Below, one piece after another: positions 1-64,000 of a stretch of DNA of 64,000 nt (its first letter is position 1; each line of letters opens with the position of its first letter). This DNA comes from Lachnospiraceae bacterium (GTDB lineage: Bacteria > Bacillota > Clostridia > Lachnospirales > Lachnospiraceae): the NCBI GenBank assembly GCA_017938315.1, contig JAGBBV010000006.1, forward strand, positions 86,755 through 150,754. The letters run 5' to 3'. The position numbers and the translations under genes were made by a program. The notes below the pieces were generated by a model, which searched no databases, was not told where the DNA came from, and saw only the letters and a program-made list of their open reading frames with translations.

Positions 1-192
1 GCGGAAAGCTTTATCGTGGAAAATGCATATGATCCGGTATATGGTGCAAGACCGTTAAAGAGATATATCCAGAAGCATGTGGAGACGCTTTCTGCGAAGC
101 TGATATTGTCTGATCAGGTGACACAAGGGGATACCATTTGGATTACCGTAGAGGATGAGGAGCTTGTAGCAAAGGTAAAAGAGCAGGGCTAA
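1..192 (+). CDS. clpB: ClpB disaggregase, C-terminal end (partial)
   Basis: The frame is open from the left edge and stops at 190-192, giving the last 63 residues of a protein that starts outside the window. The segment DPVYGARPLKRYIQ followed by ILSDQVTQGDTI is the typical C-terminal D2 small domain of ClpB/Hsp100 AAA+ disaggregases, which rescue aggregated proteins together with DnaK. ClpA and ClpC end similarly, but the GARPLKR..IQ pattern and the short acidic tail fit ClpB best. Neither Walker motif can be checked because they lie upstream. A strong terminator follows. Confidence 0.85.
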   Translation, partial: AESFIVENAYDPVYGARPLKRYIQKHVETLSAKLILSDQVTQGDTIWITVEDEELVAKVKEQG

Positions 193-212
193 AAACAATG
201 TCATTACGTTGA

Positions 213-247
213 GGGGCGAACCTTTGGGTTTGCTCCTTATTTCTTTT
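213..247 (+). terminator. Intrinsic terminator after clpB
   Basis: A 10-bp stem GGGGCGAACC / GGTTTGCTCC (213-222 and 227-236, two G-T pairs) closes a TTTG loop and is followed by a T-rich run, 20 bases after the clpB stop. Confidence 0.8.
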
Positions 248-259
248 TATGGGGTTTGA

Positions 260-299
260 TGGCAGTGGAAAAGAAGAAATCTGACAATGCCCATTTTTT
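260..299. repeat. 33-nt hairpin repeat, outlying copy
   Basis: This is a diverged copy of the element found three times at 16103-16272. Its ends are TGGCA and TGCCC, exactly 33 nt from first to last base as in the other copies, and the interior GTGGAAAAGAAGAAATCT resembles copy 3. It lies between the clpB terminator and the promoter of the carboxypeptidase gene. It is the only copy found away from the 16 kb cluster. Confidence 0.55.
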
Positions 300-311
300 G
301 TAACGATAAGA

Positions 312-340
312 TTGAATAGAATTTTATTTTGGGATATACT
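312..340 (+). promoter_or_regulatory. Sigma-A promoter for the carboxypeptidase gene
   Basis: TTGAAT (312-317) and TATACT (335-340) are separated by 17 bp, 34 bases before the GTG start at 374. Confidence 0.55.
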
Positions 341-373
341 ATGAAAGGAGTTTTATTTAAGGAGTAGCAGCAG

Positions 374-1576
374 GTGACAGAACAGAATCATTATGACGAT
401 GCAGCCAGAGAGCGCCGTAGCAGAAGGCTTCAGGAAATGAAGCGTCTCAAGGAAATGCAGATGAGACGGCGCAGGCTTTTAAAGATAGTAGTACCCGCAG
501 CGGCAGTTTTAGTTATTGCGGTAACCATAGGAATAAAAATTTTTTCAGGAAGATCCCAAGAGAACTTGACAAAGCGGGAAAACAAAACCCAGATACAGCA
601 GGCATATGAAGGAATCGGTGCGAAGGACATCGCTCAAAGCAGTGCTGACAGCGTAGAAAATAATTTACATGAACAGGTGGCAAAGCCTGATGCGGCGAAA
701 GAAAATCAGCCTGTTTATAAGGCTGAAACAACAGAGAGCACAGCAGGTTTTCCCGGTGAAGTAGCCAGCAATTACGGTATATTTATTGATTTGGACACAG
801 ACACGGTCTTGGCACAGAGAAATGGGACCACCCGCATCAATCCGGCTTCCATGACGAAGGTGCTTACGGTTTTGGTGGCAGCAGAACAGCTGGGAGATAT
901 GAGTAAACTGGATGACACCTTTACCATGACATTAGAAATTACAGATTACGGTTATATCAATGACTGCAGTAGTGTTGGATTTTTGGAAGGTGAAGAAGTA
1001 ACGGTACGGGACTTATTCTACGGAACCATATTACCGTCAGGTGCGGATGCTGCGGTGGGACTTGCCACCTATATCGCAGGAAGTCAGGATGCTTTTGTAG
1101 AATTAATGAATGAAAAATTGGATGAACTGGGATTGTCCCATACGGCACATATGACCAACTGTGTGGGAATCTATGATGAGAACCATTATTGCACGCCTTA
1201 TGACATGGCAATGATTATGGAGGCGGCAATTGATAATGAATTGTGCAGGGAGATTATGCATGCCCGTATTCATACCACCAAAGCTACCACACAGCATCCC
1301 GAGGGAATTGAGATTTCCAATTGGTTTATCCGCAGGATTGAAGATAAAGATACCGGCGGTGAGGTGATTTGTGCCAAAACAGGCTATGTAGCCCAGTCCG
1401 GCAGCTGTGCTGTGAGCTACGGAAAAGATGATGCCGGGAAGGAATATATCTGCGTGACGGCAGATGCCCATAGCAGTTGGAGATGTATTTACGACCATGT
1501 GGAGCTTTACAGTAAGTATGCCACGACAAAGGAGGAAAACAGAAATGATACCCAAGGATCCGGTGATGCTTCTTAG
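374..1576 (+). CDS. D-alanyl-D-alanine carboxypeptidase (PBP5/DacF type, peptidase S11)
   Basis: This 400-residue penicillin-binding protein trims the terminal D-Ala from peptidoglycan stem peptides outside the membrane. A basic N-terminus and one membrane segment (about residues 36-57) anchor it, followed by a linker to about 125. The serine-lysine motif SMTK (S159, K162) and the KTG box (335-337) are present; the usual SxN motif reads SGAD (222-225), so its third position is Ala rather than Asn, which should be checked for activity. The start is a GTG with AAGGAG nine bases upstream. The end overlaps the next gene by 32 bases. Confidence 0.85.
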   Translation: MTEQNHYDDAARERRSRRLQEMKRLKEMQMRRRRLLKIVVPAAAVLVIAVTIGIKIFSGRSQENLTKRENKTQIQQAYEGIGAKDIAQSSADSVENNLHEQVAKPDAAKENQPVYKAETTESTAGFPGEVASNYGIFIDLDTDTVLAQRNGTTRINPASMTKVLTVLVAAEQLGDMSKLDDTFTMTLEITDYGYINDCSSVGFLEGEEVTVRDLFYGTILPSGADAAVGLATYIAGSQDAFVELMNEKLDELGLSHTAHMTNCVGIYDENHYCTPYDMAMIMEAAIDNELCREIMHARIHTTKATTQHPEGIEISNWFIRRIEDKDTGGEVICAKTGYVAQSGSCAVSYGKDDAGKEYICVTADAHSSWRCIYDHVELYSKYATTKEENRNDTQGSGDAS

Positions 1577-1718
1577 CTTTATGAACTTGAAGTTACGTGA
1601 TTTTTATACAAGCTTTGAAGCCTTGTGCGAGGATTTAGATATTGATAAGGCCGAGATAGAAGAAAAACTAAAATCTATCGGTTATGTTTATGATAATCAG
1701 CGGAATCAATTTGTATAA
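1545..1718 (+). CDS. DUF4250 domain protein
   Basis: This is a 57-residue protein beginning MIPKDPVMLLSFMNLKLRD and ending in YVYDNQRNQFV, a pattern I recognise as the DUF4250 family of small Clostridia proteins; no function is known. It contains a predicted helix-turn-helix-like stretch (EEKLKSIGY). The ATG at 1545 was chosen because GGAGG lies at 1531-1535; the frame is open further upstream without a ribosome site. It overlaps the end of the carboxypeptidase gene, suggesting co-translation. Confidence 0.75.
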   Translation: MIPKDPVMLLSFMNLKLRDFYTSFEALCEDLDIDKAEIEEKLKSIGYVYDNQRNQFV

Positions 1719-1737
1719 TACGCAAGAAATGTCTTGT

Positions 1738-1777
1738 AACCTCTATGGACAAAATGTGCATAGGGGTTCTTTTTTTT
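1738..1777 (+). terminator. Intrinsic terminator after DUF4250
   Basis: A 10-bp stem AACCTCTATG / CATAGGGGTT (1738-1747, 1759-1768) is followed by CTTTTTTTT. The T tract contains the TTG codon that would be the longest start of the next gene, which argues against that start. Confidence 0.85.
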
Positions 1778-1817
1778 GCATATAAATGCAAAAAGAAAAG
1801 TGGAAAGCATATGGAAG

Positions 1818-2492
1818 ATGAGCATTAATAAGAGAATCTTTTCTTGTCTGATAGTGTTGCTGTTATTGATACTGATTTGCCTGATTGGTTATCATCAACA
1901 GGATTACATTGCAACAATGGGACAAATAGAAGAAGGTCAAAAGAAAATTGCATTAACCTTTGATGACGGGCCTCATCCTTACTATACAGAGCAGCTTCTT
2001 GACGGATTGAAAGAACGTGGTGCAAAAGCCACTTTTTTTGTTACGGGGGAGCATGCAAAACTCCATGCCGATGTCATAAAGCGCATGAATGAAGACGGAC
2101 ATTTAATTGGAAACCATACTTATTCCCATATGCAGCTAGGAAAAACCAACAGGGAAGAATTTAAAGAAGAACTTGTGCAAACAAATGAGGTGATTAAGGG
2201 GATAACGGGGGAAGAAGTGATATATGTAAGACCTCCTTACGGCAGCTGGGATAAAGAACTTGAAACAGAGCTTAATATGTTTCCGGTACTCTGGACTATA
2301 GACCCCCTTGATTGGTGCTCGGATAATGTGGATGCAGTTACCAGAAAGGTTCTTTCTAAGGCCGGCGAAAATGATATTATCCTGATGCATGACTATTATG
2401 CATCAACGGTTACGGCAGCCTTGCAGATTGTAGATGAATTGCAAAAAGAGGGGTATGAGTTCGTCACGGTAGAGGAGATTTTGTTTGATTAA
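1818..2492 (+). CDS. Polysaccharide deacetylase (NodB domain, CE4)
   Basis: This 224-residue protein likely removes acetyl groups from peptidoglycan or another N-acetylglucosamine polymer at the cell surface. From the ATG at 1818 it begins MSINKR followed by a hydrophobic stretch, a signal peptide or anchor. The NodB motifs are visible: TFDDGP (motif 1, catalytic base and metal Asp), GNHTYSH (motif 2, metal His residues), RPPYGSWD (motif 3), and HDYYAST near the end (catalytic His). The in-frame TTG at 1776 lies in the preceding terminator T run and has no ribosome site, whereas GGAAAG sits ten bases before 1818. Confidence 0.85.
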   Translation: MSINKRIFSCLIVLLLLILICLIGYHQQDYIATMGQIEEGQKKIALTFDDGPHPYYTEQLLDGLKERGAKATFFVTGEHAKLHADVIKRMNEDGHLIGNHTYSHMQLGKTNREEFKEELVQTNEVIKGITGEEVIYVRPPYGSWDKELETELNMFPVLWTIDPLDWCSDNVDAVTRKVLSKAGENDIILMHDYYASTVTAALQIVDELQKEGYEFVTVEEILFD

Positions 2493-2513
2493 TAGTAGTA
2501 GATTTGTTATGCT
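2485..2513 (+). promoter_or_regulatory. Sigma-A promoter for the GH43 gene
   Basis: TTGATT (2485-2490) and TATGCT (2508-2513) are 17 bp apart. The -35 overlaps the end of the deacetylase gene. Confidence 0.45.
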
Positions 2514-2554
2514 AAAAGGGCGTAAATGTTGAAAAATCACAAAGGAGTGGCTTG

Positions 2555-4144
2555 ATGCAACAGATAAAAATTGATATAGATACCAATCCGATTATTCCCT
2601 TAGATTATCCGGACCCGGATGTAATCCGCGTGGATAATGTCTATTATATGGTGACCACTACCATGTATTTCATGCCCGGCTGTGAAATCTTGCGCTCTTA
2701 TGATTTGGTGAACTGGGAACATGCAAGCTACGTGTATGATAGGCTTGATAGTACGCCGGAGCAGACTTTATCTGATAATAAGAATGCATACGGTAAGGGA
2801 ATGTGGGCAGCAAGCCTGCGCTTTCACAAAGGAATGTTTTATGTTTGCTTTGTGGCAAATGACACAGGTAAGACCTACCTGTATACAGCACCTTCCATAA
2901 ACGGACCGTGGAAAAAGAACCATATAGAAGGTTTTTACCATGATTGTTCCATTTTATTCGATGACGATGATAAGATTTATATTGCCTACGGAAACAAAGA
3001 TATTTATATTACCCAGCTTAACGAAGAACTGACAGGACCAAAAGAAGGGGGACTTCACAGGCTTGCAGTATGTGATGAAGGAAACGAAGTATTAGGCTAT
3101 GAAGGCACACATTTTTACAAAATAAACGGAAAGTATTACCTGTTCTTTATCCATTCTTTAAAAGACAGGTGGCGCAGGGTGGAAGCCTGTTTTATGTCAG
3201 ACTCTCTGACAGGGGAATTTACCGGCGGTGATGTATTTAATGACGACCTGGGATATTGTGGACAAGGGGTTGCCCAGGGAGCCATTGTAGATACTCCGGA
3301 TGGGAAATGGTACGGAATTTTATTCCAGGACCGGGGTGCAAGCGGAAGAATGCCGGTTTTAATTCCTGTGACATGGGAAAACGATTTCCCGGTATTTGGA
3401 AATAACGGCATGATGCCCCAAAGTTTTTATGTGGAACAAAAGGTGTCAGAGTACGTATACAGACCACTTGTGGAAAACGATGATTTTAGAGAAGAATGTG
3501 CCGTGAATCAGGAAAAATTTGGCTGTTTTGGTCTGAAAAGTGTGTGGCAGTTTAATCATGAGCCGGATTTAAGTCTTGTGGAAAAGGATATAGGTCAAGG
3601 CATGTTATGGATTACCACAGGTAAAGTGTGTGAGCGTATGATTCAGGCAAGAAATATTCTGACACAGCGTATGCTATTTCCCGGATGTGGGGCAGAAGTA
3701 ACCGTTGATGCCACTTATTTAAAAGAGGGTGATTATGCAGGAATCTGCGCATTCCAAAGCTGCTATAGCATGGTGGCTGTTACCAAGCGGGATGGGAAAT
3801 TTTATCTTGTGATGAAAGCAAGAAAAGCAGAAAATGATTCCCTTGGGGCAATGGCACCGGAAACCGGAGAGGGAGAAGAATATGAGGCTGTAGAACTATC
3901 TAATCCAAAGGTAAGACTGCGTTTGGAAGCAGATTTTACAAACGGAAAAGACGAAGCCAGGTGTTATTATTTAGACGCAGAAAATCATTGGAGAAAAATC
4001 GGTATCACACAGAAGTTATACTTTAAATTAGATTTCTTTACCGGTTGCAGATTCGGATTATTTGTTTATGCAACCAAACAAACCGGAGGAAAAGCCGGAT
4101 TTGCCAAATTTAAGTACATAAAAAACCTTGGCGATAACCGCTAG
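2555..4144 (+). CDS. GH43 family glycoside hydrolase (beta-xylosidase / arabinofuranosidase type)
   Basis: This 529-residue protein is a five-bladed beta-propeller glycosidase followed by a beta-sandwich domain (about residues 320-525), as in GH43 beta-xylosidases that trim xylo-oligosaccharides. The three catalytic acids are visible: D20 in DYPDPD (base), D130 in FYHDCSIL (pKa modulator) and E183 in GYEGTHFY (acid). There is no signal peptide, so it probably acts on imported oligosaccharides. The start is the ATG at 2555 with AGGAG seven bases upstream, rather than the TTG one codon earlier. Exact substrate specificity cannot be told from the sequence. Confidence 0.85.
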   Translation: MQQIKIDIDTNPIIPLDYPDPDVIRVDNVYYMVTTTMYFMPGCEILRSYDLVNWEHASYVYDRLDSTPEQTLSDNKNAYGKGMWAASLRFHKGMFYVCFVANDTGKTYLYTAPSINGPWKKNHIEGFYHDCSILFDDDDKIYIAYGNKDIYITQLNEELTGPKEGGLHRLAVCDEGNEVLGYEGTHFYKINGKYYLFFIHSLKDRWRRVEACFMSDSLTGEFTGGDVFNDDLGYCGQGVAQGAIVDTPDGKWYGILFQDRGASGRMPVLIPVTWENDFPVFGNNGMMPQSFYVEQKVSEYVYRPLVENDDFREECAVNQEKFGCFGLKSVWQFNHEPDLSLVEKDIGQGMLWITTGKVCERMIQARNILTQRMLFPGCGAEVTVDATYLKEGDYAGICAFQSCYSMVAVTKRDGKFYLVMKARKAENDSLGAMAPETGEGEEYEAVELSNPKVRLRLEADFTNGKDEARCYYLDAENHWRKIGITQKLYFKLDFFTGCRFGLFVYATKQTGGKAGFAKFKYIKNLGDNR

Positions 4145-4156
4145 ATACGTTATAAT
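4128..4156 (+). promoter_or_regulatory. Sigma-A promoter for rarA
   Basis: TTGGCG (4128-4133) and a perfect TATAAT (4151-4156) are 17 bp apart. The -35 lies in the last codons of the GH43 gene. Confidence 0.55.
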
Positions 4157-4202
4157 GGTGATTGTGTACGCAAAAGTCTTGTAATGACAGGAATGAGGAT
4201 AA

Positions 4203-5546
4203 ATGGATTTATTTGAATACATGAGAGAAACGAATATGGAAAAGGAATCACCTCTGGCAGCAAGGCTTAGACCCACGACTTTGGAAGAGGTGGTGGGACA
4301 GCAGCACATTATCGGAAAAGATAAGCTGCTTTATCGCGCCATAAAAGCAGATAAACTCAGCTCTATCATTTTTTACGGACCTCCGGGTACGGGAAAAACC
4401 ACTCTTGCAAAGGTGATTGCCCATACCACCAGTGCTGAATTTACCCAGATTAATGCCACCGTAGCCGGTAAAAAGGATATGGAAGAAGTGGTAAATAAGG
4501 CGAAAAGTACTCAGGGAATGTATGGGAAGAAAACCATATTGTTTATAGACGAAATTCATCGTTTTAATAAAGGACAGCAGGATTATCTCCTTCCCTTCGT
4601 GGAAGACGGAACCATTATTTTAATCGGGGCAACCACTGAAAACCCTTATTTTGAAGTAAACAGTGCGTTGATCTCCAGATCCATTGTTTTTGAATTAAAA
4701 CCGCTACTGCGGGAAGACATTAAAACCCTCATAAACAGGGCGGTTTATGATAAGGAAAAGGGCATGGGTGCCTATGATGCGGTAATTGAAGAGGATGCAC
4801 TGGAATTTCTCGCAGATTTATCCGGCGGAGATGCCAGACATGCGTTAAATGCCGTAGAACTTGGTGTTATGACGACCAACCGTTCAGATGACGGAAAGAT
4901 TCATATTACCATAGACGTGGCACAGGAATGTATTCAAAAGCGTGTAGTCCGCTATGATAAAACAGGGGACAACCATTATGATACGATTTCTGCCTTTATT
5001 AAAAGCATGCGCGGGTCTGATCCTGATGCGGCAGTTTATTATCTGGCACGGATGCTTTATGCCGGAGAAAGCGTGACTTTTATTGCAAGACGCATTATGA
5101 TTCATGCGGCTGAGGATGTGGGGATAGCAGATCCTCAGGCACTGCAGGTGGCAGTGAATGCCTCTCTTGCAGTAGAAAGAGTGGGCATGCCGGAAGCACA
5201 GATTATTTTGGCAGAGGCGGCTATGTATGTGGCATGTGCACCCAAAAGCAATGCTTGCGTAAGTGCCATAGGAGAAGCCATGAAGACAGTGGAAGAGACA
5301 GGAAATTTACCGATTCCTGCACATTTGCAGGATGCCCATTATAAAGGGGCTGCCAAGTTAGGACATGGGACAGGCTATCTGTATGCCCATGATTATCCCA
5401 ATAATTATGTGGAACAGCAGTATTTACCTTACGAGTTAACCGGAAAAGAATTTTACAAACCCTCCGGTAACGGATATGAAGTAAAAGTAAAAGAACATAT
5501 GCAGAGAATCAAGAGAGAAGCAAAAGGAAATAAGACTAATGAATAA
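4203..5546 (+). CDS. rarA: Replication-associated recombination protein A (RarA/MgsA AAA+ ATPase)
   Basis: This is a 447-residue AAA+ ATPase related to clamp-loader subunits and RuvB, acting at stalled replication forks. Walker A FYGPPGTGKTT (about residues 57-68), Walker B ILFIDEIHRFNKGQQD (about 113-128) and sensor 1 GATTENP are intact. The C-terminal half has the RarA-specific helical and tetramerisation region, including a PxxLQDAHYKGAAKLGHG-like segment. Length is normal for the family. The stop overlaps the start of the next gene by eight bases (ATGAATAA), so the two are likely translationally coupled. Confidence 0.93.
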   Translation: MDLFEYMRETNMEKESPLAARLRPTTLEEVVGQQHIIGKDKLLYRAIKADKLSSIIFYGPPGTGKTTLAKVIAHTTSAEFTQINATVAGKKDMEEVVNKAKSTQGMYGKKTILFIDEIHRFNKGQQDYLLPFVEDGTIILIGATTENPYFEVNSALISRSIVFELKPLLREDIKTLINRAVYDKEKGMGAYDAVIEEDALEFLADLSGGDARHALNAVELGVMTTNRSDDGKIHITIDVAQECIQKRVVRYDKTGDNHYDTISAFIKSMRGSDPDAAVYYLARMLYAGESVTFIARRIMIHAAEDVGIADPQALQVAVNASLAVERVGMPEAQIILAEAAMYVACAPKSNACVSAIGEAMKTVEETGNLPIPAHLQDAHYKGAAKLGHGTGYLYAHDYPNNYVEQQYLPYELTGKEFYKPSGNGYEVKVKEHMQRIKREAKGNKTNE

Positions 5547-7410
5547 AGATACCGGAACAGAAAAAGAGACTACCGGCAAGAGACGAAACCGTCAAAAAGG
5601 TAAGATAAATAAAAAAAGAGTCATCATAACTATATTGTGCATACTTGTTGCGGTACTTATTTTTGCAGCAGCCCTTGGCTTCTTTTTATGGAATGAGGAA
5701 AAGAAACAAAAAGCGGCTCTTTTAGAAGTGCAGGTACCTATTGAAGAGCAGCAAAAACCGATTGTGACACCTGAGCCGGAAGAAGAAAAGCCACCGGTGG
5801 GAGAAGATGTACTTGCCCATATTATCGCGGCAGCGGATATGGTGGATGAGGTTTACAAACAAAGACCTCCCAGTGTAGAAGTGACAGAGGAAAACGCAGC
5901 GGACTTTGCAACCATTTCTTCCTGTGTGATTGGAGAAGGTAGCAAAGTGCAGGTGACTGTGGAATCAGATAAGATTCCTATCAGTGACGATAAATATTAT
6001 TACCTATTTGCCATTGATACCTTTGATGCGACCATTGGTGAATCTGACGAAAGCCTTGATAAGGTATATAAAGACAGCGAGATGCATTTGTCAGCAAACT
6101 TAAACTATAATACCTCAAGTAGCAGGCTGTTTGATAAATTTGTTGTGGCAGTGAAAAAAGATGGGAAATACGTGCAGGTGAGCCGCCCCAAGTATATTAC
6201 CAATCCGGAGGCGATTGCAAGATATTCCTCTGTTTATATGACACCGGCATCTATCAAGGGAGTTTTGGTAGATCCCCACAGACTTAGGGGAGGCGAATTA
6301 GATGACCTGGGTGCAAAGCAGGCGGCATATAATATTCCCATTGCCAGACTCCTTGGTCAGACCACCAGTGCCAATCATCCGACCATATACTATACTTATA
6401 ACGGAAGAACTTATGCGATTAATGGGCAGGTAGTGGCGGAATATGACATTGTATTTGGAAATCTTACAGCCAAAGGAATTACCACTACGGCAATCCTGCT
6501 GAATAATTATTCTTCATCCCAATTACAATTGATTCATCCCAATGCAAGAAGCGGAAGCCAGGCACCGTACTACATGTTTAACGCTGCACAGGAAGATGGA
6601 GTAGAATGCATGGCGGCAGTAGCTACTTTCCTTGCAGAACGTTATTCTAATAATACCCACGGAAGAATTTCCAACTGGGTGATTGCAAATGAGATTAATG
6701 CCAGAAAAGAATGGAATCATTATGCGCATGTTGACATAGAAACCTATGTGGAAGAATATGCGAAAGGCTTTAGAGTATTCTATAATGCAATTAAGAGTGT
6801 TAGCAGCAGTGCCAGAATTTATATGCCTATTGACCAGCAGTGGGACAGAAATTTGAAAAACAACCCCAATTATGATGGTAAAGATATTGTGGATACCTTC
6901 AGCAGAAATATTAAGTCCAAAGGTGATATCGACTGGGGATTGTCCCAGCATCCCTACAATGTTCCGCTGACTGAGCCGCGTATCTGGAAGGGAACCAAGT
7001 ATGTAACGCACAGTACTAATTCTTCTTTTATTTCTATGGATAATATAGAGTATTTAACTTCCTATATGCAGCAGGATTATTTGCTAAATCCAAGAGGGGA
7101 AGTGCGCAGTATTATTTTAAGTGAACAGGGATATACTTCCACAGCAGGGGAAGCGCTGCAGGCGGCAGCCTTTGCCTATGCATATTATAAAGCGGACAAC
7201 AATCCCCATATTGATGCATTCCTGTTAAACAGACAGACGGATGCACCGGAAGAGGTGGCACAGGGACTTGCATTTGGATTAAATCATTCCAATGGTGCCC
7301 ACAAACAGATTTATAATGTGTTTAAATACATTGACACACCCCAGCATGCCCAGTATACAGATTTTGCAAAGGGATTAATCGGAATCTCCAGTTGGAGTGA
7401 GATATATTAA
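5539..7410 (+). CDS. DUF5722-type membrane-anchored protein, glycosidase-like
   Basis: This is a 623-residue protein with a basic N-terminus, one membrane segment (about 30-53), a Pro/Glu linker (to about 95), a beta-rich domain (about 110-230) and a C-terminal domain that resembles a TIM-barrel glycoside hydrolase. I recall the family as DUF5722 from phrases such as VLVDPHRLRGGELDDLG. In the last domain NWVIANEINAR ends a strand with Asn-Glu (E385), and IILSEQGYT supplies a second Glu (E529), the spacing seen for acid/base and nucleophile in clan GH-A enzymes. This catalytic role is inference. Substrate is unknown. Confidence 0.7.
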   Translation: MNKDTGTEKETTGKRRNRQKGKINKKRVIITILCILVAVLIFAAALGFFLWNEEKKQKAALLEVQVPIEEQQKPIVTPEPEEEKPPVGEDVLAHIIAAADMVDEVYKQRPPSVEVTEENAADFATISSCVIGEGSKVQVTVESDKIPISDDKYYYLFAIDTFDATIGESDESLDKVYKDSEMHLSANLNYNTSSSRLFDKFVVAVKKDGKYVQVSRPKYITNPEAIARYSSVYMTPASIKGVLVDPHRLRGGELDDLGAKQAAYNIPIARLLGQTTSANHPTIYYTYNGRTYAINGQVVAEYDIVFGNLTAKGITTTAILLNNYSSSQLQLIHPNARSGSQAPYYMFNAAQEDGVECMAAVATFLAERYSNNTHGRISNWVIANEINARKEWNHYAHVDIETYVEEYAKGFRVFYNAIKSVSSSARIYMPIDQQWDRNLKNNPNYDGKDIVDTFSRNIKSKGDIDWGLSQHPYNVPLTEPRIWKGTKYVTHSTNSSFISMDNIEYLTSYMQQDYLLNPRGEVRSIILSEQGYTSTAGEALQAAAFAYAYYKADNNPHIDAFLLNRQTDAPEEVAQGLAFGLNHSNGAHKQIYNVFKYIDTPQHAQYTDFAKGLIGISSWSEIY

Positions 7411-7427
7411 TATAGAGATTGTAAACA

Positions 7428-7472
7428 CAAAAACTTCCATTTCGAAAAAAGAATGAAATGGAAGTTTTTTTA
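7428..7472. terminator. Bidirectional terminator between convergent genes
   Basis: A 13-bp perfect stem (AAACTTCCATTTC, 7431-7443, with 7455-7467) has T tracts on both sides and separates the DUF5722 gene from the anti-sigma gene on the other strand. Confidence 0.85.
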
Positions 7473-8213
7473 TTAGTGGTGACTCCAAAGTACGGTTTCT
7501 GAGCCATTATCATCTACAAAGACAACCTTGTGTATATCATGAAATTCCAAATGGCTCATCTGGTGTTGATAATCCTTTGCTTTGTTATTAAAAAGAGTGG
7601 TTTTAAAAGACTTAACGTAAATGGTATGATCTACGGTCTCACTTTCTATGGTCCGCAAAAGATAATCGGAACTGATAGAAACAACAGTTGCAAATTTGCA
7701 TTTTTCTATGGTGTTCTCCGTCAATGCAATATTGCCGATCTGCGGGATTTGTATTTGAATGGGCTGCGAGGAATCATTTCCATCGGCAAAAATAGTTACC
7801 GTTTCGGAAAACTGGGAATGCTCTGTGTGATTGCTTTTCAGATTTTCCAGTTCATATACGTCTGCGGAAACAAAAACGTCATCCGGTTTTACATCTTTGA
7901 GCGGTGTATGAAACATCAGATTTAGTAAAAGGAAAGCAATGAGTGCGACAGCAGATACAGATATGGTGATGGTTCTGATTTTACCTTTCATTCTGTTTTT
8001 TACCTTTTTTAGACTGCTTGCCATGGTTATATCTTCAGGTGTGGAAGATTCTTCCTTAGCAAAGCCGTCTGTTTCTTTCATGGTATTGTAAGTATGCCGG
8101 CATGCTTCGCATTGGGACAAATGCTGTTTTACAGCCTGCTTACTTTCTTCGTTGCATACATCATCGATGTATAGCGGTAGTAAATCTTTAATTATTTCAC
8201 AAGGATATGTCAT
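7473..8213 (-). CDS. Anti-sigma factor with N-terminal zinc-finger
   Basis: This 246-residue single-pass protein starts with a ZAS-type zinc-binding domain: C5, then HLSQCEAC (His30, Cys34, Cys37), the HxxxCxxC signature of anti-sigma factors that sequester ECF sigma factors. One membrane segment lies at about residues 81-101 and the rest (about 145 residues) would be outside the cell as the sensory part; it matches no domain I know. The start codon overlaps the stop of the upstream sigma gene (ATGA, 8210-8213), the usual coupling of such pairs. Confidence 0.85.
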   Translation of the reverse strand: MTYPCEIIKDLLPLYIDDVCNEESKQAVKQHLSQCEACRHTYNTMKETDGFAKEESSTPEDITMASSLKKVKNRMKGKIRTITISVSAVALIAFLLLNLMFHTPLKDVKPDDVFVSADVYELENLKSNHTEHSQFSETVTIFADGNDSSQPIQIQIPQIGNIALTENTIEKCKFATVVSISSDYLLRTIESETVDHTIYVKSFKTTLFNNKAKDYQHQMSHLEFHDIHKVVFVDDNGSETVLWSHH

Positions 8214-8683
8214 TCCAAGTCCTCCTTTATCATAATTTTTGCTCTGTAATAAGTAACCCTTGCCCAGCTTTCTGTCTTGTGAAACAGAGTTGCGATTTGG
8301 GCAAATGACAATTCGCCAAAAGTCCGTAGCCAGAAGATTTCTTTATATGGTTCTTGCAGCCTGTGTAAGACTTTATGTATGGCATAAGCGGTTTCTTTGT
8401 CTGTAAATTGCTTTTCGATATTTTCCTCAGAAAGGATGATTTCAAGGGGATAATCTACATGTCTGTTTTGTTTTTTGATATGCGTAAAAAAAGTGTTCTT
8501 GGCAATGTTGCAGAGCCATGTACTGATTTTACAATTACCTTGAAAGTGATCAATCTTTTTTAGTGCTTTGAAAAATGTTTCTTGTGTGATTTCTTCTGCC
8601 AATGTAGGATTTTGACACAGACCTAACACAAACTTATATACTTCAGAAAAGTATGTTGCATATATTTGGTCAAAGTCTTGCAC
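8210..8683 (-). CDS. ECF-type RNA polymerase sigma factor
   Basis: This 157-residue sigma-70 family protein contains region 2 (LAEEITQETFFKALKKI, core binding and -10 recognition) and region 4 (ELSFAQIATLFHKTESWAR, a helix-turn-helix for the -35). It lacks regions 1 and 3, as ECF factors do. The start is GTG with a full AAGGAGGTGA ribosome site. It is held by the anti-sigma factor encoded next to it. An ECF-like promoter just upstream suggests autoregulation. Confidence 0.9.
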   Translation of the reverse strand: MQDFDQIYATYFSEVYKFVLGLCQNPTLAEEITQETFFKALKKIDHFQGNCKISTWLCNIAKNTFFTHIKKQNRHVDYPLEIILSEENIEKQFTDKETAYAIHKVLHRLQEPYKEIFWLRTFGELSFAQIATLFHKTESWARVTYYRAKIMIKEDLE

Positions 8684-8708
8684 AATTTCACCTCCTTATC
8701 AACTATTA

Positions 8709-8734
8709 GACTCAAGGAATGGAGATTCGTTACA
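8709..8734 (-). promoter_or_regulatory. ECF-type autoregulatory promoter
   Basis: Read on the minus strand, TGTAAC (8734-8729) and AGTC (8712-8709) are 16 bp apart. This resembles the TGAAAC-N16-CGTC consensus of Gram-positive ECF sigma factors and sits 26 bases before the sigma gene start. Confidence 0.55.
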
Positions 8735-8740
8735 AATTAT

Positions 8741-8779
8741 TTTCAAAAATAAAGTGGCGCATCAGAAAAGCTGCGCCAC
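8741..8779 (-). terminator. Terminator of the DUF4364 gene
   Basis: On the minus strand the 8-bp stem GTGGCGCA / TGCGCCAC (8779-8772, 8761-8754) is followed by TTTATTTTTG. It overlaps the last codons of the DUF4364 gene. Confidence 0.75.
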
Positions 8780-9274
8780 AATGTATTGGTAAATGTCCTG
8801 ATTCTTTTTCTGCCAGTTATCACAGATGGATGCGGCAGTCGTTTCATCCGGTACAGAAATCGTGATATCAATGAGATTGATGCCCTTATCCTTTGCGACC
8901 AGATGAGATTCAAACTCGCCTGTTGTTGATTTATAGTAATCCGCAAGAATGGAAACTTCGTTCCGCATTGCAATTTCGTTTTGCTTAAAAAATTCATCAA
9001 TTTCTTCTTTTATGGTAGGACTGATTTGGTTGCTGAAGAAGTTTAGCGTCTGTGAACCGTCCTTTGTCAGAACAAGATGTGTCCGGTTTCTGATGGACTG
9101 TGCCGTAATTAGACCTGCATCAATCAGTTCTCCGATAGCCTGTTGCAAGGTTAGGAAATTGGTGTATTCACGCTCTAAAATAAAGTCACCAATCTGCGCC
9201 TTCGTTAGAGGAAAGTCCACACGGCTCAACATATATAATACAATTAATTTGTAAAGGGTTAAGGGCTCTGCCAT
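8762..9274 (-). CDS. DUF4364 family protein (winged-helix N-terminus)
   Basis: This 170-residue protein matches my memory of DUF4364, a Clostridia family of unknown function. Residues 1-75 look like a winged helix (KAQIGDFILEREYTNFLTLQ, LIDAGLITAQ, THLVLTKDG), so a DNA-binding or PadR-like regulator is possible. The C-terminal half is an alpha/beta domain ending in the amphipathic segment NQDIYQYIVAQLF. It starts 16 bases inside the end of the upstream radical SAM gene, so the two are translationally linked. Confidence 0.7.
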   Translation of the reverse strand: MAEPLTLYKLIVLYMLSRVDFPLTKAQIGDFILEREYTNFLTLQQAIGELIDAGLITAQSIRNRTHLVLTKDGSQTLNFFSNQISPTIKEEIDEFFKQNEIAMRNEVSILADYYKSTTGEFESHLVAKDKGINLIDITISVPDETTAASICDNWQKKNQDIYQYIVAQLF

Positions 9275-10230
9275 AGGTTCTCCTTTCCTTCAGTAATAAA
9301 GCATTTGCCCTGATATGCAGAGCGAAGCTTCATTTCATGGTGTAGGGTATTAAGTACCCCTTTTTTATCCGTGCTCCATAATGGGGCAAGCAACAGTTTT
9401 CTCGGTGCGTCTCCGGTTACTCTGTGAATCACAATATCCGGACGAAGCAGTTCAATACAATCAATCAGCGTAACAATATAGTCGTTCTTATCTTTGAAAC
9501 TGCATATAAAGTCCGGGTTGGCCAGATAGATGTCTGCAAGGTCCGTCTCTTTTAATATGTGCAGTAACTGCAATTTCACACCCCATATGGGCAAGCTGTT
9601 TAAATATGAAACAGATGCCAGCATATCCTCATGAGATTCACCGGGAAGTCCTAAAATCAAATGGACAATTACCGGAATTTTCCTTGCATGCAAATTGGTA
9701 ACTGCTTCCTTAAAACAGGAGAGGGGATATCCCCGCCTGATAAAGGTAGCTGTTTCTTCCTTTATGGTTTGCAGACCAAGTTCCACCCAGATAAATTTGT
9801 CGGGATATGATTTCTGCAACTTTTTAAGTAGGTCAAGCACTTCTTTCGGAAGACAATCCGGTCTTGTGGCAATGGAAATGCCTGCCACTGATTCCTCCGA
9901 AAGGGCGGCATCATAGATGGCTTCTAAATGGGAAACAGGTGCGTAAGTGTTGGTATATGCCTGAAAATAGGCAATGTATTTTGAACCTGTTTTCTTGCCG
10001 GATAAGCGTTCCTTGCCGGCGGCAAGTGTTTCTTTTATTTGCTCCGGGGAAGAAAGTTTTTCGGCAAAGTCGCCGCTTCCGCCACTACTGCAGAAGATGC
10101 ATCCCCGTGTACCCAGGCTACCGTCTCTGTTAGGACAGGTAAAGCCTGCATTAAGGGCAATCTTATATAGTTTTTCGCCAAATGTTTCTTGGCAGTAAGC
10201 ATTCAAGGAATAATAGAGCTTTTTGTCCAT
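9259..10230 (-). CDS. Radical SAM protein, TIGR01212 / YtqA family
   Basis: This 323-residue protein has the radical SAM cluster motif in the spaced form seen in Elp3/YtqA relatives: CPNRDGSLGTRGCIFC near residues 32-47. The region KYIAYFQAYTNTYAP and VELGLQT fits the TIGR01212 family (B. subtilis YtqA), whose reaction is unknown to me. The ATG at 10230 lies one base after the malic enzyme stop; an in-frame TTG at 10242 is the alternative. No clear ribosome site is visible, so translation probably depends on coupling to the upstream gene. Confidence 0.8.
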   Translation of the reverse strand: MDKKLYYSLNAYCQETFGEKLYKIALNAGFTCPNRDGSLGTRGCIFCSSGGSGDFAEKLSSPEQIKETLAAGKERLSGKKTGSKYIAYFQAYTNTYAPVSHLEAIYDAALSEESVAGISIATRPDCLPKEVLDLLKKLQKSYPDKFIWVELGLQTIKEETATFIRRGYPLSCFKEAVTNLHARKIPVIVHLILGLPGESHEDMLASVSYLNSLPIWGVKLQLLHILKETDLADIYLANPDFICSFKDKNDYIVTLIDCIELLRPDIVIHRVTGDAPRKLLLAPLWSTDKKGVLNTLHHEMKLRSAYQGKCFITEGKENLWQSP

Positions 10231-10231
10231 A

Positions 10232-11386
10232 TTAGCGAACAATGTGTGCTTTTACAGCTTCGGCTACAGCATCAGCTACCTGAGGGTCAAATGCTTCCGG
10301 CATTATATTATCTTCATTTAATTTGTCATCCGGTACCAAAGATGCAAGCGCATTTGCAGCAGCAAGTTTCATGTCCTCTGTAATCTGCGGTGCGCGTCCT
10401 TCTAAAGCACCCTTAAAGATACCGGGGAAAGCTACCACGTTATTAATCTGGTTGGGAAAATCACTTCTTCCGGTTCCCACGATTCGTGCACCGGCTTTCT
10501 TTGCAACATCAGGCATGATTTCCGGTACGGGATTGGAGAGTGCAAAAATGATGGCATCTTTGTTCATGGAAGAAACCATTTCTTCATTTACTACACCGGG
10601 AGCAGAAACACCCACAAAGATGTCTGCGCCCTTCAAAGCGTCTGCAAGTAAGCCGCTTTCATTATTTGGGTTAGTAGTTTCAGCCATTTTCTGCTTCATC
10701 CAGTTTAAATCCGTTCTGGATTTGGAAATAATACCTTTGGTATCGCACATCAGTATATTGGTAAATCCGTAGGTCAGTAAAAGTTTGGTGATGGCCACGC
10801 CGGCACTTCCCGCACCGTTTATGACAACCTTACAGTTTTCTTTCTGTTTTCCTACAATTTTCAGTGAATTGATAATTCCGGCAAGAACAACGATGGCAGT
10901 ACCATGCTGATCATCGTGGAACACAGGAATATCAAGGATTTCTTTCAAGCGTTCTTCAATTTCAAAGCATCTGGGAGCGCTGATATCCTCTAAGTTAATC
11001 CCTCCAAATCCCGGAGCAAGATAGGTAACGGTTTTGATGATTTCCTCCGTATCCTGTGTATCAAGACAAATCGGTACAGCATTCACACCACCGAATTCTT
11101 TGAAAAGTACGGCTTTTCCTTCCATAACAGGCATAGCAGCATGGGGACCGATATTTCCAAGTCCAAGTACTGCACTTCCATCGGAAACAACCGCAACAGT
11201 ATTGGCTTTCATGGTATAAGTGTAAGCAGCTTCTTTATTTTCTGCAATGACTTTGCAGGGCTCGGCAACGCCGGGGGTGTAAGCAAGGGATAAGTCCTCT
11301 CTTGTTTTAACGGGGGATTTGGAAACGGTCTCTAATTTGCCGTTCCATTGTTCGTGGAGCATAAGTGCTTTTTCGTTGGTAGTCAT
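10232..11386 (-). CDS. NAD(P)-dependent malic enzyme
   Basis: This 384-residue enzyme oxidatively decarboxylates malate to pyruvate. It has the short bacterial form: N-terminal malic domain with SLAYTPGVAEPC and the catalytic Lys/Tyr region, EDISAPRCFEIEERL with metal-binding Glu/Asp, then FHDDQHGTAIV and the NAD-binding fold INGAGSAGVAITKLL. Without the phosphotransacetylase extension of MaeB it is a minimal malic enzyme. The ATG at 11386 was chosen because GAGGAG lies just upstream; the longer frame runs across the promoter. Confidence 0.92.
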   Translation of the reverse strand: MTTNEKALMLHEQWNGKLETVSKSPVKTREDLSLAYTPGVAEPCKVIAENKEAAYTYTMKANTVAVVSDGSAVLGLGNIGPHAAMPVMEGKAVLFKEFGGVNAVPICLDTQDTEEIIKTVTYLAPGFGGINLEDISAPRCFEIEERLKEILDIPVFHDDQHGTAIVVLAGIINSLKIVGKQKENCKVVINGAGSAGVAITKLLLTYGFTNILMCDTKGIISKSRTDLNWMKQKMAETTNPNNESGLLADALKGADIFVGVSAPGVVNEEMVSSMNKDAIIFALSNPVPEIMPDVAKKAGARIVGTGRSDFPNQINNVVAFPGIFKGALEGRAPQITEDMKLAAANALASLVPDDKLNEDNIMPEAFDPQVADAVAEAVKAHIVR

Positions 11387-11438
11387 ATGGTTTCTCCTCT
11401 TTATATTCATCTTTTTATTAATCAATACAACACTATAT

Positions 11439-11467
11439 ATTCTATAATAATTAAACTGCCTGTGCAA
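11439..11467 (-). promoter_or_regulatory. Sigma-A promoter for the malic enzyme gene
   Basis: On the minus strand TTGCAC (11467-11462) and TAGAAT (11444-11439) are 17 bp apart, about 50 bases before the start codon. Confidence 0.55.
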
Positions 11468-11483
11468 GATAAAACCGATGTAT

Positions 11484-12242
11484 TTACCAGACAATAGTTT
11501 GCAGGGCTTCCGTTAACCGCTTGGCAATAAAAGGGTTTATTTTAACGGTCACACCGGTAGTAAGTTCTATTTTAAAATGAGAGTGCTTCCGGTAATAGGC
11601 AAGATTAATAAGGGTATTGTCATTTACAAGAAACATATGGGTGTACATGGCAATCTGGTCATAAAAATTAATCATGTCCGTCTGGAAGGTGACTGGTTCT
11701 TTGTCTTTTAAATAAACAGTGGTAAAGACGCCTTTGGTGGTTGCATAGATAATGTCATCTTCAAGAACATAGAAAGTTCCTTCTTTAGAGCGGAGCTCGA
11801 TGGTAGGTGTTTTCTTCGAAAATTCTCCCAGTGCATGCTCAATCATTTGTGATAGTTCAGCTGCCTTAATTGGTTTTTGCATGTGCAATAAATTGCCGGG
11901 ACAAGGAGAGAGTGCCTGTAATTGTTCCAGATAGTTTACCTTGGAAGAACACAGGACAATAGGGGCAGTGACACCTTTGTCAATCAGAAAAAGTGCCAGA
12001 GATAGCCCACCGTTTATGCCTTTGCTATTTGTTGTAGCATCTGTAGGATTTAGTTCGGTGACACTCGTGTCAATTAGATACAAATCATACATAAGGGGCT
12101 TGTTTATTAAGGCTTCAATATTACCGAAATAATCAGCATAGAAGGCTCCATCCGTATTTTTTCGTTTGTCTGCTTCGCGACCCAGCAGACGCTCTGTCTG
12201 TTTTCTGTCCGCAATATTATCATCACATACCGCAATATGCAT
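11484..12242 (-). CDS. LytTR-family response regulator
   Basis: This 252-residue protein has a receiver domain (IAVCDDN at the N-terminus, predicted phospho-acceptor D58 in LYLIDTS) and a C-terminal LytTR DNA-binding domain from about residue 148 (ELRSKEGTFYVLEDDIIYA through FKIELTTGVTVKINPFIAKR). Such proteins are usually paired with a membrane histidine kinase of the AgrC type; none is encoded nearby, so its input signal is unknown. GGGAGGG lies upstream of the ATG. Confidence 0.85.
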   Translation of the reverse strand: MHIAVCDDNIADRKQTERLLGREADKRKNTDGAFYADYFGNIEALINKPLMYDLYLIDTSVTELNPTDATTNSKGINGGLSLALFLIDKGVTAPIVLCSSKVNYLEQLQALSPCPGNLLHMQKPIKAAELSQMIEHALGEFSKKTPTIELRSKEGTFYVLEDDIIYATTKGVFTTVYLKDKEPVTFQTDMINFYDQIAMYTHMFLVNDNTLINLAYYRKHSHFKIELTTGVTVKINPFIAKRLTEALQTIVW

Positions 12243-12282
12243 GGTATTCCCTCCCGTTTCAAACCGGTTTTATCCCCAAAAG

Positions 12283-12311
12283 AAAGAAAAAGCTGCAAAA
12301 AATTGCAGCTT
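12283..12311 (-). terminator. Terminator of the DUF1294 gene
   Basis: On the minus strand a 9-bp stem AAGCTGCAA / TTGCAGCTT (12311-12303, 12298-12290) with a 4-base loop is followed by TTTCTTTCTTTT. Confidence 0.8.
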
Positions 12312-12318
12312 AAGAAGA

Positions 12319-12612
12319 CTACATAATAGCAATTGTATAAGGACCGTTTAAGAATGCAATTACTAAAATAATTTGAACTGCTAAAATAAACGGCATCCCA
12401 TAGACAAAGTACCAGTGTCTTGTTTTATGACGGAAGATATGCATACCTAAAATAGAACCGATGCTTCCGCCAATGATTGCAACGATAAAAAGGGTTGCTT
12501 CCGGAATCCGGAAGGCCCTCTTTTTCGCTTTATGCTTATCGATGCCCATGAGGGCAAATCCGATGATATTTACAATTACAAAGTAAGCAATAAGTAAAGT
12601 AATTACGCCCAT
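12319..12612 (-). CDS. DUF1294 small membrane protein
   Basis: This 97-residue protein has three predicted membrane helices (about 4-22, 41-58, 72-90) and the DUF1294 signature GIDKHKAKKRAFRIPE followed by GGSIGSILGMHIFRHKT. Function is unknown; some relatives are fused to cold-shock domains. It lies just downstream of argG with 23 bases between, so it may be read from the argG promoter. Confidence 0.8.
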   Translation of the reverse strand: MGVITLLIAYFVIVNIIGFALMGIDKHKAKKRAFRIPEATLFIVAIIGGSIGSILGMHIFRHKTRHWYFVYGMPFILAVQIILVIAFLNGPYTIAIM

Positions 12613-12635
12613 GGTAATCCTTTCTGGTTTACAAA

Positions 12636-13853
12636 TTACAGTTCACCGCGCTCCTGCATTTTCATTGCACGTACTTTGGTAGAAAGACCAAAGAGGTTAA
12701 TGAAGCCTTCTGCATCATGGTGGTCATATAAATCACCTGTTGTAAAGGAAGCAATGCTTTCATTGTACAGTGAATAAGGAGAAGTAGTACCTGCCTTAAT
12801 AATGTTACCTTTGTAAAGTTTGAACTTCACTTCGCCTGTTACATACTGCTGAGTGGATTCGATGAATGCCTGAACAGCTTCACGGAGAGGTGTAAACCAT
12901 TTTCCTTCGTAAACAATCTGAGCAAGCTTGTTACCCATATCCATCTTGGTTGCATATGTATCACGGTCGAGGATTAATTCCTCTAACTGCTGATGTGCTT
13001 CATAAAGAATGGTTCCGCCGGGTGTTTCATAAACGCCACGGGACTTCATACCAACAACACGGTTTTCAACGATATCGATGATACCAACACCATGCTTTCC
13101 GCCTAATTTGTTCAGTTCGCGGATAATATCGGAAACTTTCATTTTCTTTCCGTTTACGGATGTGGGAACACCCTTTTCAAAAGTCATGGTTACATATTCG
13201 CCTTCTTCCGGAGCCTTTTCGGGTGTTACGCCGAGAACAAGTAAGTGTTCGTAGTTGGGCTCGTTAGCAGGGTCTTCCAGTTCAAGACCTTCATGGCTGA
13301 TGTGCCAGATGTTACGGTCACGGCTGTAGCTGGAATCTGCAGAGAAGGGAAGGTCAATGCCATGTGCCTTACAATATTCGATTTCAGATTCACGGGAATC
13401 CATGGTCCACTTTTCATTTCTCCAAGCAGCGATAATCTTAAGGTCGGGAGCAAGTGCTTTGATACCCAGTTCGAAACGGATCTGGTCATTTCCCTTACCT
13501 GTAGCACCGTGACAGATGGCAACAGCGCCTTCCTTACGTGCGATTTCTACAAGCTTCTTAGCGATAAGAGGTCTTGCCATGGATGTACCTAATAAATATT
13601 TGTTTTCATAAATTGCGTGTGCCTGTACACAAGGTACTACATATTCGTCACAGAATTCATCTGTTACGTCAAGAATGTATAATTTTTCTGCACCACAGAA
13701 TTTTGCTCTTTCGTGAAGTCCGTCAAGTTCTTCTTCCTGTCCACAGTCGATGCAGACACAAACAACTTCATAATCAAAGTTTTCTTTTAACCAAGGGATG
13801 ATAGCAGTAGTATCAAGTCCGCCTGAATACGCCAAAATTACTTTTTCTTTCAT
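12636..13853 (-). CDS. argG: Argininosuccinate synthase
   Basis: This 405-residue enzyme joins citrulline and aspartate using ATP, the penultimate step of arginine synthesis. The PP-loop AYSGGLDT near the N-terminus, GATGKGNDQIRFE and SDSSYSRDRN-like segments identify it, and the length is standard. The ATG at 13853 has GGAGG eight bases upstream; the frame extends 30 codons further without support. It is transcribed away from argC, and the shared upstream region carries TGCATA-type palindromes that may bind an arginine repressor. Confidence 0.93.
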   Translation of the reverse strand: MKEKVILAYSGGLDTTAIIPWLKENFDYEVVCVCIDCGQEEELDGLHERAKFCGAEKLYILDVTDEFCDEYVVPCVQAHAIYENKYLLGTSMARPLIAKKLVEIARKEGAVAICHGATGKGNDQIRFELGIKALAPDLKIIAAWRNEKWTMDSRESEIEYCKAHGIDLPFSADSSYSRDRNIWHISHEGLELEDPANEPNYEHLLVLGVTPEKAPEEGEYVTMTFEKGVPTSVNGKKMKVSDIIRELNKLGGKHGVGIIDIVENRVVGMKSRGVYETPGGTILYEAHQQLEELILDRDTYATKMDMGNKLAQIVYEGKWFTPLREAVQAFIESTQQYVTGEVKFKLYKGNIIKAGTTSPYSLYNESIASFTTGDLYDHHDAEGFINLFGLSTKVRAMKMQERGEL

Positions 13854-13900
13854 GATTAATGCCTCCATAATTAACATACAATATTGCTTCGACAAGGCAT

Positions 13901-13929
13901 AATATACTACAGTTCCAATGAAAATGCAA
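13901..13929 (-). promoter_or_regulatory. Sigma-A promoter for argG
   Basis: On the minus strand TTGCAT (13929-13924) and TATATT (13906-13901) are exactly 17 bp apart, followed by a leader of about 45 bases. Confidence 0.6.
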
Positions 13930-13990
13930 TACCTTTTTTGCATATTTAAAAAATATTTCTTTATTTTTTTGCATAAAAATGAAAAAATGC

Positions 13991-14026
13991 TTGCATATTA
14001 TGCATAAAAGATGTATAGTTATGCAT
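13991..14026 (+). promoter_or_regulatory. argC promoter with overlapping ARG-box-like palindromes
   Basis: TTGCAT (13991-13996) and TATAGT (14014-14019) are 17 bp apart. A perfect palindrome TGCATA-T-TATGCA (13992-14004) covers the -35, and TGTATAGTTATGCA (14012-14025), close to the ArgR consensus TGNATWWWWATNCA, covers the -10. A weaker TGCATAAAAATGAA lies upstream near 13971. Repression by an ArgR/AhrC-type regulator with arginine is inferred. Confidence 0.55.
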
Positions 14027-14052
14027 AAAGTAACATGGAAGAGTGTTTCTAT

Positions 14053-14148
14053 ATGAAAGAGGTTGAGATTTCTGCACTGAAAGAGTATATTAAATTTGTG
14101 TGCAAAGAATTGCATATAAATAAGGAAAGGATGAAGAAAAATGAGTAA
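14053..14148 (+). CDS. Putative 31-residue leader ORF overlapping argC
   Basis: Between the argC promoter and argC an ATG at 14053 opens a 31-codon frame (MKEVEISALKEYIKFVCKEL and 11 more residues). It has GGAAGAG nine bases upstream and its stop overlaps the argC start by eight bases in another frame, an arrangement suited to translational coupling. The peptide is predicted to be one charged helix and contains only one Arg, so a classical arginine attenuation leader is unlikely. It could be chance. Confidence 0.35.
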   Translation: MKEVEISALKEYIKFVCKELHINKERMKKNE

Positions 14149-15094
14149 GAAAACAAAGATTTTTATTGATGGAAGTGAAGGAACAACAGGACTTAGAATA
14201 TATGAGAGATTTGAAGGAAGAGATGATATTGAATTATTAAAGATAGATTCAGAACTCAGAAAGGATGTAAACGAGAGAAAGCGTCTGATTAATGAATCGG
14301 ATATTACATTCCTCTGTCTTCCCGATGTGGCAGCAAAGGAATCTGTATCCTTGGTTGAAAATGAAAATGTGGTGATTATTGATACTTCTACCGCGCACAG
14401 AACAGAAGAGGGCTGGGCCTATGGTTTTCCGGAATTATCAAAGAAGCATAAGGAAGCAATTAAAACCGGTAAAAGAATCGCAGTTCCCGGATGTTATGCA
14501 ACAGGATTTATTTCCTTAGTATATCCTATGGTGGCAGAAGGTATTATGCCTGCAGATTATCCGGTCAGTGCCTTTGGACTTTCCGGTTACAGCGGAGCAG
14601 GAAAGAAGGTCATTGCTGCTTATGAAGCTGATGAGCGTCCCGCAGATTACGATGCTCCCAGGGAATATGCACTTACCCAGCAGCACAAGCATTTAAAAGA
14701 AATGAAGAAGATTTCCGGTCTTGTGAGGGAACCGCTGTTTTCTCCTATTATATGTGATTACTATAGCGGTATGGTAATGAGCGTGCCGTTATACACCCAT
14801 ATGTTAAATAAGGTACATACCGTAGAAGAAGTGCATGCCGCACTCAGTAAGTTCTACGAAGGACAGAAATTTGTAAAGGTAATGCCCCTTGACGCGCAGG
14901 CGGGTGAAGGCAATATGCTGGCAGGAAATGCCTGCTCGGGCTGGGACGGCCTTAAGATTTTTGTTACCGGAAATGAAGAGAGAATCGTGCTTTCTTCCCA
15001 GTTTGACAACTTGGGTAAAGGGGCATCCGGTGCTGCTATCCAGTGTCTGAATATTGTGCTTGGATGTGAAGAAGAGAAAGGACTTGTGCTGTAG
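14141..15094 (+). CDS. argC: N-acetyl-gamma-glutamyl-phosphate reductase (type 2)
   Basis: This 317-residue NADPH enzyme makes N-acetylglutamate semialdehyde in arginine synthesis. The start KIFIDGSEGTTGLRIYER is the nucleotide-binding loop, and PGCYATG holds the catalytic Cys. The length (about 310) and sequence match the shorter type 2 ArgC rather than the 345-residue type. argJ, argB and argD normally follow directly but here lie 17 kb downstream on the same strand. No terminator is seen between argC and the next gene. Confidence 0.93.
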   Translation: MSKKTKIFIDGSEGTTGLRIYERFEGRDDIELLKIDSELRKDVNERKRLINESDITFLCLPDVAAKESVSLVENENVVIIDTSTAHRTEEGWAYGFPELSKKHKEAIKTGKRIAVPGCYATGFISLVYPMVAEGIMPADYPVSAFGLSGYSGAGKKVIAAYEADERPADYDAPREYALTQQHKHLKEMKKISGLVREPLFSPIICDYYSGMVMSVPLYTHMLNKVHTVEEVHAALSKFYEGQKFVKVMPLDAQAGEGNMLAGNACSGWDGLKIFVTGNEERIVLSSQFDNLGKGASGAAIQCLNIVLGCEEEKGLVL

Positions 15095-15126
15095 GATAGA
15101 TTCCTGCGTGGCTTAAAAACAGAATT

Positions 15127-15735
15127 ATGAAATATGACATAAGTAAATGGGAATGGACAAGAGAACCTGCAGATTATACCATTTCCAAAGAGAAAATTGA
15201 AATTGTGACAAACCCCTACAGTGATTTGTGGCAAAGGACATATTATCATTTTAGAAATGACAATGCTCCTGTTTTGCAAATGGAGACAGATGAAAAGTAT
15301 TTTTCGTTTACAGTGAAAACACAGTTTGAGAGTAAGCACAGATTTGACCAATGTGGTATTGTTATGTACCTTAACAGCGAGAATTGGCTGAAGGGGTCTA
15401 TAGAATATGAAAATGACAGATTTCAGCATCTGGGAAGTGTAGTAACCAACAATGGATATTCCGATTGGGCAACCACAGAAATAGACGCAAACATTAAATC
15501 TATGTGGTATAGATTTAGCAGAAGAGAAGATGATTACTGTATCGAATGCTCAGAAGACGGAAGCGTGTTCAAACAGATGCGTGTATGTCATATGTGGCAA
15601 GGAGATAAGACAATCCGGTTTGGCATTTATGCATGTAGTCCGGAAGATTCTTCCTTTAAAGCCACATTCACGAATATGGAAATTACGGAATGTAAATGGC
15701 TTGCCCATGATGGACAGAAACCGGATGCAGAGTAA
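15127..15735 (+). CDS. DUF1349 family protein (concanavalin-like fold)
   Basis: This 202-residue protein resembles DUF1349/YesU proteins: a jelly-roll beta-sandwich of the concanavalin A-like type, with FDQCGIVMYLNSENWLKGSIEYEN and FGIYACSPEDSSFKATFTNM as typical strands. Such proteins are thought to bind or process carbohydrates, but no activity is known to me. It has no signal peptide. It follows argC by 32 bases without a terminator. Confidence 0.7.
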   Translation: MKYDISKWEWTREPADYTISKEKIEIVTNPYSDLWQRTYYHFRNDNAPVLQMETDEKYFSFTVKTQFESKHRFDQCGIVMYLNSENWLKGSIEYENDRFQHLGSVVTNNGYSDWATTEIDANIKSMWYRFSRREDDYCIECSEDGSVFKQMRVCHMWQGDKTIRFGIYACSPEDSSFKATFTNMEITECKWLAHDGQKPDAE

Positions 15736-15761
15736 ACACTAAATTTGATGGAGACTATTCT

Positions 15762-15998
15762 ATGAAAAATAAACAGAAAAAAGAGCCCTGGAGAATTATT
15801 GTCTTTATCTTTGCTGTAATGTTTATTATAACTATGTGGATAAAGAAGGGCATTGTTGACATCTATACTTCTATGCCGGCAGAACAGGTTATTCCGCTTA
15901 TAGTCACAACGATAGCAGTTTCACTGATGAAAGTTGTTGCTATTGCGGGCGGAATTTTGCTGCTTAAATGGATTGTTGGAAGATTCGCAAAGAAGTAA
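15762..15998 (+). CDS. Small membrane protein, unknown
   Basis: This 78-residue protein has a basic start and two predicted membrane helices (about 11-27 and 42-68), ending in KWIVGRFAKK. A GGAG ribosome site precedes the ATG. I do not recognise the family. Its spacing of 26 bases from the DUF1349 gene suggests one transcript. Confidence 0.55.
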   Translation: MKNKQKKEPWRIIVFIFAVMFIITMWIKKGIVDIYTSMPAEQVIPLIVTTIAVSLMKVVAIAGGILLLKWIVGRFAKK

Positions 15999-16102
15999 GC
16001 TGATTGAATGTTTTTACGAAAGAACAAAAAAGGAAATAATCGAAACCTAGTCCTGTTTTTTAGATGAATAATAGAAAATTTTGAAGTGTTCTAAGAATTT
16101 AT

Positions 16103-16272
16103 GGGCATATGGAGAAAAAGAGAGTGCCACTGCCCACACTTTAGTGGATTCTGTGGGCACTAGACGAGAGAAATTTTACTATTGCCCATGACATTTCATT
16201 ATTTAGCATTTTGGGGAGATGAAACATGACTTTATGGGCAGTAGAAGAGAAAAAATCTACCCATGCCCATTT
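16103..16272. repeat. Cluster of three 33-nt hairpin repeats
   Basis: Three related elements lie at 16103-16135, 16155-16187 and 16236-16268. Each begins GGGCA and ends TGCCC, exactly 33 nt end to end, with a purine-rich centre (GAGAAAAAGAGAG, GACGAGAGAAATTTTAC, AGAAGAGAAAAAATCTAC). Copy 3 extends to ATGGGCA / TGCCCAT. A second dyad, TGCCCACA / TGTGGGCA (16131-16138, 16152-16159), links copies 1 and 2. They fill a gene-free stretch from 15999 to 16465 that otherwise holds only a palindrome before the next gene. A fourth copy is at 260-292. Confidence 0.65.
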
Positions 16273-16405
16273 TATAAGAACATTTTTTGGAGTTATGTCA
16301 ATCATGCAGAAAAATGGTTTGCGAAGAGACTGTGGTTAGTGCCTATCTGAAACAATCATGTGGTAGAAAAATGAACAAATCCACAACATCTTAAACAATA
16401 TAGCA

Positions 16406-16448
16406 TATAGACTTTGAAGAGGGTCTATAGACACTACTACTATATAAT
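16406..16448 (+). promoter_or_regulatory. Dyad and -10 box upstream of the methyltransferase
   Basis: TATAGAC (16406-16412) and GTCTATA (16423-16429) form an inverted repeat with a 10-base centre, and TATAAT lies at 16443-16448, ten bases before the ribosome site area. No -35 at 17 bp is visible, so activation by a regulator binding the dyad, for example of the MerR type, is possible. Confidence 0.4.
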
Positions 16449-16465
16449 ACGGGGAGGACTGGTTG

Positions 16466-17239
16466 ATGGAGAATAAATGGGATTCTGAAAAGTATTTGAA
16501 GTTTGAGAAAGAGAGAACCCAGCCGGCAATTGATTTAATCAGACGAGTGGAAGGGCGAAATGTGTCGTCAGTTCTTGATGTTGGATGCGGTCCGGGGAAC
16601 AGTTCTGCTGTGATAAAGAATATATTTCCAAATGCGGATATATTGGGAATTGATTTTTCTTCTGACATGATAGAAAGAGCAAGAAAGGATTATACGGATA
16701 TAGCCTTTGAACAGTGGGATGTGGATGTGTTTACCGAAGAAACCAGCCAAAAATTTGATTTAATCTTTTCAAACGCTTGTCTTCAGTGGCTTCCTGATCA
16801 GTTTAAGACCATCAAAAATCTTTATAAACTTTTGAGTGACAGTGGAATTATGGCAATTCAGATTCCTTGTAATTTTGATGAGCCGATTCATCATCTGATT
16901 AATAAAGTAGTTACTGGAAAGAAGTGGAAAACAGTTATAGAGCATCAAAGAAATTATGTTATGGGCACTGTTGAAGAGTACTTTAATGTTATTTCTGATT
17001 TGTCTGAAGAATTTGATATCTGGACAACTACTTACCATCATGTGCTTCCGTCACATGAGGCAATTTGGTCTTGGTACGAGGGAACTGGATTAAGACCTTA
17101 TCTTTCTCAAATTGATGATTCAATGAAGGATGAATTTAAGAAAGATATTATGGAAGAAATTAGAGAAAATTATCCTTTGCAGAAGAACAATAAAGTAATC
17201 TTTAATTTTCCACGATTGTTTTTTATAGTTGAAAAATAA
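16466..17239 (+). CDS. SAM-dependent methyltransferase, trans-aconitate methyltransferase-like
   Basis: This 257-residue class I methyltransferase resembles Tam: it starts WDSEKYLKFEKERTQPAIDL, has motif I VLDVGCGPGN (about residues 38-47), the acidic FIDFSS-like strand end (GIDFSSDMI) and FSNACLQWLPDQ (motif post II). Tam esterifies trans-aconitate, a by-product that inhibits aconitase; the substrate here is inferred by similarity only. The ATG at 16466 has GGGGAGG eight bases upstream. Confidence 0.75.
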   Translation: MENKWDSEKYLKFEKERTQPAIDLIRRVEGRNVSSVLDVGCGPGNSSAVIKNIFPNADILGIDFSSDMIERARKDYTDIAFEQWDVDVFTEETSQKFDLIFSNACLQWLPDQFKTIKNLYKLLSDSGIMAIQIPCNFDEPIHHLINKVVTGKKWKTVIEHQRNYVMGTVEEYFNVISDLSEEFDIWTTTYHHVLPSHEAIWSWYEGTGLRPYLSQIDDSMKDEFKKDIMEEIRENYPLQKNNKVIFNFPRLFFIVEK

Positions 17240-17314
17240 TACTTGTCTTTGAAAAAATCAGATTTTCGGAAATTCCAAATTGTAGGGAACAGAAAATGTG
17301 ACTTAGGTGGTGTA

Positions 17315-17842
17315 ATGATGATTATTGAAACAAAACGTTTATTGTTAAGAGAAATGACAGAAAATGATTTTAATGCCCTTTATCAAGTTTTAGCTGATTC
17401 AGATATCATGATGCATTATCCATACACATTTGACGATGCCAGGGTAAGAGGATGGATCAATAAAAACATTGAAAGATATCAGACATTTGGCTTTGGATTA
17501 TGGGCAGTTTGTTTAAAGGAAACCGGCGAAATGATAGGGGATTGCGGACTGACAATGCAAGTGATTAATGGGCAGATAAAGCCTGAAATCGGATATCATT
17601 TAAGAGCAGATAAGCAGCGGAAAGGATATGCAAAGGAAGCCGCAATTGCGGTTAGAGATTGGACTTTTCATCATACTCCGTTTAATATGGTTTATTCTTA
17701 TATGAGAGATACAAATGAGCCGTCAATTAAAACGGCAATTTCTTATGGATGCAAACAGGTGGATGAGTTTTCTGATGAGATGAATGAAATTACGAAAGTA
17801 TATGCAATTTCAAGAGAAGAGTGGAAGGCTTTGCAAATATGA
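17315..17842 (+). CDS. GNAT N-acetyltransferase (RimJ/RimL type)
   Basis: This protein of about 175 residues starts MMIIETKRLLLREMTENDF, the typical opening of RimJ/RimL-like acetyltransferases that modify N-terminal amines or small molecules. The acetyl-CoA loop is seen as YHLRADKQRKGYAKEA. The reading frame extends upstream without a ribosome site; AGGTGGTG precedes the two adjacent ATGs (17315, 17318). Its stop overlaps the next start (ATGA), coupling the two. Confidence 0.8.
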   Translation: MMIIETKRLLLREMTENDFNALYQVLADSDIMMHYPYTFDDARVRGWINKNIERYQTFGFGLWAVCLKETGEMIGDCGLTMQVINGQIKPEIGYHLRADKQRKGYAKEAAIAVRDWTFHHTPFNMVYSYMRDTNEPSIKTAISYGCKQVDEFSDEMNEITKVYAISREEWKALQI

Positions 17843-18645
17843 AAATGAATGAAAAAGGGCAAATGGTAGCACCTGCTACTTGTAAGATGACAGCCAATGA
17901 TTTTAAAAATAACAATGGAACAAGTGTATACTGGTTAGGTGGAGGCGGAGCCATGGTAAACAGTCATGGTACAATCATTATGATCGATCCGGTATTGGAA
18001 GAATTTGATATGCCGCTATTAATTGATATACCGATTCTGCCTCAAGAAGTACCAAAAGTTGATGTTGTTCTTATTTCCCATTCAGATAATGACCATTATT
18101 CCAGAGCAACCTGTAAAGACTTGAAATCTGTATGTAATGAATATCATACCACGCTTTATGTGGCGTCATTAATGAAAGAAGAGTGTGACATTGATGGAAT
18201 CGGACACGATATTAGCGAGCATATTCAAGTGAAAGATGTAGATATTGAACTGACACCGGCAGATCATGCATGGCAGAGACTGTATGAAAGCTATAATTAC
18301 CGGGAGTGGGAAGACAGGGAATGTTGTGGTTTCTATTTGCGGACAAGCGATGCAACAATCTGGTATGTTGGAGATTCCAAATTGATGGAATGCCAGTTGC
18401 ACATGGATCCACCGGATGTGATATTATTTGATTTCTCGGATAATTTTGTACATATAGGTTTGAAAAACGCATACAAATTGGCCAATACTTATCCAAATGC
18501 AAAACTGGTACTTATTCACTGGGGAACAGTGGATGCACCGGATGAGAAAGCATTTAATGGCAATCCCCAGAATATCTTCGACAATGTTGTAAATCCGGAG
18601 CGGGTGATTGTGTTGGCACCGGGGCAGGAATACAGAATTAAATAG
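17839..18645 (+). CDS. Metallo-beta-lactamase fold hydrolase (UlaG-like)
   Basis: This 268-residue protein has the metallo-beta-lactamase fold: an early WLGGGGAMVNSHGTIIMIDPVL, the metal motif HSDNDHYS (a variant of HxHxDH in which the second His is Asp), TPADHAW, and the later VGDSKLM and LIHWGT segments. Relatives include L-ascorbate-6-phosphate lactonase and the YtkL/UlaG group, but the substrate is unknown. The start overlaps the preceding acetyltransferase stop. No signal peptide is present. Confidence 0.75.
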   Translation: MKMNEKGQMVAPATCKMTANDFKNNNGTSVYWLGGGGAMVNSHGTIIMIDPVLEEFDMPLLIDIPILPQEVPKVDVVLISHSDNDHYSRATCKDLKSVCNEYHTTLYVASLMKEECDIDGIGHDISEHIQVKDVDIELTPADHAWQRLYESYNYREWEDRECCGFYLRTSDATIWYVGDSKLMECQLHMDPPDVILFDFSDNFVHIGLKNAYKLANTYPNAKLVLIHWGTVDAPDEKAFNGNPQNIFDNVVNPERVIVLAPGQEYRIK

Positions 18646-18674
18646 AATCTTTAAATTTTATGGAGGAATATAAA

Positions 18675-19604
18675 TTGAGAGCAAAGAATATAGCAACAAT
18701 ATATGCGATATTGGCTGCTGCATTATATGCAATTAATGTTCCACTGTCAAAAATTTTATTGAACTATGTGGAACCGACAATGATGGCCTCTTTTTTATAT
18801 CTTGGAGCAGGATTAGGTCTGTTTTTGTACGGTATGATTGAAAAACGGATAGGAAAAGGTGAAAGAAAAGACCCATTAACAAAAAAAGAATTGCCGTATA
18901 CTGTTGCAATGATTGTATTGGATATAGCAGCTCCAATTTTATTGATGCTGGGTATCTCCATGACAAATTCTGCAAATGTATCTTTACTGAATAATTTCGA
19001 AATTGTAGCAACGTCAATCATTGCGCTGGCTGTTTTTAAAGAGGTTATTTCAAAGAGATTATGGCTTGCAATCGCTTTAGTTACCATTGCAAGTATTGTT
19101 TTGAGTTTTGAAGGTGCAGGTTCATTTACGTTTAGTCAAGGTTCTCTATTTGTTTTAGGAGCATGTTTGTGCTGGGGTCTTGAAAATAACTGTACAAAAA
19201 TGATTAGTAATAAAAGTTCGGTTGAGATTGTTGTGATAAAAGGAACTTTTTCCGGTTTGGGAAGTCTGATTGTTGCGTTTACACTTGGAGAACAGATACC
19301 GGACATTCACTGGCTGATATGCGTACTCGGATTAGGTTTTGTGGCATATGGATTAAGTATACATTTTTATATTATGGCACAAAAAGACTTGGGAGCAGCT
19401 AAGACAAGTGCATTCTATTCAATAGCACCATTTTTAGGGGTTGCTTTTAGTATGCTTCTATTAAGTGAAAGACCAAGCATTCAGTTTTATGTTGCATTAG
19501 TAATTATGATAATTAGCACTTATTTCATGGTAAAAGATACAATTGAATTGCAACATACTCATGAGCATGAGTTAAGTGAGCATCAACATGTGCATTGTGT
19601 TTAG
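18675..19604 (+). CDS. DMT superfamily transporter (EamA) with His-rich tail
   Basis: This 309-residue protein has ten predicted membrane helices in two EamA repeats, as in drug/metabolite exporters. The C-terminus carries a cytoplasmic-type tail with seven His (HTHEHELSEHQHVHC), unusual for the family and suggestive of metal binding. Start choice: GGAGG at 18662-18666 stands nine bases before a TTG at 18675, while the ATG at 18660 that opens the frame has no ribosome site and contains that GGAGG inside its first codons. Confidence 0.8.
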   Translation: MRAKNIATIYAILAAALYAINVPLSKILLNYVEPTMMASFLYLGAGLGLFLYGMIEKRIGKGERKDPLTKKELPYTVAMIVLDIAAPILLMLGISMTNSANVSLLNNFEIVATSIIALAVFKEVISKRLWLAIALVTIASIVLSFEGAGSFTFSQGSLFVLGACLCWGLENNCTKMISNKSSVEIVVIKGTFSGLGSLIVAFTLGEQIPDIHWLICVLGLGFVAYGLSIHFYIMAQKDLGAAKTSAFYSIAPFLGVAFSMLLLSERPSIQFYVALVIMIISTYFMVKDTIELQHTHEHELSEHQHVHCV

Positions 19605-19633
19605 AAGTTAACTAACGAAAGGTGGAAGTAAAG

Positions 19634-20137
19634 ATGCCAAACAGTATCTCGATAATAGGAGGAGCAGATGGACCAACATCTGTATTTATCGCAGGGAAAT
19701 TAGGCGTGAATTGGTTGAACGTATTTGGGTTGATATTTGTTGTTCTCTTACTTATTCCGAATATTATTTATGCAATCAAAGAAAAAGAACAACAAAACAA
19801 ATGCACAAACAAGTTTATGAATGCCATGGAACAAATTGGCCGCTACGGATGTATGTTTCTAATGATATTTAATATTGGGATAGCTGAGTTTGGTTTCGGC
19901 TCTGCCAGTGCATTTTTTGCTTATTTATTTGGCAATACATTAATGATGATTTTATATTGGATAATATGGATGTTGTATTTTAATAAGCATACATATTTGA
20001 AACAGATATTATTAGCTGTGATACCTACCTGCTTATTCCTATTAAGTGGAATTACAATGCGGCATTATCTGTTAATCATATTTGGTGTTATCTTTGGAAT
20101 AGGACATCTATATGTTACGAATAAGAACCGTGTGTAG
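19634..20137 (+). CDS. Membrane protein carrying the sodium-pump decarboxylase beta-subunit motif
   Basis: This 167-residue protein has about five membrane helices. It starts MPNSISIIGGADGPTSVFIAG; the IIGGADGPT core is the hallmark of the beta subunits of sodium-translocating decarboxylases (OadB, MmdB, GcdB), where it lines the ion site. Here it sits at the extreme N-terminus of a protein less than half the size of OadB (about 370-430), and the remainder shows no resemblance. No decarboxylase or biotin carrier is nearby. An ion-handling role is speculation. The ATG follows AAGGTGG by eight bases. Confidence 0.65.
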   Translation: MPNSISIIGGADGPTSVFIAGKLGVNWLNVFGLIFVVLLLIPNIIYAIKEKEQQNKCTNKFMNAMEQIGRYGCMFLMIFNIGIAEFGFGSASAFFAYLFGNTLMMILYWIIWMLYFNKHTYLKQILLAVIPTCLFLLSGITMRHYLLIIFGVIFGIGHLYVTNKNRV

Positions 20138-20204
20138 AGATAAATAATATTTGGATTTTGGTGTAAGTAGAAAGTTCAAACATGAATTTGATGGAGGTGT
20201 AATG

Positions 20205-20654
20205 ATGCAACGCACAGAAACAGTAGAACTTACAGTATTATGTTTATTACATCAAAATGGACAATACTTATTGCAAGATAGAGTAAAGAAAGATTGGCAA
20301 GGATTTACATTGCCTGGTGGACATGTGGAACCGGGTGAGTCCATAGTAGATGCTATCATTCGAGAAATGAAGGAAGAAACAGGACTGACAATTACTAATC
20401 CAAGATTGTGCGGGGTAAAACATTTCCCTATAAATGAAGGACGATATATTGTTTTTCTTTTCGAAGCAACTCAGTATGACGGAGAACTCTGCTCTTCAGA
20501 GGAAGGGCGAATGCATTGGGTTAAGATTGAAGAACTTGACAAAGTAAATTTGGTTAGTGATTTTAAGGATTTGATTGAAGTGATGCTTGATGAAAGGTTG
20601 AGCGAATTTCAATATGTCATTGAAGATAATAAATGGAATATTATAAAAAAATAA
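20205..20654 (+). CDS. Nudix hydrolase (MutT/8-oxo-dGTPase-like)
   Basis: This 149-residue protein contains a complete Nudix box beginning GGHVEPGES and ending REMKEETGL, the metal-binding helix that hydrolyses nucleoside diphosphates linked to another group. It resembles 8-oxo-dGTP diphosphatases of Firmicutes (MQRTETVELTVLCLL start). GGAGG at 20193-20197 gives seven bases to the second ATG at 20205, preferred over the ATG at 20202. Confidence 0.85.
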   Translation: MQRTETVELTVLCLLHQNGQYLLQDRVKKDWQGFTLPGGHVEPGESIVDAIIREMKEETGLTITNPRLCGVKHFPINEGRYIVFLFEATQYDGELCSSEEGRMHWVKIEELDKVNLVSDFKDLIEVMLDERLSEFQYVIEDNKWNIIKK

Positions 20655-20684
20655 GGAAAGAAATGAAATATTGGTGGTAAAAAA

Positions 20685-22175
20685 ATGAAAAAGAGAGTAC
20701 TATTGGTGGCACTGCTTGTATCTTTGCTCTGTGCCATCATGACGGTGCCTGCAAGTGTATTTTGGATTCAGGTGCCGGATGTGATGACGGTTATTTTGAC
20801 TGTGATTAGTATAGCACTATTGGTAGGTTGTCTATTGACCGGAACGGTTAAAAGTATTTGTGGTAAGGTTTTAGTAAGTGCATTTACCACACTGGCGATA
20901 CTTATCGCTGTACTTGGACAGTACTGTAACCCTTATTGGAACAGTATTTATTTTAAGACACATGTGTCATATTGTTCGAAGCCTATGGATGCAATGCTCT
21001 CCAAAAAGGAAGCTGTTGAGGATTTAGAGTATGCCATGCATTACTTAAATAAGCTGCATCCAATGTTTTATAAGGAGCAGCCTGTGGAAGTGATGACACG
21101 TTATTATGAGGTTTTGACTGAGTTGGACAGCGCAGAGACAGTGTCAGTCTGTGAATTGAACCGGAAGATACAGTATATTTTCTCTGTCATGGGTGATGGA
21201 CATACTTATGTGAAGGCAGTTATGGAAGAGCCACACTACATGAAGGATATTTACAAATTTAATCAAGCGGGTTGTAAATTGGTAGCCATAAACGGAACAG
21301 AGCTTGATGAAATGCTCGAACAGACAAAAGATTTGTACAGTTTTGAAGTGGAAAGCTGGCAGTTAGGTTTGGTGAAACAAGATTTATCCTCATTAGAGGG
21401 ATTGCAGTTTGTGGGCATCAGCGCAGAGGATGGCGTGGAATATACTTTTGAAGCAGCAGATGGGACAAGAGAAAGCCATACATATTATGAAGAGGATTTC
21501 CTGACTTATGAAGAGTATGAAAAATATAATGGATTTGATGAGTCAGAGGATGGGTCAGAAGAGCCCTTTGTACAGTATATAATTGACAAAGAAAGTAATG
21601 TGGCAATTCTGACACTGGATTCCTGTACCTACAATAAAGAATACATAGATACATTAAAGGAAATGTTTGCCGAGGTTAAGAAACAGCAAATCGGGAATGT
21701 GGCGGTTGACCTTCGAAATAATGGTGGTGGTAATTCTTTTGTTGCCAATGAATTTATCAAATATCTGGATATAGATAGCTATCAAACGGGAAGCTGTATT
21801 TGGCGTTTCGGTATCTTTATGATTCCCCTTGAGACGCCTGAAACAATCAATGTAAAGTATGAAGATTTCGTATTTCATGGAAATGTCTATGTGCTTACTT
21901 CGGTAGATTCATTTAGCTCATCCATGCTTTTTGCAGAGTACATCAAGGATAATCAATTGGGAACCATCATTGGGGAAGCACCCGGGAATACGCCCAACGG
22001 CTATGGGGATATTGCCGTGTTCAAATTACCTAATTCAGATATGTTTATGCAAATTTCCACGAAACAGTTCTTCCGTGCAGACAAGAAAAATCCCAGTGAT
22101 CTTGTAGACCCGGATATGCCATGCGATAGGGATGAGGCAATGGATGTGTTGTATGAGACTATAGCGGGAAAGTGA
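20685..22175 (+). CDS. Membrane-anchored S41 family peptidase
   Basis: This 496-residue protein has three N-terminal membrane helices (about 4-27, 33-53, 60-80) and an extracellular S41 (tail-specific protease) domain. The strand VAVDLRNNGGGNSF and the nucleophile region VDSFSSSMLFAEYIKDN (catalytic Ser near residue 410, Lys shortly after) are typical. No PDZ domain is obvious, unlike CtpA. The substrate is unknown. It is preceded by GGTGG. Confidence 0.75.
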   Translation: MKKRVLLVALLVSLLCAIMTVPASVFWIQVPDVMTVILTVISIALLVGCLLTGTVKSICGKVLVSAFTTLAILIAVLGQYCNPYWNSIYFKTHVSYCSKPMDAMLSKKEAVEDLEYAMHYLNKLHPMFYKEQPVEVMTRYYEVLTELDSAETVSVCELNRKIQYIFSVMGDGHTYVKAVMEEPHYMKDIYKFNQAGCKLVAINGTELDEMLEQTKDLYSFEVESWQLGLVKQDLSSLEGLQFVGISAEDGVEYTFEAADGTRESHTYYEEDFLTYEEYEKYNGFDESEDGSEEPFVQYIIDKESNVAILTLDSCTYNKEYIDTLKEMFAEVKKQQIGNVAVDLRNNGGGNSFVANEFIKYLDIDSYQTGSCIWRFGIFMIPLETPETINVKYEDFVFHGNVYVLTSVDSFSSSMLFAEYIKDNQLGTIIGEAPGNTPNGYGDIAVFKLPNSDMFMQISTKQFFRADKKNPSDLVDPDMPCDRDEAMDVLYETIAGK

Positions 22176-22232
22176 AAGCATACATAAGTATAACAAAGCT
22201 GAAAGAGATATTTGAATTTGAGGAGATAGGAT

Positions 22233-22850
22233 ATGAATGTAACACCATATTCAAATATAATTGATGAATATTTAAAAGAAGATGCTGTGATTGATTATAC
22301 AAACGAAGCCGTTGCACAATTGGCTGACGACTTATTTCAGAGAGCAAATAATGAATTAGAGTATATTAAAATGGCATATGAATTTGTCAGAGATAATATT
22401 TCTCATTCGGCAGATGCAAATGAGGATATGATTACGTGTACCGCGTCAGAAGTGCTAAAAGCCGGTCATGGAATTTGTTTTGCCAAATCGCATTTACTGG
22501 CATCTTTGCTACGTTGCAAATCTATTCCGGCAGGTTTTTGTTATCAAAAGCTAATCTTAGACGATGAAACAGCCCCTGTCTTAATATATCATGGACTCAA
22601 TGGTGTATATATTAAAGAATGTAAAAAATGGATAAGACTTGATGCAAGAGGTAATAAAAGTGGAGTAAACGCACAGTTCTCTACAGAAACTGAACAACTT
22701 GCTTTTTCGATACGTCCGGAAAAAGGAGAGGTGGATAGCTTTGTAGTATATCCTGAACCTGATGTGAAAGTATTAGAAAAATTAAGAGAAAACAAGACAA
22801 GAACAGAACTTTGGGATAATTTGCCGACTGAACTGGGGTATGATACATAA
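22233..22850 (+). CDS. Transglutaminase-like cysteine protease-fold protein
   Basis: This 205-residue protein has the transglutaminase-core triad: C82 in GHGICFAKSH, a His in LIYHGLNGVY (H120) and D137 in IRLDARGN. Bacterial members usually act as proteases or amidases. The N-terminal part (LEYIKMAYEFVRDNISHS) matches the usual helical lead-in. No signal peptide is present, so it would be cytoplasmic. GAGGAG precedes the ATG. It is AT-rich compared with the arg genes, as is the next gene. Confidence 0.75.
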   Translation: MNVTPYSNIIDEYLKEDAVIDYTNEAVAQLADDLFQRANNELEYIKMAYEFVRDNISHSADANEDMITCTASEVLKAGHGICFAKSHLLASLLRCKSIPAGFCYQKLILDDETAPVLIYHGLNGVYIKECKKWIRLDARGNKSGVNAQFSTETEQLAFSIRPEKGEVDSFVVYPEPDVKVLEKLRENKTRTELWDNLPTELGYDT

Positions 22851-22881
22851 CGGTAAATTTGAAGTTGGTGGTGATGATAAA

Positions 22882-23340
22882 ATGGAAATAATAGCGTATG
22901 AAATGAGATTTCAAAAAGATATTATTGAACAGAGTAATATATCATGTGTTCCATTTGAAGAAAAGTACTTTTCGACATATATGCACATATATAATGAGTG
23001 TTTTTATGAAATGCGAAAGACACTTAATATTGAACCATATAATTTCTTAAATGATTATGAGCAAATTAAAGAGAAAAGCAAGGATATTTATTTGCTTGTG
23101 GAAAATGAAGAGATAATAGGTTCTATTGCATGTTATGGTAATGAAATTGATGATTTGATAGTGAGTAAAAAATTTCAACATAAAGGATATGGAAAACAAC
23201 TTTTGCTATGGGGAATGCAATGTATTAGAAAAAAGAATAACGAACCTATTGTATTGCATGTAGCAGAATGGAATAACAATGCACTTTTGTTGTATAAAAG
23301 GAATGGATTTGAAATTACCAATATTGAAAAAGTTCGATAA
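22882..23340 (+). CDS. GNAT N-acetyltransferase
   Basis: This 152-residue acetyltransferase shows VSKKFQHKGYGKQLLLWGM, the acetyl-CoA loop with Q/RxxGxG/A, and the C-terminal VAEWNNNALLLYKRNGFE motif. The acceptor is unknown. The frame opens at 22840, inside the end of the previous gene, but GGTGGTGA lies before the ATG at 22882, which gives the standard GNAT length. The coding sequence is markedly AT-rich. Confidence 0.75.
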   Translation: MEIIAYEMRFQKDIIEQSNISCVPFEEKYFSTYMHIYNECFYEMRKTLNIEPYNFLNDYEQIKEKSKDIYLLVENEEIIGSIACYGNEIDDLIVSKKFQHKGYGKQLLLWGMQCIRKKNNEPIVLHVAEWNNNALLLYKRNGFEITNIEKVR

Positions 23341-23373
23341 TGGCAAAAAGAAACTTAGAGTTTAAGAGGGCAA

Positions 23374-24870
23374 ATGATGGGAACACAATATGGTACAACA
23401 AAGAAAAATAAATGGGGAAAATATGCATGGATTTTATTGGCGTTAGTAACTTATATACTTGCAAATGGTATTTGGAGTATTCCGTTGTTGGCGTGGATTT
23501 ATCCAGTGCTGTTTCTAAAGATATTCGATAGGGATGATTTACATAGACCATGGCTTGTATTGGGTGGAATATATGCAGTGGGATTTGTAATCAGATTTTC
23601 CCGGGTAATCGGGATGGAGTTATGGATATGTGTGCTGGTGGCAATATTGCTGGCATTGCTGAGGATTCTTCCTTTTTGGGCATGGAAAAAGAGAGGCAAG
23701 ACCTTTGGCGCTACGTTTGTATATGCCGCAGCATCGGTTATGATAGAATTTTTGATTTATGTGGCTTATCCCATTTTAGGCGGTTTATCAGATGCATATA
23801 CACAGTATCAAAACTATCACCTCATTCAATTGGTATCTCTTGTTGGAATTTATGGAATTACATTTTTTATGAATTGGACAGCGGCGGTGGCTGTATGGAT
23901 TTGGGATAACAGAACAGGGAAAAATGCGCTGAGAAAGTACAGCGTCGTCTATGTGGGAGTGTTGTTACTGGTATTTATATATGGGATAGTTATGTATGAT
24001 TTTTCAGCGGGAGACATCGGCCAAATACGAGTGGCGGGCGTAACAGTCCCGGTTTCGGAGCTATTGAATGAAGATGAGGATGTTTATAGTGTTTTCTATA
24101 CGGATTCATTCACAGATACAAATTTGATTAATACAAAAAGAAAATTGGGAAATGTTGCGGAAGAACTTTTGACAAAAACAGTTCAGGAGGCACAGGCCGG
24201 AGCGAAAATCGTGGTCTGGTCGGAACTGAATGGGGCTGTGTTGAAAGAGGACGAAGCGGCGCTTCTGCAAAAGGCCTCGGAGGTTGCAAAAGAACAGCAA
24301 ATTTACCTGTTTGTCTCGCTTCTGGTAAAAACGCCGAGAGAGGATTATAAAGAAAATAAAGTAATTGTACTGAATCCTTTCGGGGAGATGATTTCCGAAT
24401 ACTACAAGTTTGGGCGTTCCATTGGCGAATTGTGTCAAGAGGGCGACGGAGAATTGAAATATGTCGATACGGAATACGGACGGATAGCAACGTTTATCTG
24501 TTCAGACATGGCGTTTACTGCAAGGATAAGACAGGCAGGCAGAGAAGGCGTTGATATCTTAATGATACCGGCATCGGATTGGCAGGAGATGACAGCAATA
24601 GCACTGAAAACAGCGATTGTCAGAGGAATTGAGAACGGCTGCAACATAGTCAGACAGACAAACTGCGGAACATCGGTTGCTGCTGATTGGAGAGGGAATA
24701 TATCTGCAACGGGAAATTATTTTCAATCAGACACAAAGACCATCACAGCACAGGTTTCGACAGAAGGTCGATATACGGCCTACGCTTATATAGGCGATTT
24801 GTTTGCCTGGCTTTGTGGAGGGTATCTGTTTATTACATTTACTACAAAGAAGAAAAGAAATAGAGAGTAA
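23374..24870 (+). CDS. Membrane carbon-nitrogen hydrolase, apolipoprotein N-acyltransferase (Lnt)-like
   Basis: This 498-residue protein has about six membrane helices (residues 18-205), an extracytoplasmic nitrilase-type domain and a final membrane helix (about 474-490), the architecture of Lnt, which adds the third acyl chain to lipoproteins. The catalytic triad is visible: E284 in WSELNG, K345 in YYKFGRS and C376 in FICSDMA. Lnt is classically a Gram-negative enzyme and is patchy in Firmicutes, so the true acyl acceptor is uncertain. Confidence 0.75.
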   Translation: MMGTQYGTTKKNKWGKYAWILLALVTYILANGIWSIPLLAWIYPVLFLKIFDRDDLHRPWLVLGGIYAVGFVIRFSRVIGMELWICVLVAILLALLRILPFWAWKKRGKTFGATFVYAAASVMIEFLIYVAYPILGGLSDAYTQYQNYHLIQLVSLVGIYGITFFMNWTAAVAVWIWDNRTGKNALRKYSVVYVGVLLLVFIYGIVMYDFSAGDIGQIRVAGVTVPVSELLNEDEDVYSVFYTDSFTDTNLINTKRKLGNVAEELLTKTVQEAQAGAKIVVWSELNGAVLKEDEAALLQKASEVAKEQQIYLFVSLLVKTPREDYKENKVIVLNPFGEMISEYYKFGRSIGELCQEGDGELKYVDTEYGRIATFICSDMAFTARIRQAGREGVDILMIPASDWQEMTAIALKTAIVRGIENGCNIVRQTNCGTSVAADWRGNISATGNYFQSDTKTITAQVSTEGRYTAYAYIGDLFAWLCGGYLFITFTTKKKRNRE

Positions 24871-24930
24871 CAACTTTCAGTTTAATGAAGAGACAACTTC
24901 CAATTCCCGGAACAGAAAAGAGATAGAAAT

Positions 24931-25446
24931 ATGATTGTTTTGATAACAGGTGCATCGCACACAGGCAAGACGGCTCTTGCCCAAAAACTTCTTGAAGAGT
25001 ATAAATATCCGTATTTATCAATGGACCATTTGAAAATGGGCTTAATCCGAAGTGGAAACACTGAGCTTACGCCTATGAGTGATGATGCTGATCTTACGGA
25101 ATATTTATGGCCAATCGTCTGCGAAATCATTAAAACAGCCATAGAGAACAAACAGCATCTTATTATTGAAGGCTGCTATATACCTTTTGATTGGGAAAAG
25201 GATTTCGCGAAGGAATATCTTGATAGCATAAGATTCTATTGTCTTGTGATGAGTGAAAAATATATCAGAAATCATTTTGATGATATAAAGAAGTATGCAA
25301 GTGTTATTGAAAGCCGTTTGGATGATGGGTGCTGTACTTTGGAAAGTGTATTGGAAGATAACGCACAGTTTTTAGAAATGGCTCAAAAACATAATGCAAA
25401 CTATGTGTTTATAGATGATAAGTACGAAATAAGCATTGATATATAG
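24931..25446 (+). CDS. P-loop kinase-like protein (AAA_33 / adenylate kinase fold)
   Basis: This 171-residue protein starts with a strand and Walker A loop GASHTGKTALAQ. SMDHLKMGLIRSG and IIEGCYIPFDW resemble small P-loop kinases such as 2-phosphoglycerate kinase-like proteins and antibiotic phosphotransferases. The phosphate acceptor is not predictable. The ribosome site is weak (AGAGATAG). Confidence 0.65.
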   Translation: MIVLITGASHTGKTALAQKLLEEYKYPYLSMDHLKMGLIRSGNTELTPMSDDADLTEYLWPIVCEIIKTAIENKQHLIIEGCYIPFDWEKDFAKEYLDSIRFYCLVMSEKYIRNHFDDIKKYASVIESRLDDGCCTLESVLEDNAQFLEMAQKHNANYVFIDDKYEISIDI

Positions 25447-25496
25447 TGCTATTATTTTGGAATGTAAGTTGTTTTTACCATAAGGGAGGAAACATT

Positions 25497-26240
25497 ATGA
25501 ACGAACAAATACGTTTTTATGAAGAGTTATCGTTTAATTCCCATCCGTCCCTTCAAACACTGTACTATGACGGTTGGATTTTACGTTTTTCTAATGGCTA
25601 TACCAATAGAGCAAACTCTGTGAATATGATATATCCGTCTACCATTGACTTGCAGAGCAAAATTGCGGTTTGTGAAGAACAGTATTTTAAGAAGCATCAG
25701 CCTTGTGTATTTAAGGTGACTGACGGTAGTGACAAACAGCTTGATTCGTTACTTGAAACCAGAGGCTATCAGGTAGTCACACCAACTGATTTAATGATTA
25801 TGGATTTAACAGGTAAGCAGTTTGAATCAAAAAATTGTATCATTACAGATCAGGCAGATGAAGAGTGGCTATATACATATTTCACGCTGGAACATTGCAC
25901 AAATGCTCAGACCATGGATACTGCAAAAAAAATGCTTTCTATGATACAAAACAGAACACTTTATTGCCGTATCGTAGAAAATGGTAAGAGTATTGCCTGT
26001 GCATCAGCTGTGATTGAACGTGGGTATATGACCTTGGTACATGTGATAGTGGATGAAACATATCGTGGACATGGATATGGGCGGCAATTATGTGAATCCC
26101 TCCTTTGTGAAGCGATGAAGCTTGGTGCGCACACCGCTTATCTTCAGGTATTGCAGAATAATCAGGTGGCTGTTAATCTGTACAAAAAATTAGGATATAA
26201 GAAGATTTATTCCTATTGGTATCGGGTGAGAAAGGAATAG
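25497..26240 (+). CDS. GNAT N-acetyltransferase, two-domain
   Basis: This 247-residue protein has a divergent N-terminal half (MNEQIRFYEELSFNSHPS, WILRFSNGYTNRANSV) and a C-terminal GNAT domain with VDETYRGHGYGRQLCESLLCEA and QVLQNNQVAVNLYKKLGYKK. The WxLRxSxGxTxRANSV opening is typical of a group of Firmicute acetyltransferases with a degenerate first domain. The start at 25497 follows GGGAGGA; the frame opens 17 codons earlier inside the previous gene. Confidence 0.8.
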   Translation: MNEQIRFYEELSFNSHPSLQTLYYDGWILRFSNGYTNRANSVNMIYPSTIDLQSKIAVCEEQYFKKHQPCVFKVTDGSDKQLDSLLETRGYQVVTPTDLMIMDLTGKQFESKNCIITDQADEEWLYTYFTLEHCTNAQTMDTAKKMLSMIQNRTLYCRIVENGKSIACASAVIERGYMTLVHVIVDETYRGHGYGRQLCESLLCEAMKLGAHTAYLQVLQNNQVAVNLYKKLGYKKIYSYWYRVRKE

Positions 26241-26244
26241 AAAC

Positions 26245-26682
26245 ATGACACATATAGAAAAAGCAAATGAATTATTTGGAAAGAAATTTCACTGTTCACA
26301 GGCTGTATTTGCTGCGTTTGCAGAAGAACTGGGAATAACGCAGGAGCAAGCACTAAAAATAGGAGCGTGTTTCGGAAGCGGAATGCGAAAAGGAGAAGTT
26401 TGTGGTGCATGTACAGGAGCTTTGATGGCACTGGGATTGAAATATGGTCAGTGCAATGAAGATGATATGGACAGTCGTTTGAAAACAAATGAAGTGACTG
26501 ACAGATTTATGAGTGAATTCAAAAAAGAAAATGGTTCCTATATGTGTAAGGAATTATTAGGTTGTGATTTGTCCACAGAGGAAGGAATTGCAATCGTATT
26601 GGAGAAGAAATTGTTTACAGAATTTTGTCCTAAAATGGTTGAGTCTGCAACAAAAATAGCAGAGGAGATTTTAAACGGCTAA
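26245..26682 (+). CDS. C_GCAxxG_C_C family redox-type protein
   Basis: This 145-residue protein matches the C_GCAxxG_C_C family: CSQAVFAAFAEELG, GACFGSGMRKGEVCGACTGALMALG, then two further Cys (CKELLGC and FCP). The conserved Cys suggest a metal or redox role; members often sit next to molybdenum or electron-transfer genes, but no such partner is here. The start lies four bases after the preceding stop. Confidence 0.8.
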   Translation: MTHIEKANELFGKKFHCSQAVFAAFAEELGITQEQALKIGACFGSGMRKGEVCGACTGALMALGLKYGQCNEDDMDSRLKTNEVTDRFMSEFKKENGSYMCKELLGCDLSTEEGIAIVLEKKLFTEFCPKMVESATKIAEEILNG

Positions 26683-26701
26683 AATCGATGAGGTGTTTAT
26701 A

Positions 26702-27118
26702 ATGAGTATTGTATATAAAGAGTTTATTACCCCCGAAGATTATAATACCTTAAGGGAAGCAGTCGGTTGGGGGCAACTTTTAAGCGAACAGGCAGAGCAA
26801 AGCTTGGCCGGATCAGCCTATGTGGTTAGTTGCTATGATGATAATAAAATTGTCGGTTCTGCCAGAGTGATATGGGATAGAGGATATGTTTCCTATCTGG
26901 CAGATGTCATGGTAGTGCCGGAGTATCAAGGAATGGGAATCGGAAAAAAGATGGTGGAAATGTCACTAACATTTATGAAATCCCAGCTAAAAGAAGGCTG
27001 GAAAATAAAGATGGTACTTGTTTCCGCAAAAGGGCGAGAAACATTCTATAGACAATTTGGTTTTATGGAAAGACCAAATGAGAATTTCGGTGCCGGAATG
27101 GACATGTGGCTTACATAG
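26702..27118 (+). CDS. GNAT N-acetyltransferase
   Basis: This 138-residue single-domain acetyltransferase has VVPEYQGMGIGKKMVEMSL (acetyl-CoA loop) and a C-terminal FYRQFGFMERPNENFGAGM motif, as in YitI/PaiA-like small GNATs. The ATG at 26702 was chosen over a GTG at 26693 that overlaps the GAGG ribosome site. Confidence 0.8.
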   Translation: MSIVYKEFITPEDYNTLREAVGWGQLLSEQAEQSLAGSAYVVSCYDDNKIVGSARVIWDRGYVSYLADVMVVPEYQGMGIGKKMVEMSLTFMKSQLKEGWKIKMVLVSAKGRETFYRQFGFMERPNENFGAGMDMWLT

Positions 27119-27143
27119 ATTTCATAGGAGAAAAGGAATGCAA

Positions 27144-27756
27144 ATGAAAAAACTATGGATAGGAGCAGGTATTACGATTTTGCTCATCATTATAGGTAAT
27201 ATCACTGCACAAAAGCTTGTGCCGGACCGTGCCGATTAGTGTTTTTGCCGCATGTTTATGTTTATTGATTCCAACGCTTCTTACTACTGTTCTTTTTAGT
27301 ATAGCCATTTTCGAAGATATCAAAGAACGTAACCCTAAAGGGAAAAAAGATATCGGTGTGCTAATTGCACCGATAATCTATGAACTGCTATTATTTGCCA
27401 CCTTGACTTGGGTGGGCATACGCGGGGTAAATGCAGCGAAAGATATCATAAACGATCCCATAGAACAGCCGGTTTATTTTGCTTATATTAACAAGACAAG
27501 AACCTACGGATACAGAACCAGAGGGACAAGCTATTACTTGAGATGCCGTACGGATGACGGCAAAAGTGAAAGGCTCAAAATCAGGGTAAATAAAAGTAAA
27601 TTGGACGATGTACGTGCTGTAATAGGTGAAGCAGAGTCGGAGTATGGTTTTTTTGATGCAAAGTATATCGTAATCTATTATGAAAACCTTAAAATTCTGA
27701 AAGAATTGCAAATGGTTACACCTCCGGTTGACACCGGAAACAACAAGGAGAATTAA
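27144..27756 (+). pseudogene. Membrane protein gene with an apparent frameshift
   Basis: An ATG at 27144, with AAAGGA upstream, opens MKKLWIGAGITILLIIIGNI, a good first membrane helix, but the frame stops at 27237-27239. A second frame, one base on, is open from 27217 to 27756 and continues with a second helix (FAACLCLLIPTLLTTVLFSIA), a third (PIIYELLLFATLTWVGI) and a soluble beta-rich domain of about 90 residues, but has only a TTG near its start and no ribosome site. Together they look like one protein of about 200 residues broken near 27217-27239. Sequencing error or true mutation cannot be told apart. Family unrecognised. Confidence 0.55.
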
Positions 27757-28500
27757 ATGGTACGGGCAGTTATTTTCGATATGTTTGAAACCTTAATAAC
27801 ACATTTTGAAAGTCCGCTGTATTTTGGGACGCAGATGGCAGAGGATATTGGTATTTCAGAAGAAAAATTCCAATCTATGTGGCATCCCACCGAGTATGAT
27901 AGAACGGTGGGAAATGCAACCTTGGAAGAAGTTCTTGTAAAGATTCTGGAAGAAAATCATATCTATTCAGTAGAACTTTTAGACAAAATAGTAAAGAAAC
28001 GTATCAGTGCTAAGGAAGAATGCTTTAAGCATCTTCATCCTGAAATTATTTCTATGCTTTCTACTTTAAAAGAGAAAGGATATCTGATAGGATTAATTAG
28101 CAATTGCTTTTCAGAAGAAGCAGAAGTAATAAGAAAAAGCGTTTTGTTTCCATATTTTGATGTGCTTTGTCTTTCCTATGAACAGGGGATGCAAAAGCCG
28201 GATGAGGAAATCTATCAAAAATGTATGAAAGAACTTGCCGTAAAAGCAGAGGAATGCTTGTATGTAGGAGACGGCGGTAGTAATGAACTGGAAGCAGCTA
28301 AAAAGCTTGGCATGAAAGCAGTACAGGCAGCATGGTATTTAAAACAAGGAACCAGGCAGCCCGTAGGGCGCAAGCCGGAATTTGTTCAGGTAGAAACACC
28401 TTTAGGGGTGATAAAGCTGTTGGTAGGATATTCCGGTGGATTAACACCGCTTCTTGACAGGGAAGGAAAAACCATTATCACTACAGTTTATGATAAATAA
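27757..28500 (+). CDS. HAD-superfamily hydrolase
   Basis: This 247-residue protein has HAD motif I as FDMFETL (nucleophile D8; the second Asp of DxD is Phe, as in haloacid dehalogenase-like members with DxY), motif II LISNC, motif III Lys in QKPDEEIY, and motif IV YVGDGGSNELEAA. A helical cap lies at about residues 15-100. The DxF form leaves open whether it is a phosphatase. GGAG precedes the ATG. Confidence 0.8.
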   Translation: MVRAVIFDMFETLITHFESPLYFGTQMAEDIGISEEKFQSMWHPTEYDRTVGNATLEEVLVKILEENHIYSVELLDKIVKKRISAKEECFKHLHPEIISMLSTLKEKGYLIGLISNCFSEEAEVIRKSVLFPYFDVLCLSYEQGMQKPDEEIYQKCMKELAVKAEECLYVGDGGSNELEAAKKLGMKAVQAAWYLKQGTRQPVGRKPEFVQVETPLGVIKLLVGYSGGLTPLLDREGKTIITTVYDK

Positions 28501-28512
28501 TGGAGGTTACCC

Positions 28513-28803
28513 ATGAGTATTACAGTAAATATTTATTACACAGGAACAAACGGAAATGCAAGGAAGTTCGCGGAAGAGATGGTAGAGAGCGGACTTGTGG
28601 ATGAGATACGCGCTGAAGAGGGAAATGAGCGGTATGAGTATTTCTTTCCAATGGATGATCCGGAAACAGTTCTTCTGATTGACAGATGGCGTGACCAGGC
28701 AGCTATTGATTTCCATCATAAATCCAAAATGATGCCAAAGATAGCAGCTCTTAGGGAAAAATATAAGCTTAGAATGAAAGTGGAGCGATACTTAGATGAA
28801 TGA
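28513..28803 (+). CDS. Antibiotic biosynthesis monooxygenase-like (ABM) protein
   Basis: This 96-residue dimeric alpha/beta barrel protein resembles putative quinol monooxygenases (YgiN type): YEYFFPMDDPETVLLIDRWRD followed by IDFHHKSKMMPKIAALREKY with the conserved His. Substrate unknown. GGAGG precedes the start, and the stop overlaps the next gene by eight bases. Confidence 0.75.
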   Translation: MSITVNIYYTGTNGNARKFAEEMVESGLVDEIRAEEGNERYEYFFPMDDPETVLLIDRWRDQAAIDFHHKSKMMPKIAALREKYKLRMKVERYLDE

Positions 28804-29317
28804 ATTAATAAGGGAAGAAAAGGAAATGGCAGTTTACCGCTTACTGAATGAACTGGACATTCCCTACAAAAGAATGGATCATGAGGCGTTTGCAACCATT
28901 GAAGCGTGCAGAGGTGTAGATGAAATATTGGGAATCAGCATGTGCAAGAATTTGTTTCTTTGTAATTCCCAGAAGACAGTATTTTATTTGCTCCTTATGC
29001 CCGGGGAAAAGAAGTTCAAGACTAAGGAACTTTCTAAGCAGATCGGCAGTGCCAGACTTTCTTTCGGACCGGCAGAGTACATGGAAGAATATTTAAATAT
29101 CACGCCCGGTTCCGTGAGCGTAATGGGGCTGATGAACGATAAGGAAAATAAAGTAAATCTTTTGATAGATGAGGATATATTAAATGAAGAGTTTTTGGGT
29201 TGCCACCCTTGTGTGAATACGGCAAGCTTGAAAGTAAGTACTAAGGATGTTATTACAAAGTTTCTTCCGTATGTAAAACATGATTACCAAGTGGTGAAAT
29301 TAACAGGTGAGGATTAA
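28796..29317 (+). CDS. YbaK/ProX-type aminoacyl-tRNA deacylase
   Basis: This 173-residue protein belongs to the YbaK/prolyl-tRNA synthetase-associated domain family, which clears mischarged tRNAs such as Ala-tRNA(Pro). Diagnostic stretches are YKRMDHEAFATIEAC, the Lys of CKNLFLCN, GSARLSFGPAEYMEEYLNITPGSVS and the GCHPCVNTASLKV loop. It is freestanding, like PrdX/ProXp-ala, and is coupled to the upstream ABM gene. Confidence 0.85.
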   Translation: MNELIREEKEMAVYRLLNELDIPYKRMDHEAFATIEACRGVDEILGISMCKNLFLCNSQKTVFYLLLMPGEKKFKTKELSKQIGSARLSFGPAEYMEEYLNITPGSVSVMGLMNDKENKVNLLIDEDILNEEFLGCHPCVNTASLKVSTKDVITKFLPYVKHDYQVVKLTGED

Positions 29318-29335
29318 AGAAAGGTACGGTTTAGC

Positions 29336-29782
29336 ATGACAGTTCGGACAATGACCATTGAAGATTATCAGGGAGTATATGATTTGTGGATGACCATTAA
29401 GGGGTTTGCCATCAGAAGTATTGATGATTCCAAGGTGGGCGTAGAGCGTTTTCTGAAAAGAAACCCGACCACAAGTGTTGTGGCAATAGAAGACGGAAAG
29501 ATTGTGGGAAGTATTCTCTGCGGACATGACGGCAGAAGGGGATGCCTTTATCACGTATGTGTGCATGAGGATTATCGTATGCGCGGTATTGGTAAAAGCA
29601 TGGTGGTTCATTGCATGCAGGAACTGGAAAAGGAACATATCAGTAAGGTTTCTTTGATTGCCTTTACCCAAAATGATATCGGAAACGCGTTCTGGAAAGA
29701 AATCGGTTGGACAAAAAGAGAAGATTTGAACTACTACGATTTTACGCTGAACAAAGAAAACATCATTAATTATAATAAATAG
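29336..29782 (+). CDS. GNAT N-acetyltransferase
   Basis: This 148-residue single-domain acetyltransferase has VCVHEDYRMRGIGKSMVVHC and the C-terminal NDIGNAFWKEIGWTKREDLNYY. The opening MTVRTMTIEDYQGVYDLW is typical of small Firmicute GNATs. The acceptor is unknown. Confidence 0.8.
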   Translation: MTVRTMTIEDYQGVYDLWMTIKGFAIRSIDDSKVGVERFLKRNPTTSVVAIEDGKIVGSILCGHDGRRGCLYHVCVHEDYRMRGIGKSMVVHCMQELEKEHISKVSLIAFTQNDIGNAFWKEIGWTKREDLNYYDFTLNKENIINYNK

Positions 29783-29805
29783 AAACGGGGACATATAGAA
29801 AGAAT

Positions 29806-30273
29806 ATGAGAAGAAGTGACAGGGAAATTACGGATAAGAAAGTAATAGAAGAGTTTATATCCAAGGAGCAGATACTCAGGATTGCTTTTTATGACGATGG
29901 AGACATTTATATTGTGCCGGTAAACTATGGATACATATATGAGAATGATATATATTCCTTCTTTTTCCATGGTGCGAAGGCCGGAAGGAAGTATGAACTG
30001 GCAAAGAAAAATCCTACCGTAGGATTTGAAATAGACGGGAAATATAAGCTATTGGAAGGCAAAGTGGCCTGTGATTATTCTGCAAATTTTCAAAGTGTGA
30101 TAGGAACGGGAAAAATTAGTCTGGTTTCAGATAAGGAAGAAAAAGTACAGGGACTTAATATCTTGATGAACCAGGTGGCACAAAATGAGAATTGGGTTTA
30201 TTCGAAACAAATGATAGAGGCAGTGGCCGTCTTTAAACTGGATGTAGAAAAGATATCGTGTAAGGCGAAATAG
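29806..30273 (+). CDS. Pyridoxamine 5'-phosphate oxidase-family (NimA-like) flavoprotein
   Basis: This 155-residue protein has the split-barrel flavin fold of the PNPOx family: MRRSDREITDKKVIEEFIS, IVPVNYGYIYENDIYSFFFHGA and GFEIDGK. The first phrase is shared with NimA nitroimidazole-resistance proteins and many anaerobe homologues that probably bind FMN or heme. Resistance is not established here. Confidence 0.8.
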   Translation: MRRSDREITDKKVIEEFISKEQILRIAFYDDGDIYIVPVNYGYIYENDIYSFFFHGAKAGRKYELAKKNPTVGFEIDGKYKLLEGKVACDYSANFQSVIGTGKISLVSDKEEKVQGLNILMNQVAQNENWVYSKQMIEAVAVFKLDVEKISCKAK

Positions 30274-30372
30274 ATGAGAAAGACAGAATAAATGTTCTTT
30301 TCGTCATAGACTTTTAAGGCTGACATGCTAGAATAAAATAGTGTGAACGGAGGCCCCTTGGGAAAGGGGGAG

Positions 30373-30435
30373 ATGCCTATGTATGTTACATATGAAAATC
30401 TTATACATATCTCTAAAAAGCGCAATGTAAAATGA
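30373..30435 (+). pseudogene. Remnant of a holin-like small toxin gene (Hol_Tox type)
   Basis: A 20-codon frame reads MPMYVTYENLIHISKKRNVK. MYVTYENLI is the start of the small hydrophobic holin-like toxins I know from Clostridia, and the upstream GAACGGAGGCCCCTTGGGAA with its CCCCTT/AAGGGG hairpin also matches the leader of such genes. The hydrophobic helix that should follow is missing, so this is probably a deletion remnant fused to unrelated sequence. It overlaps the region just before the DUF89 gene. Confidence 0.5.
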
Positions 30436-30446
30436 GGATGAGAAAA

Positions 30447-31328
30447 ATGCACGCAAACGCTATGTGTATGTCCTGCATGTTATCCAGGCAGGAAAAACAA
30501 ATAAGACAATTTAAAGATGATGAAAAGAAATCAGAGTACATGCATCAGGTGCTTGGAATTTTATATGATTACGGACAGACCAAATCATCGCCGTATCTTG
30601 CGGAGCAGATGAATCTGTTAAGTAAGAAGTACTGGGGAAGTTTAGAGGATTTTACCCCGATTAAGCATAAGTACAATCAGCTGTTACTTGCCAAGGAATC
30701 AGAAATCAAAGAAAAGATAAGCAAGGAAGCAGACCCCATAAAAGAAAGCATCAAATATGTGTGTGCTGCCAATTATATTGATTTTTCCGCAGTGGAAAAT
30801 GTAAATGAAACTACTTTTGAGATGTTGATGAAGAAAGCGGAAGATGAAGTTGTTCCAAAAGAGGAATACGCAAAGTTTAGGGAGGATTTGGAAGAAGCGG
30901 ACAGTTTGATTTATCTTACTGATAATTGCGGTGAAATTGTACTTGATAAATTATTCGTTGAATTTATTAAAGAGGCTTATCCGAATCTGAAGATTACGGT
31001 GATAGTAAGAGGTGAGAACGTTATTAACGATGCTACTATGGAGGATGCAGTAGAAGTAGGACTTACAGAAGTGGTGCCCTGTGTCGGAAACGGAAATGCT
31101 GCACCGGGGACTGTTCCGGAAAGATTGAGTGAGGAAGCAAAGCATCTTCTGTCTAACGCAGATGTCATTATTTCCAAAGGTCAGGGAAATTTTGAATCCA
31201 TGTATGATGAAGGATTTAACCCTTACTATATGTTTTTATGTAAGTGTGAATTGTTTGTACACAGATTTGGTCTTAAGCGGTATGAATCTGTTTTTCGGAA
31301 AGAAGAACGGATTAGTATCTTGCAATAA
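30447..31328 (+). CDS. DUF89 / ARMT1-like damage-control phosphatase
   Basis: This 293-residue protein has the DUF89 pattern: an N-terminal Cys pair (MCMSCMLSRQ), the metal site YLTDNCGEIVLDKLF, VRGENVINDAT and the Lys/Gly loop ISKGQGNFE. Family members are metal-dependent phosphatases acting on damaged sugar phosphates or related metabolites. The ATG at 30447 (MHANAMCMSC) is favoured because AGGAT precedes it and homologues start near here; upstream ATGs exist at 30432 and 30438. Confidence 0.8.
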   Translation: MHANAMCMSCMLSRQEKQIRQFKDDEKKSEYMHQVLGILYDYGQTKSSPYLAEQMNLLSKKYWGSLEDFTPIKHKYNQLLLAKESEIKEKISKEADPIKESIKYVCAANYIDFSAVENVNETTFEMLMKKAEDEVVPKEEYAKFREDLEEADSLIYLTDNCGEIVLDKLFVEFIKEAYPNLKITVIVRGENVINDATMEDAVEVGLTEVVPCVGNGNAAPGTVPERLSEEAKHLLSNADVIISKGQGNFESMYDEGFNPYYMFLCKCELFVHRFGLKRYESVFRKEERISILQ

Positions 31329-31362
31329 AGAAGTATTCAAAGGAAAAAGGAGAAAAAGAGAA

Positions 31363-32004
31363 ATGAAATTAATTATGGACAGCATTGTAACAGCAGTAGC
31401 AAATATCATTGTATTTTCAATGATTCCGTTTATCTGGTGGGGGATAAGACATCGTAAGGAAACAAATTTTTTCAAGTGGCTTGGATTTATCAAACCGAAG
31501 TTTAACAGCAAGTGGTGGGTACTCATTATTTTTGCCATTGCATATTATTTCTTCTATAAGTTTGACTTTACGGTCTTTATCAGCAAAGAGTCTATGGAAG
31601 CGGTAGAAAACAATAGTTCCGTAACAGCAAATGCGTTTGCGGGACTTGGTGTGGCAGCAATTATTCCGGCTTTTATCACAAACTTTATTGCAAACGGAAT
31701 GGGAGAAGAAATTTTATACAGAGGATTTTTGAATAAACGTCTGTGCAGTAAATTAGGTGCAGTAAAGGGAAGCATCGTGCAGGCAGTGCTGTTTGCACTT
31801 ATGCACAACGCAATCTATTTGCTGGCAGCGGTGCCTGTTGGAATGGATTTTCACATTTGGATGTTTGTTTTCACGGGCGCAGGTGCATTATTGTTAGGCT
31901 ATTTAAATGAAAAAATCTATAATGGCTCCATTATACCAAGTATCATTCTGCACGGTGCAGGAAACTTCCTTAGCTCAATGATGCTTGCGTTTGGATTACG
32001 TTAA
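31363..32004 (+). CDS. CPBP intramembrane metalloprotease (CAAX protease / bacteriocin-processing)
   Basis: This 213-residue protein has about six membrane helices and the Abi/CPBP motifs: GEEILYRGFLNKR (motif 1, EExxxR), FALMHN (motif 2, FxxxH) and HGAGNFL (motif 3). Family roles range from prenyl-protein processing to bacteriocin immunity; nothing nearby decides between them. The ATG at 31363 follows AGGAG; the longer frame runs inside the DUF89 gene. Confidence 0.85.
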   Translation: MKLIMDSIVTAVANIIVFSMIPFIWWGIRHRKETNFFKWLGFIKPKFNSKWWVLIIFAIAYYFFYKFDFTVFISKESMEAVENNSSVTANAFAGLGVAAIIPAFITNFIANGMGEEILYRGFLNKRLCSKLGAVKGSIVQAVLFALMHNAIYLLAAVPVGMDFHIWMFVFTGAGALLLGYLNEKIYNGSIIPSIILHGAGNFLSSMMLAFGLR

Positions 32005-32073
32005 TGCTATGATTGTATCGGTTATGGAAATTATTCTGCATTTTGCAGGTTTGAAAGAAAGGATAGTATACAT

Positions 32074-33297
32074 ATGAAAGTAAGAACAGGTGGTGTTACC
32101 GCAGCAAAAGGTTTTGCGGCAGCAGGCGTAGAAGCAGAAATTAAGTATAAGAACAGAAAAGATATGGCAATGATTTACAGCCAGAAACCTTGTGTGGTAG
32201 CAGGAACCTTTACGACTAATGTAGTAAAGGCTGCCCCTGTACTCTGGGATAAGAAAGTAGTGGAGGAGTCTCCCTTTGCACAGGCTGTAGTAGTCAATGC
32301 AGGGATTGCCAATGCATGTACCGGGGAAGAAGGATTTTCCTATTGTCAGCAGACTGCAAAAGCAGTAGCAAAGGCCCTTAATGTACCGGAAGATTCCGTG
32401 CTGGTGGCATCTACCGGTGTTATCGGTATGCAGCTTCCCATTGACAGGATTGTAGCCGGAGTAGAAAAACTGGCGAAAGCAAAAGCAGAAACCTTAGAAG
32501 CAGGCACTTTGGCAGCAGAGGCGATTATGACAACAGATACCATTTCTAAGCAGGTGGCAGTTGAAATTGAAGTTGGCGGCGAGAAAGTTACCGTGGGTGG
32601 TATGTGTAAAGGTTCCGGAATGATTCATCCCAATATGTGTACCATGCTTGGTTTTGTGACGACTGATGCGGTTATTACAAAAGATGCTCTGACTAAGGCA
32701 GTCAAAGAAGATGTGGTAGATACATTTAATATGATTTCTGTTGACGGCGATACCTCTACCAACGATACTTTGCTGGTAATGGCAAACGGCATGGCGGAAA
32801 ATCCTGAAATTCAATTAGGAACTCCTGAGTATGAAGAGTTTAAGGCAGCACTTCATTATGTAAATGAAACCCTTGCCAAGATGATGGCAGGAGATGGCGA
32901 AGGTGCCACAGCGTTATTGGAGGTAAAGGTAATAAATGCAGATACCAAAGAGAACGCACGCATTTTAAGCAAATCCGTTGTATGCTCCAGTTTGGTGAAA
33001 GCGATGATTTACGGACATGATGCCAATGCGGGAAGAATCCTATGTGCACTTGGCTATTCAGGAGTGCAGTTCAATCCTGAAAAGATTGATTTATATTTTG
33101 AAAGTAAGGCTGGCAAGATTAAAATATATGAAGATGGTGTTTCCACCGGATATGATGAGGATGAAGCAACCAAAATTTTGTCAGAGCCTGAAGTGACCGT
33201 GTTGGTCGATATGAAAATGGGAGAAGAAACAGCCACTGCTTGGGGTTGTGATTTGACCTACGATTATGTTAAGATAAACGCAGACTACAGAAGTTAA
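32074..33297 (+). CDS. argJ: Bifunctional ornithine acetyltransferase / N-acetylglutamate synthase
   Basis: This 407-residue enzyme moves the acetyl group from acetylornithine to glutamate, allowing the cyclic arginine pathway. The precursor self-cleaves before the nucleophilic Thr in NMCTMLGFVTTDA (about residues 187-200), and KGSGMIHPNM is diagnostic. The C-terminal AWGCDLTYDYVKINADYRS is complete. It begins the argJ-argB-argD run, 19 bases ahead of argB, and is separated from argC by 17 kb. Confidence 0.95.
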   Translation: MKVRTGGVTAAKGFAAAGVEAEIKYKNRKDMAMIYSQKPCVVAGTFTTNVVKAAPVLWDKKVVEESPFAQAVVVNAGIANACTGEEGFSYCQQTAKAVAKALNVPEDSVLVASTGVIGMQLPIDRIVAGVEKLAKAKAETLEAGTLAAEAIMTTDTISKQVAVEIEVGGEKVTVGGMCKGSGMIHPNMCTMLGFVTTDAVITKDALTKAVKEDVVDTFNMISVDGDTSTNDTLLVMANGMAENPEIQLGTPEYEEFKAALHYVNETLAKMMAGDGEGATALLEVKVINADTKENARILSKSVVCSSLVKAMIYGHDANAGRILCALGYSGVQFNPEKIDLYFESKAGKIKIYEDGVSTGYDEDEATKILSEPEVTVLVDMKMGEETATAWGCDLTYDYVKINADYRS

Positions 33298-33315
33298 AGA
33301 TTAGGGAGATTTGTC

Positions 33316-34215
33316 ATGGATATGGAAAAAATCATGAAAAAAGCGGAGGTCCTTATAGAAGCACTTCCTTATATACAGAAATTTAACCGTAAAATTATCG
33401 TTGTAAAGTATGGCGGCAGTGCCATGAGCAATGAGGAGTTACAGAAAAATGTTATTAAGGATGTAACACTTCTTAAACTGGTAGGCTTTAAACCTATTAT
33501 CGTTCACGGTGGCGGTAAGGAAATCAGCCGTTGGGTGGAAAAGACAGGAAAAGAAGCACAGTTTATCAACGGGCTTCGTGTAACCGATGAAGAAACCATG
33601 GAAATCGCAGAAATGGTTCTCAATAAAGTAAACAAGAGACTGGTTACCATGGTGGAAGAACTTGGCGTAAAAGCTGTAGGTATCAGTGGTAAGGACGGCA
33701 GACTTTTAAATGTAGAGAAAAAGTATGCAGACGGACAGGACATCGGTTTTGTGGGTGATGTAAGAGAAGTAAATGCAAAGATTCTCTATGATTTACTTGA
33801 GAATGATTACTTGCCCATAGTAGCGCCTATCGGTCTTGGAGATAACTGTGATACCTACAATATCAATGCAGACGATGCGGCTTGTGCCATTGCAAAGGCA
33901 GTAGGTGCTGATAAGTTGGTATTCCTTACAGATATTGAAGGACTTTACAAGGATATTAATGACAAGTCTTCCTTTATTTCCAGAATTACTGCTACAGAAG
34001 CTGATGAGCTGATTGAAGAGGGCTTTATTGGTGGCGGTATGCTTCCTAAGTTAAATAACTGCACATCAGCAATTAAGAATGGTGTAAACAGAGTACATAT
34101 TTTGGACGGAAGAATTGCCCATTGCCTGCTCCTTGAAATCTTCACCAACGAAGGAATCGGAACAGCGATTATTAAAGACGAGGATAAGGCACTTATGAAT
34201 GAGAAGGATGCCTAA
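33316..34215 (+). CDS. argB: Acetylglutamate kinase
   Basis: This 299-residue kinase phosphorylates N-acetylglutamate. [27 protein letters not shown] and [11 protein letters not shown] are the ATP and substrate motifs of the amino acid kinase fold. The N-terminal helix [21 protein letters not shown] is the arginine-sensitive, hexamer-forming type, so feedback inhibition by arginine is likely. GGGAG lies before the ATG. Confidence 0.95.
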
Positions 34216-34234
34216 TTCGGAGAGAGGAATCAGT

Positions 34235-35425
34235 ATGGAAAATATGAAAGAATATATTGAAGAGGCAGAGAAAGCCCTGTTACATACCTACAACCGTTAT
34301 CAGGTAGTGCTTGATAAGGGTGACGGCGTATATTTGTATGATATTGAAGGAAAGAAGTATCTTGACTTTTGCGCCGGAATTGCTGTATTTGCACTTGGGT
34401 ACAATAACAAGAAATATAACGACGCATTAAAAACCCAGATTGATAAACTGCTTCATACGTCTAACTATTATTATAATGTACCTGCAATTGAAGCGGCTAA
34501 AAAGATGAAAAAAGTTTCCGGCATGGACAGAATCTTTTTTACCAACAGTGGTGCTGAAGCAATAGAAGGGGCTATTAAGGCTGCAAGAAAGTATGCTTAT
34601 CTTAAGGATGGTTCCACAGATCATGAGATTATTGCCATGGAACATTCCTTCCATGGAAGAACCATGGGAGCACTTTCCGTTACAGGGAATCCTAAATACA
34701 GAGAAGCCTTCCAGCCCATGATTGGGAATATCCGCTTTGCACAGATGAATGATTTTGAAAGCGTGCTTGCAAATGTGACGGATAAGACCTGTGCCATTTT
34801 ATTTGAAACAGTACAGGGTGAGGGAGGTATTTATCCTGCAACATGCGAATTTATGGAGAAGGTGAAAGCGCTTTGCGAAGAAAGAGATATTCTCCTTATT
34901 TTAGATGAAATCCAGTGCGGTATGGGACGTACCGGCACTATGTTTGCATGGCAGAAGTATGGTATCAAGCCTGATATTATGACCACAGCGAAGGCACTTG
35001 GATGCGGCGTGCCGGTAGGTGCGTTTATGATGACAGAAAAGGTGGGACAAAATTCTCTTACCAGCGGTGACCACGGCACTACCTACGGTGGCAATCCATT
35101 TGCGGCAGCAGCGATTAATGCGGTAATAGATTTGTTCGAAGAAAATCATGTGCTTGATAATGTAAATGAAGTGGCACCTTATTTAGAGAAAAAACTGGAT
35201 GAGTTGGCAGCCAAGCATGACTGTATTGTGACAAGACGAGGAGCAGGTCTTATGCAGGGACTTGTGTTTAATAAGCCTGTGGGAGAAATTATTTCCAAGG
35301 CACTTGAGAATGGTTTGATTTTAATCAATGCGGGGACGGATATTATCCGTTTTGTACCACCCCTTGTGATTACAAAGGAAAATGTAGATGAGATGATAAC
35401 CATTTTGGAGAAATGTATTGCATAA
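34235..35425 (+). CDS. argD: Acetylornithine aminotransferase
   Basis: This 396-residue class III PLP aminotransferase converts N-acetylglutamate semialdehyde to acetylornithine. FCAGIAVFALGY, NSGAEAIEGAIKAAR, ILDEIQCGMGRTG and the PLP-Lys segment TTAKALGCGVPVGA are visible. The ATG at 34235 follows GAGAGGAA; the frame opens 12 codons upstream in the end of argB. Confidence 0.94.
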   Translation: MENMKEYIEEAEKALLHTYNRYQVVLDKGDGVYLYDIEGKKYLDFCAGIAVFALGYNNKKYNDALKTQIDKLLHTSNYYYNVPAIEAAKKMKKVSGMDRIFFTNSGAEAIEGAIKAARKYAYLKDGSTDHEIIAMEHSFHGRTMGALSVTGNPKYREAFQPMIGNIRFAQMNDFESVLANVTDKTCAILFETVQGEGGIYPATCEFMEKVKALCEERDILLILDEIQCGMGRTGTMFAWQKYGIKPDIMTTAKALGCGVPVGAFMMTEKVGQNSLTSGDHGTTYGGNPFAAAAINAVIDLFEENHVLDNVNEVAPYLEKKLDELAAKHDCIVTRRGAGLMQGLVFNKPVGEIISKALENGLILINAGTDIIRFVPPLVITKENVDEMITILEKCIA

Positions 35426-35451
35426 CAATGAACTGAGAGAGGATAGGACAA

Positions 35452-36999
35452 ATGAGTCTTAAAAAGCGACTGAAATCCATCGGTATGATAGCCGTTGTGG
35501 CAGGACTTATTTATGTGGTAGCAATATGGGGAACCCGGGTAGAAACTGCCGGTGATGCAGAAATGCCCTTTGCTTCTGAAGGAAAAGATACCTTATATCT
35601 TTGGTATACGGATGAATCCCTTACCTCCTATTTAAGTGGGGCAGCAGTAACTTATAACGAAACCCATGATGTACGTGTGGTGCCGGTACTTACTTCCGGA
35701 TTAGAGTATTTGGAAACAATTAACGAAGCTTCCCTGACGGAAGAAGTACCTGACATGTTTGTGGTGAGCCATGATTCTTTGGAAAAAGCATATCTTGCAG
35801 GCTTGGCAGAAGAAGTAAAACCGGCCGAAGGATTTGTGATGGAAAACACCTATATCGGGACAGGGATACAGGCAGCTACTTACAAGGATAAAATTATCGG
35901 ATATCCTTTCTATTTTGAAACCAGTTCTCTTTTGTATAATAAGACATATTTAGAACAGATGGCACAAAAGAAGGTAGAAGCGGAAGCAGATTTGGAAGCA
36001 GCGCAGGAAGCAGAAAAAGAACTGGAAGAGAATGGACCGGAGCAAGGAGACGGTGGGCGTGACGAAGGAATGCCTGATTTGCCGTCACAATCAGCAAGTG
36101 AAGAAGCACCTTTAGAACTGACGGAGGAAGAAAAACTTCTGGTAGAACAAAGGATGCAGGAACTTTTGCCCACGACCATAGAAGATATCAAAACAATTGC
36201 AGACAGCTATGACGCACCGGAAGGTGTGGAAGCTATTTTTAAATGGGATGTAACTGATATTTTTTATAATTATTTCTTTATCGGTGATACCATCAATATG
36301 GGCGGAGAAGCCGGATGGGATATTTCCCAAATTGATATTTATAATGAAAATGCTATTGAGAGTATGCGTGCATACGAAGAACTTAACCAATTCTTTTCTA
36401 TTGATACCAGTGAAATTGCGTATGAAAAGGTAATTGACGAATTTGTTTCCGGAAAAGTCATATTTACTGTTGCAACGACGGATGTGATAGCAAAACTGGA
36501 ACAGGCAAAAGAAGACGGTCTGTTTGCATTTGAGTATGGAATTTTGGAAACGCCGGATATAGATGATAATATTTCTACGCGTTCTCTTTCCATGACAAAC
36601 TGTGTGGCAATTAACGGATACGGTGAACATAGAGCAGAGGCAAATGACTTTGCACGTTTCCTGACCGCAGAGTACAGTAACATCCTTTATGCCAGAAGCG
36701 GTAAAGTTTCAGCAATTCAAAATGCGGATTACGGTTACGAGGCATTGCAGGTATTTGCAAAGGAATATGAGAGTTCTATTTCCATGCCAAAGATGATAGA
36801 AACCAGTAATTTCTGGGTGCAGCTTGAAGTTGTGTTTGCACAAGTCTGGGATGGTGCGGATGCCAATATGGAATTAAAACATCTCTCAGAGCAAATGATA
36901 CAGCAGATTACCGGCAGGGAATATGTAGAAGAGTATATCAGGGAGTCGGAAAAGCCGGAAGAAGAGACCGAATCAGATGAACAGGATACGGAATCGTAG
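35452..36999 (+). CDS. Extracellular solute-binding protein, membrane-anchored
   Basis: This 515-residue protein resembles family 1 sugar-binding proteins of ABC transporters (TLYLWYTDESLTSYLSGA; INGYGEHRAEANDFARFL). An uncleaved-looking N-terminal membrane segment (about 8-27) with no lipobox Cys anchors it. A Glu/Ala-rich, partly coiled-coil insertion spans about residues 165-240 and the C-terminal tail is very acidic. No ABC permease or ATPase is adjacent, so an orphan binding or sensing role is possible. Confidence 0.7.
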   Translation: MSLKKRLKSIGMIAVVAGLIYVVAIWGTRVETAGDAEMPFASEGKDTLYLWYTDESLTSYLSGAAVTYNETHDVRVVPVLTSGLEYLETINEASLTEEVPDMFVVSHDSLEKAYLAGLAEEVKPAEGFVMENTYIGTGIQAATYKDKIIGYPFYFETSSLLYNKTYLEQMAQKKVEAEADLEAAQEAEKELEENGPEQGDGGRDEGMPDLPSQSASEEAPLELTEEEKLLVEQRMQELLPTTIEDIKTIADSYDAPEGVEAIFKWDVTDIFYNYFFIGDTINMGGEAGWDISQIDIYNENAIESMRAYEELNQFFSIDTSEIAYEKVIDEFVSGKVIFTVATTDVIAKLEQAKEDGLFAFEYGILETPDIDDNISTRSLSMTNCVAINGYGEHRAEANDFARFLTAEYSNILYARSGKVSAIQNADYGYEALQVFAKEYESSISMPKMIETSNFWVQLEVVFAQVWDGADANMELKHLSEQMIQQITGREYVEEYIRESEKPEEETESDEQDTES

Positions 37000-37064
37000 G
37001 AAGTAAAGACGAATAAAAACCAATGATGTGGGTATGCTTATATAATAAAAGCTAGGAGGCTCAT

Positions 37065-37496
37065 ATGATTGGTTTTTTTATTGCGTTAATTTCCGGTGCC
37101 CTTATGAGTATACAGGGAGTATTTAATACACAGGTGACGAAAGCATCAAGTATCTGGGTGGCAAGTGCATTTGTCCAGCTGACAGCATTTGCGGTATGTA
37201 TGGGAGCATGGCTTTTGACAGACAGGACATCTTTTGCAACACTAGGGAAAGTGGAACCGAAATATATGCTTTTAGGAGGAGCTATCGGTGCGTTTATTAC
37301 CTATACGGTAATAAAAAGCATGGAGATGTTAGGCCCGGCAAAAGCAGTTATGCTGATTGTGATAGCGCAGCTTATTGTTGCTTATCTGCTTGAACTTTTT
37401 GGTATGTTTGGCGTGGAAAAACAACCCCTTGAATGGAGAAAAGTGATAGGTATGATTATTGCCATAGCAGGTGTCGTTATTTTTAAATGGAAATAG
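37065..37496 (+). CDS. DMT-family transporter, YdcZ (DUF606) type
   Basis: This 143-residue protein has five predicted membrane helices and the YdcZ/DUF606 pattern: MIGFFIALISGALMSIQGVFN, a central GGAIGAFITYTVI and AIAGVVIFKWK at the end. These half-size EamA-like proteins work as dimers; the substrate is unknown. AGGAGG precedes the ATG. Confidence 0.8.
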   Translation: MIGFFIALISGALMSIQGVFNTQVTKASSIWVASAFVQLTAFAVCMGAWLLTDRTSFATLGKVEPKYMLLGGAIGAFITYTVIKSMEMLGPAKAVMLIVIAQLIVAYLLELFGMFGVEKQPLEWRKVIGMIIAIAGVVIFKWK

Positions 37497-37592
37497 TCAA
37501 TTCCCCTTGTAAAACAGAAAAAAAACCTTTACAATAATAGCGTGTCGTTATATGGGGGCTCTTTTTTGCACGTGCCAAAAAGGAGTGAGACG

Positions 37593-38210
37593 ATGAAAAA
37601 AATGAAGTATTATCAACGGGTTGCGATGCTTGTGGTGTGCATCTGTATGCTGACCGGATGTAGCAGAAAGGAAGAGATTCTTTTTGCAGAGATGGAAACA
37701 GATACAGATATAGATATGCAAGCCGCGGACTATGGTTCTGAAGCATCCGCAATACAGACAGAAGCAGAGGCTGAAAGTGAGCAATGGCTTCTGATACATA
37801 TATGTGGAGCAGTAAATTATCCCGGTGTATATGAATTTCCGGAGGATGCCAGAATCTATCAGGCAGTGGAAATGGCGGGAGGATTTACCGCGGAGGCAGA
37901 TACAGAGTATCTGAATATGGCAGAGCCGTTAACAGACGGCATGAAAATATATATTCCCACAGTGGAAGAGACCATGGAAATGAAAGCAGAGCAAGAATCA
38001 CTGGAAAATGCGGATGGGAAGGTTGATCTCAACGCAGCAGGTGTAAGTGAATTATGTACACTTCCGGGAATTGGTGAGGCAAAAGCGAGAAGTATTATTG
38101 CATACAGAGAGCAGATAGGAAAGTTTGATTCCATAGAACAGATTATGGATGTGGAAGGGATTAAAGAAGGGCTGTTTTATAAGATTAAAGACAGCATTAA
38201 AGTTTCATGA
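37593..38210 (+). CDS. comEA: ComEA-like DNA-binding lipoprotein
   Basis: This 205-residue protein has a lipoprotein signal (lipobox MLTGC near residue 24), an SLBB domain (about 70-130: HICGAVNYPGVYEFPE through GMKIYIPT) and a C-terminal helix-hairpin-helix pair (VDLNAAGVSELCTLPGIGEAKA, about 145-205). ComEA binds double-stranded DNA at the surface and hands it to ComEC. The lipid anchor replaces the usual membrane helix. AGGAG lies before the ATG at 37593. Confidence 0.88.
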   Translation: MKKMKYYQRVAMLVVCICMLTGCSRKEEILFAEMETDTDIDMQAADYGSEASAIQTEAEAESEQWLLIHICGAVNYPGVYEFPEDARIYQAVEMAGGFTAEADTEYLNMAEPLTDGMKIYIPTVEETMEMKAEQESLENADGKVDLNAAGVSELCTLPGIGEAKARSIIAYREQIGKFDSIEQIMDVEGIKEGLFYKIKDSIKVS

Positions 38211-38228
38211 CGGTAAAGGGAGAATATC

Positions 38229-38909
38229 ATGGGGAAAAGGATTCTTGTTGTTGATGATGAAAAGCTGATTGTGAAAGGAATCCGCTTTAGTTTAGAGCAG
38301 GATGGTATGGAAGTAGACACAGCATATGACGGTGAAGAAGCACTTCAAAAGATAAAGGACAATGAATATGATATGATATTGCTTGACATTATGCTGCCAA
38401 AGTTAAACGGTTTCGAGGTATGTCAGCAGGTCCGTGAATTTTCGGCTGTTCCCATTGTTATGCTTACCGCGAAGGGTGAGGACATGGATAAAATACTAGG
38501 ACTGGAATATGGAGCCGATGATTATATTACCAAACCGTTTAATATTCTTGAAGTGAAAGCAAGAATTAAAGCAATTATGCGCCGTACCACCCCGAAGCAA
38601 AAAGAGGTTTCTAAGATCATTGAAAGCGGTGACATGAGACTTGATTGCGATGGCAGACGTGTTTATGCGGCAGGCAGGGAGATTAACCTGACAGCGAAAG
38701 AATTTGAACTTTTAGAATTGTTAATCAGAAATCCTAATAAAGTATATAGCAGGGATAATCTTTTGAAATTGGTATGGGGAACTGATTATCCGGGAGATGT
38801 AAGAACCGTAGATGTACATATCAGAAGACTTCGTGAGAAAATTGAGATAAACCCCAGTGAGCCGAAGTATGTACATACCAAGTGGGGAGTTGGCTATTAC
38901 TTTGCGTAG
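38229..38909 (+). CDS. Response regulator, OmpR/PhoB family
   Basis: This 226-residue regulator has a receiver domain (ILVVDDEK; phospho-acceptor Asp in MILLDIMLPK near residue 54; KPF at about 102) and a winged-helix DNA-binding domain (EFELLELLIRNPNKVYSRDNLL; DVHIRRLREKI). It is followed after eight bases by its histidine kinase. Sequence and order recall MtrA/WalR-type regulators, but the target genes are unknown. Confidence 0.93.
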   Translation: MGKRILVVDDEKLIVKGIRFSLEQDGMEVDTAYDGEEALQKIKDNEYDMILLDIMLPKLNGFEVCQQVREFSAVPIVMLTAKGEDMDKILGLEYGADDYITKPFNILEVKARIKAIMRRTTPKQKEVSKIIESGDMRLDCDGRRVYAAGREINLTAKEFELLELLIRNPNKVYSRDNLLKLVWGTDYPGDVRTVDVHIRRLREKIEINPSEPKYVHTKWGVGYYFA

Positions 38910-38917
38910 GTGATGTT

Positions 38918-40399
38918 ATGGTTGATAAAATAAAAAACTTTCTTTTTGATCTGAAAATTTGGCGGAGCCTTAAGGTCCGCCTTTTTGTCATTATTTTTCT
39001 GATAGGACTTATTCCGGGCATTGTGGTACGAGCAGGTATTATGCAAAGTTACGAAGACAGAGCAGTAGCTGTGCGCCAGTCAGATGTACAAAATCAGCTT
39101 AAAATTATTGCAAATCACTTAATTACATATAATTATTTGCCAAATCCTTCCTCGGAGGTAATTAATGCCGAAATCGAGCAACTTGCAAACTTGTATAGCG
39201 GCCGTGTAATGATAATAAATGGAAATCTGAAGGTGATAAAAGATACCTACGGTATCAGTGAAGGAAAAACCATTATTTCCTCAGAAGTAATCAAATGTAT
39301 GAAGGGGACAGGTAGTGCAAGGTACGATGATAACAATGGTTATATTGAGATTACCACGCCCATTGTGGAGACCGTATCAGAACAGATGGCAACGGAGACA
39401 ATTCCTGCAGGAAAAGAATTGATACGTGGTGTTATGTTAACCAGTGTGTCTACTGACATTATCACGGCTACCATGGATGCATTAAACAGAAAAGCCTTGA
39501 TTATTACGATTATTATTATCATCAGTCTTCTTGCATTGGCAATCCTATTGGCGAATGTGCTGATACGTCCTTTTGATAGGATTACGAATGCCATCGGTGA
39601 GGTAAAGGAAGGATATACCACAGACCCTATTTCTGTTCCTGACTATTTGGAAACGGAGCATATTGTGGATGCATTTAACAGCCTGCAGTCACGAATGAAA
39701 ATACTTGATGACTCCCGTCAGGAATTTGTGGCAAATGTCTCCCACGAGTTAAAGACACCTATGACATCGGTAAAGGTTTTGGCAGATTCGCTGATAGCAC
39801 AGCAGGATGCACCTGCAGAACTTTACCGAGAGTTTATGGTGGATATTGCAGACGAAATAGAGCGTGAAAACAAGATTATTAATGATCTTCTTGCACTGGT
39901 TAAGTTGGATAAGGCAGCAGCAGAATTAAACATAACCGGTGTCAATATGAATGAACTGACGGAAATTATATTGAAGCGTCTAAGACCCATTGCAAGGAAA
40001 AATGATGTGGAACTTTTACTTGTCAGCACCAGGGAGATTATAGCGGAAGTTGATGAAGTAAAGATGTCCTTGATACTGACGAACCTAATCGAAAATGCTA
40101 TCAAGTATAATAAAAAGCACGGGAAAGTTACGGTTACTTTGGATGCGGACCATCAGTATTTTACAATTGAAGTTTCAGATACGGGAATTGGAATTCCGGA
40201 GGACTCAATGACCCGTATTTACGAACGTTTTTATCGGGTTGACAAATCACACTCAAGAGAAATCGGTGGTACCGGCTTAGGGCTTGCGATTACACGTAAT
40301 GCGGTTTTACTACATCGTGGAACCATTAAAGTAGAAAGTAAAGAGGGTGAGGGAACTACGTTTTTGGTTAAAATTCCCCTTACTTATTTGGCAGTATAA
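38918..40399 (+). CDS. Membrane sensor histidine kinase
   Basis: This 493-residue kinase has two membrane helices (about 22-42 and 190-212) flanking an extracytoplasmic sensor domain, then HAMP (PFDRITNAIGEVKEG), HisKA with the phospho-His in FVANVSHELKTPMTS and a HATPase domain (NLIENAIKYN, DTGIGIPEDS, GGTGLGLAI). The ATG at 38918 follows TAGGTGA directly after the regulator stop. Confidence 0.93.
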   Translation: MVDKIKNFLFDLKIWRSLKVRLFVIIFLIGLIPGIVVRAGIMQSYEDRAVAVRQSDVQNQLKIIANHLITYNYLPNPSSEVINAEIEQLANLYSGRVMIINGNLKVIKDTYGISEGKTIISSEVIKCMKGTGSARYDDNNGYIEITTPIVETVSEQMATETIPAGKELIRGVMLTSVSTDIITATMDALNRKALIITIIIIISLLALAILLANVLIRPFDRITNAIGEVKEGYTTDPISVPDYLETEHIVDAFNSLQSRMKILDDSRQEFVANVSHELKTPMTSVKVLADSLIAQQDAPAELYREFMVDIADEIERENKIINDLLALVKLDKAAAELNITGVNMNELTEIILKRLRPIARKNDVELLLVSTREIIAEVDEVKMSLILTNLIENAIKYNKKHGKVTVTLDADHQYFTIEVSDTGIGIPEDSMTRIYERFYRVDKSHSREIGGTGLGLAITRNAVLLHRGTIKVESKEGEGTTFLVKIPLTYLAV

Positions 40400-40415
40400 G
40401 GAGGCAGCTGGGCCA

Positions 40416-41357
40416 ATGAGAAAATCATTATTCGGCATATTTATATTTTGCGTACTATGCTTGCATTTCGTTGCATGTAAAGAACCTGTACAAGAAAATG
40501 TAACCACATACAACGTGCATTATGTAAACCAAGACGGCACAGGTGTCTCATCATATAGTTATGCGACGGCAAGTACCAATAGTGAAATTGTTATACAGGA
40601 ACTAATAGAGCAGATGAAAATGCTGCCGGAAAAATTGGAATACAGACCGCCATTAACAGGCAATTTTGAAGTCCTTGATTATCAAATTGCAGAAGGCCAG
40701 TTAACGCTTGATTTTAACAGTAAATATAAAGACCAGGATGTCATTGCAGAAATACTGACAAGGGCTGCACTGGTAAGGACATTTACGCAGATTCCGGAAA
40801 TACAGCATGTCTCATTTACAGTAAACGGTGAACCCCTGACGGATGCATCCGGTGATGCAGTGGGTGTCATGAATGCAGACACTTTTATAGACAATACCGG
40901 AAATGATGTAAACACTTATGAAAAGGGGAAATTGCAGCTTTATTTTGCAAATGAGAGAGGAGACGGTCTCATTGTAATTAGCAGAAATATTGTGTATAGC
41001 AGTAATATTCCCATTGAACGCCAAATGGTGGAAGAAATTATTGCCGGACCAAAAGAAAAAGATATATTGCAGGTGGCAGAGCAAGTGATTTGTCCTGTTA
41101 TGAATCCGGAGACCAAGATTCTGAGCGTAAACGTGCGGGATGGAGTCTGCTATGTAAATTTTGATGACGGTTTTTTAAACCAAGTGTATGATGTTTCTCC
41201 GGAAGTGACGATATATGCCATCACAAATGCTTTGGTTGAACTGCCTAATGTAAACAAGGTACAGATATCGGTTGGCGGAGAGACAAATATCAATTATAGG
41301 GAGAGTATGAATCTGTCCACTGTTTATGAAAGGAATTTAGACTTAGTGAATAAATAG
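40416..41357 (+). CDS. GerMN-domain lipoprotein
   Basis: This 313-residue protein has a lipoprotein signal peptide ending in FVAC (Cys near residue 21) and two tandem GerMN domains (about 35-160 and 175-300), each with a DFNSKY- or NFDDGFL-type strand. GerMN domains occur in GerM and in actinobacterial LpqB, which is co-encoded with the MtrA-MtrB two-component pair. Here it directly follows a regulator-kinase pair, so it may modulate that kinase. AAGGAGG precedes the start. Confidence 0.82.
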   Translation: MRKSLFGIFIFCVLCLHFVACKEPVQENVTTYNVHYVNQDGTGVSSYSYATASTNSEIVIQELIEQMKMLPEKLEYRPPLTGNFEVLDYQIAEGQLTLDFNSKYKDQDVIAEILTRAALVRTFTQIPEIQHVSFTVNGEPLTDASGDAVGVMNADTFIDNTGNDVNTYEKGKLQLYFANERGDGLIVISRNIVYSSNIPIERQMVEEIIAGPKEKDILQVAEQVICPVMNPETKILSVNVRDGVCYVNFDDGFLNQVYDVSPEVTIYAITNALVELPNVNKVQISVGGETNINYRESMNLSTVYERNLDLVNK

Positions 41358-41382
41358 AAGTGAATCATTGTGAGGTGAATGG

Positions 41383-43623
41383 ATGAGAAGACCTTTAAGC
41401 GTAATCTGTCTTTTTGCGGTCATCTTACTTTTTTTCGGAACGAAGATGATTAAGGAATCCCCTCCTGAGTATGTGTTATGGGAGGGGCAGGAAATAACTG
41501 TAACCGGAAAAGTATATAGGAAGGAAGTTACAGGGGAAAAAGACAAAAAAAGACAGCTTGTTTATTTGAAACTTATAACGGTAGAAAATCAGCAGGAGAA
41601 AAGGAAGGTCATAGGAGATGACTGTACCATATGCTATTTAGACGCCGATGAAGAAATGCCCAAGATGGGAAGTATCATACGGGCATCCGGAAAAATGCGA
41701 TGCTTTGAATCGGCATCAAACCCGGGACAATTCGATGCAAAATCTTATTATCATGTATTAAATATTTCTTTTCAGTTAAATCAAACAAAAATTCAGCGAA
41801 AATCATTATCCTACAATCAATATGAAGAAGCACTTTACAACTTAAGGTGCCGGTGTGCAGATATTTTAGACATGACACTTCCTTCTGAGGATGCATCTGT
41901 AATGAAGACGATGCTTTTGGGAGATAAAAAAGCTACCGGTGAAGAGAGGAAAAAATTATATCAAAGAAACGGAATCGCGCATATTCAAGCAATTTCAGGA
42001 CTTCATATTTCCATTATTGGAATGACTTTGTACCGGTTGCTTAAAAAAACTGGTGCCCCTATTATAGTGGCAACGGTGCTTCCCATTGTGGTTATGACGG
42101 GATATGGATTTATGACAGGTTTCTCTGTTTCAGTTATCCGCGCAGTGGGCATGTTTGCAATTCACATGCTTGGAGTCATGTGCAGAAGGACATATGATAT
42201 GGTTACGGCAACTGCCATACTTGCATTATGTATTTTAACAGAGCAACCACTGTATATGTATAACAGTAGTTTCCTACTGTCTTTTGGATGTGTACTGGGA
42301 ATTGGTCTTCTATTACCGGCGCTAACAAAAAAGCGGTTAGAGCATGAAAAGGAGCCGGAGGGATTTCTACTCAAAGTCCTGTCGGGGGCGACTGTTTCCA
42401 TTGCAATGTTACCATTACAACTTTCTTTTTTCTATCAGGTTCCGATTTATTCTGTTTTTTTGAATCTTTTAGTAATCCCACTTATGAGTATGATTTTGCC
42501 AGCAGGAATTTTTCTATTGTTATTGGAAGTGACAGCACCCCTGACCGGAGAAATGGGAATGATTTTCGGTAAGTTAATGGCAGTAACTATTGAAGTTATT
42601 TTGAATACATATGATTTTGCGTGCAGTATTTGTGAATGGTTGCCCGCGGGACTTTTTACAGCAGGATGCCCTAAGAAATGGAGACTGGTTGCTTATGTGG
42701 GAACGCTGGTTTTGATAGTGCTGTTTCAAAGGAAACTTTCTTTGAAAAATAAGTGGATAATGACAATCGGTGCAGTATTTTTTTTGCTGTGGCCGGTGCA
42801 AGGGCATGATGCTGTTACATTTTTGGATGTGGGACAGGGAGACTGTATTCACATAGAAAGCAAGACCGGAAATCATTATTTGGTAGATGGTGGCAGTAGC
42901 AGTGTATCAAATGTAGGAGAATACCGCATTCTTCCTTACTTAAAGTATCGAGGTATCAGAGAGATAGAAGCAGTCTTTGTGACACATCCGGATGAAGATC
43001 ACTGCAATGGAATTTCGGAACTCTTTTGTATGGCAAAGAAAGAGGGAATTATTATTCGTGGTTTGTATTTACCAGATGTTGGTGTAAATGTAAAAACGGA
43101 AAAGTACAATGAACTTGTGCAGATAGCAGAAGAAAACGGGATATGCGTCAAATATTTGTCTAAAGGAATGTGTATGAGCGATGGGGCAATGTCATTATTC
43201 TGTTTACATCCCGACAGTGGCTATGAAACGGAAGATGAAAATGAATATTCGCTTGTTCTGCTATTGCAGCATGCAAGGGCGGGGAGCCGGAAAGCGGTTA
43301 ATATCCTTCTTACCGGGGATATAGAAGAAGCGGGGGAACTGGAATTACTTAAGACTTTACAGGAATTTGATATTAAAGATATTGATTTACTAAAAGTGGC
43401 ACATCATGGTTCGAGAAATTCAAGTTCGGACGCATTTTTAATGCAAACAAATCCTTCTCGGGCAGTGATATCCTGTGGGGAGAATAACAGGTATGGGCAT
43501 CCCCATAAGGAAACACTGGAGCGGCTTTCAGGGAAAGGTACAATTATTTTAACAACACCGGAGTGTGGAGCTATTACAGTGGAACTGGATGAGGAAGTTA
43601 AAATATATGGCTTTCTCAGATGA
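41383..43623 (+). CDS. comEC: ComEC/Rec2 competence DNA channel
   Basis: This 746-residue protein has an N-terminal DUF4131/OB-like domain (about 30-150), the polytopic competence domain (HIQAISGLHISIIGMTLYRL, about 200-460) and a C-terminal metallo-beta-lactamase domain (FLDVGQGDCIHIES, THPDEDHCNG, KVAHHGSRNSSSD). It forms the membrane pore for single-stranded DNA uptake and probably degrades the other strand. All domains are present, so the gene seems intact. A hairpin repeat array starts 38 bases after its stop. Confidence 0.92.
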   Translation: MRRPLSVICLFAVILLFFGTKMIKESPPEYVLWEGQEITVTGKVYRKEVTGEKDKKRQLVYLKLITVENQQEKRKVIGDDCTICYLDADEEMPKMGSIIRASGKMRCFESASNPGQFDAKSYYHVLNISFQLNQTKIQRKSLSYNQYEEALYNLRCRCADILDMTLPSEDASVMKTMLLGDKKATGEERKKLYQRNGIAHIQAISGLHISIIGMTLYRLLKKTGAPIIVATVLPIVVMTGYGFMTGFSVSVIRAVGMFAIHMLGVMCRRTYDMVTATAILALCILTEQPLYMYNSSFLLSFGCVLGIGLLLPALTKKRLEHEKEPEGFLLKVLSGATVSIAMLPLQLSFFYQVPIYSVFLNLLVIPLMSMILPAGIFLLLLEVTAPLTGEMGMIFGKLMAVTIEVILNTYDFACSICEWLPAGLFTAGCPKKWRLVAYVGTLVLIVLFQRKLSLKNKWIMTIGAVFFLLWPVQGHDAVTFLDVGQGDCIHIESKTGNHYLVDGGSSSVSNVGEYRILPYLKYRGIREIEAVFVTHPDEDHCNGISELFCMAKKEGIIIRGLYLPDVGVNVKTEKYNELVQIAEENGICVKYLSKGMCMSDGAMSLFCLHPDSGYETEDENEYSLVLLLQHARAGSRKAVNILLTGDIEEAGELELLKTLQEFDIKDIDLLKVAHHGSRNSSSDAFLMQTNPSRAVISCGENNRYGHPHKETLERLSGKGTIILTTPECGAITVELDEEVKIYGFLR

Positions 43624-43660
43624 ATATAGTTGATCAGACGAGGGATGATTAACCAATTGC

Positions 43661-44342
43661 AGGCGGACAGGAAGCAATCTGGCGGACAGAACGAGGCGGC
43701 GAGGTCCGCCTGAAAGAAGCAAGCAAGCAAACAGGCGGACAGAAAGGGGTAGCGAGGTCCGCCTGAAAGGAGAAAGCAAACAAACAGGCGGACAGAAAGG
43801 GATAGCGAGGTCCGCCTGAAAGAAGCAAGCAAGCAAACAGGCGGACAGAAAGGGGCGGCGAGGTCCGCCTGAAAGGAGAAAGCAAGCAAGCAGGCGGACA
43901 GTGAGGGGTAGCATGGTCCGCCTGAAAGGAGAAAGCAAGCAAACAGGCGGACAGAACGAGGCGGCGAGGTCCGCCTGAAAGAAGCAAGCAAGCAGGCGGA
44001 CAGAAAGGGGTAGCGAGGTCCGCCTGAAAGGAGACAGCAAGCAAACAGGCGGACAGAAAGGGGTAGCGAGGTCCGCCTGAAAGGAGACAGCAAGCAAGCA
44101 GGCGGACAGTGAGGGGTAGCGTGGTCCGCCTGAAAGTAGAAAGCAAGCAAACAGGCGGACAGAAAGGGATAGCGAGGTCCGCCTGAAAGGAGAAAGCAAG
44201 CGAGCAGGCGGACAGAAAGGGGTAGCGCGGTCCGCCTGAAAGTAGAAAGCAAGCAAGCAGGCGGACAGAACGAGGCGACGCGGTCCGCCTGAAAGGAGAC
44301 AGCAAGCAAACAGGCGGACAGAAAGCAGCAACCCAGTCCGCC
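43661..44342. repeat. Tandem 53-bp hairpin repeat array, about 13 units
   Basis: The motif GGCGGAC recurs at 43681, 43734, 43787, 43840, 43893, 43946, 43995, 44048, 44101, 44154, 44207, 44260 and 44313: steps of 53 bp, except one of 49. A partial unit stands at 43662. In each unit CAGGCGGAC pairs with GTCCGCCTG (9-bp stem) around a 16-base variable purine-rich loop, followed by a 22-base GAAAGGAGAAAGCAAGC-like linker. Loops occur in a few recurring variants (GAAAG, GAACG or GTGAG starts). The last unit has a degenerate loop and linker. The unit is not a multiple of three, so it is not a protein repeat. It is richer in G+C than the flanks. Confidence 0.9.
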
Positions 44343-44430
44343 TAAACTAAGAAAAAGAACAAATAGTGGGACAAAGAGTAGCAATATAGCCACATGAAAC
44401 AAAGAAATACAGTAACAAGGAGGCATATCA

Positions 44431-45231
44431 GTGAAAATAATTGAATCAATATTAAGAGAAGAGAAAGTACAACTTGAAAAAATTATAAAAGAAGTTCAAA
44501 AGAGGCTCAAAACGGCACCGCCAGGACATTTACGGATTACAAAAAAACGTAATATGCCACAATATTATTATAAAAGTAATGAGACCGGAAGAAATGGTAG
44601 GTACATAAAAAAGGATGAAACAGAGCTTGTCAGAGGACTTGCACAGAAAGACTATGACATTTGCATGGTGAAGAATGCACAAGAAAGAGTAAAAGCAATC
44701 ACAACTTTTTTATTAAAGTATGAAAACACCTCCCTAAAGCAAATATACCGGCAAACAAATCAATACCGCAGAGCGTTGATTGATACATCGGTCATATCCG
44801 ATGAAGAATATATAAAGAGATGGCAAAGCGTCGAATACAAAGGTAAACAATTTGCAGAAGAAGGACCGGAGATTATGACAGAAAGGGGAGAAAGAGTGAG
44901 ATCAAAATCAGAGAAAATAATTGCAGATAAATTGTATATGCTTGGCATACCATACCGGTATGAATATCCAATCATATTAGAAGGCAGAATTAAAATATAT
45001 CCTGACTTTACGATTCTAAGAATGCCGGCAAGAGAAGAAGTCTATTTAGAGCATTTCGGAATGATGGGTGATAGTAATTATGTAGAAAATATGCTTTGCA
45101 AATTAAATACTTATGAAAAAAATGAAATTTACATAGGGGTAAATCTTTTTGTGACCTTTGAAACAAGTAAGAAACCTTTAAATACACGGGCACTGGACAA
45201 AATGTTAAAGAAGCTGTTTCTGCCGGAATAG
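44431..45231 (+). CDS. PD-(D/E)XK nuclease-like protein
   Basis: This 266-residue protein has a helical N-terminal half (to about 140; Lys/Arg-rich MPQYYYKSNETGRNGRYIKK hairpin) and a C-terminal domain with the PD-(D/E)XK pattern: E161 in RSKSEKIIAD, PYRYEYPI, P191-D192 in IYPDFTIL and E207 in VYLEHFGMM, as in nuclease domains attached to some helicases. Residues 207-208 read EH rather than ExK, a known variant. The GTG start follows AAGGAGG by seven bases. It stands alone, 88 bases after the hairpin array. Substrate unknown. Confidence 0.65.
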   Translation: MKIIESILREEKVQLEKIIKEVQKRLKTAPPGHLRITKKRNMPQYYYKSNETGRNGRYIKKDETELVRGLAQKDYDICMVKNAQERVKAITTFLLKYENTSLKQIYRQTNQYRRALIDTSVISDEEYIKRWQSVEYKGKQFAEEGPEIMTERGERVRSKSEKIIADKLYMLGIPYRYEYPIILEGRIKIYPDFTILRMPAREEVYLEHFGMMGDSNYVENMLCKLNTYEKNEIYIGVNLFVTFETSKKPLNTRALDKMLKKLFLPE

Positions 45232-45274
45232 CAGGCTGCCTACTGAATGCTGCCAAAACAGTTCATAAAGAACT

Positions 45275-45302
45275 TTGAATATTTGTAGGGCTGTGATAAA
45301 AT
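45275..45302 (+). promoter_or_regulatory. Sigma-A promoter for holA
   Basis: TTGAAT (45275-45280) and TAAAAT (45297-45302) are 16 bp apart, 26 bases before the start codon. A small dyad AGTTC-ATAAA-GAACT lies just upstream (45260-45274). Confidence 0.45.
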
Positions 45303-45328
45303 AATGAGCAGAGAGGTATGGTTAATTC

Positions 45329-46303
45329 ATGCAGAGATTGAACGAAGATATCAAAACAGGACAATTGAAGAATTTATATCTGCTTTATGGCGAGGAGGCT
45401 TATCTGCGTAGGCAGTACCGCGACAGGCTCAAAGACGCAATCATTGGCGATGATACGATGAACTATCAATACTTCGAGGGCAAGAATATTGCAGTCGGAG
45501 AAATTATAGATTTGGCAGAGACCATGCCCTTTTTTGCAGAGAAAAGGCTTATCGTTTTAGAAAATACTAGCTTGTTTAAAAGTGGAGGGGAACAGCTGGC
45601 AGAATATTTGACAGCCCAGGCAGAAAGTACAAGCTTTTTGTTTGTGGAAACAGAGGTTGATAAGAGGAGTAAGCTTTTTAAAACACTACAGTCAAAGGGC
45701 AGTGTGACGGAGTTTGGCGTGCAGGATGAAGGCACATTAAAACGCTGGATTTTGGGCATGATGAAGAAAGAAGGAAAGCAGATATCTTCAGGGAACTTGG
45801 AATACTTTTTAGAAAAAACAGGAACGGATATGGAAAATATCCGAAAAGAGGCTGAAAAACTGTTTTGCTATTGTATGGATAACGATACCATTAGCAGGGA
45901 AGATATTGACGAAATCTGTATTAAACAGCTAAGTAGTCATATTTTTGACATGGTAAGTGCCATTGCAGATAAACAACAGAAGAAAGCATTGGAATTGTAC
46001 TATGAGTTGCTTGCTTTAAAAGAACCGCCTATGAGGATATTATTTTTGATTGCAAGACAATTTAATATGTTACTGCAGGTGAAGGAACTGCATAAAAAAG
46101 GATTTCAAAATAAGGCGATTGGTGAAAAAGTTGGACTTCCCGGTTTCATTGCAGGAAAGTATATGACCCAGGCGGGGAGATTTACAATGGATGAACTGAA
46201 AAATGCGGTGGAGGCTTGTGTGGAAGCGGAAGAGTCTATCAAGACAGGGAAGATTAACGATAATATGAGCGTTGAGTTACTCATCATTAAATACAGCAGT
46301 TGA
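45329..46303 (+). CDS. holA: DNA polymerase III subunit delta
   Basis: This 324-residue clamp-loader subunit opens the sliding clamp. LKNLYLLYGEEAYLRRQYRDRL is the N-terminal HolA signature, the AAA+-like fold lacks a functional Walker A as expected, and the C-terminal collar helices (VGLPGFIAGKYMTQAGRF, AVEACVEAEESIKTGKIND) are complete. Only a weak ribosome site (AGAGG, distant) is seen. Confidence 0.92.
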   Translation: MQRLNEDIKTGQLKNLYLLYGEEAYLRRQYRDRLKDAIIGDDTMNYQYFEGKNIAVGEIIDLAETMPFFAEKRLIVLENTSLFKSGGEQLAEYLTAQAESTSFLFVETEVDKRSKLFKTLQSKGSVTEFGVQDEGTLKRWILGMMKKEGKQISSGNLEYFLEKTGTDMENIRKEAEKLFCYCMDNDTISREDIDEICIKQLSSHIFDMVSAIADKQQKKALELYYELLALKEPPMRILFLIARQFNMLLQVKELHKKGFQNKAIGEKVGLPGFIAGKYMTQAGRFTMDELKNAVEACVEAEESIKTGKINDNMSVELLIIKYSS

Positions 46304-46332
46304 TACAAATAAAAGGATTAGGAGAAAAGAGT

Positions 46333-46689
46333 ATGGAATGGCTGGGAGTGATTGCTTTTATCATGATAATGTGTTATTCATCTTATCCGGATAAAGTAAA
46401 AAAATTAGAAGCAAATGTGAAAAAATTAGAAAAACGCGAAAAGAGAGAGCAGGGAGGTAACGGTATGTCAAAGCTGATTAGCGAATTGGTAAATAAGGAA
46501 TGTAAAATAAAAATTGATGAAGCAATGTTCTGGATAGGCAATAATGAGGTGACCTGCTTGGTCTTAGATGTGGACGATGAATGGGTAAAGATCTGCTATA
46601 CGGATAAGAAGGGAAAACAGATAGTAAAGATTGTCAGGATTGAGAGTATTGATGAAGTGGAATTGTTGGAAACACAGACGGTTTCATAA
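46333..46689 (+). CDS. Small membrane-anchored protein, unknown
   Basis: This 118-residue protein has a short N-terminal membrane segment (MEWLGVIAFIMIMCYSSYP), a Lys/Glu coiled-coil stretch (about 18-42) and a small beta-rich C-terminal domain (about 45-110: CKIKIDEAMFWIGNNEVTC, VKICYTDKKGKQIVKIVRIE). I recognise similar conserved hypotheticals in Clostridia but know no function. GGAG precedes the ATG; it is 29 bases after holA. Confidence 0.6.
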   Translation: MEWLGVIAFIMIMCYSSYPDKVKKLEANVKKLEKREKREQGGNGMSKLISELVNKECKIKIDEAMFWIGNNEVTCLVLDVDDEWVKICYTDKKGKQIVKIVRIESIDEVELLETQTVS

Positions 46690-46716
46690 AAGTAAACAGA
46701 ATATCCTAGAAAGAGG

Positions 46717-46753
46717 AAACAGTCATATGGAAAAACATATGGCTGTTTTTTTG
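46717..46753 (+). terminator. Intrinsic terminator before the metal efflux operon
   Basis: A 13-bp stem with one G-T pair (46717-46729 with 46736-46748, CATATG at its centre) is followed by seven T. Confidence 0.85.
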
Positions 46754-46762
46754 TAAAAAGCA

Positions 46763-46813
46763 TTGACATTACATAAAACGGTGATAAAATGAACATATGA
46801 ACATTCATTCATA
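46763..46813 (+). promoter_or_regulatory. Promoter and ArsR/SmtB-type operator of the metal efflux operon
   Basis: TTGACA (46763-46768) and TAAAAT (46785-46790) are 16 bp apart. At 46796-46813 lies TATGAACATTCATTCATA; its TGAACA-N2-NATTCA core matches the operator of SmtB/CadC repressors. It sits over the expected transcription start, so repression until metal binds is inferred. Confidence 0.7.
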
Positions 46814-46829
46814 CGAAAGGAGAAGGTAA

Positions 46830-47195
46830 ATGCAAAAACAGGATAACATTGTGGAACAGTGTGCATACATTCATGTGCATGAAGACATTGTACAGCAGGT
46901 TAATCAAGAAATTCCTGATGAGGAGATGCTTTATGATCTGGCAGATTTCTTCAAGGTATTTGCAGATTCTACCAGAATTAAAATATTATATGTATTGCTT
47001 TGTTCAGAAATGTGTGTTTGTGATCTGGCACAAATACTGAATATGACCCAGTCGGCGATTTCCCATCAGCTCCGCACGCTAAAACAGATGGATTTGGTGA
47101 AGAACAGAAGAGAAGGAAAAACTATTTTTTATTCACTTGCTGATGAGCATATTAAGTCTATACTAAGCCAGGGTATGGAGCACATTAACGAATAA
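46830..47195 (+). CDS. ArsR/SmtB-family metal-sensing repressor (CadC-like)
   Basis: This 121-residue winged-helix repressor has the DNA-recognition helix MTQSAISHQLRTLKQ and the alpha3 metal motif MCVCD (C62, C64), with a further Cys at residue 11, as in CadC-type Cd/Pb/Zn sensors. The last helix DEHIKSILSQGMEHINE also offers the His/Asp/Glu ligands of the alpha5 zinc site, so both sites may exist. It controls the operator just upstream and the following transporter genes. Confidence 0.88.
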   Translation: MQKQDNIVEQCAYIHVHEDIVQQVNQEIPDEEMLYDLADFFKVFADSTRIKILYVLLCSEMCVCDLAQILNMTQSAISHQLRTLKQMDLVKNRREGKTIFYSLADEHIKSILSQGMEHINE

Positions 47196-47234
47196 TAATA
47201 TAATGATATAAGAAAATGAAAAGGAGAGAAAAAA

Positions 47235-47456
47235 ATGAAAAAAACTTATATTTTAGAAGACTTAGATTGCGCACATTGTGCGGCAAAGATTGAGACAGAA
47301 GTAGGAAAACTGGAAGGTGTCAGCAAAAGCACGGTTACCTTATTTACACAGAAACTTGTAATTGAAGTGGATGATGATAAGGCCGGTAGTATTTTTAAAG
47401 ATATTGAGAAAATTGTTAAAAAGTTTGAACCTGATGTAGAAGTTATTGAAAAGTAG
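47235..47456 (+). CDS. Heavy-metal-associated (HMA) domain protein
   Basis: This 73-residue ferredoxin-like domain carries the metal motif LDCAHCAAKIE (C12, C15). It corresponds to the N-terminal metal-binding domain that is usually fused to CadA/ZntA pumps but is encoded separately here, directly before a pump that lacks it. It may deliver metal to the ATPase. Confidence 0.88.
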   Translation: MKKTYILEDLDCAHCAAKIETEVGKLEGVSKSTVTLFTQKLVIEVDDDKAGSIFKDIEKIVKKFEPDVEVIEK

Positions 47457-47476
47457 AATATAGAAAGCAGTTTATT

Positions 47477-49345
47477 ATGAGTAAGAAGTTAAAGAAAAGA
47501 ATGAAGCGGGTCATAATTGGGGCAGTTATCTACGCAATAGCCATTCTTTTAAGTGTATGGCTGCAGCAAATACCATGGTTTATTCATTTGACGGCATTTC
47601 TAATTGCCTATGTGGTGATTGGTGGTGATGTGGTCAAGAAGGCATTAAAAAATATTGGCAGAGGTCAAGTCTTTGATGAAAACTTCCTGATGATGATTGC
47701 GACAGTGGGGGCGTTTTTTGTGGGAGATTATAAAGAAGCCGTAGCTGTTATGCTTTTTTACCAGGTGGGTGAATGCTTCCAGTCCTATGCAGTAGGAAAA
47801 TCCCGCAAATCAATTACAGGTTTAATGGATATCAGACCTGATAGTGCTAATTTGTGCCGTGACGGTGAGTGGATAACGGTAGAGCCGGATGAGGTAAATG
47901 TCGGGGATGTGATTTTAGTCCGCCCGGGTGAAAAAATACCTTTGGATGGCTTTGTAGAAAAAGGCAGTTCTTCTCTGGATACCATGGCTCTTACCGGTGA
48001 AAGCATGCCCAGAGATGTAGCCGTGTGTGATGAAGTAATCAGCGGATGTGTCAATAAAACCGGTGTGCTTGAAATAAAGGTATCTAAGATTTACGGCCAG
48101 TCTACTGTTGCAAAGATTTTGGAACTGGTAGAAAACGCAAGTAGTAAAAAGTCTAGGGCTGAAAACTTTATTACAAAATTTGCAAGATACTATACTCCTA
48201 TTGTTGTAATATGCGCAGCACTTCTTGCAGTAGTACCTCCTATTTTATTGGGCGGCGGATGGAGCGAATGGATTTACAGGGCATTATCCTTTCTCGTAAT
48301 ATCCTGTCCTTGTGCCCTTGTGATTAGTATTCCTTTAAGCTTCTTTGGCGGACTTGGGGGAGCAAGTAAAGAAGGCATTCTGATAAAAGGAAGCAATTAC
48401 CTTGAAGCCCTTGCTGATACGGAAATTGTGGTTATGGATAAAACAGGTACATTGACAAAAGGAAACTTTGAAGTGTCAAAAGTTGTTCCTGCAAAAGAGG
48501 ATATAACACAAGAAGAGCTGCTTGAACTGGCAGCTTATGCAGAAAGCTATTCCAATCATCCTATATCAAAATCCTTGCTTACAGCATATGGAAGAGAAGT
48601 AGATACAAGTATCATAAGCGATGTAAAGGAAATTCCCGGTCACGGTATAGTAGCCATGGTGAAAGACCGTGAAATATATGCCGGAAATGAAAAACTGATG
48701 ATAAGCAAAGGCATTAGTCCGGCTTTGCCAGACGACGCAGGAACCATTATCCATATAGGGGAAAGTACAGGTGCATATCTTGGGTATATTTTGATTGAAG
48801 ATGAAATGAAAAAGGATGCAGAAAGTGCCATATCCGACCTTAAGACAGCAGGTGTGAAAAGAATAATTATGTTAACCGGTGACCAGCAGAAAGTAGCAGA
48901 AAAAGTGGCAGGGAAACTGGGAATTAGTGAATTTTTTGCAGAACTTCTTCCGGGGGATAAGGTTGACAAAGTAGAAACACTATTTATGGAAAAATCAGAA
49001 AAGGGAAAACTTGCCTTTGTGGGAGACGGTATTAATGATGCACCGGTACTTGCCAGAGCTGATATCGGAATTGCCATGGGTGGACTTGGCAGTGATGCAG
49101 CAATTGAAGCGGCAGATGTAGTCATCATGACAGATGAGCCTTCCAAACTGGCAAGAGCCATGAAGATATCAAGAAAGACCTTGGGAATTGTAAAGCAGAA
49201 TATCGTCTTTGCCATTGGAATTAAAGTACTTGTGCTATTACTTGCAGCTGCGGGAATGGCTTCTATGTGGGCAGCGGTGTTTGCAGATGTGGGTGTGGCA
49301 GTGATTGCTATATTGAATGCTATGCGCGCTTTAAAGTGCAGATAG
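47477..49345 (+). CDS. Heavy-metal P1B-type ATPase (CadA/ZntA-like efflux pump)
   Basis: This 622-residue pump exports metal ions using ATP. Visible are the actuator loop LTGESMP, the transmembrane metal site SCPCALVIS (C277-P278-C279), the phosphorylated Asp in DKTGTLT (D321), the SNHPIS His-Pro and the hinge GDGINDAPVLARADIGIAMG. CPC and a conserved Lys/Asp in the last helices (IGIKVLVLLLAA, FADVGVAVIAI) indicate the Zn/Cd/Pb group. The N-terminal HMA domain is absent; the separate gene upstream supplies it. Confidence 0.93.
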   Translation: MSKKLKKRMKRVIIGAVIYAIAILLSVWLQQIPWFIHLTAFLIAYVVIGGDVVKKALKNIGRGQVFDENFLMMIATVGAFFVGDYKEAVAVMLFYQVGECFQSYAVGKSRKSITGLMDIRPDSANLCRDGEWITVEPDEVNVGDVILVRPGEKIPLDGFVEKGSSSLDTMALTGESMPRDVAVCDEVISGCVNKTGVLEIKVSKIYGQSTVAKILELVENASSKKSRAENFITKFARYYTPIVVICAALLAVVPPILLGGGWSEWIYRALSFLVISCPCALVISIPLSFFGGLGGASKEGILIKGSNYLEALADTEIVVMDKTGTLTKGNFEVSKVVPAKEDITQEELLELAAYAESYSNHPISKSLLTAYGREVDTSIISDVKEIPGHGIVAMVKDREIYAGNEKLMISKGISPALPDDAGTIIHIGESTGAYLGYILIEDEMKKDAESAISDLKTAGVKRIIMLTGDQQKVAEKVAGKLGISEFFAELLPGDKVDKVETLFMEKSEKGKLAFVGDGINDAPVLARADIGIAMGGLGSDAAIEAADVVIMTDEPSKLARAMKISRKTLGIVKQNIVFAIGIKVLVLLLAAAGMASMWAAVFADVGVAVIAILNAMRALKCR

Positions 49346-49373
49346 AAAAGTAAGAGGAAAACAATTTCATCCA

Positions 49374-49402
49374 TTGACAGAGTAATAGCATAGTGCTATG
49401 AT
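49374..49402 (+). promoter_or_regulatory. Sigma-A promoter of the dapA operon
   Basis: A consensus TTGACA (49374-49379) and TATGAT (49397-49402) are 17 bp apart, followed by a riboswitch leader of about 270 bases. Confidence 0.75.
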
Positions 49403-49426
49403 GAGGTTAGTTTAATTGTATAAGTG

Positions 49427-49598
49427 AGATAGAGGTTGCGTGTTTTATGAGTAATTTTTTGGATGTGGCAGTCACAGGTGAAGGAAAATGAAAGGAAAAA
49501 ACGCCGAAAGAATCTGTATACTGCAGGCAGGTTCTTGGGCATGCAGTGAAGAACTGCATGACTGTCATCAAAATTAATTTGGTGGGGCGCTATCCGAT
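49427..49598 (+). ncRNA. Lysine riboswitch (L box)
   Basis: The leader of dapA carries L-box landmarks in order: AGAGGTTGCG (49431-49440), GAGTA, GGATGTGGCAGTCACAGGTGA, the GCCGAAAG core near 49502, TTCTTGGGCATGCAGT and its partner ACTGCATGACTGTCA, and the closing GGGGCGCTATCC (49584-49594), which pairs with the start. The terminator at 49614 completes a transcription-attenuation design: lysine binding should favour termination of the lysine-synthesis genes. Boundaries are approximate. Confidence 0.85.
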
Positions 49599-49613
49599 AA
49601 AAAAGATGATGAG

Positions 49614-49648
49614 TCGGTGCGCATATATTCTGTGCACCGATATTTTTT
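49614..49648 (+). terminator. Riboswitch-controlled terminator
   Basis: A 10-bp stem TCGGTGCGCA / TGTGCACCGA (49614-49623, 49631-49640; one G-T pair) is followed by TATTTTTT, 36 bases before dapA. Confidence 0.85.
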
Positions 49649-49675
49649 GGTAGAGAGCCCAGAAGGAGGAAAATT

Positions 49676-50560
49676 ATGGCTGTATTTACAGGCGCAGGTG
49701 TTGCTATTGTTACACCTTTCAAAGCAAACGGAGAAGTAAATTATGAAAAATTTGCAGAACTGATTGAGTTTCAGATTGCAAATGGAACAGATGCCATCAT
49801 TGTGTGTGGAACCACAGGAGAATCATCCACACTTACGCATGAAGAGCATTTAGATGTGATTAAGTACTGTGCAGAAAAAGTGGCAGGAAGAGTTCCCGTA
49901 GTAGCAGGAACCGGTTCCAATTGCACGGAAACTGCGATTTACCTTTCTACAGAAGCAGAAAAATATGGAGTAGACGGACTTTTATTGGTATCCCCTTATT
50001 ATAACAAGGCCACACAGAAAGGTCTGTATGCACATTATAAAGCTATTGCAGACTCTGTAAAAATTCCTTGTATTTTATACAATGTACCTAGTCGTACAGG
50101 TTGCAATATTTTACCGGAAACAGTAGTAAAGCTTTGCAACGACGTAGAGAATATTGTGGGTGTCAAAGAAGCAAGCGGAAATATTTCCCAGATTGCAAAA
50201 TTAATGAATCTTGCAGGCGGTAAAGTGGATTTATACTCCGGTAATGACGATCAGATTGTACCTATTATGTCTCTGGGCGGAATCGGTGTTATTTCCGTAC
50301 TATCCAATGTGGCACCGAAAGAAACACATGAAATTTGTGCAAAATTCTTCGCAGGTGATGTGGCAGGCAGCCGTGCAGAACAGCTTCGAGCAATTCCTTT
50401 ATGCGATGCCCTGTTCTGTGAAGTGAATCCTATCCCCGTAAAAAAGGCATTAAATATTATGGGTATGGAAGTAGGACCCATGCGTATGCCCCTTACAGAA
50501 ATGGAAGATGCAAATGCCGCTAAATTAGAAAAGGCAATGAAGGATTACGGAATTCTTTAA
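49676..50560 (+). CDS. dapA: 4-hydroxy-tetrahydrodipicolinate synthase
   Basis: This 294-residue enzyme condenses pyruvate with aspartate semialdehyde, the first step committed to lysine and diaminopimelate. VCGTTGESSTLTHEE, LYNVPSRTGCNI (Tyr) and GVKEASGN (Schiff-base Lys near residue 161) are intact. GGAGG precedes the ATG. It is controlled by the lysine riboswitch upstream and forms an operon with dapB. Confidence 0.95.
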   Translation: MAVFTGAGVAIVTPFKANGEVNYEKFAELIEFQIANGTDAIIVCGTTGESSTLTHEEHLDVIKYCAEKVAGRVPVVAGTGSNCTETAIYLSTEAEKYGVDGLLLVSPYYNKATQKGLYAHYKAIADSVKIPCILYNVPSRTGCNILPETVVKLCNDVENIVGVKEASGNISQIAKLMNLAGGKVDLYSGNDDQIVPIMSLGGIGVISVLSNVAPKETHEICAKFFAGDVAGSRAEQLRAIPLCDALFCEVNPIPVKKALNIMGMEVGPMRMPLTEMEDANAAKLEKAMKDYGIL

Positions 50561-50597
50561 TCGGAAAGAAAAGTGATTTTTCAGAACGGAGGACAGT

Positions 50598-51356
50598 ATG
50601 ACAAGAGTAATTATGCATGGTTGCAACGGAAAGATGGGTAAAACCATAGCCGGACTGATTGCAGCAGATGACAGTATAGAATTGGTGGCAGGAGTGGATG
50701 CTTTTGATGATGGAAGCAATTCTTTTCCTGTATTTAAGAATATCAGTGATTGTGATGTGCAGGCAGATGCCATTATTGATTTCAGTGCAGCACCTGCAGT
50801 AGATGGCTTACTTACGTACTGTGTTGAAAAGCAAATTCCCTGTGTATTATGCACAACAGGACTTTCAGAAGAACAGCTTGCAAAAGTAAATGAGGCATCA
50901 GAAAAAGTTGCGATTTTAAAGTCTGCAAATATGTCTCTTGGCATTAATATGCTTCTGAAACTTTTGAAAGAAGCAGCACAGGTTCTTGCACCTGCCGGAT
51001 TTGATATTGAAATCGTTGAAAAGCATCACAATTTAAAAGTGGATGCACCCAGCGGTACAGCGCTTGCATTGGGTGATGCAGTAAATGAGGCACTAGATAA
51101 TGAATATGAGTATGTTTACGATAGAAGCGGACGAAGAATAAAAAGGCCTGTGAAAGAAATCGGATTTTCCGCAGTAAGAGGAGGAACCATTGTGGGAGAC
51201 CATGATGTGATTTTTGCAGGGGCAGATGAAGTGGTTACTTTCTCCCATACTGCATATTCCAAAGCAGTATTCGGAAAAGGAGCAATTCAGGCAGCGAAGT
51301 TTTTAAAAGGAAAGTCGGCCGGACTTTACAATATGAGTGATGTAATTGATGCATAA
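50598..51356 (+). CDS. dapB: 4-hydroxy-tetrahydrodipicolinate reductase
   Basis: This 252-residue NAD(P)H enzyme follows DapA in the pathway. The nucleotide loop MHGCNGKMGKTIAG, IDFSAAPAV, CTTGLSEEQ and the active-site EKHHNLKVDAPSGTA are visible. GGAGG is upstream; the gap to dapA is 37 bases without a terminator. Confidence 0.95.
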   Translation: MTRVIMHGCNGKMGKTIAGLIAADDSIELVAGVDAFDDGSNSFPVFKNISDCDVQADAIIDFSAAPAVDGLLTYCVEKQIPCVLCTTGLSEEQLAKVNEASEKVAILKSANMSLGINMLLKLLKEAAQVLAPAGFDIEIVEKHHNLKVDAPSGTALALGDAVNEALDNEYEYVYDRSGRRIKRPVKEIGFSAVRGGTIVGDHDVIFAGADEVVTFSHTAYSKAVFGKGAIQAAKFLKGKSAGLYNMSDVIDA

Positions 51357-51419
51357 AGAATACAAAGACAGCGCAGCGTAGATACACGTTGCGCTGCTCG
51401 TTATGAGAAAGGGTTATTT

Positions 51420-53387
51420 ATGGCAAAAAACGAATTGGAATTAATGCAACTGAAGTACTTAAAGAGCCTTGCGAACCAGTATCCCAATATTGCAGCGGCA
51501 TCTACAGAGATTATTAACCTGCAGGCTATTTTGAACCTCCCCAAAGGAACAGAGCACTTTCTTACGGACATTCACGGGGAATACGAGCAGTTTAATCATG
51601 TGCTGAAAAATGGTTCCGGTGCTGTGAGACGTAAGATAGACGAGGAATTTGGTAACACTTTAAGCAATAAAGACAAAAAATCTTTGGCAACACTTATTTA
51701 TTATCCTCAGGAAAAACTGGATATTGTAGCCCAGGAAGAAGAAAATATCGAGGACTGGTATAAAATTACTCTTCACCGGTTGGTACAGATTACCAAGAGA
51801 GTTGCATCCAAATATACAAGATCCAAGGTGCGTAAAGCGTTGCCCAAAGACTTTGCATACATTATAGAAGAACTGATTACGGAAAAAGCAGAAATTTCTG
51901 ATAAAGAAGAATATTACAATGAAATTGTCCATACCATCATCCGTATCGGAAGGGCAAGGGAATTTATTATTGCCTTAAGTAATCTGATACAAAGATTGGT
52001 AGTTGACCATTTGCATATTGTCGGAGATATTTTTGACAGAGGTCCGGGACCACATATTATTCTGGATACGCTGATGAATTATCACTCTGTTGATGTGCAG
52101 TGGGGAAATCACGATATTGTATGGATGGGAGCTGCCTGCGGACATCTTCCCTGTATTGCCACAGTAATCCGGATTGCTGCCAGATACGGAAGCCTTGATA
52201 CGCTGGAAGAAGGTTACGGTATTAACCTGATTCCCCTGGCGACTTTTGCATTAGAGACCTATAAAGACGTAGACTGTGATGCTTTCGCCATTAAGTACAA
52301 TACAGACTACAATACCAAGGACTTAAGTCTTGATATGAAAATCCATAAAGCCATTGCTATTATGCAGTTTAAGCTGGAGGGTCAGTTAATCCGTAAACAT
52401 CCGGAATTTGATATGGATGACAGACTACTTCTGGACAAGATTGACTATGAGAAAAAGACAGTCACCGTTTATGGTAAAGAATACGAAATGAAGGATGTGG
52501 AGTTTCCCACGGTGGATCCCAAAGATCCCTATAATCTGACACCGGATGAGGAACTGGTAATGGCCAGAATCCGTCAGGCCTTTATGAAGTGCGAAAAATT
52601 GCAGAAGCATGTACGTTTTATGTATTCCAAAGGCGGACTTTATAAGATTCATAATTCAAATCTTCTGTACCATGGTTGTGTCCCCCTAGACAGTGAAGGA
52701 AACTTTAAGTCTGTAAATGTGGACGGCAAAGAGTATCAGGGAAGAGAACTGTATGATATATTAGATAACTATGCAAGAAAGGGATATTATTCCAAAGATG
52801 ACCCTATTGATATGCGAAATGCACAGGACTATATCTGGTATATCTGGGCAGGGCCAAATTCTCCCGTGTTCGGCAAGGATAAGATGACAACCTTTGAGAG
52901 ATATTTTATCGCGGATAAGGATACTCACAAAGAAACAAAAAACAGCTATTATTCCATGATGGATGATGAAAATATTATCAATAAAATTTTGGAAGAGTTC
53001 GGACTGGATAGCAAGAAATCCCATATTGTCAACGGACATGTACCGGTGGAACTGAAAAAGGGGGAAACCCCGATTAAGTGTGACGGCAAGCTACTGGTAA
53101 TAGATGGCGGCTTTTCAAAGGCATATCAAAGCAAGACCGGTATTGCAGGCTATACCCTGGTAGCAAATTCCCATGGCATGCGTCTGGTTGCACATGAGCC
53201 TTTTGAGTCAATGGAATCTGCAATTATCCACGAATCTGATATTTTTTCTGACTCTACTATTGTGGAAACTGCGGTAAACAGAATTCGGGTTGCAGATACC
53301 GATATCGGACGGGAAATAAAAGACAGCATCAAACAATTGGAACAGCTTCTAGAAGCTTACAGGGATGGTGTGATTATAGAAAAATAA
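51420..53387 (+). CDS. fbp: Fructose-1,6-bisphosphatase, class III
   Basis: This 655-residue enzyme is the Firmicute (class III) FBPase used in gluconeogenesis. It combines a metallophosphoesterase core (FLTDIHGEYEQF, GDIFDRGPGPHI, WGNHDIVWMGA, NGHVPVE, VIDGGFSKAYQ) with the large inserts typical of the class; length matches. A 10-bp hairpin lies between dapB and fbp but has no T run, so it may be read from the dapA promoter too. Confidence 0.95.
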   Translation: MAKNELELMQLKYLKSLANQYPNIAAASTEIINLQAILNLPKGTEHFLTDIHGEYEQFNHVLKNGSGAVRRKIDEEFGNTLSNKDKKSLATLIYYPQEKLDIVAQEEENIEDWYKITLHRLVQITKRVASKYTRSKVRKALPKDFAYIIEELITEKAEISDKEEYYNEIVHTIIRIGRAREFIIALSNLIQRLVVDHLHIVGDIFDRGPGPHIILDTLMNYHSVDVQWGNHDIVWMGAACGHLPCIATVIRIAARYGSLDTLEEGYGINLIPLATFALETYKDVDCDAFAIKYNTDYNTKDLSLDMKIHKAIAIMQFKLEGQLIRKHPEFDMDDRLLLDKIDYEKKTVTVYGKEYEMKDVEFPTVDPKDPYNLTPDEELVMARIRQAFMKCEKLQKHVRFMYSKGGLYKIHNSNLLYHGCVPLDSEGNFKSVNVDGKEYQGRELYDILDNYARKGYYSKDDPIDMRNAQDYIWYIWAGPNSPVFGKDKMTTFERYFIADKDTHKETKNSYYSMMDDENIINKILEEFGLDSKKSHIVNGHVPVELKKGETPIKCDGKLLVIDGGFSKAYQSKTGIAGYTLVANSHGMRLVAHEPFESMESAIIHESDIFSDSTIVETAVNRIRVADTDIGREIKDSIKQLEQLLEAYRDGVIIEK

Positions 53388-53394
53388 GAAAAAG

Positions 53395-53430
53395 GAGAGC
53401 TGCTCTTTGACAAAAGGGCAGCTCTTTTAT
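53395..53430. terminator. Bidirectional terminator between fbp and the lipoprotein gene
   Basis: GAGCTGCTCTTT (53397-53408) pairs with AAAGGGCAGCTC across a short loop, and T runs follow on both strands. Confidence 0.8.
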
Positions 53431-53431
53431 A

Positions 53432-53938
53432 CTATCTGTTTGTTTCGCTTGTATTACTGCCTGTAACATCGTCAGTCACATCAGATACACCGTTTGCAAC
53501 ATCGTCAACTACATTGCTGATAGCATCACCGGCATCCTCTAAAAGAGAATCATTATTTGTGCTATCATCGTCTGTTACACTGTTAATTGTATCGTCTGTG
53601 GTAGCATTGTCTGTGGCACCACCGTCAGTAGTAGTACTGCCTTCTGTTGTAGCATCTCCTGTAGCGTCACCGGTAGTTTCATCTGTAGTACCACCCGCAC
53701 CATCAGTAGCTGCCCCTGTCATATCGTCAGCAGGTGTAGTGTTTTCTTCGATAAGTGTATCAGTAGTATCGCCGGTCATACCGGTTGTATCATCAGTAGT
53801 AGTTGTGTCAGTTGTTGTGTTCTCATTGCCATCTGCCATATCACTTTCACTCTGGGAAGTGCTGCAGCCGCAAGCCACCATTGTGAACATCATTACAAGC
53901 ATAGCAGCAAGAGCAATAATTTTTTTGGTTTTTTTCAT
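53432..53938 (-). CDS. Thr/Asp-rich low-complexity lipoprotein
   Basis: This 168-residue protein has a lipoprotein signal peptide with lipobox MVAC (Cys23) followed by CGCS, then about 110 residues made almost only of Thr, Asp, Gly, Ala and Asn (runs such as TTTDTTTTDDTTG), ending in a slightly less biased helix DAISNVVDDVANGVSDV. It would be a flexible acidic surface tether. No fold or function can be assigned. AAGGAGG lies before its ATG; a palindrome (53972-53996) lies upstream. Confidence 0.75.
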   Translation of the reverse strand: MKKTKKIIALAAMLVMMFTMVACGCSTSQSESDMADGNENTTTDTTTTDDTTGMTGDTTDTLIEENTTPADDMTGAATDGAGGTTDETTGDATGDATTEGSTTTDGGATDNATTDDTINSVTDDDSTNNDSLLEDAGDAISNVVDDVANGVSDVTDDVTGSNTSETNR

Positions 53939-53971
53939 AATAACCTCCTTAAATAAATGAAAATGAACCGC

Positions 53972-53996
53972 ATAATATCAGTCCTATTGATATTAT
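53972..53996. repeat. Inverted repeat in the lipoprotein/hisA intergenic region
   Basis: ATAATATCA and TGATATTAT form a 9-bp AT-only dyad with a 7-base centre. Read on the minus strand it contains TATAAT-like boxes and could be part of the lipoprotein promoter or an operator. No T tract follows, so a terminator is unlikely. Confidence 0.4.
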
Positions 53997-54065
53997 ACGC
54001 AAATTAAGTTAAAATATTCGTTAATTAGAAAATTTTAGGATATTTTTTTTGAAACGGAGAAGACT

Positions 54066-54842
54066 ATGAGGTTCAGACCATGCATAGATATACATAACGG
54101 CCAGGTAAAACAAATTGTGGGTGGCAGCCTTTGCGACGAGGGTAATCAGGCAAAAGAGAACTTTGTATCCCGGCAGACAGCCGCTTTTTTTGCCAGGTTA
54201 TATAAAGAAAAGGAAATCCGGGGTGGACATATCATTCTTTTAAATCCTGTATCCAGTGAATTTTATGGGAAGACAAAGTCACAGGCGATAGAAGCATTAA
54301 AGGCATATCCCGGAGGTTTGCAGGTGGGCGGTGGAATCACACCGGAAAATGCCGGTGAGTATCTTACAGCCGGCGCAAGCCATGTGATTGTTACCTCTTA
54401 TGTGTTTAAAGACGGCATGCTTCATATGGACAGATTAAAAGAAATGGTGAAGGCCGTTTCAAAAGAAAGGCTTGTTTTGGATTTAAGCTGCCGAAAAAAG
54501 GATGGCTTATATTATATCGTTACCGACAGATGGCAGAAATATACGGATGTGGTTTTAAATCATGAAACGATACAGATGCTCTCCGGTTATTGCGACGAAT
54601 TTCTGATTCACGCCGTAGATGTGGAAGGAAAGGCAAGGGGAATTGAAAAAGAATTGGTAACTATGCTTGGCAATACCTGTGAAATTCCCGCTACTTATGC
54701 AGGCGGAGTACATTCCTTTGAAGATTTAGAGGCACTTAAGATAATGGGAAAAGACAAGATTGATGTAACAATTGGAAGTGCCCTTGATTTATTTGGGGGA
54801 AACATGAAATTTGAAGATGTTTTAAATTATATAAATAAGTGA
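54066..54842 (+). CDS. hisA: HisA of the eukaryotic HIS6 type (ProFAR isomerase)
   Basis: This 258-residue TIM-barrel protein performs the ProFAR to PRFAR isomerisation in histidine synthesis. Unlike ordinary bacterial HisA it resembles yeast HIS6: CIDIHNGQVKQIVGGSL, ENFVS, LQVGGGI, VIVTSYVF, LVLDLSCRKK, DEFLIHAVDVEG, ATYAGGVHS and GSALDLFGGN. The catalytic Asp pair (D8 in CIDIH; Asp in LDLSC) is present. It stands alone, with no other his genes around. Confidence 0.85.
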   Translation: MRFRPCIDIHNGQVKQIVGGSLCDEGNQAKENFVSRQTAAFFARLYKEKEIRGGHIILLNPVSSEFYGKTKSQAIEALKAYPGGLQVGGGITPENAGEYLTAGASHVIVTSYVFKDGMLHMDRLKEMVKAVSKERLVLDLSCRKKDGLYYIVTDRWQKYTDVVLNHETIQMLSGYCDEFLIHAVDVEGKARGIEKELVTMLGNTCEIPATYAGGVHSFEDLEALKIMGKDKIDVTIGSALDLFGGNMKFEDVLNYINK

Positions 54843-54858
54843 AAATAGTGGAAACAAA

Positions 54859-54890
54859 AAACAACCTATCTCTGTTGAGATAGGTTGTTT
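54859..54890. terminator. Bidirectional terminator after hisA
   Basis: A perfect 14-bp stem AAACAACCTATCTC (54859-54872, with 54877-54890) closes a TGTT loop; the minus strand continues into a T-rich run and serves the cold-shock gene. Confidence 0.75.
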
Positions 54891-54995
54891 CCTTAATCCG
54901 TTAAAACAATCTTGCAAATTCTAAATAAAATGAATAAATCATATAGCATTTATATTAAGAACAGGCACATCTTGTTACTGATTAATGCATTATAA

Positions 54996-55196
54996 CTATA
55001 ATTTAGTTACATTTACGGCCTGAGGTCCTTTTTCTCCGTTTACTACGTCGAATTCTACGGAAGCGCCTTCTTCAAGAGACTTGAAACCTTCCATGTTTAA
55101 TCCTGAGTAGTGTACGAAAACGTCATTTCCTGCTTCATCAGAGATGAATCCGTAACCTTTTTGGTTGTTAAACCATTTTACTGTACCTTTGTTCAT
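54996..55196 (-). CDS. Cold-shock protein (CspA family)
   Basis: This 66-residue single-OB-fold RNA chaperone has RNP1 KGYGFIS and RNP2 VFVHYS, with [10 protein letters not shown] at the start and [14 protein letters not shown] at the end. The ATG at 55196 has GGAGG upstream; the longer frame crosses the leader. A leader of about 60 bases, AU-rich, may carry cold regulation. Confidence 0.95.
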
Positions 55197-55261
55197 TGTA
55201 GATACCTCCAAAAAAAATAAAAAAATATAAGATAGTCGAACCGTATGGTTACGACAAATAC

Positions 55262-55290
55262 AGCATAGCACAGTCTTTTGTAAAAGTAAA
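55262..55290 (-). promoter_or_regulatory. Sigma-A promoter of the cold-shock gene
   Basis: On the minus strand TTTACT (55290-55285) and TATGCT (55267-55262) are 17 bp apart, giving a 5' leader of about 60 bases. Confidence 0.5.
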
Positions 55291-55341
55291 GAAAATTCCC
55301 AGTTTTATGTAATATTTTTACAGAATTCAGACATTTATGAG

Positions 55342-55370
55342 TTGCGAAAAAATATATTTGCGTGTAAGAT
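55342..55370 (+). promoter_or_regulatory. Sigma-A promoter for the PfoR-like gene
   Basis: TTGCGA (55342-55347) and TAAGAT (55365-55370) are 17 bp apart, 28 bases before the GTG start. Confidence 0.45.
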
Positions 55371-55398
55371 GAAGTGAAGTAAAATAGGGAAATGATTT

Positions 55399-56493
55399 GT
55401 GAAAGGAAAAGTACAGAAAAGAATTATGAAAAAGTGTAAGGAATTGTTAAAGGAAATTTTTATAGAAGGTTTAAGCGGAATGGCTTCAGGACTGTTCGCA
55501 ACGTTAATTATAGGCACCATTATTCAACAAGTAGGAACCTTTATTCCAGGTGCAGTAGGAGAATACCTGTTTATGATGGGAAAAGTGGCAGCTGCAGTAA
55601 CCGGTGCAGGTATCGGTTGCGGAGTAGCCATTAAGTTAAAGGCAAGTCCTTTGGTGGTTCTTTCGGCGGCGGCTACCGGTATGATGGGGGCTTTTGCAAG
55701 TAAAGTGATTGCAGGAACGGTCCTTGTGGACGGAGCGATGGTATTTGCGGGACCGGGGGAACCGTTGGGAGCATTTATAGCGGCTATTGTGGGTATCTAT
55801 GTGGGAAGACTGGTATCAGGAAAAACGAAGGTGGACATCTTGGTAACACCTTTTGCCTGTATTGTATCGGGTTCTGCAGTGGGGCTGGTATTAGGACCAC
55901 CCATTTCAGCTTTTATGACATGGCTTGGCACAATTATTAATTGGGGAACTGAGCAGGCACCGTTTATCATGGGGGTTGTGGTATCTGTTCTTATGGGTAT
56001 TATTTTAACCTTACCCATCAGTTCTGCAGCACTAGGTATTATTTTAGGTCTTAACGGTATTGCAGCAGGTGCAGCAACAGTAGGCTGCTGTGCTAATATG
56101 ATAGGATTTGCAGTTGCATCTTTTAGAGAAAACAAAGTAAACGGTCTTTTGGCACAGGGACTTGGAACCAGCATGCTTCAAATCGGAAATATTGTGAAGA
56201 AACCTATTATATGGTTACCTGCTATTATCACCAGCGCCATATTGGGACCGATTTCCACAATTGTTCTTCAAATGACCAATAATGCCACCGGTTCAGGAAT
56301 GGGAACAGCAGGCCTCGTGGGACAGATTAATGCTTATCAGACAATGGTGGAAAGCGGTATGGCTCCGGGAGTCGTACTTGCTGAAATTGCAGTTATGCAC
56401 TTTGTACTTCCCGCCATACTTGCGCTGATTATCTCTGAGTTTATGCGCAAAAAAGGTTGGATAAAAGAGGGGGATATGGCTTTAAAAGTCTAA
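55399..56493 (+). CDS. PTS_EIIC_2 / PfoR-like membrane protein
   Basis: This 364-residue protein has about nine membrane helices and strongly Gly/Ala-rich segments such as VTGAGIGCGVAIKLKASPLV and GLNGIAAGAATVGCCANMIG. It matches the family of PfoR, once described as a regulator of perfringolysin in Clostridium perfringens and classed as a PTS IIC-like domain. No PTS phosphorylation domains are attached, so the substrate is unknown. The GTG start has AGGGA eight bases upstream; an ATG at 55426 is an alternative. Confidence 0.8.
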   Translation: MKGKVQKRIMKKCKELLKEIFIEGLSGMASGLFATLIIGTIIQQVGTFIPGAVGEYLFMMGKVAAAVTGAGIGCGVAIKLKASPLVVLSAAATGMMGAFASKVIAGTVLVDGAMVFAGPGEPLGAFIAAIVGIYVGRLVSGKTKVDILVTPFACIVSGSAVGLVLGPPISAFMTWLGTIINWGTEQAPFIMGVVVSVLMGIILTLPISSAALGIILGLNGIAAGAATVGCCANMIGFAVASFRENKVNGLLAQGLGTSMLQIGNIVKKPIIWLPAIITSAILGPISTIVLQMTNNATGSGMGTAGLVGQINAYQTMVESGMAPGVVLAEIAVMHFVLPAILALIISEFMRKKGWIKEGDMALKV

Positions 56494-56497
56494 AAAG

Positions 56498-56526
56498 TTG
56501 CGTTGTTTTGGTATCTGTGTTAAAAT
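56498..56526 (+). promoter_or_regulatory. Sigma-A promoter for the M23-like gene
   Basis: TTGCGT (56498-56503) and TAAAAT (56521-56526) are 17 bp apart, 31 bases before the ATG. Confidence 0.5.
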
Positions 56527-56557
56527 GACATGAATTAACCGGAGGTAGAAACCAATT

Positions 56558-57271
56558 ATGGAACAGCAAAATAAAAGGAAAAGGAAGTTTGCGCTGATTT
56601 TTGTTTCTGAAAAAGAAGACGGAACTATTAGACAGAGAATTATTGGCTATGCACTTGCACAGATGATATTGTTTCTTGTTTTGGCAATTATGGTTGCAAT
56701 AAGCTTTGGCTATGCACATCATGCATTCGCATTAAAGGATGCAAGAGAAGAAATTGTAACTTGTATGGAAGAAATCGCCAATCTGACCGATGAAAATGAA
56801 GCACTTTCGGTTGAAAATGCGACACTGACAAGTAAGGTTACTGTATTAAGCGAGACTGTAAGTAAAAAGGTGGCAGCTGAAGATGAATTATCATTTGAAA
56901 CCATAGAAAATGCATTGCCGAAGGGATTTCCCCTTAGTGGTTCGGCATCTATGGAAGAGACTTCAAATGATGATGGTCCCATGCTTAAGTTTGTCGCACA
57001 GGATGGTACCAACATAGTTACTACAGGAACAGGTACTGTAGTGAGCGTGGATGCAGATGCTACATATAAAACGAAAATTGTAATTGATCATGGGAACGGA
57101 TACAAATCTGTGTACAAGAATAACGGAACTCCTCTTGTAAAACTGGATGAACAATTGGGGAAAGGTTATATTCTTTTTACAGTAGGTGAGGATAATCAGG
57201 AACTTGCTTATCAGATTATACATGAAGAGGAATATATTGATCCCATGTTAATTATTGAAATTAATGGATAA
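56558..57271 (+). CDS. Membrane-anchored coiled-coil protein with degenerate M23/LytM domain
   Basis: This 237-residue protein has one membrane helix (about 30-54), a coiled coil (about 60-105: EEIVTCMEEIANLTDENEAL) and a C-terminal domain resembling LytM/M23 endopeptidases (TGTGTVVSVDADATYKTKIV, IDHGNGYKSVYKNNG). The metal His of the usual YxHL is replaced (VYKN) and no HxxxD is seen upstream, so it is likely inactive and may be an EnvC/SpoIIQ-like regulator of another hydrolase. Confidence 0.7.
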   Translation: MEQQNKRKRKFALIFVSEKEDGTIRQRIIGYALAQMILFLVLAIMVAISFGYAHHAFALKDAREEIVTCMEEIANLTDENEALSVENATLTSKVTVLSETVSKKVAAEDELSFETIENALPKGFPLSGSASMEETSNDDGPMLKFVAQDGTNIVTTGTGTVVSVDADATYKTKIVIDHGNGYKSVYKNNGTPLVKLDEQLGKGYILFTVGEDNQELAYQIIHEEEYIDPMLIIEING

Positions 57272-57280
57272 GCATATAAA

Positions 57281-57304
57281 AAGCGGCACGTTTTCGTGCC
57301 GCTT
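57281..57304. terminator. Bidirectional terminator
   Basis: A perfect 10-bp stem AAGCGGCACG / CGTGCCGCTT with a TTTT loop (57281-57304) lies between two convergent genes. Confidence 0.8.
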
Positions 57305-57306
57305 GC

Positions 57307-57594
57307 TTATTTGTTTAATCTGCCAAATACAAGATCATAGCCGTCATTTCCATAGTTTAAGGAGCGGTTTACACGGCTGATGGTGGCAGTAGATGCACCG
57401 GTTTGTTCTGCAATTTCAAGATAAGTTTTCTTATCTTTTAACATGGAAGCTACTTCATATCTCTGGGATAAAGAAAGTAACTCGTTCACGGTACATAAAT
57501 CTTCAAAAAAACTGTAACATTCTTCTTTATTTTCAAGACATAAAATCGCTTCAAATAAATGATCGACAGCAGATGTTTGAATTTTTTTGTTCAT
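57307..57594 (-). CDS. YerC/TrpR-family regulator
   Basis: This 95-residue protein matches the YerC/YecD family, related to TrpR: helical with LCTVNELLSLSQRYEVASML and the helix-turn-helix TYLEIAEQTGASTATISRVNRSLNYG. The gene or ligand it controls is unknown to me. The ATG at 57594 has GGGAGG upstream; the longer frame is unsupported. Confidence 0.85.
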   Translation of the reverse strand: MNKKIQTSAVDHLFEAILCLENKEECYSFFEDLCTVNELLSLSQRYEVASMLKDKKTYLEIAEQTGASTATISRVNRSLNYGNDGYDLVFGRLNK

Positions 57595-57687
57595 AACTGA
57601 CCTCCCCTGGAACATTAGTATATTCACACAGTAATATTTTAACATATTAAAGTTTTAAAGTAAAGGGGAGAAATAAAAAACCGCTAC

Positions 57688-57716
57688 TTGCCATGTGGTT
57701 TTAAATACTATATACT
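57688..57716 (+). promoter_or_regulatory. Sigma-A promoter for the DUF1836 gene
   Basis: TTGCCA (57688-57693) and TATACT (57711-57716) are 17 bp apart, 36 bases before the start. Confidence 0.55.
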
Positions 57717-57752
57717 ATAGTGAAAGGGTATACAACTTGAGAGGGATATAAA

Positions 57753-58394
57753 ATGACAATCGATAAAAATGATTTATTAAATAGTATTATACAAAGTTTG
57801 GACAGGATCCAATATATCAAAGTAGAAGATATTCCAAATATTGATTTATATATGGACCAGGTGACCACATTCATGGAGAGCAAGCTCAAAAGTTCCGTGA
57901 GGAATCCCGAGGAGGATAAGATTCTGACGAAAACCATGATTAATAATTATGCGAAGAATGATTTACTGCCACCTCCCATTAAAAAGAAATACAGTAAAGA
58001 GCATGTGATTATGCTGATTTTTATTTACTACTATAAAGGAATTCTTTCCATTAATGACATTCAGGCACTGTTAAATCCTATTTCGGACAAGTATTTCCAA
58101 ACCAATGGGGAGATAAATTTAAGTACTATTTATGAAGAAATTTTTAGCCATGAAAAAGCACAGGTAGATTTGCTGAAAGAAGATATTATAAGCAAATATG
58201 AAACAGCAAGTAAAATGATGCAAGGGGCTCCCGACGAAGATAAGGAAATGCTGCAATTGTTTTCCTTTATAGGATTGCTTGGATTTGATGTGTACATTAA
58301 GAAGCTGTTAATTGAAAAGATAGTAGATGGATATTGTAATCCTCCTGCATGTAACGAAAAAGAAAAAAATCCGGAAAAGAAAAAAGAAAAATAA
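57753..58394 (+). CDS. DUF1836 domain protein
   Basis: This 213-residue protein matches DUF1836: LTKTMINNYAKNDLLPPPIKKKYSKEHVIML in the middle resembles the recognition helix and wing of MerR-type regulators, so a DNA-binding role is plausible. The C-terminal third is helical and ends in a Lys/Glu tail (EKEKNPEKKKEK). GAGAGGG precedes the ATG. Confidence 0.8.
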   Translation: MTIDKNDLLNSIIQSLDRIQYIKVEDIPNIDLYMDQVTTFMESKLKSSVRNPEEDKILTKTMINNYAKNDLLPPPIKKKYSKEHVIMLIFIYYYKGILSINDIQALLNPISDKYFQTNGEINLSTIYEEIFSHEKAQVDLLKEDIISKYETASKMMQGAPDEDKEMLQLFSFIGLLGFDVYIKKLLIEKIVDGYCNPPACNEKEKNPEKKKEK

Positions 58395-58400
58395 AAGAAA

Positions 58401-58446
58401 ACAGGAAGGTAATCATCAGAGTGATTATCTTCCTGTCTTTTGTTTT
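58401..58446. terminator. Bidirectional terminator between DUF1836 and GH9 genes
   Basis: A 15-bp stem with one G-T pair (58401-58415 with 58422-58436) around TCAGAG is followed by CTTTTGTTTTT; the opposite strand also ends in T. Confidence 0.85.
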
Positions 58447-58448
58447 TA

Positions 58449-60095
58449 TTATGAGTTGCAAGCAACGTCAAAGAATGCTGTCATAAATATCACGGGCGAA
58501 TTCCAGTATATGGTGATTTCATTAGTAGAATAACTGTCTATATGATCCACATGGCATTTCATAGGCGGAGTACCTGCCGGAATCAGTTTCATGGCAATTT
58601 CGTCGCAAGGAGTTTTGAAAGGTCCACCGCTGACGAAACCGGGCATGGGCAGTTCAATTCCGTCTGCCACACTGGGGCGATTGTGGGGATTCTTATATGC
58701 ATGTTCGCCATGACCGGTAACATAACTGATACCAAGTGCATTTTTACCCAACAAGTAATGCAGATGTTCTAAAGCGGCATTCTTGTATTTGTCTGCAGTT
58801 TCTTTCTGTTCAGACAGTAGGGATGCAAGAATGAGGAGCATGGAGCGGTTGGCAACCACCATATTACTTCCCCATACATAATCGTCAGGAGACATACCAA
58901 GACGATAGCCACCCTTTTCAATCATGGATAAGTATTGCCCGGATTTTTCAAACAACGCTTTTTCCATAATAGATTCTATTTCATCTCCGGCATGGTGATT
59001 AGGATCAAACAGGATGCCGAAAAGGGCAAGTCCCGATACATCGGTCCAGCCAAAATCCGTTTTGCTTATATCTGCAAAAGTGTACTCGCGGAGTTTTTCA
59101 AGGTAGGTATCATCATATCCAAAGTCAGTGCGGAGAAGTTCGGCACTGGCCCATAGTCTTTCATCTAAATCACATTCATCATCGTATTCACCGGTATTAC
59201 TTCCTGCGGGGTTATGAAAACCGATATAGGGATTTTCAAGTAACCATTTCCAGGACTTACGTGCTGCTGCAAGTGCAGTCTCTGCAAATGCAGGCTCGAA
59301 AGGCTTATAAATGCGGGATGCAAGTGCCATAACAGCAGCAAAATCTGCAACTGCCATAGAGGAAACCGGATAGATTAAAAACCTGTCATGATCATCTTCC
59401 GGCATTACAAAATCTGCATGACAAAAAGCGGTTAATTTGTGATATACACCGCCATCTTCTGCCTGCATTTTTAAAAGCCATTTTAGCTCATACAGACATT
59501 CGTTTAGGATATCCGGCATATGATTGCCGCTTTCCGGTATATTGACAGATTCGTGAAAACTTTCCGGAAACAGTTCGTAAGCATACAGCAAATGGGCAAG
59601 GGCTACAGCTGCCGCGGTGGAATATCTTCCATAGTCGCCGGCATCATGCCAACCGCCGGTCATGTCGAATTCTTCCGGATGAGCAACCTTGTCGATAAAG
59701 TCCTGTAAAAAAATGGAAGGAGCTGTATGACAAGGGGCATGTGTATACTCACCTGCATATTCTGCAGTCAGTCCGCATCCACACCGCTGATAGTACAGTG
59801 CTTTGATTAAATCGCATTTGAGATTTTGGTACACATGGTTACCCACAGAAAAAACAGGTGATTTTTCCCTGTTTCCACTTAAAATGTAGTAGGTTCCGGG
59901 AGTCTTCACTTCTGAAAAATCAATGTGATAGGTGGAGTCTCCTGCGGATGCATCAAAGCCGCCGTCGCATGTTACGCCATCATAAATGCTTTTGTGATTG
60001 CCGGTGTTTATAATTTGAAAGTTACATGGAGTGGTGGTGATGGCAATCTTTGTTCCCTGCACCGGATACCCCACTTGGTTTACATAAATCCCCAT
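58449..60095 (-). CDS. GH9 glycoside hydrolase with N-terminal Ig-like domain (cytoplasmic)
   Basis: This 548-residue protein has a CelD_N-type Ig-like domain (about 1-88: IYVNQVGYPVQGTKIAI) and a GH9 catalytic barrel. D151 and D154 in GGWHDAGDYGRYST and E526 in YSTNEITIYWNSP are the catalytic base and acid; LLGKNALGISYVTGHGEH is the conserved His region. No signal peptide is present, which points to an intracellular enzyme cutting imported cello- or gluco-oligosaccharides rather than a secreted cellulase. AGGAGG precedes the ATG. Confidence 0.88.
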   Translation of the reverse strand: MGIYVNQVGYPVQGTKIAITTTPCNFQIINTGNHKSIYDGVTCDGGFDASAGDSTYHIDFSEVKTPGTYYILSGNREKSPVFSVGNHVYQNLKCDLIKALYYQRCGCGLTAEYAGEYTHAPCHTAPSIFLQDFIDKVAHPEEFDMTGGWHDAGDYGRYSTAAAVALAHLLYAYELFPESFHESVNIPESGNHMPDILNECLYELKWLLKMQAEDGGVYHKLTAFCHADFVMPEDDHDRFLIYPVSSMAVADFAAVMALASRIYKPFEPAFAETALAAARKSWKWLLENPYIGFHNPAGSNTGEYDDECDLDERLWASAELLRTDFGYDDTYLEKLREYTFADISKTDFGWTDVSGLALFGILFDPNHHAGDEIESIMEKALFEKSGQYLSMIEKGGYRLGMSPDDYVWGSNMVVANRSMLLILASLLSEQKETADKYKNAALEHLHYLLGKNALGISYVTGHGEHAYKNPHNRPSVADGIELPMPGFVSGGPFKTPCDEIAMKLIPAGTPPMKCHVDHIDSYSTNEITIYWNSPVIFMTAFFDVACNS

Positions 60096-60137
60096 TGTTT
60101 ATACCTCCTGTTTAGAGCCGTAGTTGTGTCTGTAATT

Positions 60138-60166
60138 ATCATACAATGTAGAATTTAGTAAGGCAA
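60138..60166 (-). promoter_or_regulatory. Sigma-A promoter for the GH9 gene
   Basis: On the minus strand TTGCCT (60166-60161) and TATGAT (60143-60138) are 17 bp apart. Confidence 0.55.
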
Positions 60167-60231
60167 TATTTTTGTTAAAATTGTGAATTGTGAAAAGAAA
60201 ATGAGTATGCTATTCTATTCGGGGTTTAGAG

Positions 60232-61086
60232 GTGAATAGAAAAATGTGGATGTTATTAGTTTTATTATATGGTGTCCTAAAAGGGGCAAGAGAGATTCTA
60301 AAGAAAAAAGCACTTGAAAAAAATACCGTGATGGAAGTGCTGTTCTTCTATACATTGTTCGGTTTTATACTGGTATCGCCGGATGCCCCCAATGCCATGG
60401 GACTGCCGGTGAAATACTACTTTTTTATAGCGATAAAGTCATTTGTGATTTTTCTTGCATGGATTTGTAGCTTTAAGGCAATTAAGAAAATGCCCATCAG
60501 CATATATGGGATACTGGATTTGTCCAGAGTGCTTTTTGCAACGATGCTGGGGATTGTTGTTCTGGGAGAAACATTAGGCATATGCCAGACCATAGGACTT
60601 CTTCTTGTGTCCGGAGGTCTGCTGTTATTGAAGTATAAGAAGAATAGTGAAAGTACAAGAGAAGAAGTGCCGGCGCGTTATGTGATATTTGCATTTGCCT
60701 CCTGTATGTTAAATGCCCTGTCTGGTCTTCTTGATAAAATACTCATGAAGGATGTGAGCAGTTCACAGTTACAGTTTTGGTATATGTTGTTTTTGGTATC
60801 CTTCTATGGTTTATACATTCTTGTATCAAGGACAAAAATCAGATGGCAGGCTTGTAAAAGCGGTTGGATTTGGCTATTGAGTATTTTGTTTATCATTGCG
60901 GATAGGGCACTTTTTGTGGCAAATGCGGACAGTGCAAGCAAGGTGACGGCAATGACGTTAATCAAGCAAAGCGGATGTATCGTTACGATTTTAGCAGGGA
61001 AATTTATTTTTAAAGAAAAGAATATCGGATATAAGCTTTTTTGTGCCGGTGTGATTATAGCGGGAATTGTAGTGGCGGTTCTGTAG
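60232..61086 (+). CDS. DMT superfamily transporter (EamA)
   Basis: This 284-residue protein has about ten membrane helices in two EamA halves (first to about 130, second from about 147). FGFILVSPDAPNAMG is an unusually polar first loop. Substrate unknown. A GTG at 60232 opens the frame; an ATG at 60244 with AGAGG 12 bases upstream is an equally possible start. Its stop lies inside the terminator stem. Confidence 0.8.
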   Translation: MNRKMWMLLVLLYGVLKGAREILKKKALEKNTVMEVLFFYTLFGFILVSPDAPNAMGLPVKYYFFIAIKSFVIFLAWICSFKAIKKMPISIYGILDLSRVLFATMLGIVVLGETLGICQTIGLLLVSGGLLLLKYKKNSESTREEVPARYVIFAFASCMLNALSGLLDKILMKDVSSSQLQFWYMLFLVSFYGLYILVSRTKIRWQACKSGWIWLLSILFIIADRALFVANADSASKVTAMTLIKQSGCIVTILAGKFIFKEKNIGYKLFCAGVIIAGIVVAVL

Positions 61087-61107
61087 TGATCTACAGAACC
61101 GTTTTTT
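61076..61107 (+). terminator. Intrinsic terminator overlapping the EamA stop codon
   Basis: A perfect 11-bp stem CGGTTCTGTAG / CTACAGAACCG with a TGAT loop is followed by six T. The last codons of the gene form the left arm. Confidence 0.9.
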
Positions 61108-61184
61108 GAAAAAATAAAAAAAATGAAGATATACGGGATACACCTACGTTATAATGAGTGAAGGAAGTAAAGGAGGTGGAAAAA

Positions 61185-61715
61185 ATAAGTACCGTGACAA
61201 CAAAAAAATGTTCACAAAGCCGGCTGTGTGAAATGATTGATGCATATGAAAAACTTGTTTTTTCCATCTGCTACAAAATAACCGGTGACTATTTTACTGC
61301 GGAAGATATTACCCAGGAAACTTTCCTTGCCGCATACCGGAAGTATGAAACCTTTGATGGGCAGAATGAGAAGGCGTGGATTTGCCGCATTGCTACCAAT
61401 AAGAGTATTGATTACATAAGAAGCAGCAATCAGCGGTCAGTACCTACTGAGGATGATTTTTTCGGCAGTATCAGAGGGGATACAAAGACACCGGAAGAGG
61501 TCTGTATGGAAAAGGAAATCAAAGGACAGCTTGAGCAGTATTGCAATAAGTTAAAGCCGCCTTACGATGAAATCGCCAGAGAGTACTATCTGGAGGAGAT
61601 GACGGCAGCACAGATTGCAAAAAAGAGAGGGGTCAATTTAAAGACTATACAGACCCAGATTTACAGGGCAAGAAGTAAATTACAAAAACTATACAGAAAG
61701 GAGGACAACCTATGA
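61185..61715 (+). CDS. ECF-type RNA polymerase sigma factor
   Basis: This sigma-70 family protein of about 176 residues has region 2 (DYFTAEDITQETFLAAYRKYE) and region 4 (EEMTAAQIAKKRGVNLKTIQTQIYRARSKL). The frame opens with a GTG at 61158, but that codon is only two bases after a TATAAT box (61150-61155), so it would precede the transcript. A strong GGAGG (61172-61176) stands eight bases before an ATA at 61185, taken here as a likely rare start; a GTG at 61194 is the alternative. It is coupled (ATGA) to the next gene, probably its anti-sigma factor. Confidence 0.8.
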   Translation: MSTVTTKKCSQSRLCEMIDAYEKLVFSICYKITGDYFTAEDITQETFLAAYRKYETFDGQNEKAWICRIATNKSIDYIRSSNQRSVPTEDDFFGSIRGDTKTPEEVCMEKEIKGQLEQYCNKLKPPYDEIAREYYLEEMTAAQIAKKRGVNLKTIQTQIYRARSKLQKLYRKEDNL

Positions 61716-62158
61716 GCAGATATCCCACTGATGAAGAACTAAAGAAAATAATAGAACAAATGGAGATGCAGGAGTTATACGCACCGAAGCATTTGAAAGA
61801 GCAAATTGTTTTGAAAGTACAGGAAAGTGAACGGTTAGAGGTAGGGAGTAATCATCAGGTTTCCTTTCTGGTATATACTTTCAAAATGGTAGCGGGAATG
61901 GCAGCCGCCTTATTCCTCATATTTGCTATTCCGGCAAGTAACGGAAGTGATTTGAGTTATGCGACTTTTTTGGAAGAAAAAAGTAATATGAGCCGTGAGA
62001 TTCTCCAAAAGGAGGAGAACAGACAGGCAAAAGAAAGAGTGCGAAGGCATCTTGAGGACAGCAAAAATAAAGTTTTGCAGTTTTCTGATGAGGTAGAAAA
62101 TGTATTTAACACTTTGCTACAAAGAAAAGAGTTTGGAGGATATGAAAATGAAGACTAA
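61712..62158 (+). CDS. Probable membrane anti-sigma factor
   Basis: This 148-residue protein starts four bases before the sigma gene stop, has a soluble N-terminal helix pair (ELKKIIEQMEMQELYAPKHLKEQIV), one membrane helix (about 52-72) and a charged coiled-coil C-terminal part (about 85-135). No zinc-finger is present. Position and topology suggest it holds the sigma factor at the membrane; there is no direct sequence proof. Confidence 0.6.
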   Translation: MSRYPTDEELKKIIEQMEMQELYAPKHLKEQIVLKVQESERLEVGSNHQVSFLVYTFKMVAGMAAALFLIFAIPASNGSDLSYATFLEEKSNMSREILQKEENRQAKERVRRHLEDSKNKVLQFSDEVENVFNTLLQRKEFGGYENED

Positions 62159-62699
62159 GAAAAAAAGCAGATTTTTAACTTTTTGTTTTTCCCTTTTGCC
62201 GGGGGCAGGGGAAATGTATATGGGATTTATGAAGATGGGTGTAAGCCTGATGAGTATCTTTTTTTTGACAATTTGTGCACTTGGTAGTATGGGCTTTGAA
62301 GAGATGGCTGCTTTAACAGCAGTTGTAATATGGTTTTATTCCTTTTTCCATGCTAATCATCTGGTGGCACTTAGTGACGAAGACTTTGAAAAAGTAGAAG
62401 ATGCTTATATATTTGGGATGGATGCAATCATTGGTGGAAAGGATTTTGTACAAAAACACTATAAAGCAGTTGCAGGTATTTTAATTTTTGCAGGTGTTAT
62501 GATACTTTGGCAGTCCGCACTGGATCTGATGTGGAATATTTTGCCGGATTACCTGATGTATATTCTTCATACCGTGTCGGATTTTGTACCCAGAGTGGTA
62601 GTCGCATTTGTGATTATCATTGCAGGGATTAAACTGATTAAGGGAAGAAAGGCCCAGCTTGCGTGGGTAGAAGAGAAAGAAAAAACGGAGGAAGCATAA
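62148..62699 (+). CDS. Polytopic membrane protein, TM2-like N-terminus
   Basis: This 183-residue protein begins MKTKKKSRFLTFCFSLLPGAGEMYMGFMKMG, resembling TM2-domain proteins (helix, Gly-rich turn, helix), with about five membrane helices in all. GGAGG stands eight bases before the ATG at 62148, better than the ATG at 62142. It overlaps the end of the preceding gene and lies in the sigma operon. Function unknown. Confidence 0.65.
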   Translation: MKTKKKSRFLTFCFSLLPGAGEMYMGFMKMGVSLMSIFFLTICALGSMGFEEMAALTAVVIWFYSFFHANHLVALSDEDFEKVEDAYIFGMDAIIGGKDFVQKHYKAVAGILIFAGVMILWQSALDLMWNILPDYLMYILHTVSDFVPRVVVAFVIIIAGIKLIKGRKAQLAWVEEKEKTEEA

Positions 62700-63049
62700 T
62701 GGACAGACAAACCATTACCATAAGAAGAGTGGGGGCAGTTACCTTTGGTTTTGTACTTGTTGTGACAGGTGTGCTGTTTCTGATTCATGCTTTTTATCCG
62801 CAACTGCACTTACTCATGATATATCGTTTCTGGCCGGTAATTTTAATTATACTCGGTGTTGAGGTGCTTTTAGGAAACCGGCATAAGAATTTTGAAGTGC
62901 TGGATGAGAGTGGAAAAATTGTAGAAAAGTGCAAAACGGTTTATGACGTTCCTGCAATTTTGATGATGTCCGCAGTATCTTGCTTTGCAATGGTGATGGC
63001 CCTTGCATACTGGGTGTATGAAACAAACAATTTTATTATAATGGGCTAG
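62699..63049 (+). CDS. LiaF/LiaI-type transmembrane domain protein (DUF5668-like)
   Basis: This 116-residue protein has three membrane helices; the segment YRFWPVILIILGVEVLLG is the LiaI-LiaF-like signature (DUF5668) found in cell-envelope stress proteins. The start ATG shares a base with the previous stop (TAATG). With the sigma and anti-sigma genes it forms a four-gene unit that I infer to be an envelope-stress system. Confidence 0.75.
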   Translation: MDRQTITIRRVGAVTFGFVLVVTGVLFLIHAFYPQLHLLMIYRFWPVILIILGVEVLLGNRHKNFEVLDESGKIVEKCKTVYDVPAILMMSAVSCFAMVMALAYWVYETNNFIIMG

Positions 63050-63064
63050 TAGTTAAAAAGGCCA

Positions 63065-63095
63065 AAAGGCTGCCGCATAAGGGGCAGCCTTTTTT
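63065..63095. terminator. Bidirectional terminator
   Basis: AAAGGCTGCC (63065-63074) pairs with GGCAGCCTTT (63083-63092) and T runs follow on both strands, between convergent genes. Confidence 0.85.
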
Positions 63096-63123
63096 GTATG
63101 ATACCGGATTGCTGCAAAAAACG

Positions 63124-64000
63124 TTACTTTGCAGCTTCTTTTGCAAATGTAGTGGTTACAAGGTCTGTATAAGGAACACGGGCAGGAAGTTCACCGGCTT
63201 CTTCTAAGATATTCTGCAAAAGCATAAAGGAATCTTCTTCAAAAATCAGGTTTTCCTTCCAGGTATCCTGTTCATGATAACGGGTTACGATGGTGGTAAT
63301 GGTTGCTTCGGACGTTTCTTTAAACTGGGGAGCAATTACCTTTGCAATTTCGGCAGGTGTATGGCTGTTTACATAGTCCATGCCCTTTTGAAGTGCATTG
63401 GTAAATGCCTGGATGGTTTCAGGATTTTTTTCGATGTAGCTCTTTTTTGCACTGAAGGCGGTATAGGGAACATAACCGGAATCTTCACCTAAGGAAGCAA
63501 CTACATATCCATCGCCTTTTTCTTCTAATGAGGTTGCGTGGGGCTCAAATTCTACGGTGAACTGTCCCTGTCCGCCGGAGAATGCGGCAGCGGTGGAACC
63601 GAAATCAATGCTTTGGTCAATATTTAAGTCTGTTTTGGGATCAATATTATTCTTCTTTAAAATATATTCAAATACCATCTGGGGCATACCGCCGGCTCTT
63701 CCGCCAAGAACATCACTGCCTTTTAACATATCCCAGCTAAAATCAGCAATAGGTTCCCTGGCTACAAGGAAGTTTCCGGCACGCTGTGTAAGCTGTGCAA
63801 AGTTTACCACATAATCCTGACTGCCGCCGGCATAAGTATAGATTGTGGACTCGCTTCCCATAAAGCCGATGTCCGCTTCATCCGTAAGGACGGCTGTCAT
63901 AGTTTTGTCGGCACCAAAGCCTGTAACTAAGGTAAGGTCAATTCCTTCTTCGGCAAAATAGCCTTCTTCAATTGCTACATACATGGGCGCATAGAAAATA
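63124..64000 (-). CDS. ABC transporter substrate-binding protein, NMT1/SsuA-like (N-terminus missing)
   Basis: This frame runs off the right edge (upstream residues IFYAP precede the internal Met at 63984), so the signal peptide and first residues are missing. The 287 or so residues seen match periplasmic-binding proteins of the SsuA/ThiY/NMT1 family for sulfonates, nitrate, taurine or thiamine precursors: PMYVAIEEGYFAEEGIDLTL, DIGFMGSEST, VLGGRAGGMPQM and YIEKNPETIQAFTNALQKGM. The ligand cannot be told. The permease and ATPase would lie beyond the window. Confidence 0.85.
   Translation of the reverse strand, partial: IFYAPMYVAIEEGYFAEEGIDLTLVTGFGADKTMTAVLTDEADIGFMGSESTIYTYAGGSQDYVVNFAQLTQRAGNFLVAREPIADFSWDMLKGSDVLGGRAGGMPQMVFEYILKKNNIDPKTDLNIDQSIDFGSTAAAFSGGQGQFTVEFEPHATSLEEKGDGYVVASLGEDSGYVPYTAFSAKKSYIEKNPETIQAFTNALQKGMDYVNSHTPAEIAKVIAPQFKETSEATITTIVTRYHEQDTWKENLIFEEDSFMLLQNILEEAGELPARVPYTDLVTTTFAKEAAK

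Follow-up and report, generated by a model that had tools for sequence, protein, structure and literature searches.

Phased inverted-repeat arrays recur beside a nuclease-like gene family of gut Clostridia and favor an ordered assembly of protein on DNA over RNA hairpins

What is a tandem array of inverted repeats doing between comEC and a nuclease-like gene, and which molecule would read it? The locus that raises this question lies in a 64,000-nucleotide stretch of the genome of a Lachnospiraceae bacterium, and this whole stretch is referred to here as the window. Its features are collected in Table 1. The flanks are those given in the preliminary description, with comEC recognized by Pfam on one side and the nuclease gene on the other. 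Farther downstream, the window presents an ordinary lysine riboswitch (RF00168, 131 bits; 49422-49600) followed at 49676 by a gene which, from its sequence, we take to be dihydrodipicolinate synthase-like. The intervening positions 46830-49345 presumably encode an ArsR-type regulator and then a heavy-metal P-type ATPase, as named from sequence, and are likewise ordinary.

Table 1. Positions of the array and of its flanking features in the window
Feature	Positions	Strand	Description	Basis
comEC	41383-43623	+	upstream, co-directional	Pfam
Orphan left arm CAGGCGGAC	43660-43668	+	ahead of first complete unit	sequence
13 inverted-arm units	43679-44344	.	period 53 bp	sequence, Tandem Repeats Finder, genome pattern search
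Shine-Dalgarno-like AAGGAGG	44417-44423	+	ahead of nuclease gene	sequence
Nuclease gene	44431-45231	+	266 aa, GTG start	
Promoter-like site	45275-45302	+	between nuclease gene and holA	
holA (DNA polymerase III delta)	45329-46303	+	downstream flank	Pfam

Thirteen full units were counted, in line with the approximate number first reported. The arms are CAGGCGGAC and GTCCGCCTG, with CTGGCGGAC as the left arm of the first unit, and the last unit is degenerate in its loop and right arm. Each unit is built of a 9-bp arm, a 16-base loop, a second 9-bp arm, and a 19-base linker; the stem and loop dimensions given earlier were thus found again, and the few reshuffled variants described for the loops also occur among the linkers. 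One unit has a 15-base linker (4 bp shorter), which produces a single 49-bp step. This step had been noted correctly, whereas the twelve 53-bp steps of the preliminary description are 11 of 13 by count: successive GGCGGAC motifs (14 copies, with 13 of GTCCGCC, within 43661-44345) are separated by 19 bp, five times 53 bp, 49 bp, and six times 53 bp. Tandem Repeats Finder retrieved a period of 53 with 12.4 copies at 43672-44325. A score based on alternating inverted hexamers at fixed spacing within 700 bp upstream of the gene reached 20.95 for the window, whereas no shuffle (n = 77) exceeded 4.05 and no control stretch (n = 125) exceeded 4.7 (in a later run, 19.25 for the window and 6.0 for the highest of 200 shuffles). 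Chance origin of the array is excluded because its score so far exceeds those of shuffles and control stretches. On the minus strand, long open frames cross the array in three frames (43404-44426) because the unit has no stop codons on that strand, and these frames are likely to be misannotated as proteins. As already stated in the preliminary description, the array is neither a protein repeat nor a CRISPR array, which needs direct repeats and unique spacers; here the loops recur, the arms are inverted, and the array region has no Rfam match at the gathering score. A search of open-access papers likewise found no description of the nuclease family and its arrays, and the earlier failure to recognize a described element therefore holds.

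Among the genomes searched, the exact sequence forms an array in this one only. All 13 matches to GGCGGAC-N8-30-GTCCGCC in the 2.63-Mb genome fall inside the array, and among 98 related genomes blastn matched the array in none but this one. The inverted arm pair forms an array in the window's genome only among 37 genomes of the genus, 11 others having one or two isolated matches each. A tandem GTCCGCCTG-N12-32-CAGGCGGAC array is present in none of the other 396 among 397 genomes of the family, two of which have a single unrelated match. The region downstream of comEC, which was matched in 37/37 genus genomes, was then viewed at 30 genus loci. At the same place, G017 carries five 52-bp units with arms AAGCGGAC/GTCCGCTT, and G007 has an array of 54-bp units (5.7 copies) whose arms are TAGGACA/TGTCCTA; in these two sister species, the arrays precede a homologue of the 266-aa gene with approximately 50 to 56% identity. 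The architecture is conserved and the array sequence is not. Absence from close relatives and lack of a conserved neighboring gene, which the preliminary description had joined as evidence against a meaningful element, are thus split: the searches of relatives did not recover the exact sequence, and the architecture returns next to the same gene family.

At least 555 relatives of the nuclease were found in named genomes with a three-sequence query, mostly Lachnospiraceae among the 80 listed. A profile built from 72 proteins finds a match in 119 of the 397 family genomes (E value of ≤1e-30) and in 11 of 37 genus genomes (near full length in 9). In the class, it matches 29 of 391 genomes at ≤1e-20; 19 of these belong to other families, several with a match in the nuclease half only. 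Many genomes hold multiple copies, of which up to six candidates per genome were scored. Among the first 78 loci, 52 scored at least 6, a value that none of the 77 shuffles and none of the 125 control stretches attained. The final set started from 273 profile-matched genes; 253 remained once fragments (model start after 60 or end before 200) and genes with less than 300 bp of upstream sequence had been taken out, and 200 once near-identical upstream regions had been discarded (an earlier set had been reduced from 193 to 163 loci). An upstream array (score of >5.5) is present at 126 of these 200 nonredundant, near-full-length homologues and in 1 of 200 shuffles, and a downstream array is present at 14 of 191 loci and in 1 of 191 shuffles. 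Altogether, 134 of the 200 loci have an array on either side and 66 have none above threshold. These counts are lower bounds because the score misses some arrays visible by eye: arms can be seen below threshold at L073, L074, L123, and L126 (none were seen at L080, L092, and L098). Two of the 11 dropped fragments (L031 and L096) also carry an array. In a batch from outside the family (L320 to L339), 7 of the 14 loci kept score above 5.5.

The 135 upstream arrays have a median of 14 called arms, the last of which ends a median of 52 bp ahead of the start codon. Arm cores are more alike across units than the sequence between arms in 97 of 100 arrays, with mean likeness values of 0.93 and 0.62, respectively, the latter falling below 0.5 in 30 of the 100; this comparison is descriptive, as the cores were picked for conservation. 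The largest number of units among 80 loci (approximately 17, each of 74 bp) lies upstream of 3980 at L138. The array exceeds the threshold downstream only at L077, L109, L175, L235, L252, L253, L254, and L330, and repeats flank the gene on both sides at L095, L131, and L147. Loci L109 and L125, from MAGs labeled Treponema and Elusimicrobiaceae, are very similar and have a common arm motif at 83- to 84-bp spacing, a likeness due to contamination or transfer.

The unit lengths follow the DNA helix. Autocorrelation periods of 117 arrays fall at 51 to 54 (72 arrays), 61 to 64 (13 arrays), 71 to 75 (20 arrays), and 82 to 85 bp (6 arrays), with two at 42 and one each at 56, 94, 106, and 125; none of the 117 falls at 57 to 60, 65 to 70, or 76 to 81 bp. 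Unit lengths are therefore quantized near 53, 63, 74, and 84 bp. For the 42 periods outside 50 to 56 and below 100 bp (autocorrelation z of ≥4), the best-fitting repeat is 10.55 to 10.6 bp, and their coherence at 10.5 bp is 0.835, compared with a maximum of 0.566 in 2,000 uniform draws. The coherence is still 0.803 for the 26 periods outside 50 to 56 among 42 representatives with less than 45% identity. As the mean phase is near zero, the unit lengths are whole turns, and the spacing is an integer multiple of approximately 10.5 bp of B-DNA. Within single arrays, L119 and its close relative L124 mix spacings of 21 to 22, 31 to 32, and 43 bp, and similar jumps occur at L211, L223, L248, L267, L270, and L289. 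In 112 arrays chosen for regular spacing, 1,174 of 1,261 pooled transitions stay within 1 bp of the mode; within-array changes of at least 4 bp show only weak periodicity (coherence of 0.23, n = 76), and some of them are probably miscalled arms. The proposal that proteins bound at the arms would share one face of the DNA, made at first from the 53-bp period, is strongly supported by unit lengths that shift by whole turns across relatives and, at L119 and L124, by spacing changes of about one turn inside an array.

The units had also been proposed to fold as hairpins, possibly in RNA. Were a unit to fold as an RNA stem or a cruciform, changes in one arm should be matched in the other; the RNA stem should in addition favor G-T mismatches. 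In 119 arrays of the 163-locus set, neighboring arms gave 8,520 matching positions, versus 8,505 for random pairing within the same array, so that complementarity within a unit is no higher than across units and the arms show no covariation. Mismatches total 749 G-T versus 674 A-C (P = 0.05), a slight excess that is not consistent by locus, with G-T ahead in 54, A-C in 47, and 18 tied (P = 0.55). The hairpin and RNA readings are unsupported because neither matched changes nor a consistent G-T excess is seen. The arms instead look like independent putative protein sites on duplex DNA, and what was called a hairpin unit is better taken as a pair of oppositely oriented putative half-sites.

The arms themselves suggest which protein would bind them. 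Nuclease copies of the same genome have similar arms in 1 of 63 pairs; in view of this difference, the linked nuclease is the best candidate for recognizing the arms. Arms so different could hardly all be read by one host protein, and, most simply, each nuclease would recognize its own array. The identity of same-genome copies is mostly about 34%, a distance at which pairs from different genomes also have unlike arms, so these data indicate difference, not active avoidance. Close orthologues can have common arms, such as L212 and L236 (TTACGCGCA) or L213 and L238 (GCGAACAAA). Only 30 to 38% of cross-genome pairs at 60 to 80% identity have similar arms, from which the arms appear to drift faster than the protein (the 0.9 to 1.0 bin, holding the same loci from two collections, was not used, and the other bins include redundant loci). 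Arm similarity correlates with protein identity weakly though significantly (rho of 0.14; 0 of 499 permutations), which may reflect common descent; the partial correlation, 0.06 with the N-terminal half and 0.11 with the C-terminal one, does not single out the former. No recurring partner gene was found among the scanned neighbors (41 of the 135 proteins encoded upstream and 48 of the 143 encoded downstream, from the first 75 loci listed and few of the comEC-linked ones; 25 families listed per side). The listed upstream families include housekeeping genes (S9 in 4 and EF-Tu in 2 of 41); downstream, each listed family accounts for at most 2 of the 48 proteins. ParA and ParB are absent from the 25 of 49 upstream and the 25 of 102 downstream families listed.

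The structure model of the 266-aa product predicts a variable, basic N-terminal half with a coiled coil and a β-hairpin and an invariant C-terminal half that is PD-(D/E)XK-like, with residues E161, PD192, and E207-H208. In the model, both the fold and the acidic residues of the PD-(D/E)XK nuclease superfamily are present. The usual lysine of the (D/E)XK motif is missing at its place, which is taken by E207-H208-x-G; K159, K162, or K224 could substitute for it. Catalysis is not assured because of this missing lysine and because Foldseek retrieved no match to the model at an E value of ≤0.001. Nothing in Pfam or NCBIfam matches above cutoff, and the C-terminal half matches the PADLOC models PDC-S68 (1.2e-25) and HEAT_CxxC_PDDEXK (2.7e-6). 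We infer that the protein would bind and cleave DNA, and its biological role, proposed below, has the same standing. The nuclease half also forms part of genes that carry an AAA ATPase or RecD-like helicase annotation in plasmid records H1, H2, and H4 to H6, of a gene without annotation in record H3, and of an open frame of 1,125 codons at L162 (G027:C87).

Three features bear on expression. The nearest upstream gene is co-directional at 107 of 135 loci (by a simple open reading frame caller), sigma-70 promoters are not enriched over shuffles in the last 160 bp before the gene, and a terminator-like site separates array and gene at 1 of 132 loci. Because of these features, the nuclease is probably expressed by read-through from the upstream gene. 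The N-terminal half, with its long coiled coil and β-hairpin, would recognize the arms in a dimeric or higher oligomeric state, and successive dimers would align on one DNA face in a cooperative, ordered nucleoprotein array. Once assembled, this array probably acts as a roadblock to read-through transcription and as a sink in which the nuclease sequesters itself, so that it would be kept low and parked; the missing promoter and terminator signals are what this step is drawn from. The element would probably persist as a mobile, selfish, or defense cassette. We favor, at a probability of roughly 0.55, such a self-contained one-gene element, composed of a nuclease and its own cognate DNA array, with cooperative one-face binding and self-limited expression. 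A bolder version, which we regard as speculative, is that DNA itself holds the nuclease in check: a private phased array would polymerize it to an inactive filament as a "DNA antidote," array and specificity half would coevolve fast enough to make copies orthogonal, and the element would form a new class.

An anti-phage nuclease for which the array is a mere operator, relieved during infection, is an improbable yet serious alternative. The matches of the C-terminal half to PADLOC candidate defense models and to parts of plasmid helicase and ATPase genes agree with it, as does the multicopy, patchy occurrence of the gene; the scanned upstream neighbors (41 of 135; 25 families listed) are mainly housekeeping, not defense, genes, and viral contigs contain no confirmed relative. 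A selfish homing cassette, whose nuclease would cut empty or foreign sites while repair at the array drives expansion and exchange of units, seems rather doubtful. Patchy presence (11 of 37 genus and 119 of 397 family genomes), several copies per genome, and the resemblance of the nuclease half to I-Bth0305I and TnsA are compatible with homing. The window's genome also holds decayed, truncated copies, L150/L168 (G000:C16:76216-76500) and L151/L152/L169 (G000:C27:66483-66747), with array scores of 3.5 and 4.6, below the 5.5 threshold; together with patchiness and multiple copies, these two fit an element that is gained and lost. By eye, the insertion between comEC and the holA promoter looks neat: holA lies directly 3' of comEC, without the insert, at L029, L043, L045, and L051, and a stretch like the promoter-like site was found behind comEC at the empty site of L029. 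Against homing, exact arm pairs are absent elsewhere in the window's genome, and the comEC site is common to many species, which suggests vertical inheritance. comEC is the upstream neighbor at 27 of the 200 loci, the window included; 22 of the 27 have called arms, about half of them AGTCGG-like, and the window and several relatives have other arm sequences.

A type III toxin-antitoxin-like system, in which repeat RNAs transcribed from the array inhibit the nuclease by binding to it, is very unlikely. Tandem repeats immediately ahead of the nuclease gene (126 of 200 loci) recall such systems, and the array is probably transcribed given the co-directional upstream genes (107 of 135). Type III loci are expected to have a terminator between repeats and toxin gene, found here at 1 of 132, and no ToxN-type Pfam match is obtained at an E value of ≤1. 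Furthermore, unit lengths that track DNA turns, and arms that in 119 arrays appear to lack covariation within units and a consistent G-T excess, argue against an RNA. A neutral minisatellite, that is, a functionless expanded repeat near the gene by chance, would explain the variable unit number, shuffled loops, and species-specific sequence, and is hardly credible given arrays of many different sequences beside one gene family (126 of 200 loci), helically quantized unit lengths, arm cores (picked as conserved) that, in 97 of 100 arrays, resemble each other more than the intervening sequences do, and three gene relics with array scores of 3.5, 4.6, and 4.8, none above 5.5.

The proposed self-contained element also differs from the known systems that it resembles. 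The sopC centromere of the F plasmid repeats a unit of about four helical turns in tandem, and every unit includes a short inverted repeat to which a protein dimer binds. Inverted putative protein sites in tandem units occur here too, but the linked gene is a nuclease, ParA and ParB are not among the neighbor families listed, arm sequences differ between copies and species, and units measure 5, 6, 7, or 8 turns. REP/BIME elements with a RAYT transposase link dispersed palindromes to a nuclease-like gene. The present inverted repeats are likewise tied to such a gene; however, their pairs are not dispersed in the window's genome (13/13 in the array), the array adjoins the gene, and the gene has no Y1 transposase Pfam match at an E value of ≤1, and this assignment was rejected on lack of dispersal and of the transposase. 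We know of no phased-site arrays belonging to the I-Bth0305I, Vsr, or TnsA nucleases, from which the N-terminal half also differs. In ToxIN, a type III toxin-antitoxin system (PMC8860590), tandem repeats lie directly ahead of the nuclease gene. This gene order is the same here, and the DNA-level phasing, lack of RNA covariation, near absence of terminators, and lack of a toxin-family match are unlike it.

Array-carrying nuclease loci are spread over many genera, and this nuclease family of gut Clostridia, usually with its own array, may represent an ordered protein-DNA assembly. Selection for helical phasing is visible here directly in genome sequence, over many different arrays whose unit length changes in whole-turn jumps. 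With 119 of 397 family genomes matched at ≤1e-30, the family is large, and its built-in, putatively cognate sites, which diversify rapidly, would offer a natural set of decodable protein-DNA specificity pairs and, possibly, a new way of controlling a nuclease.
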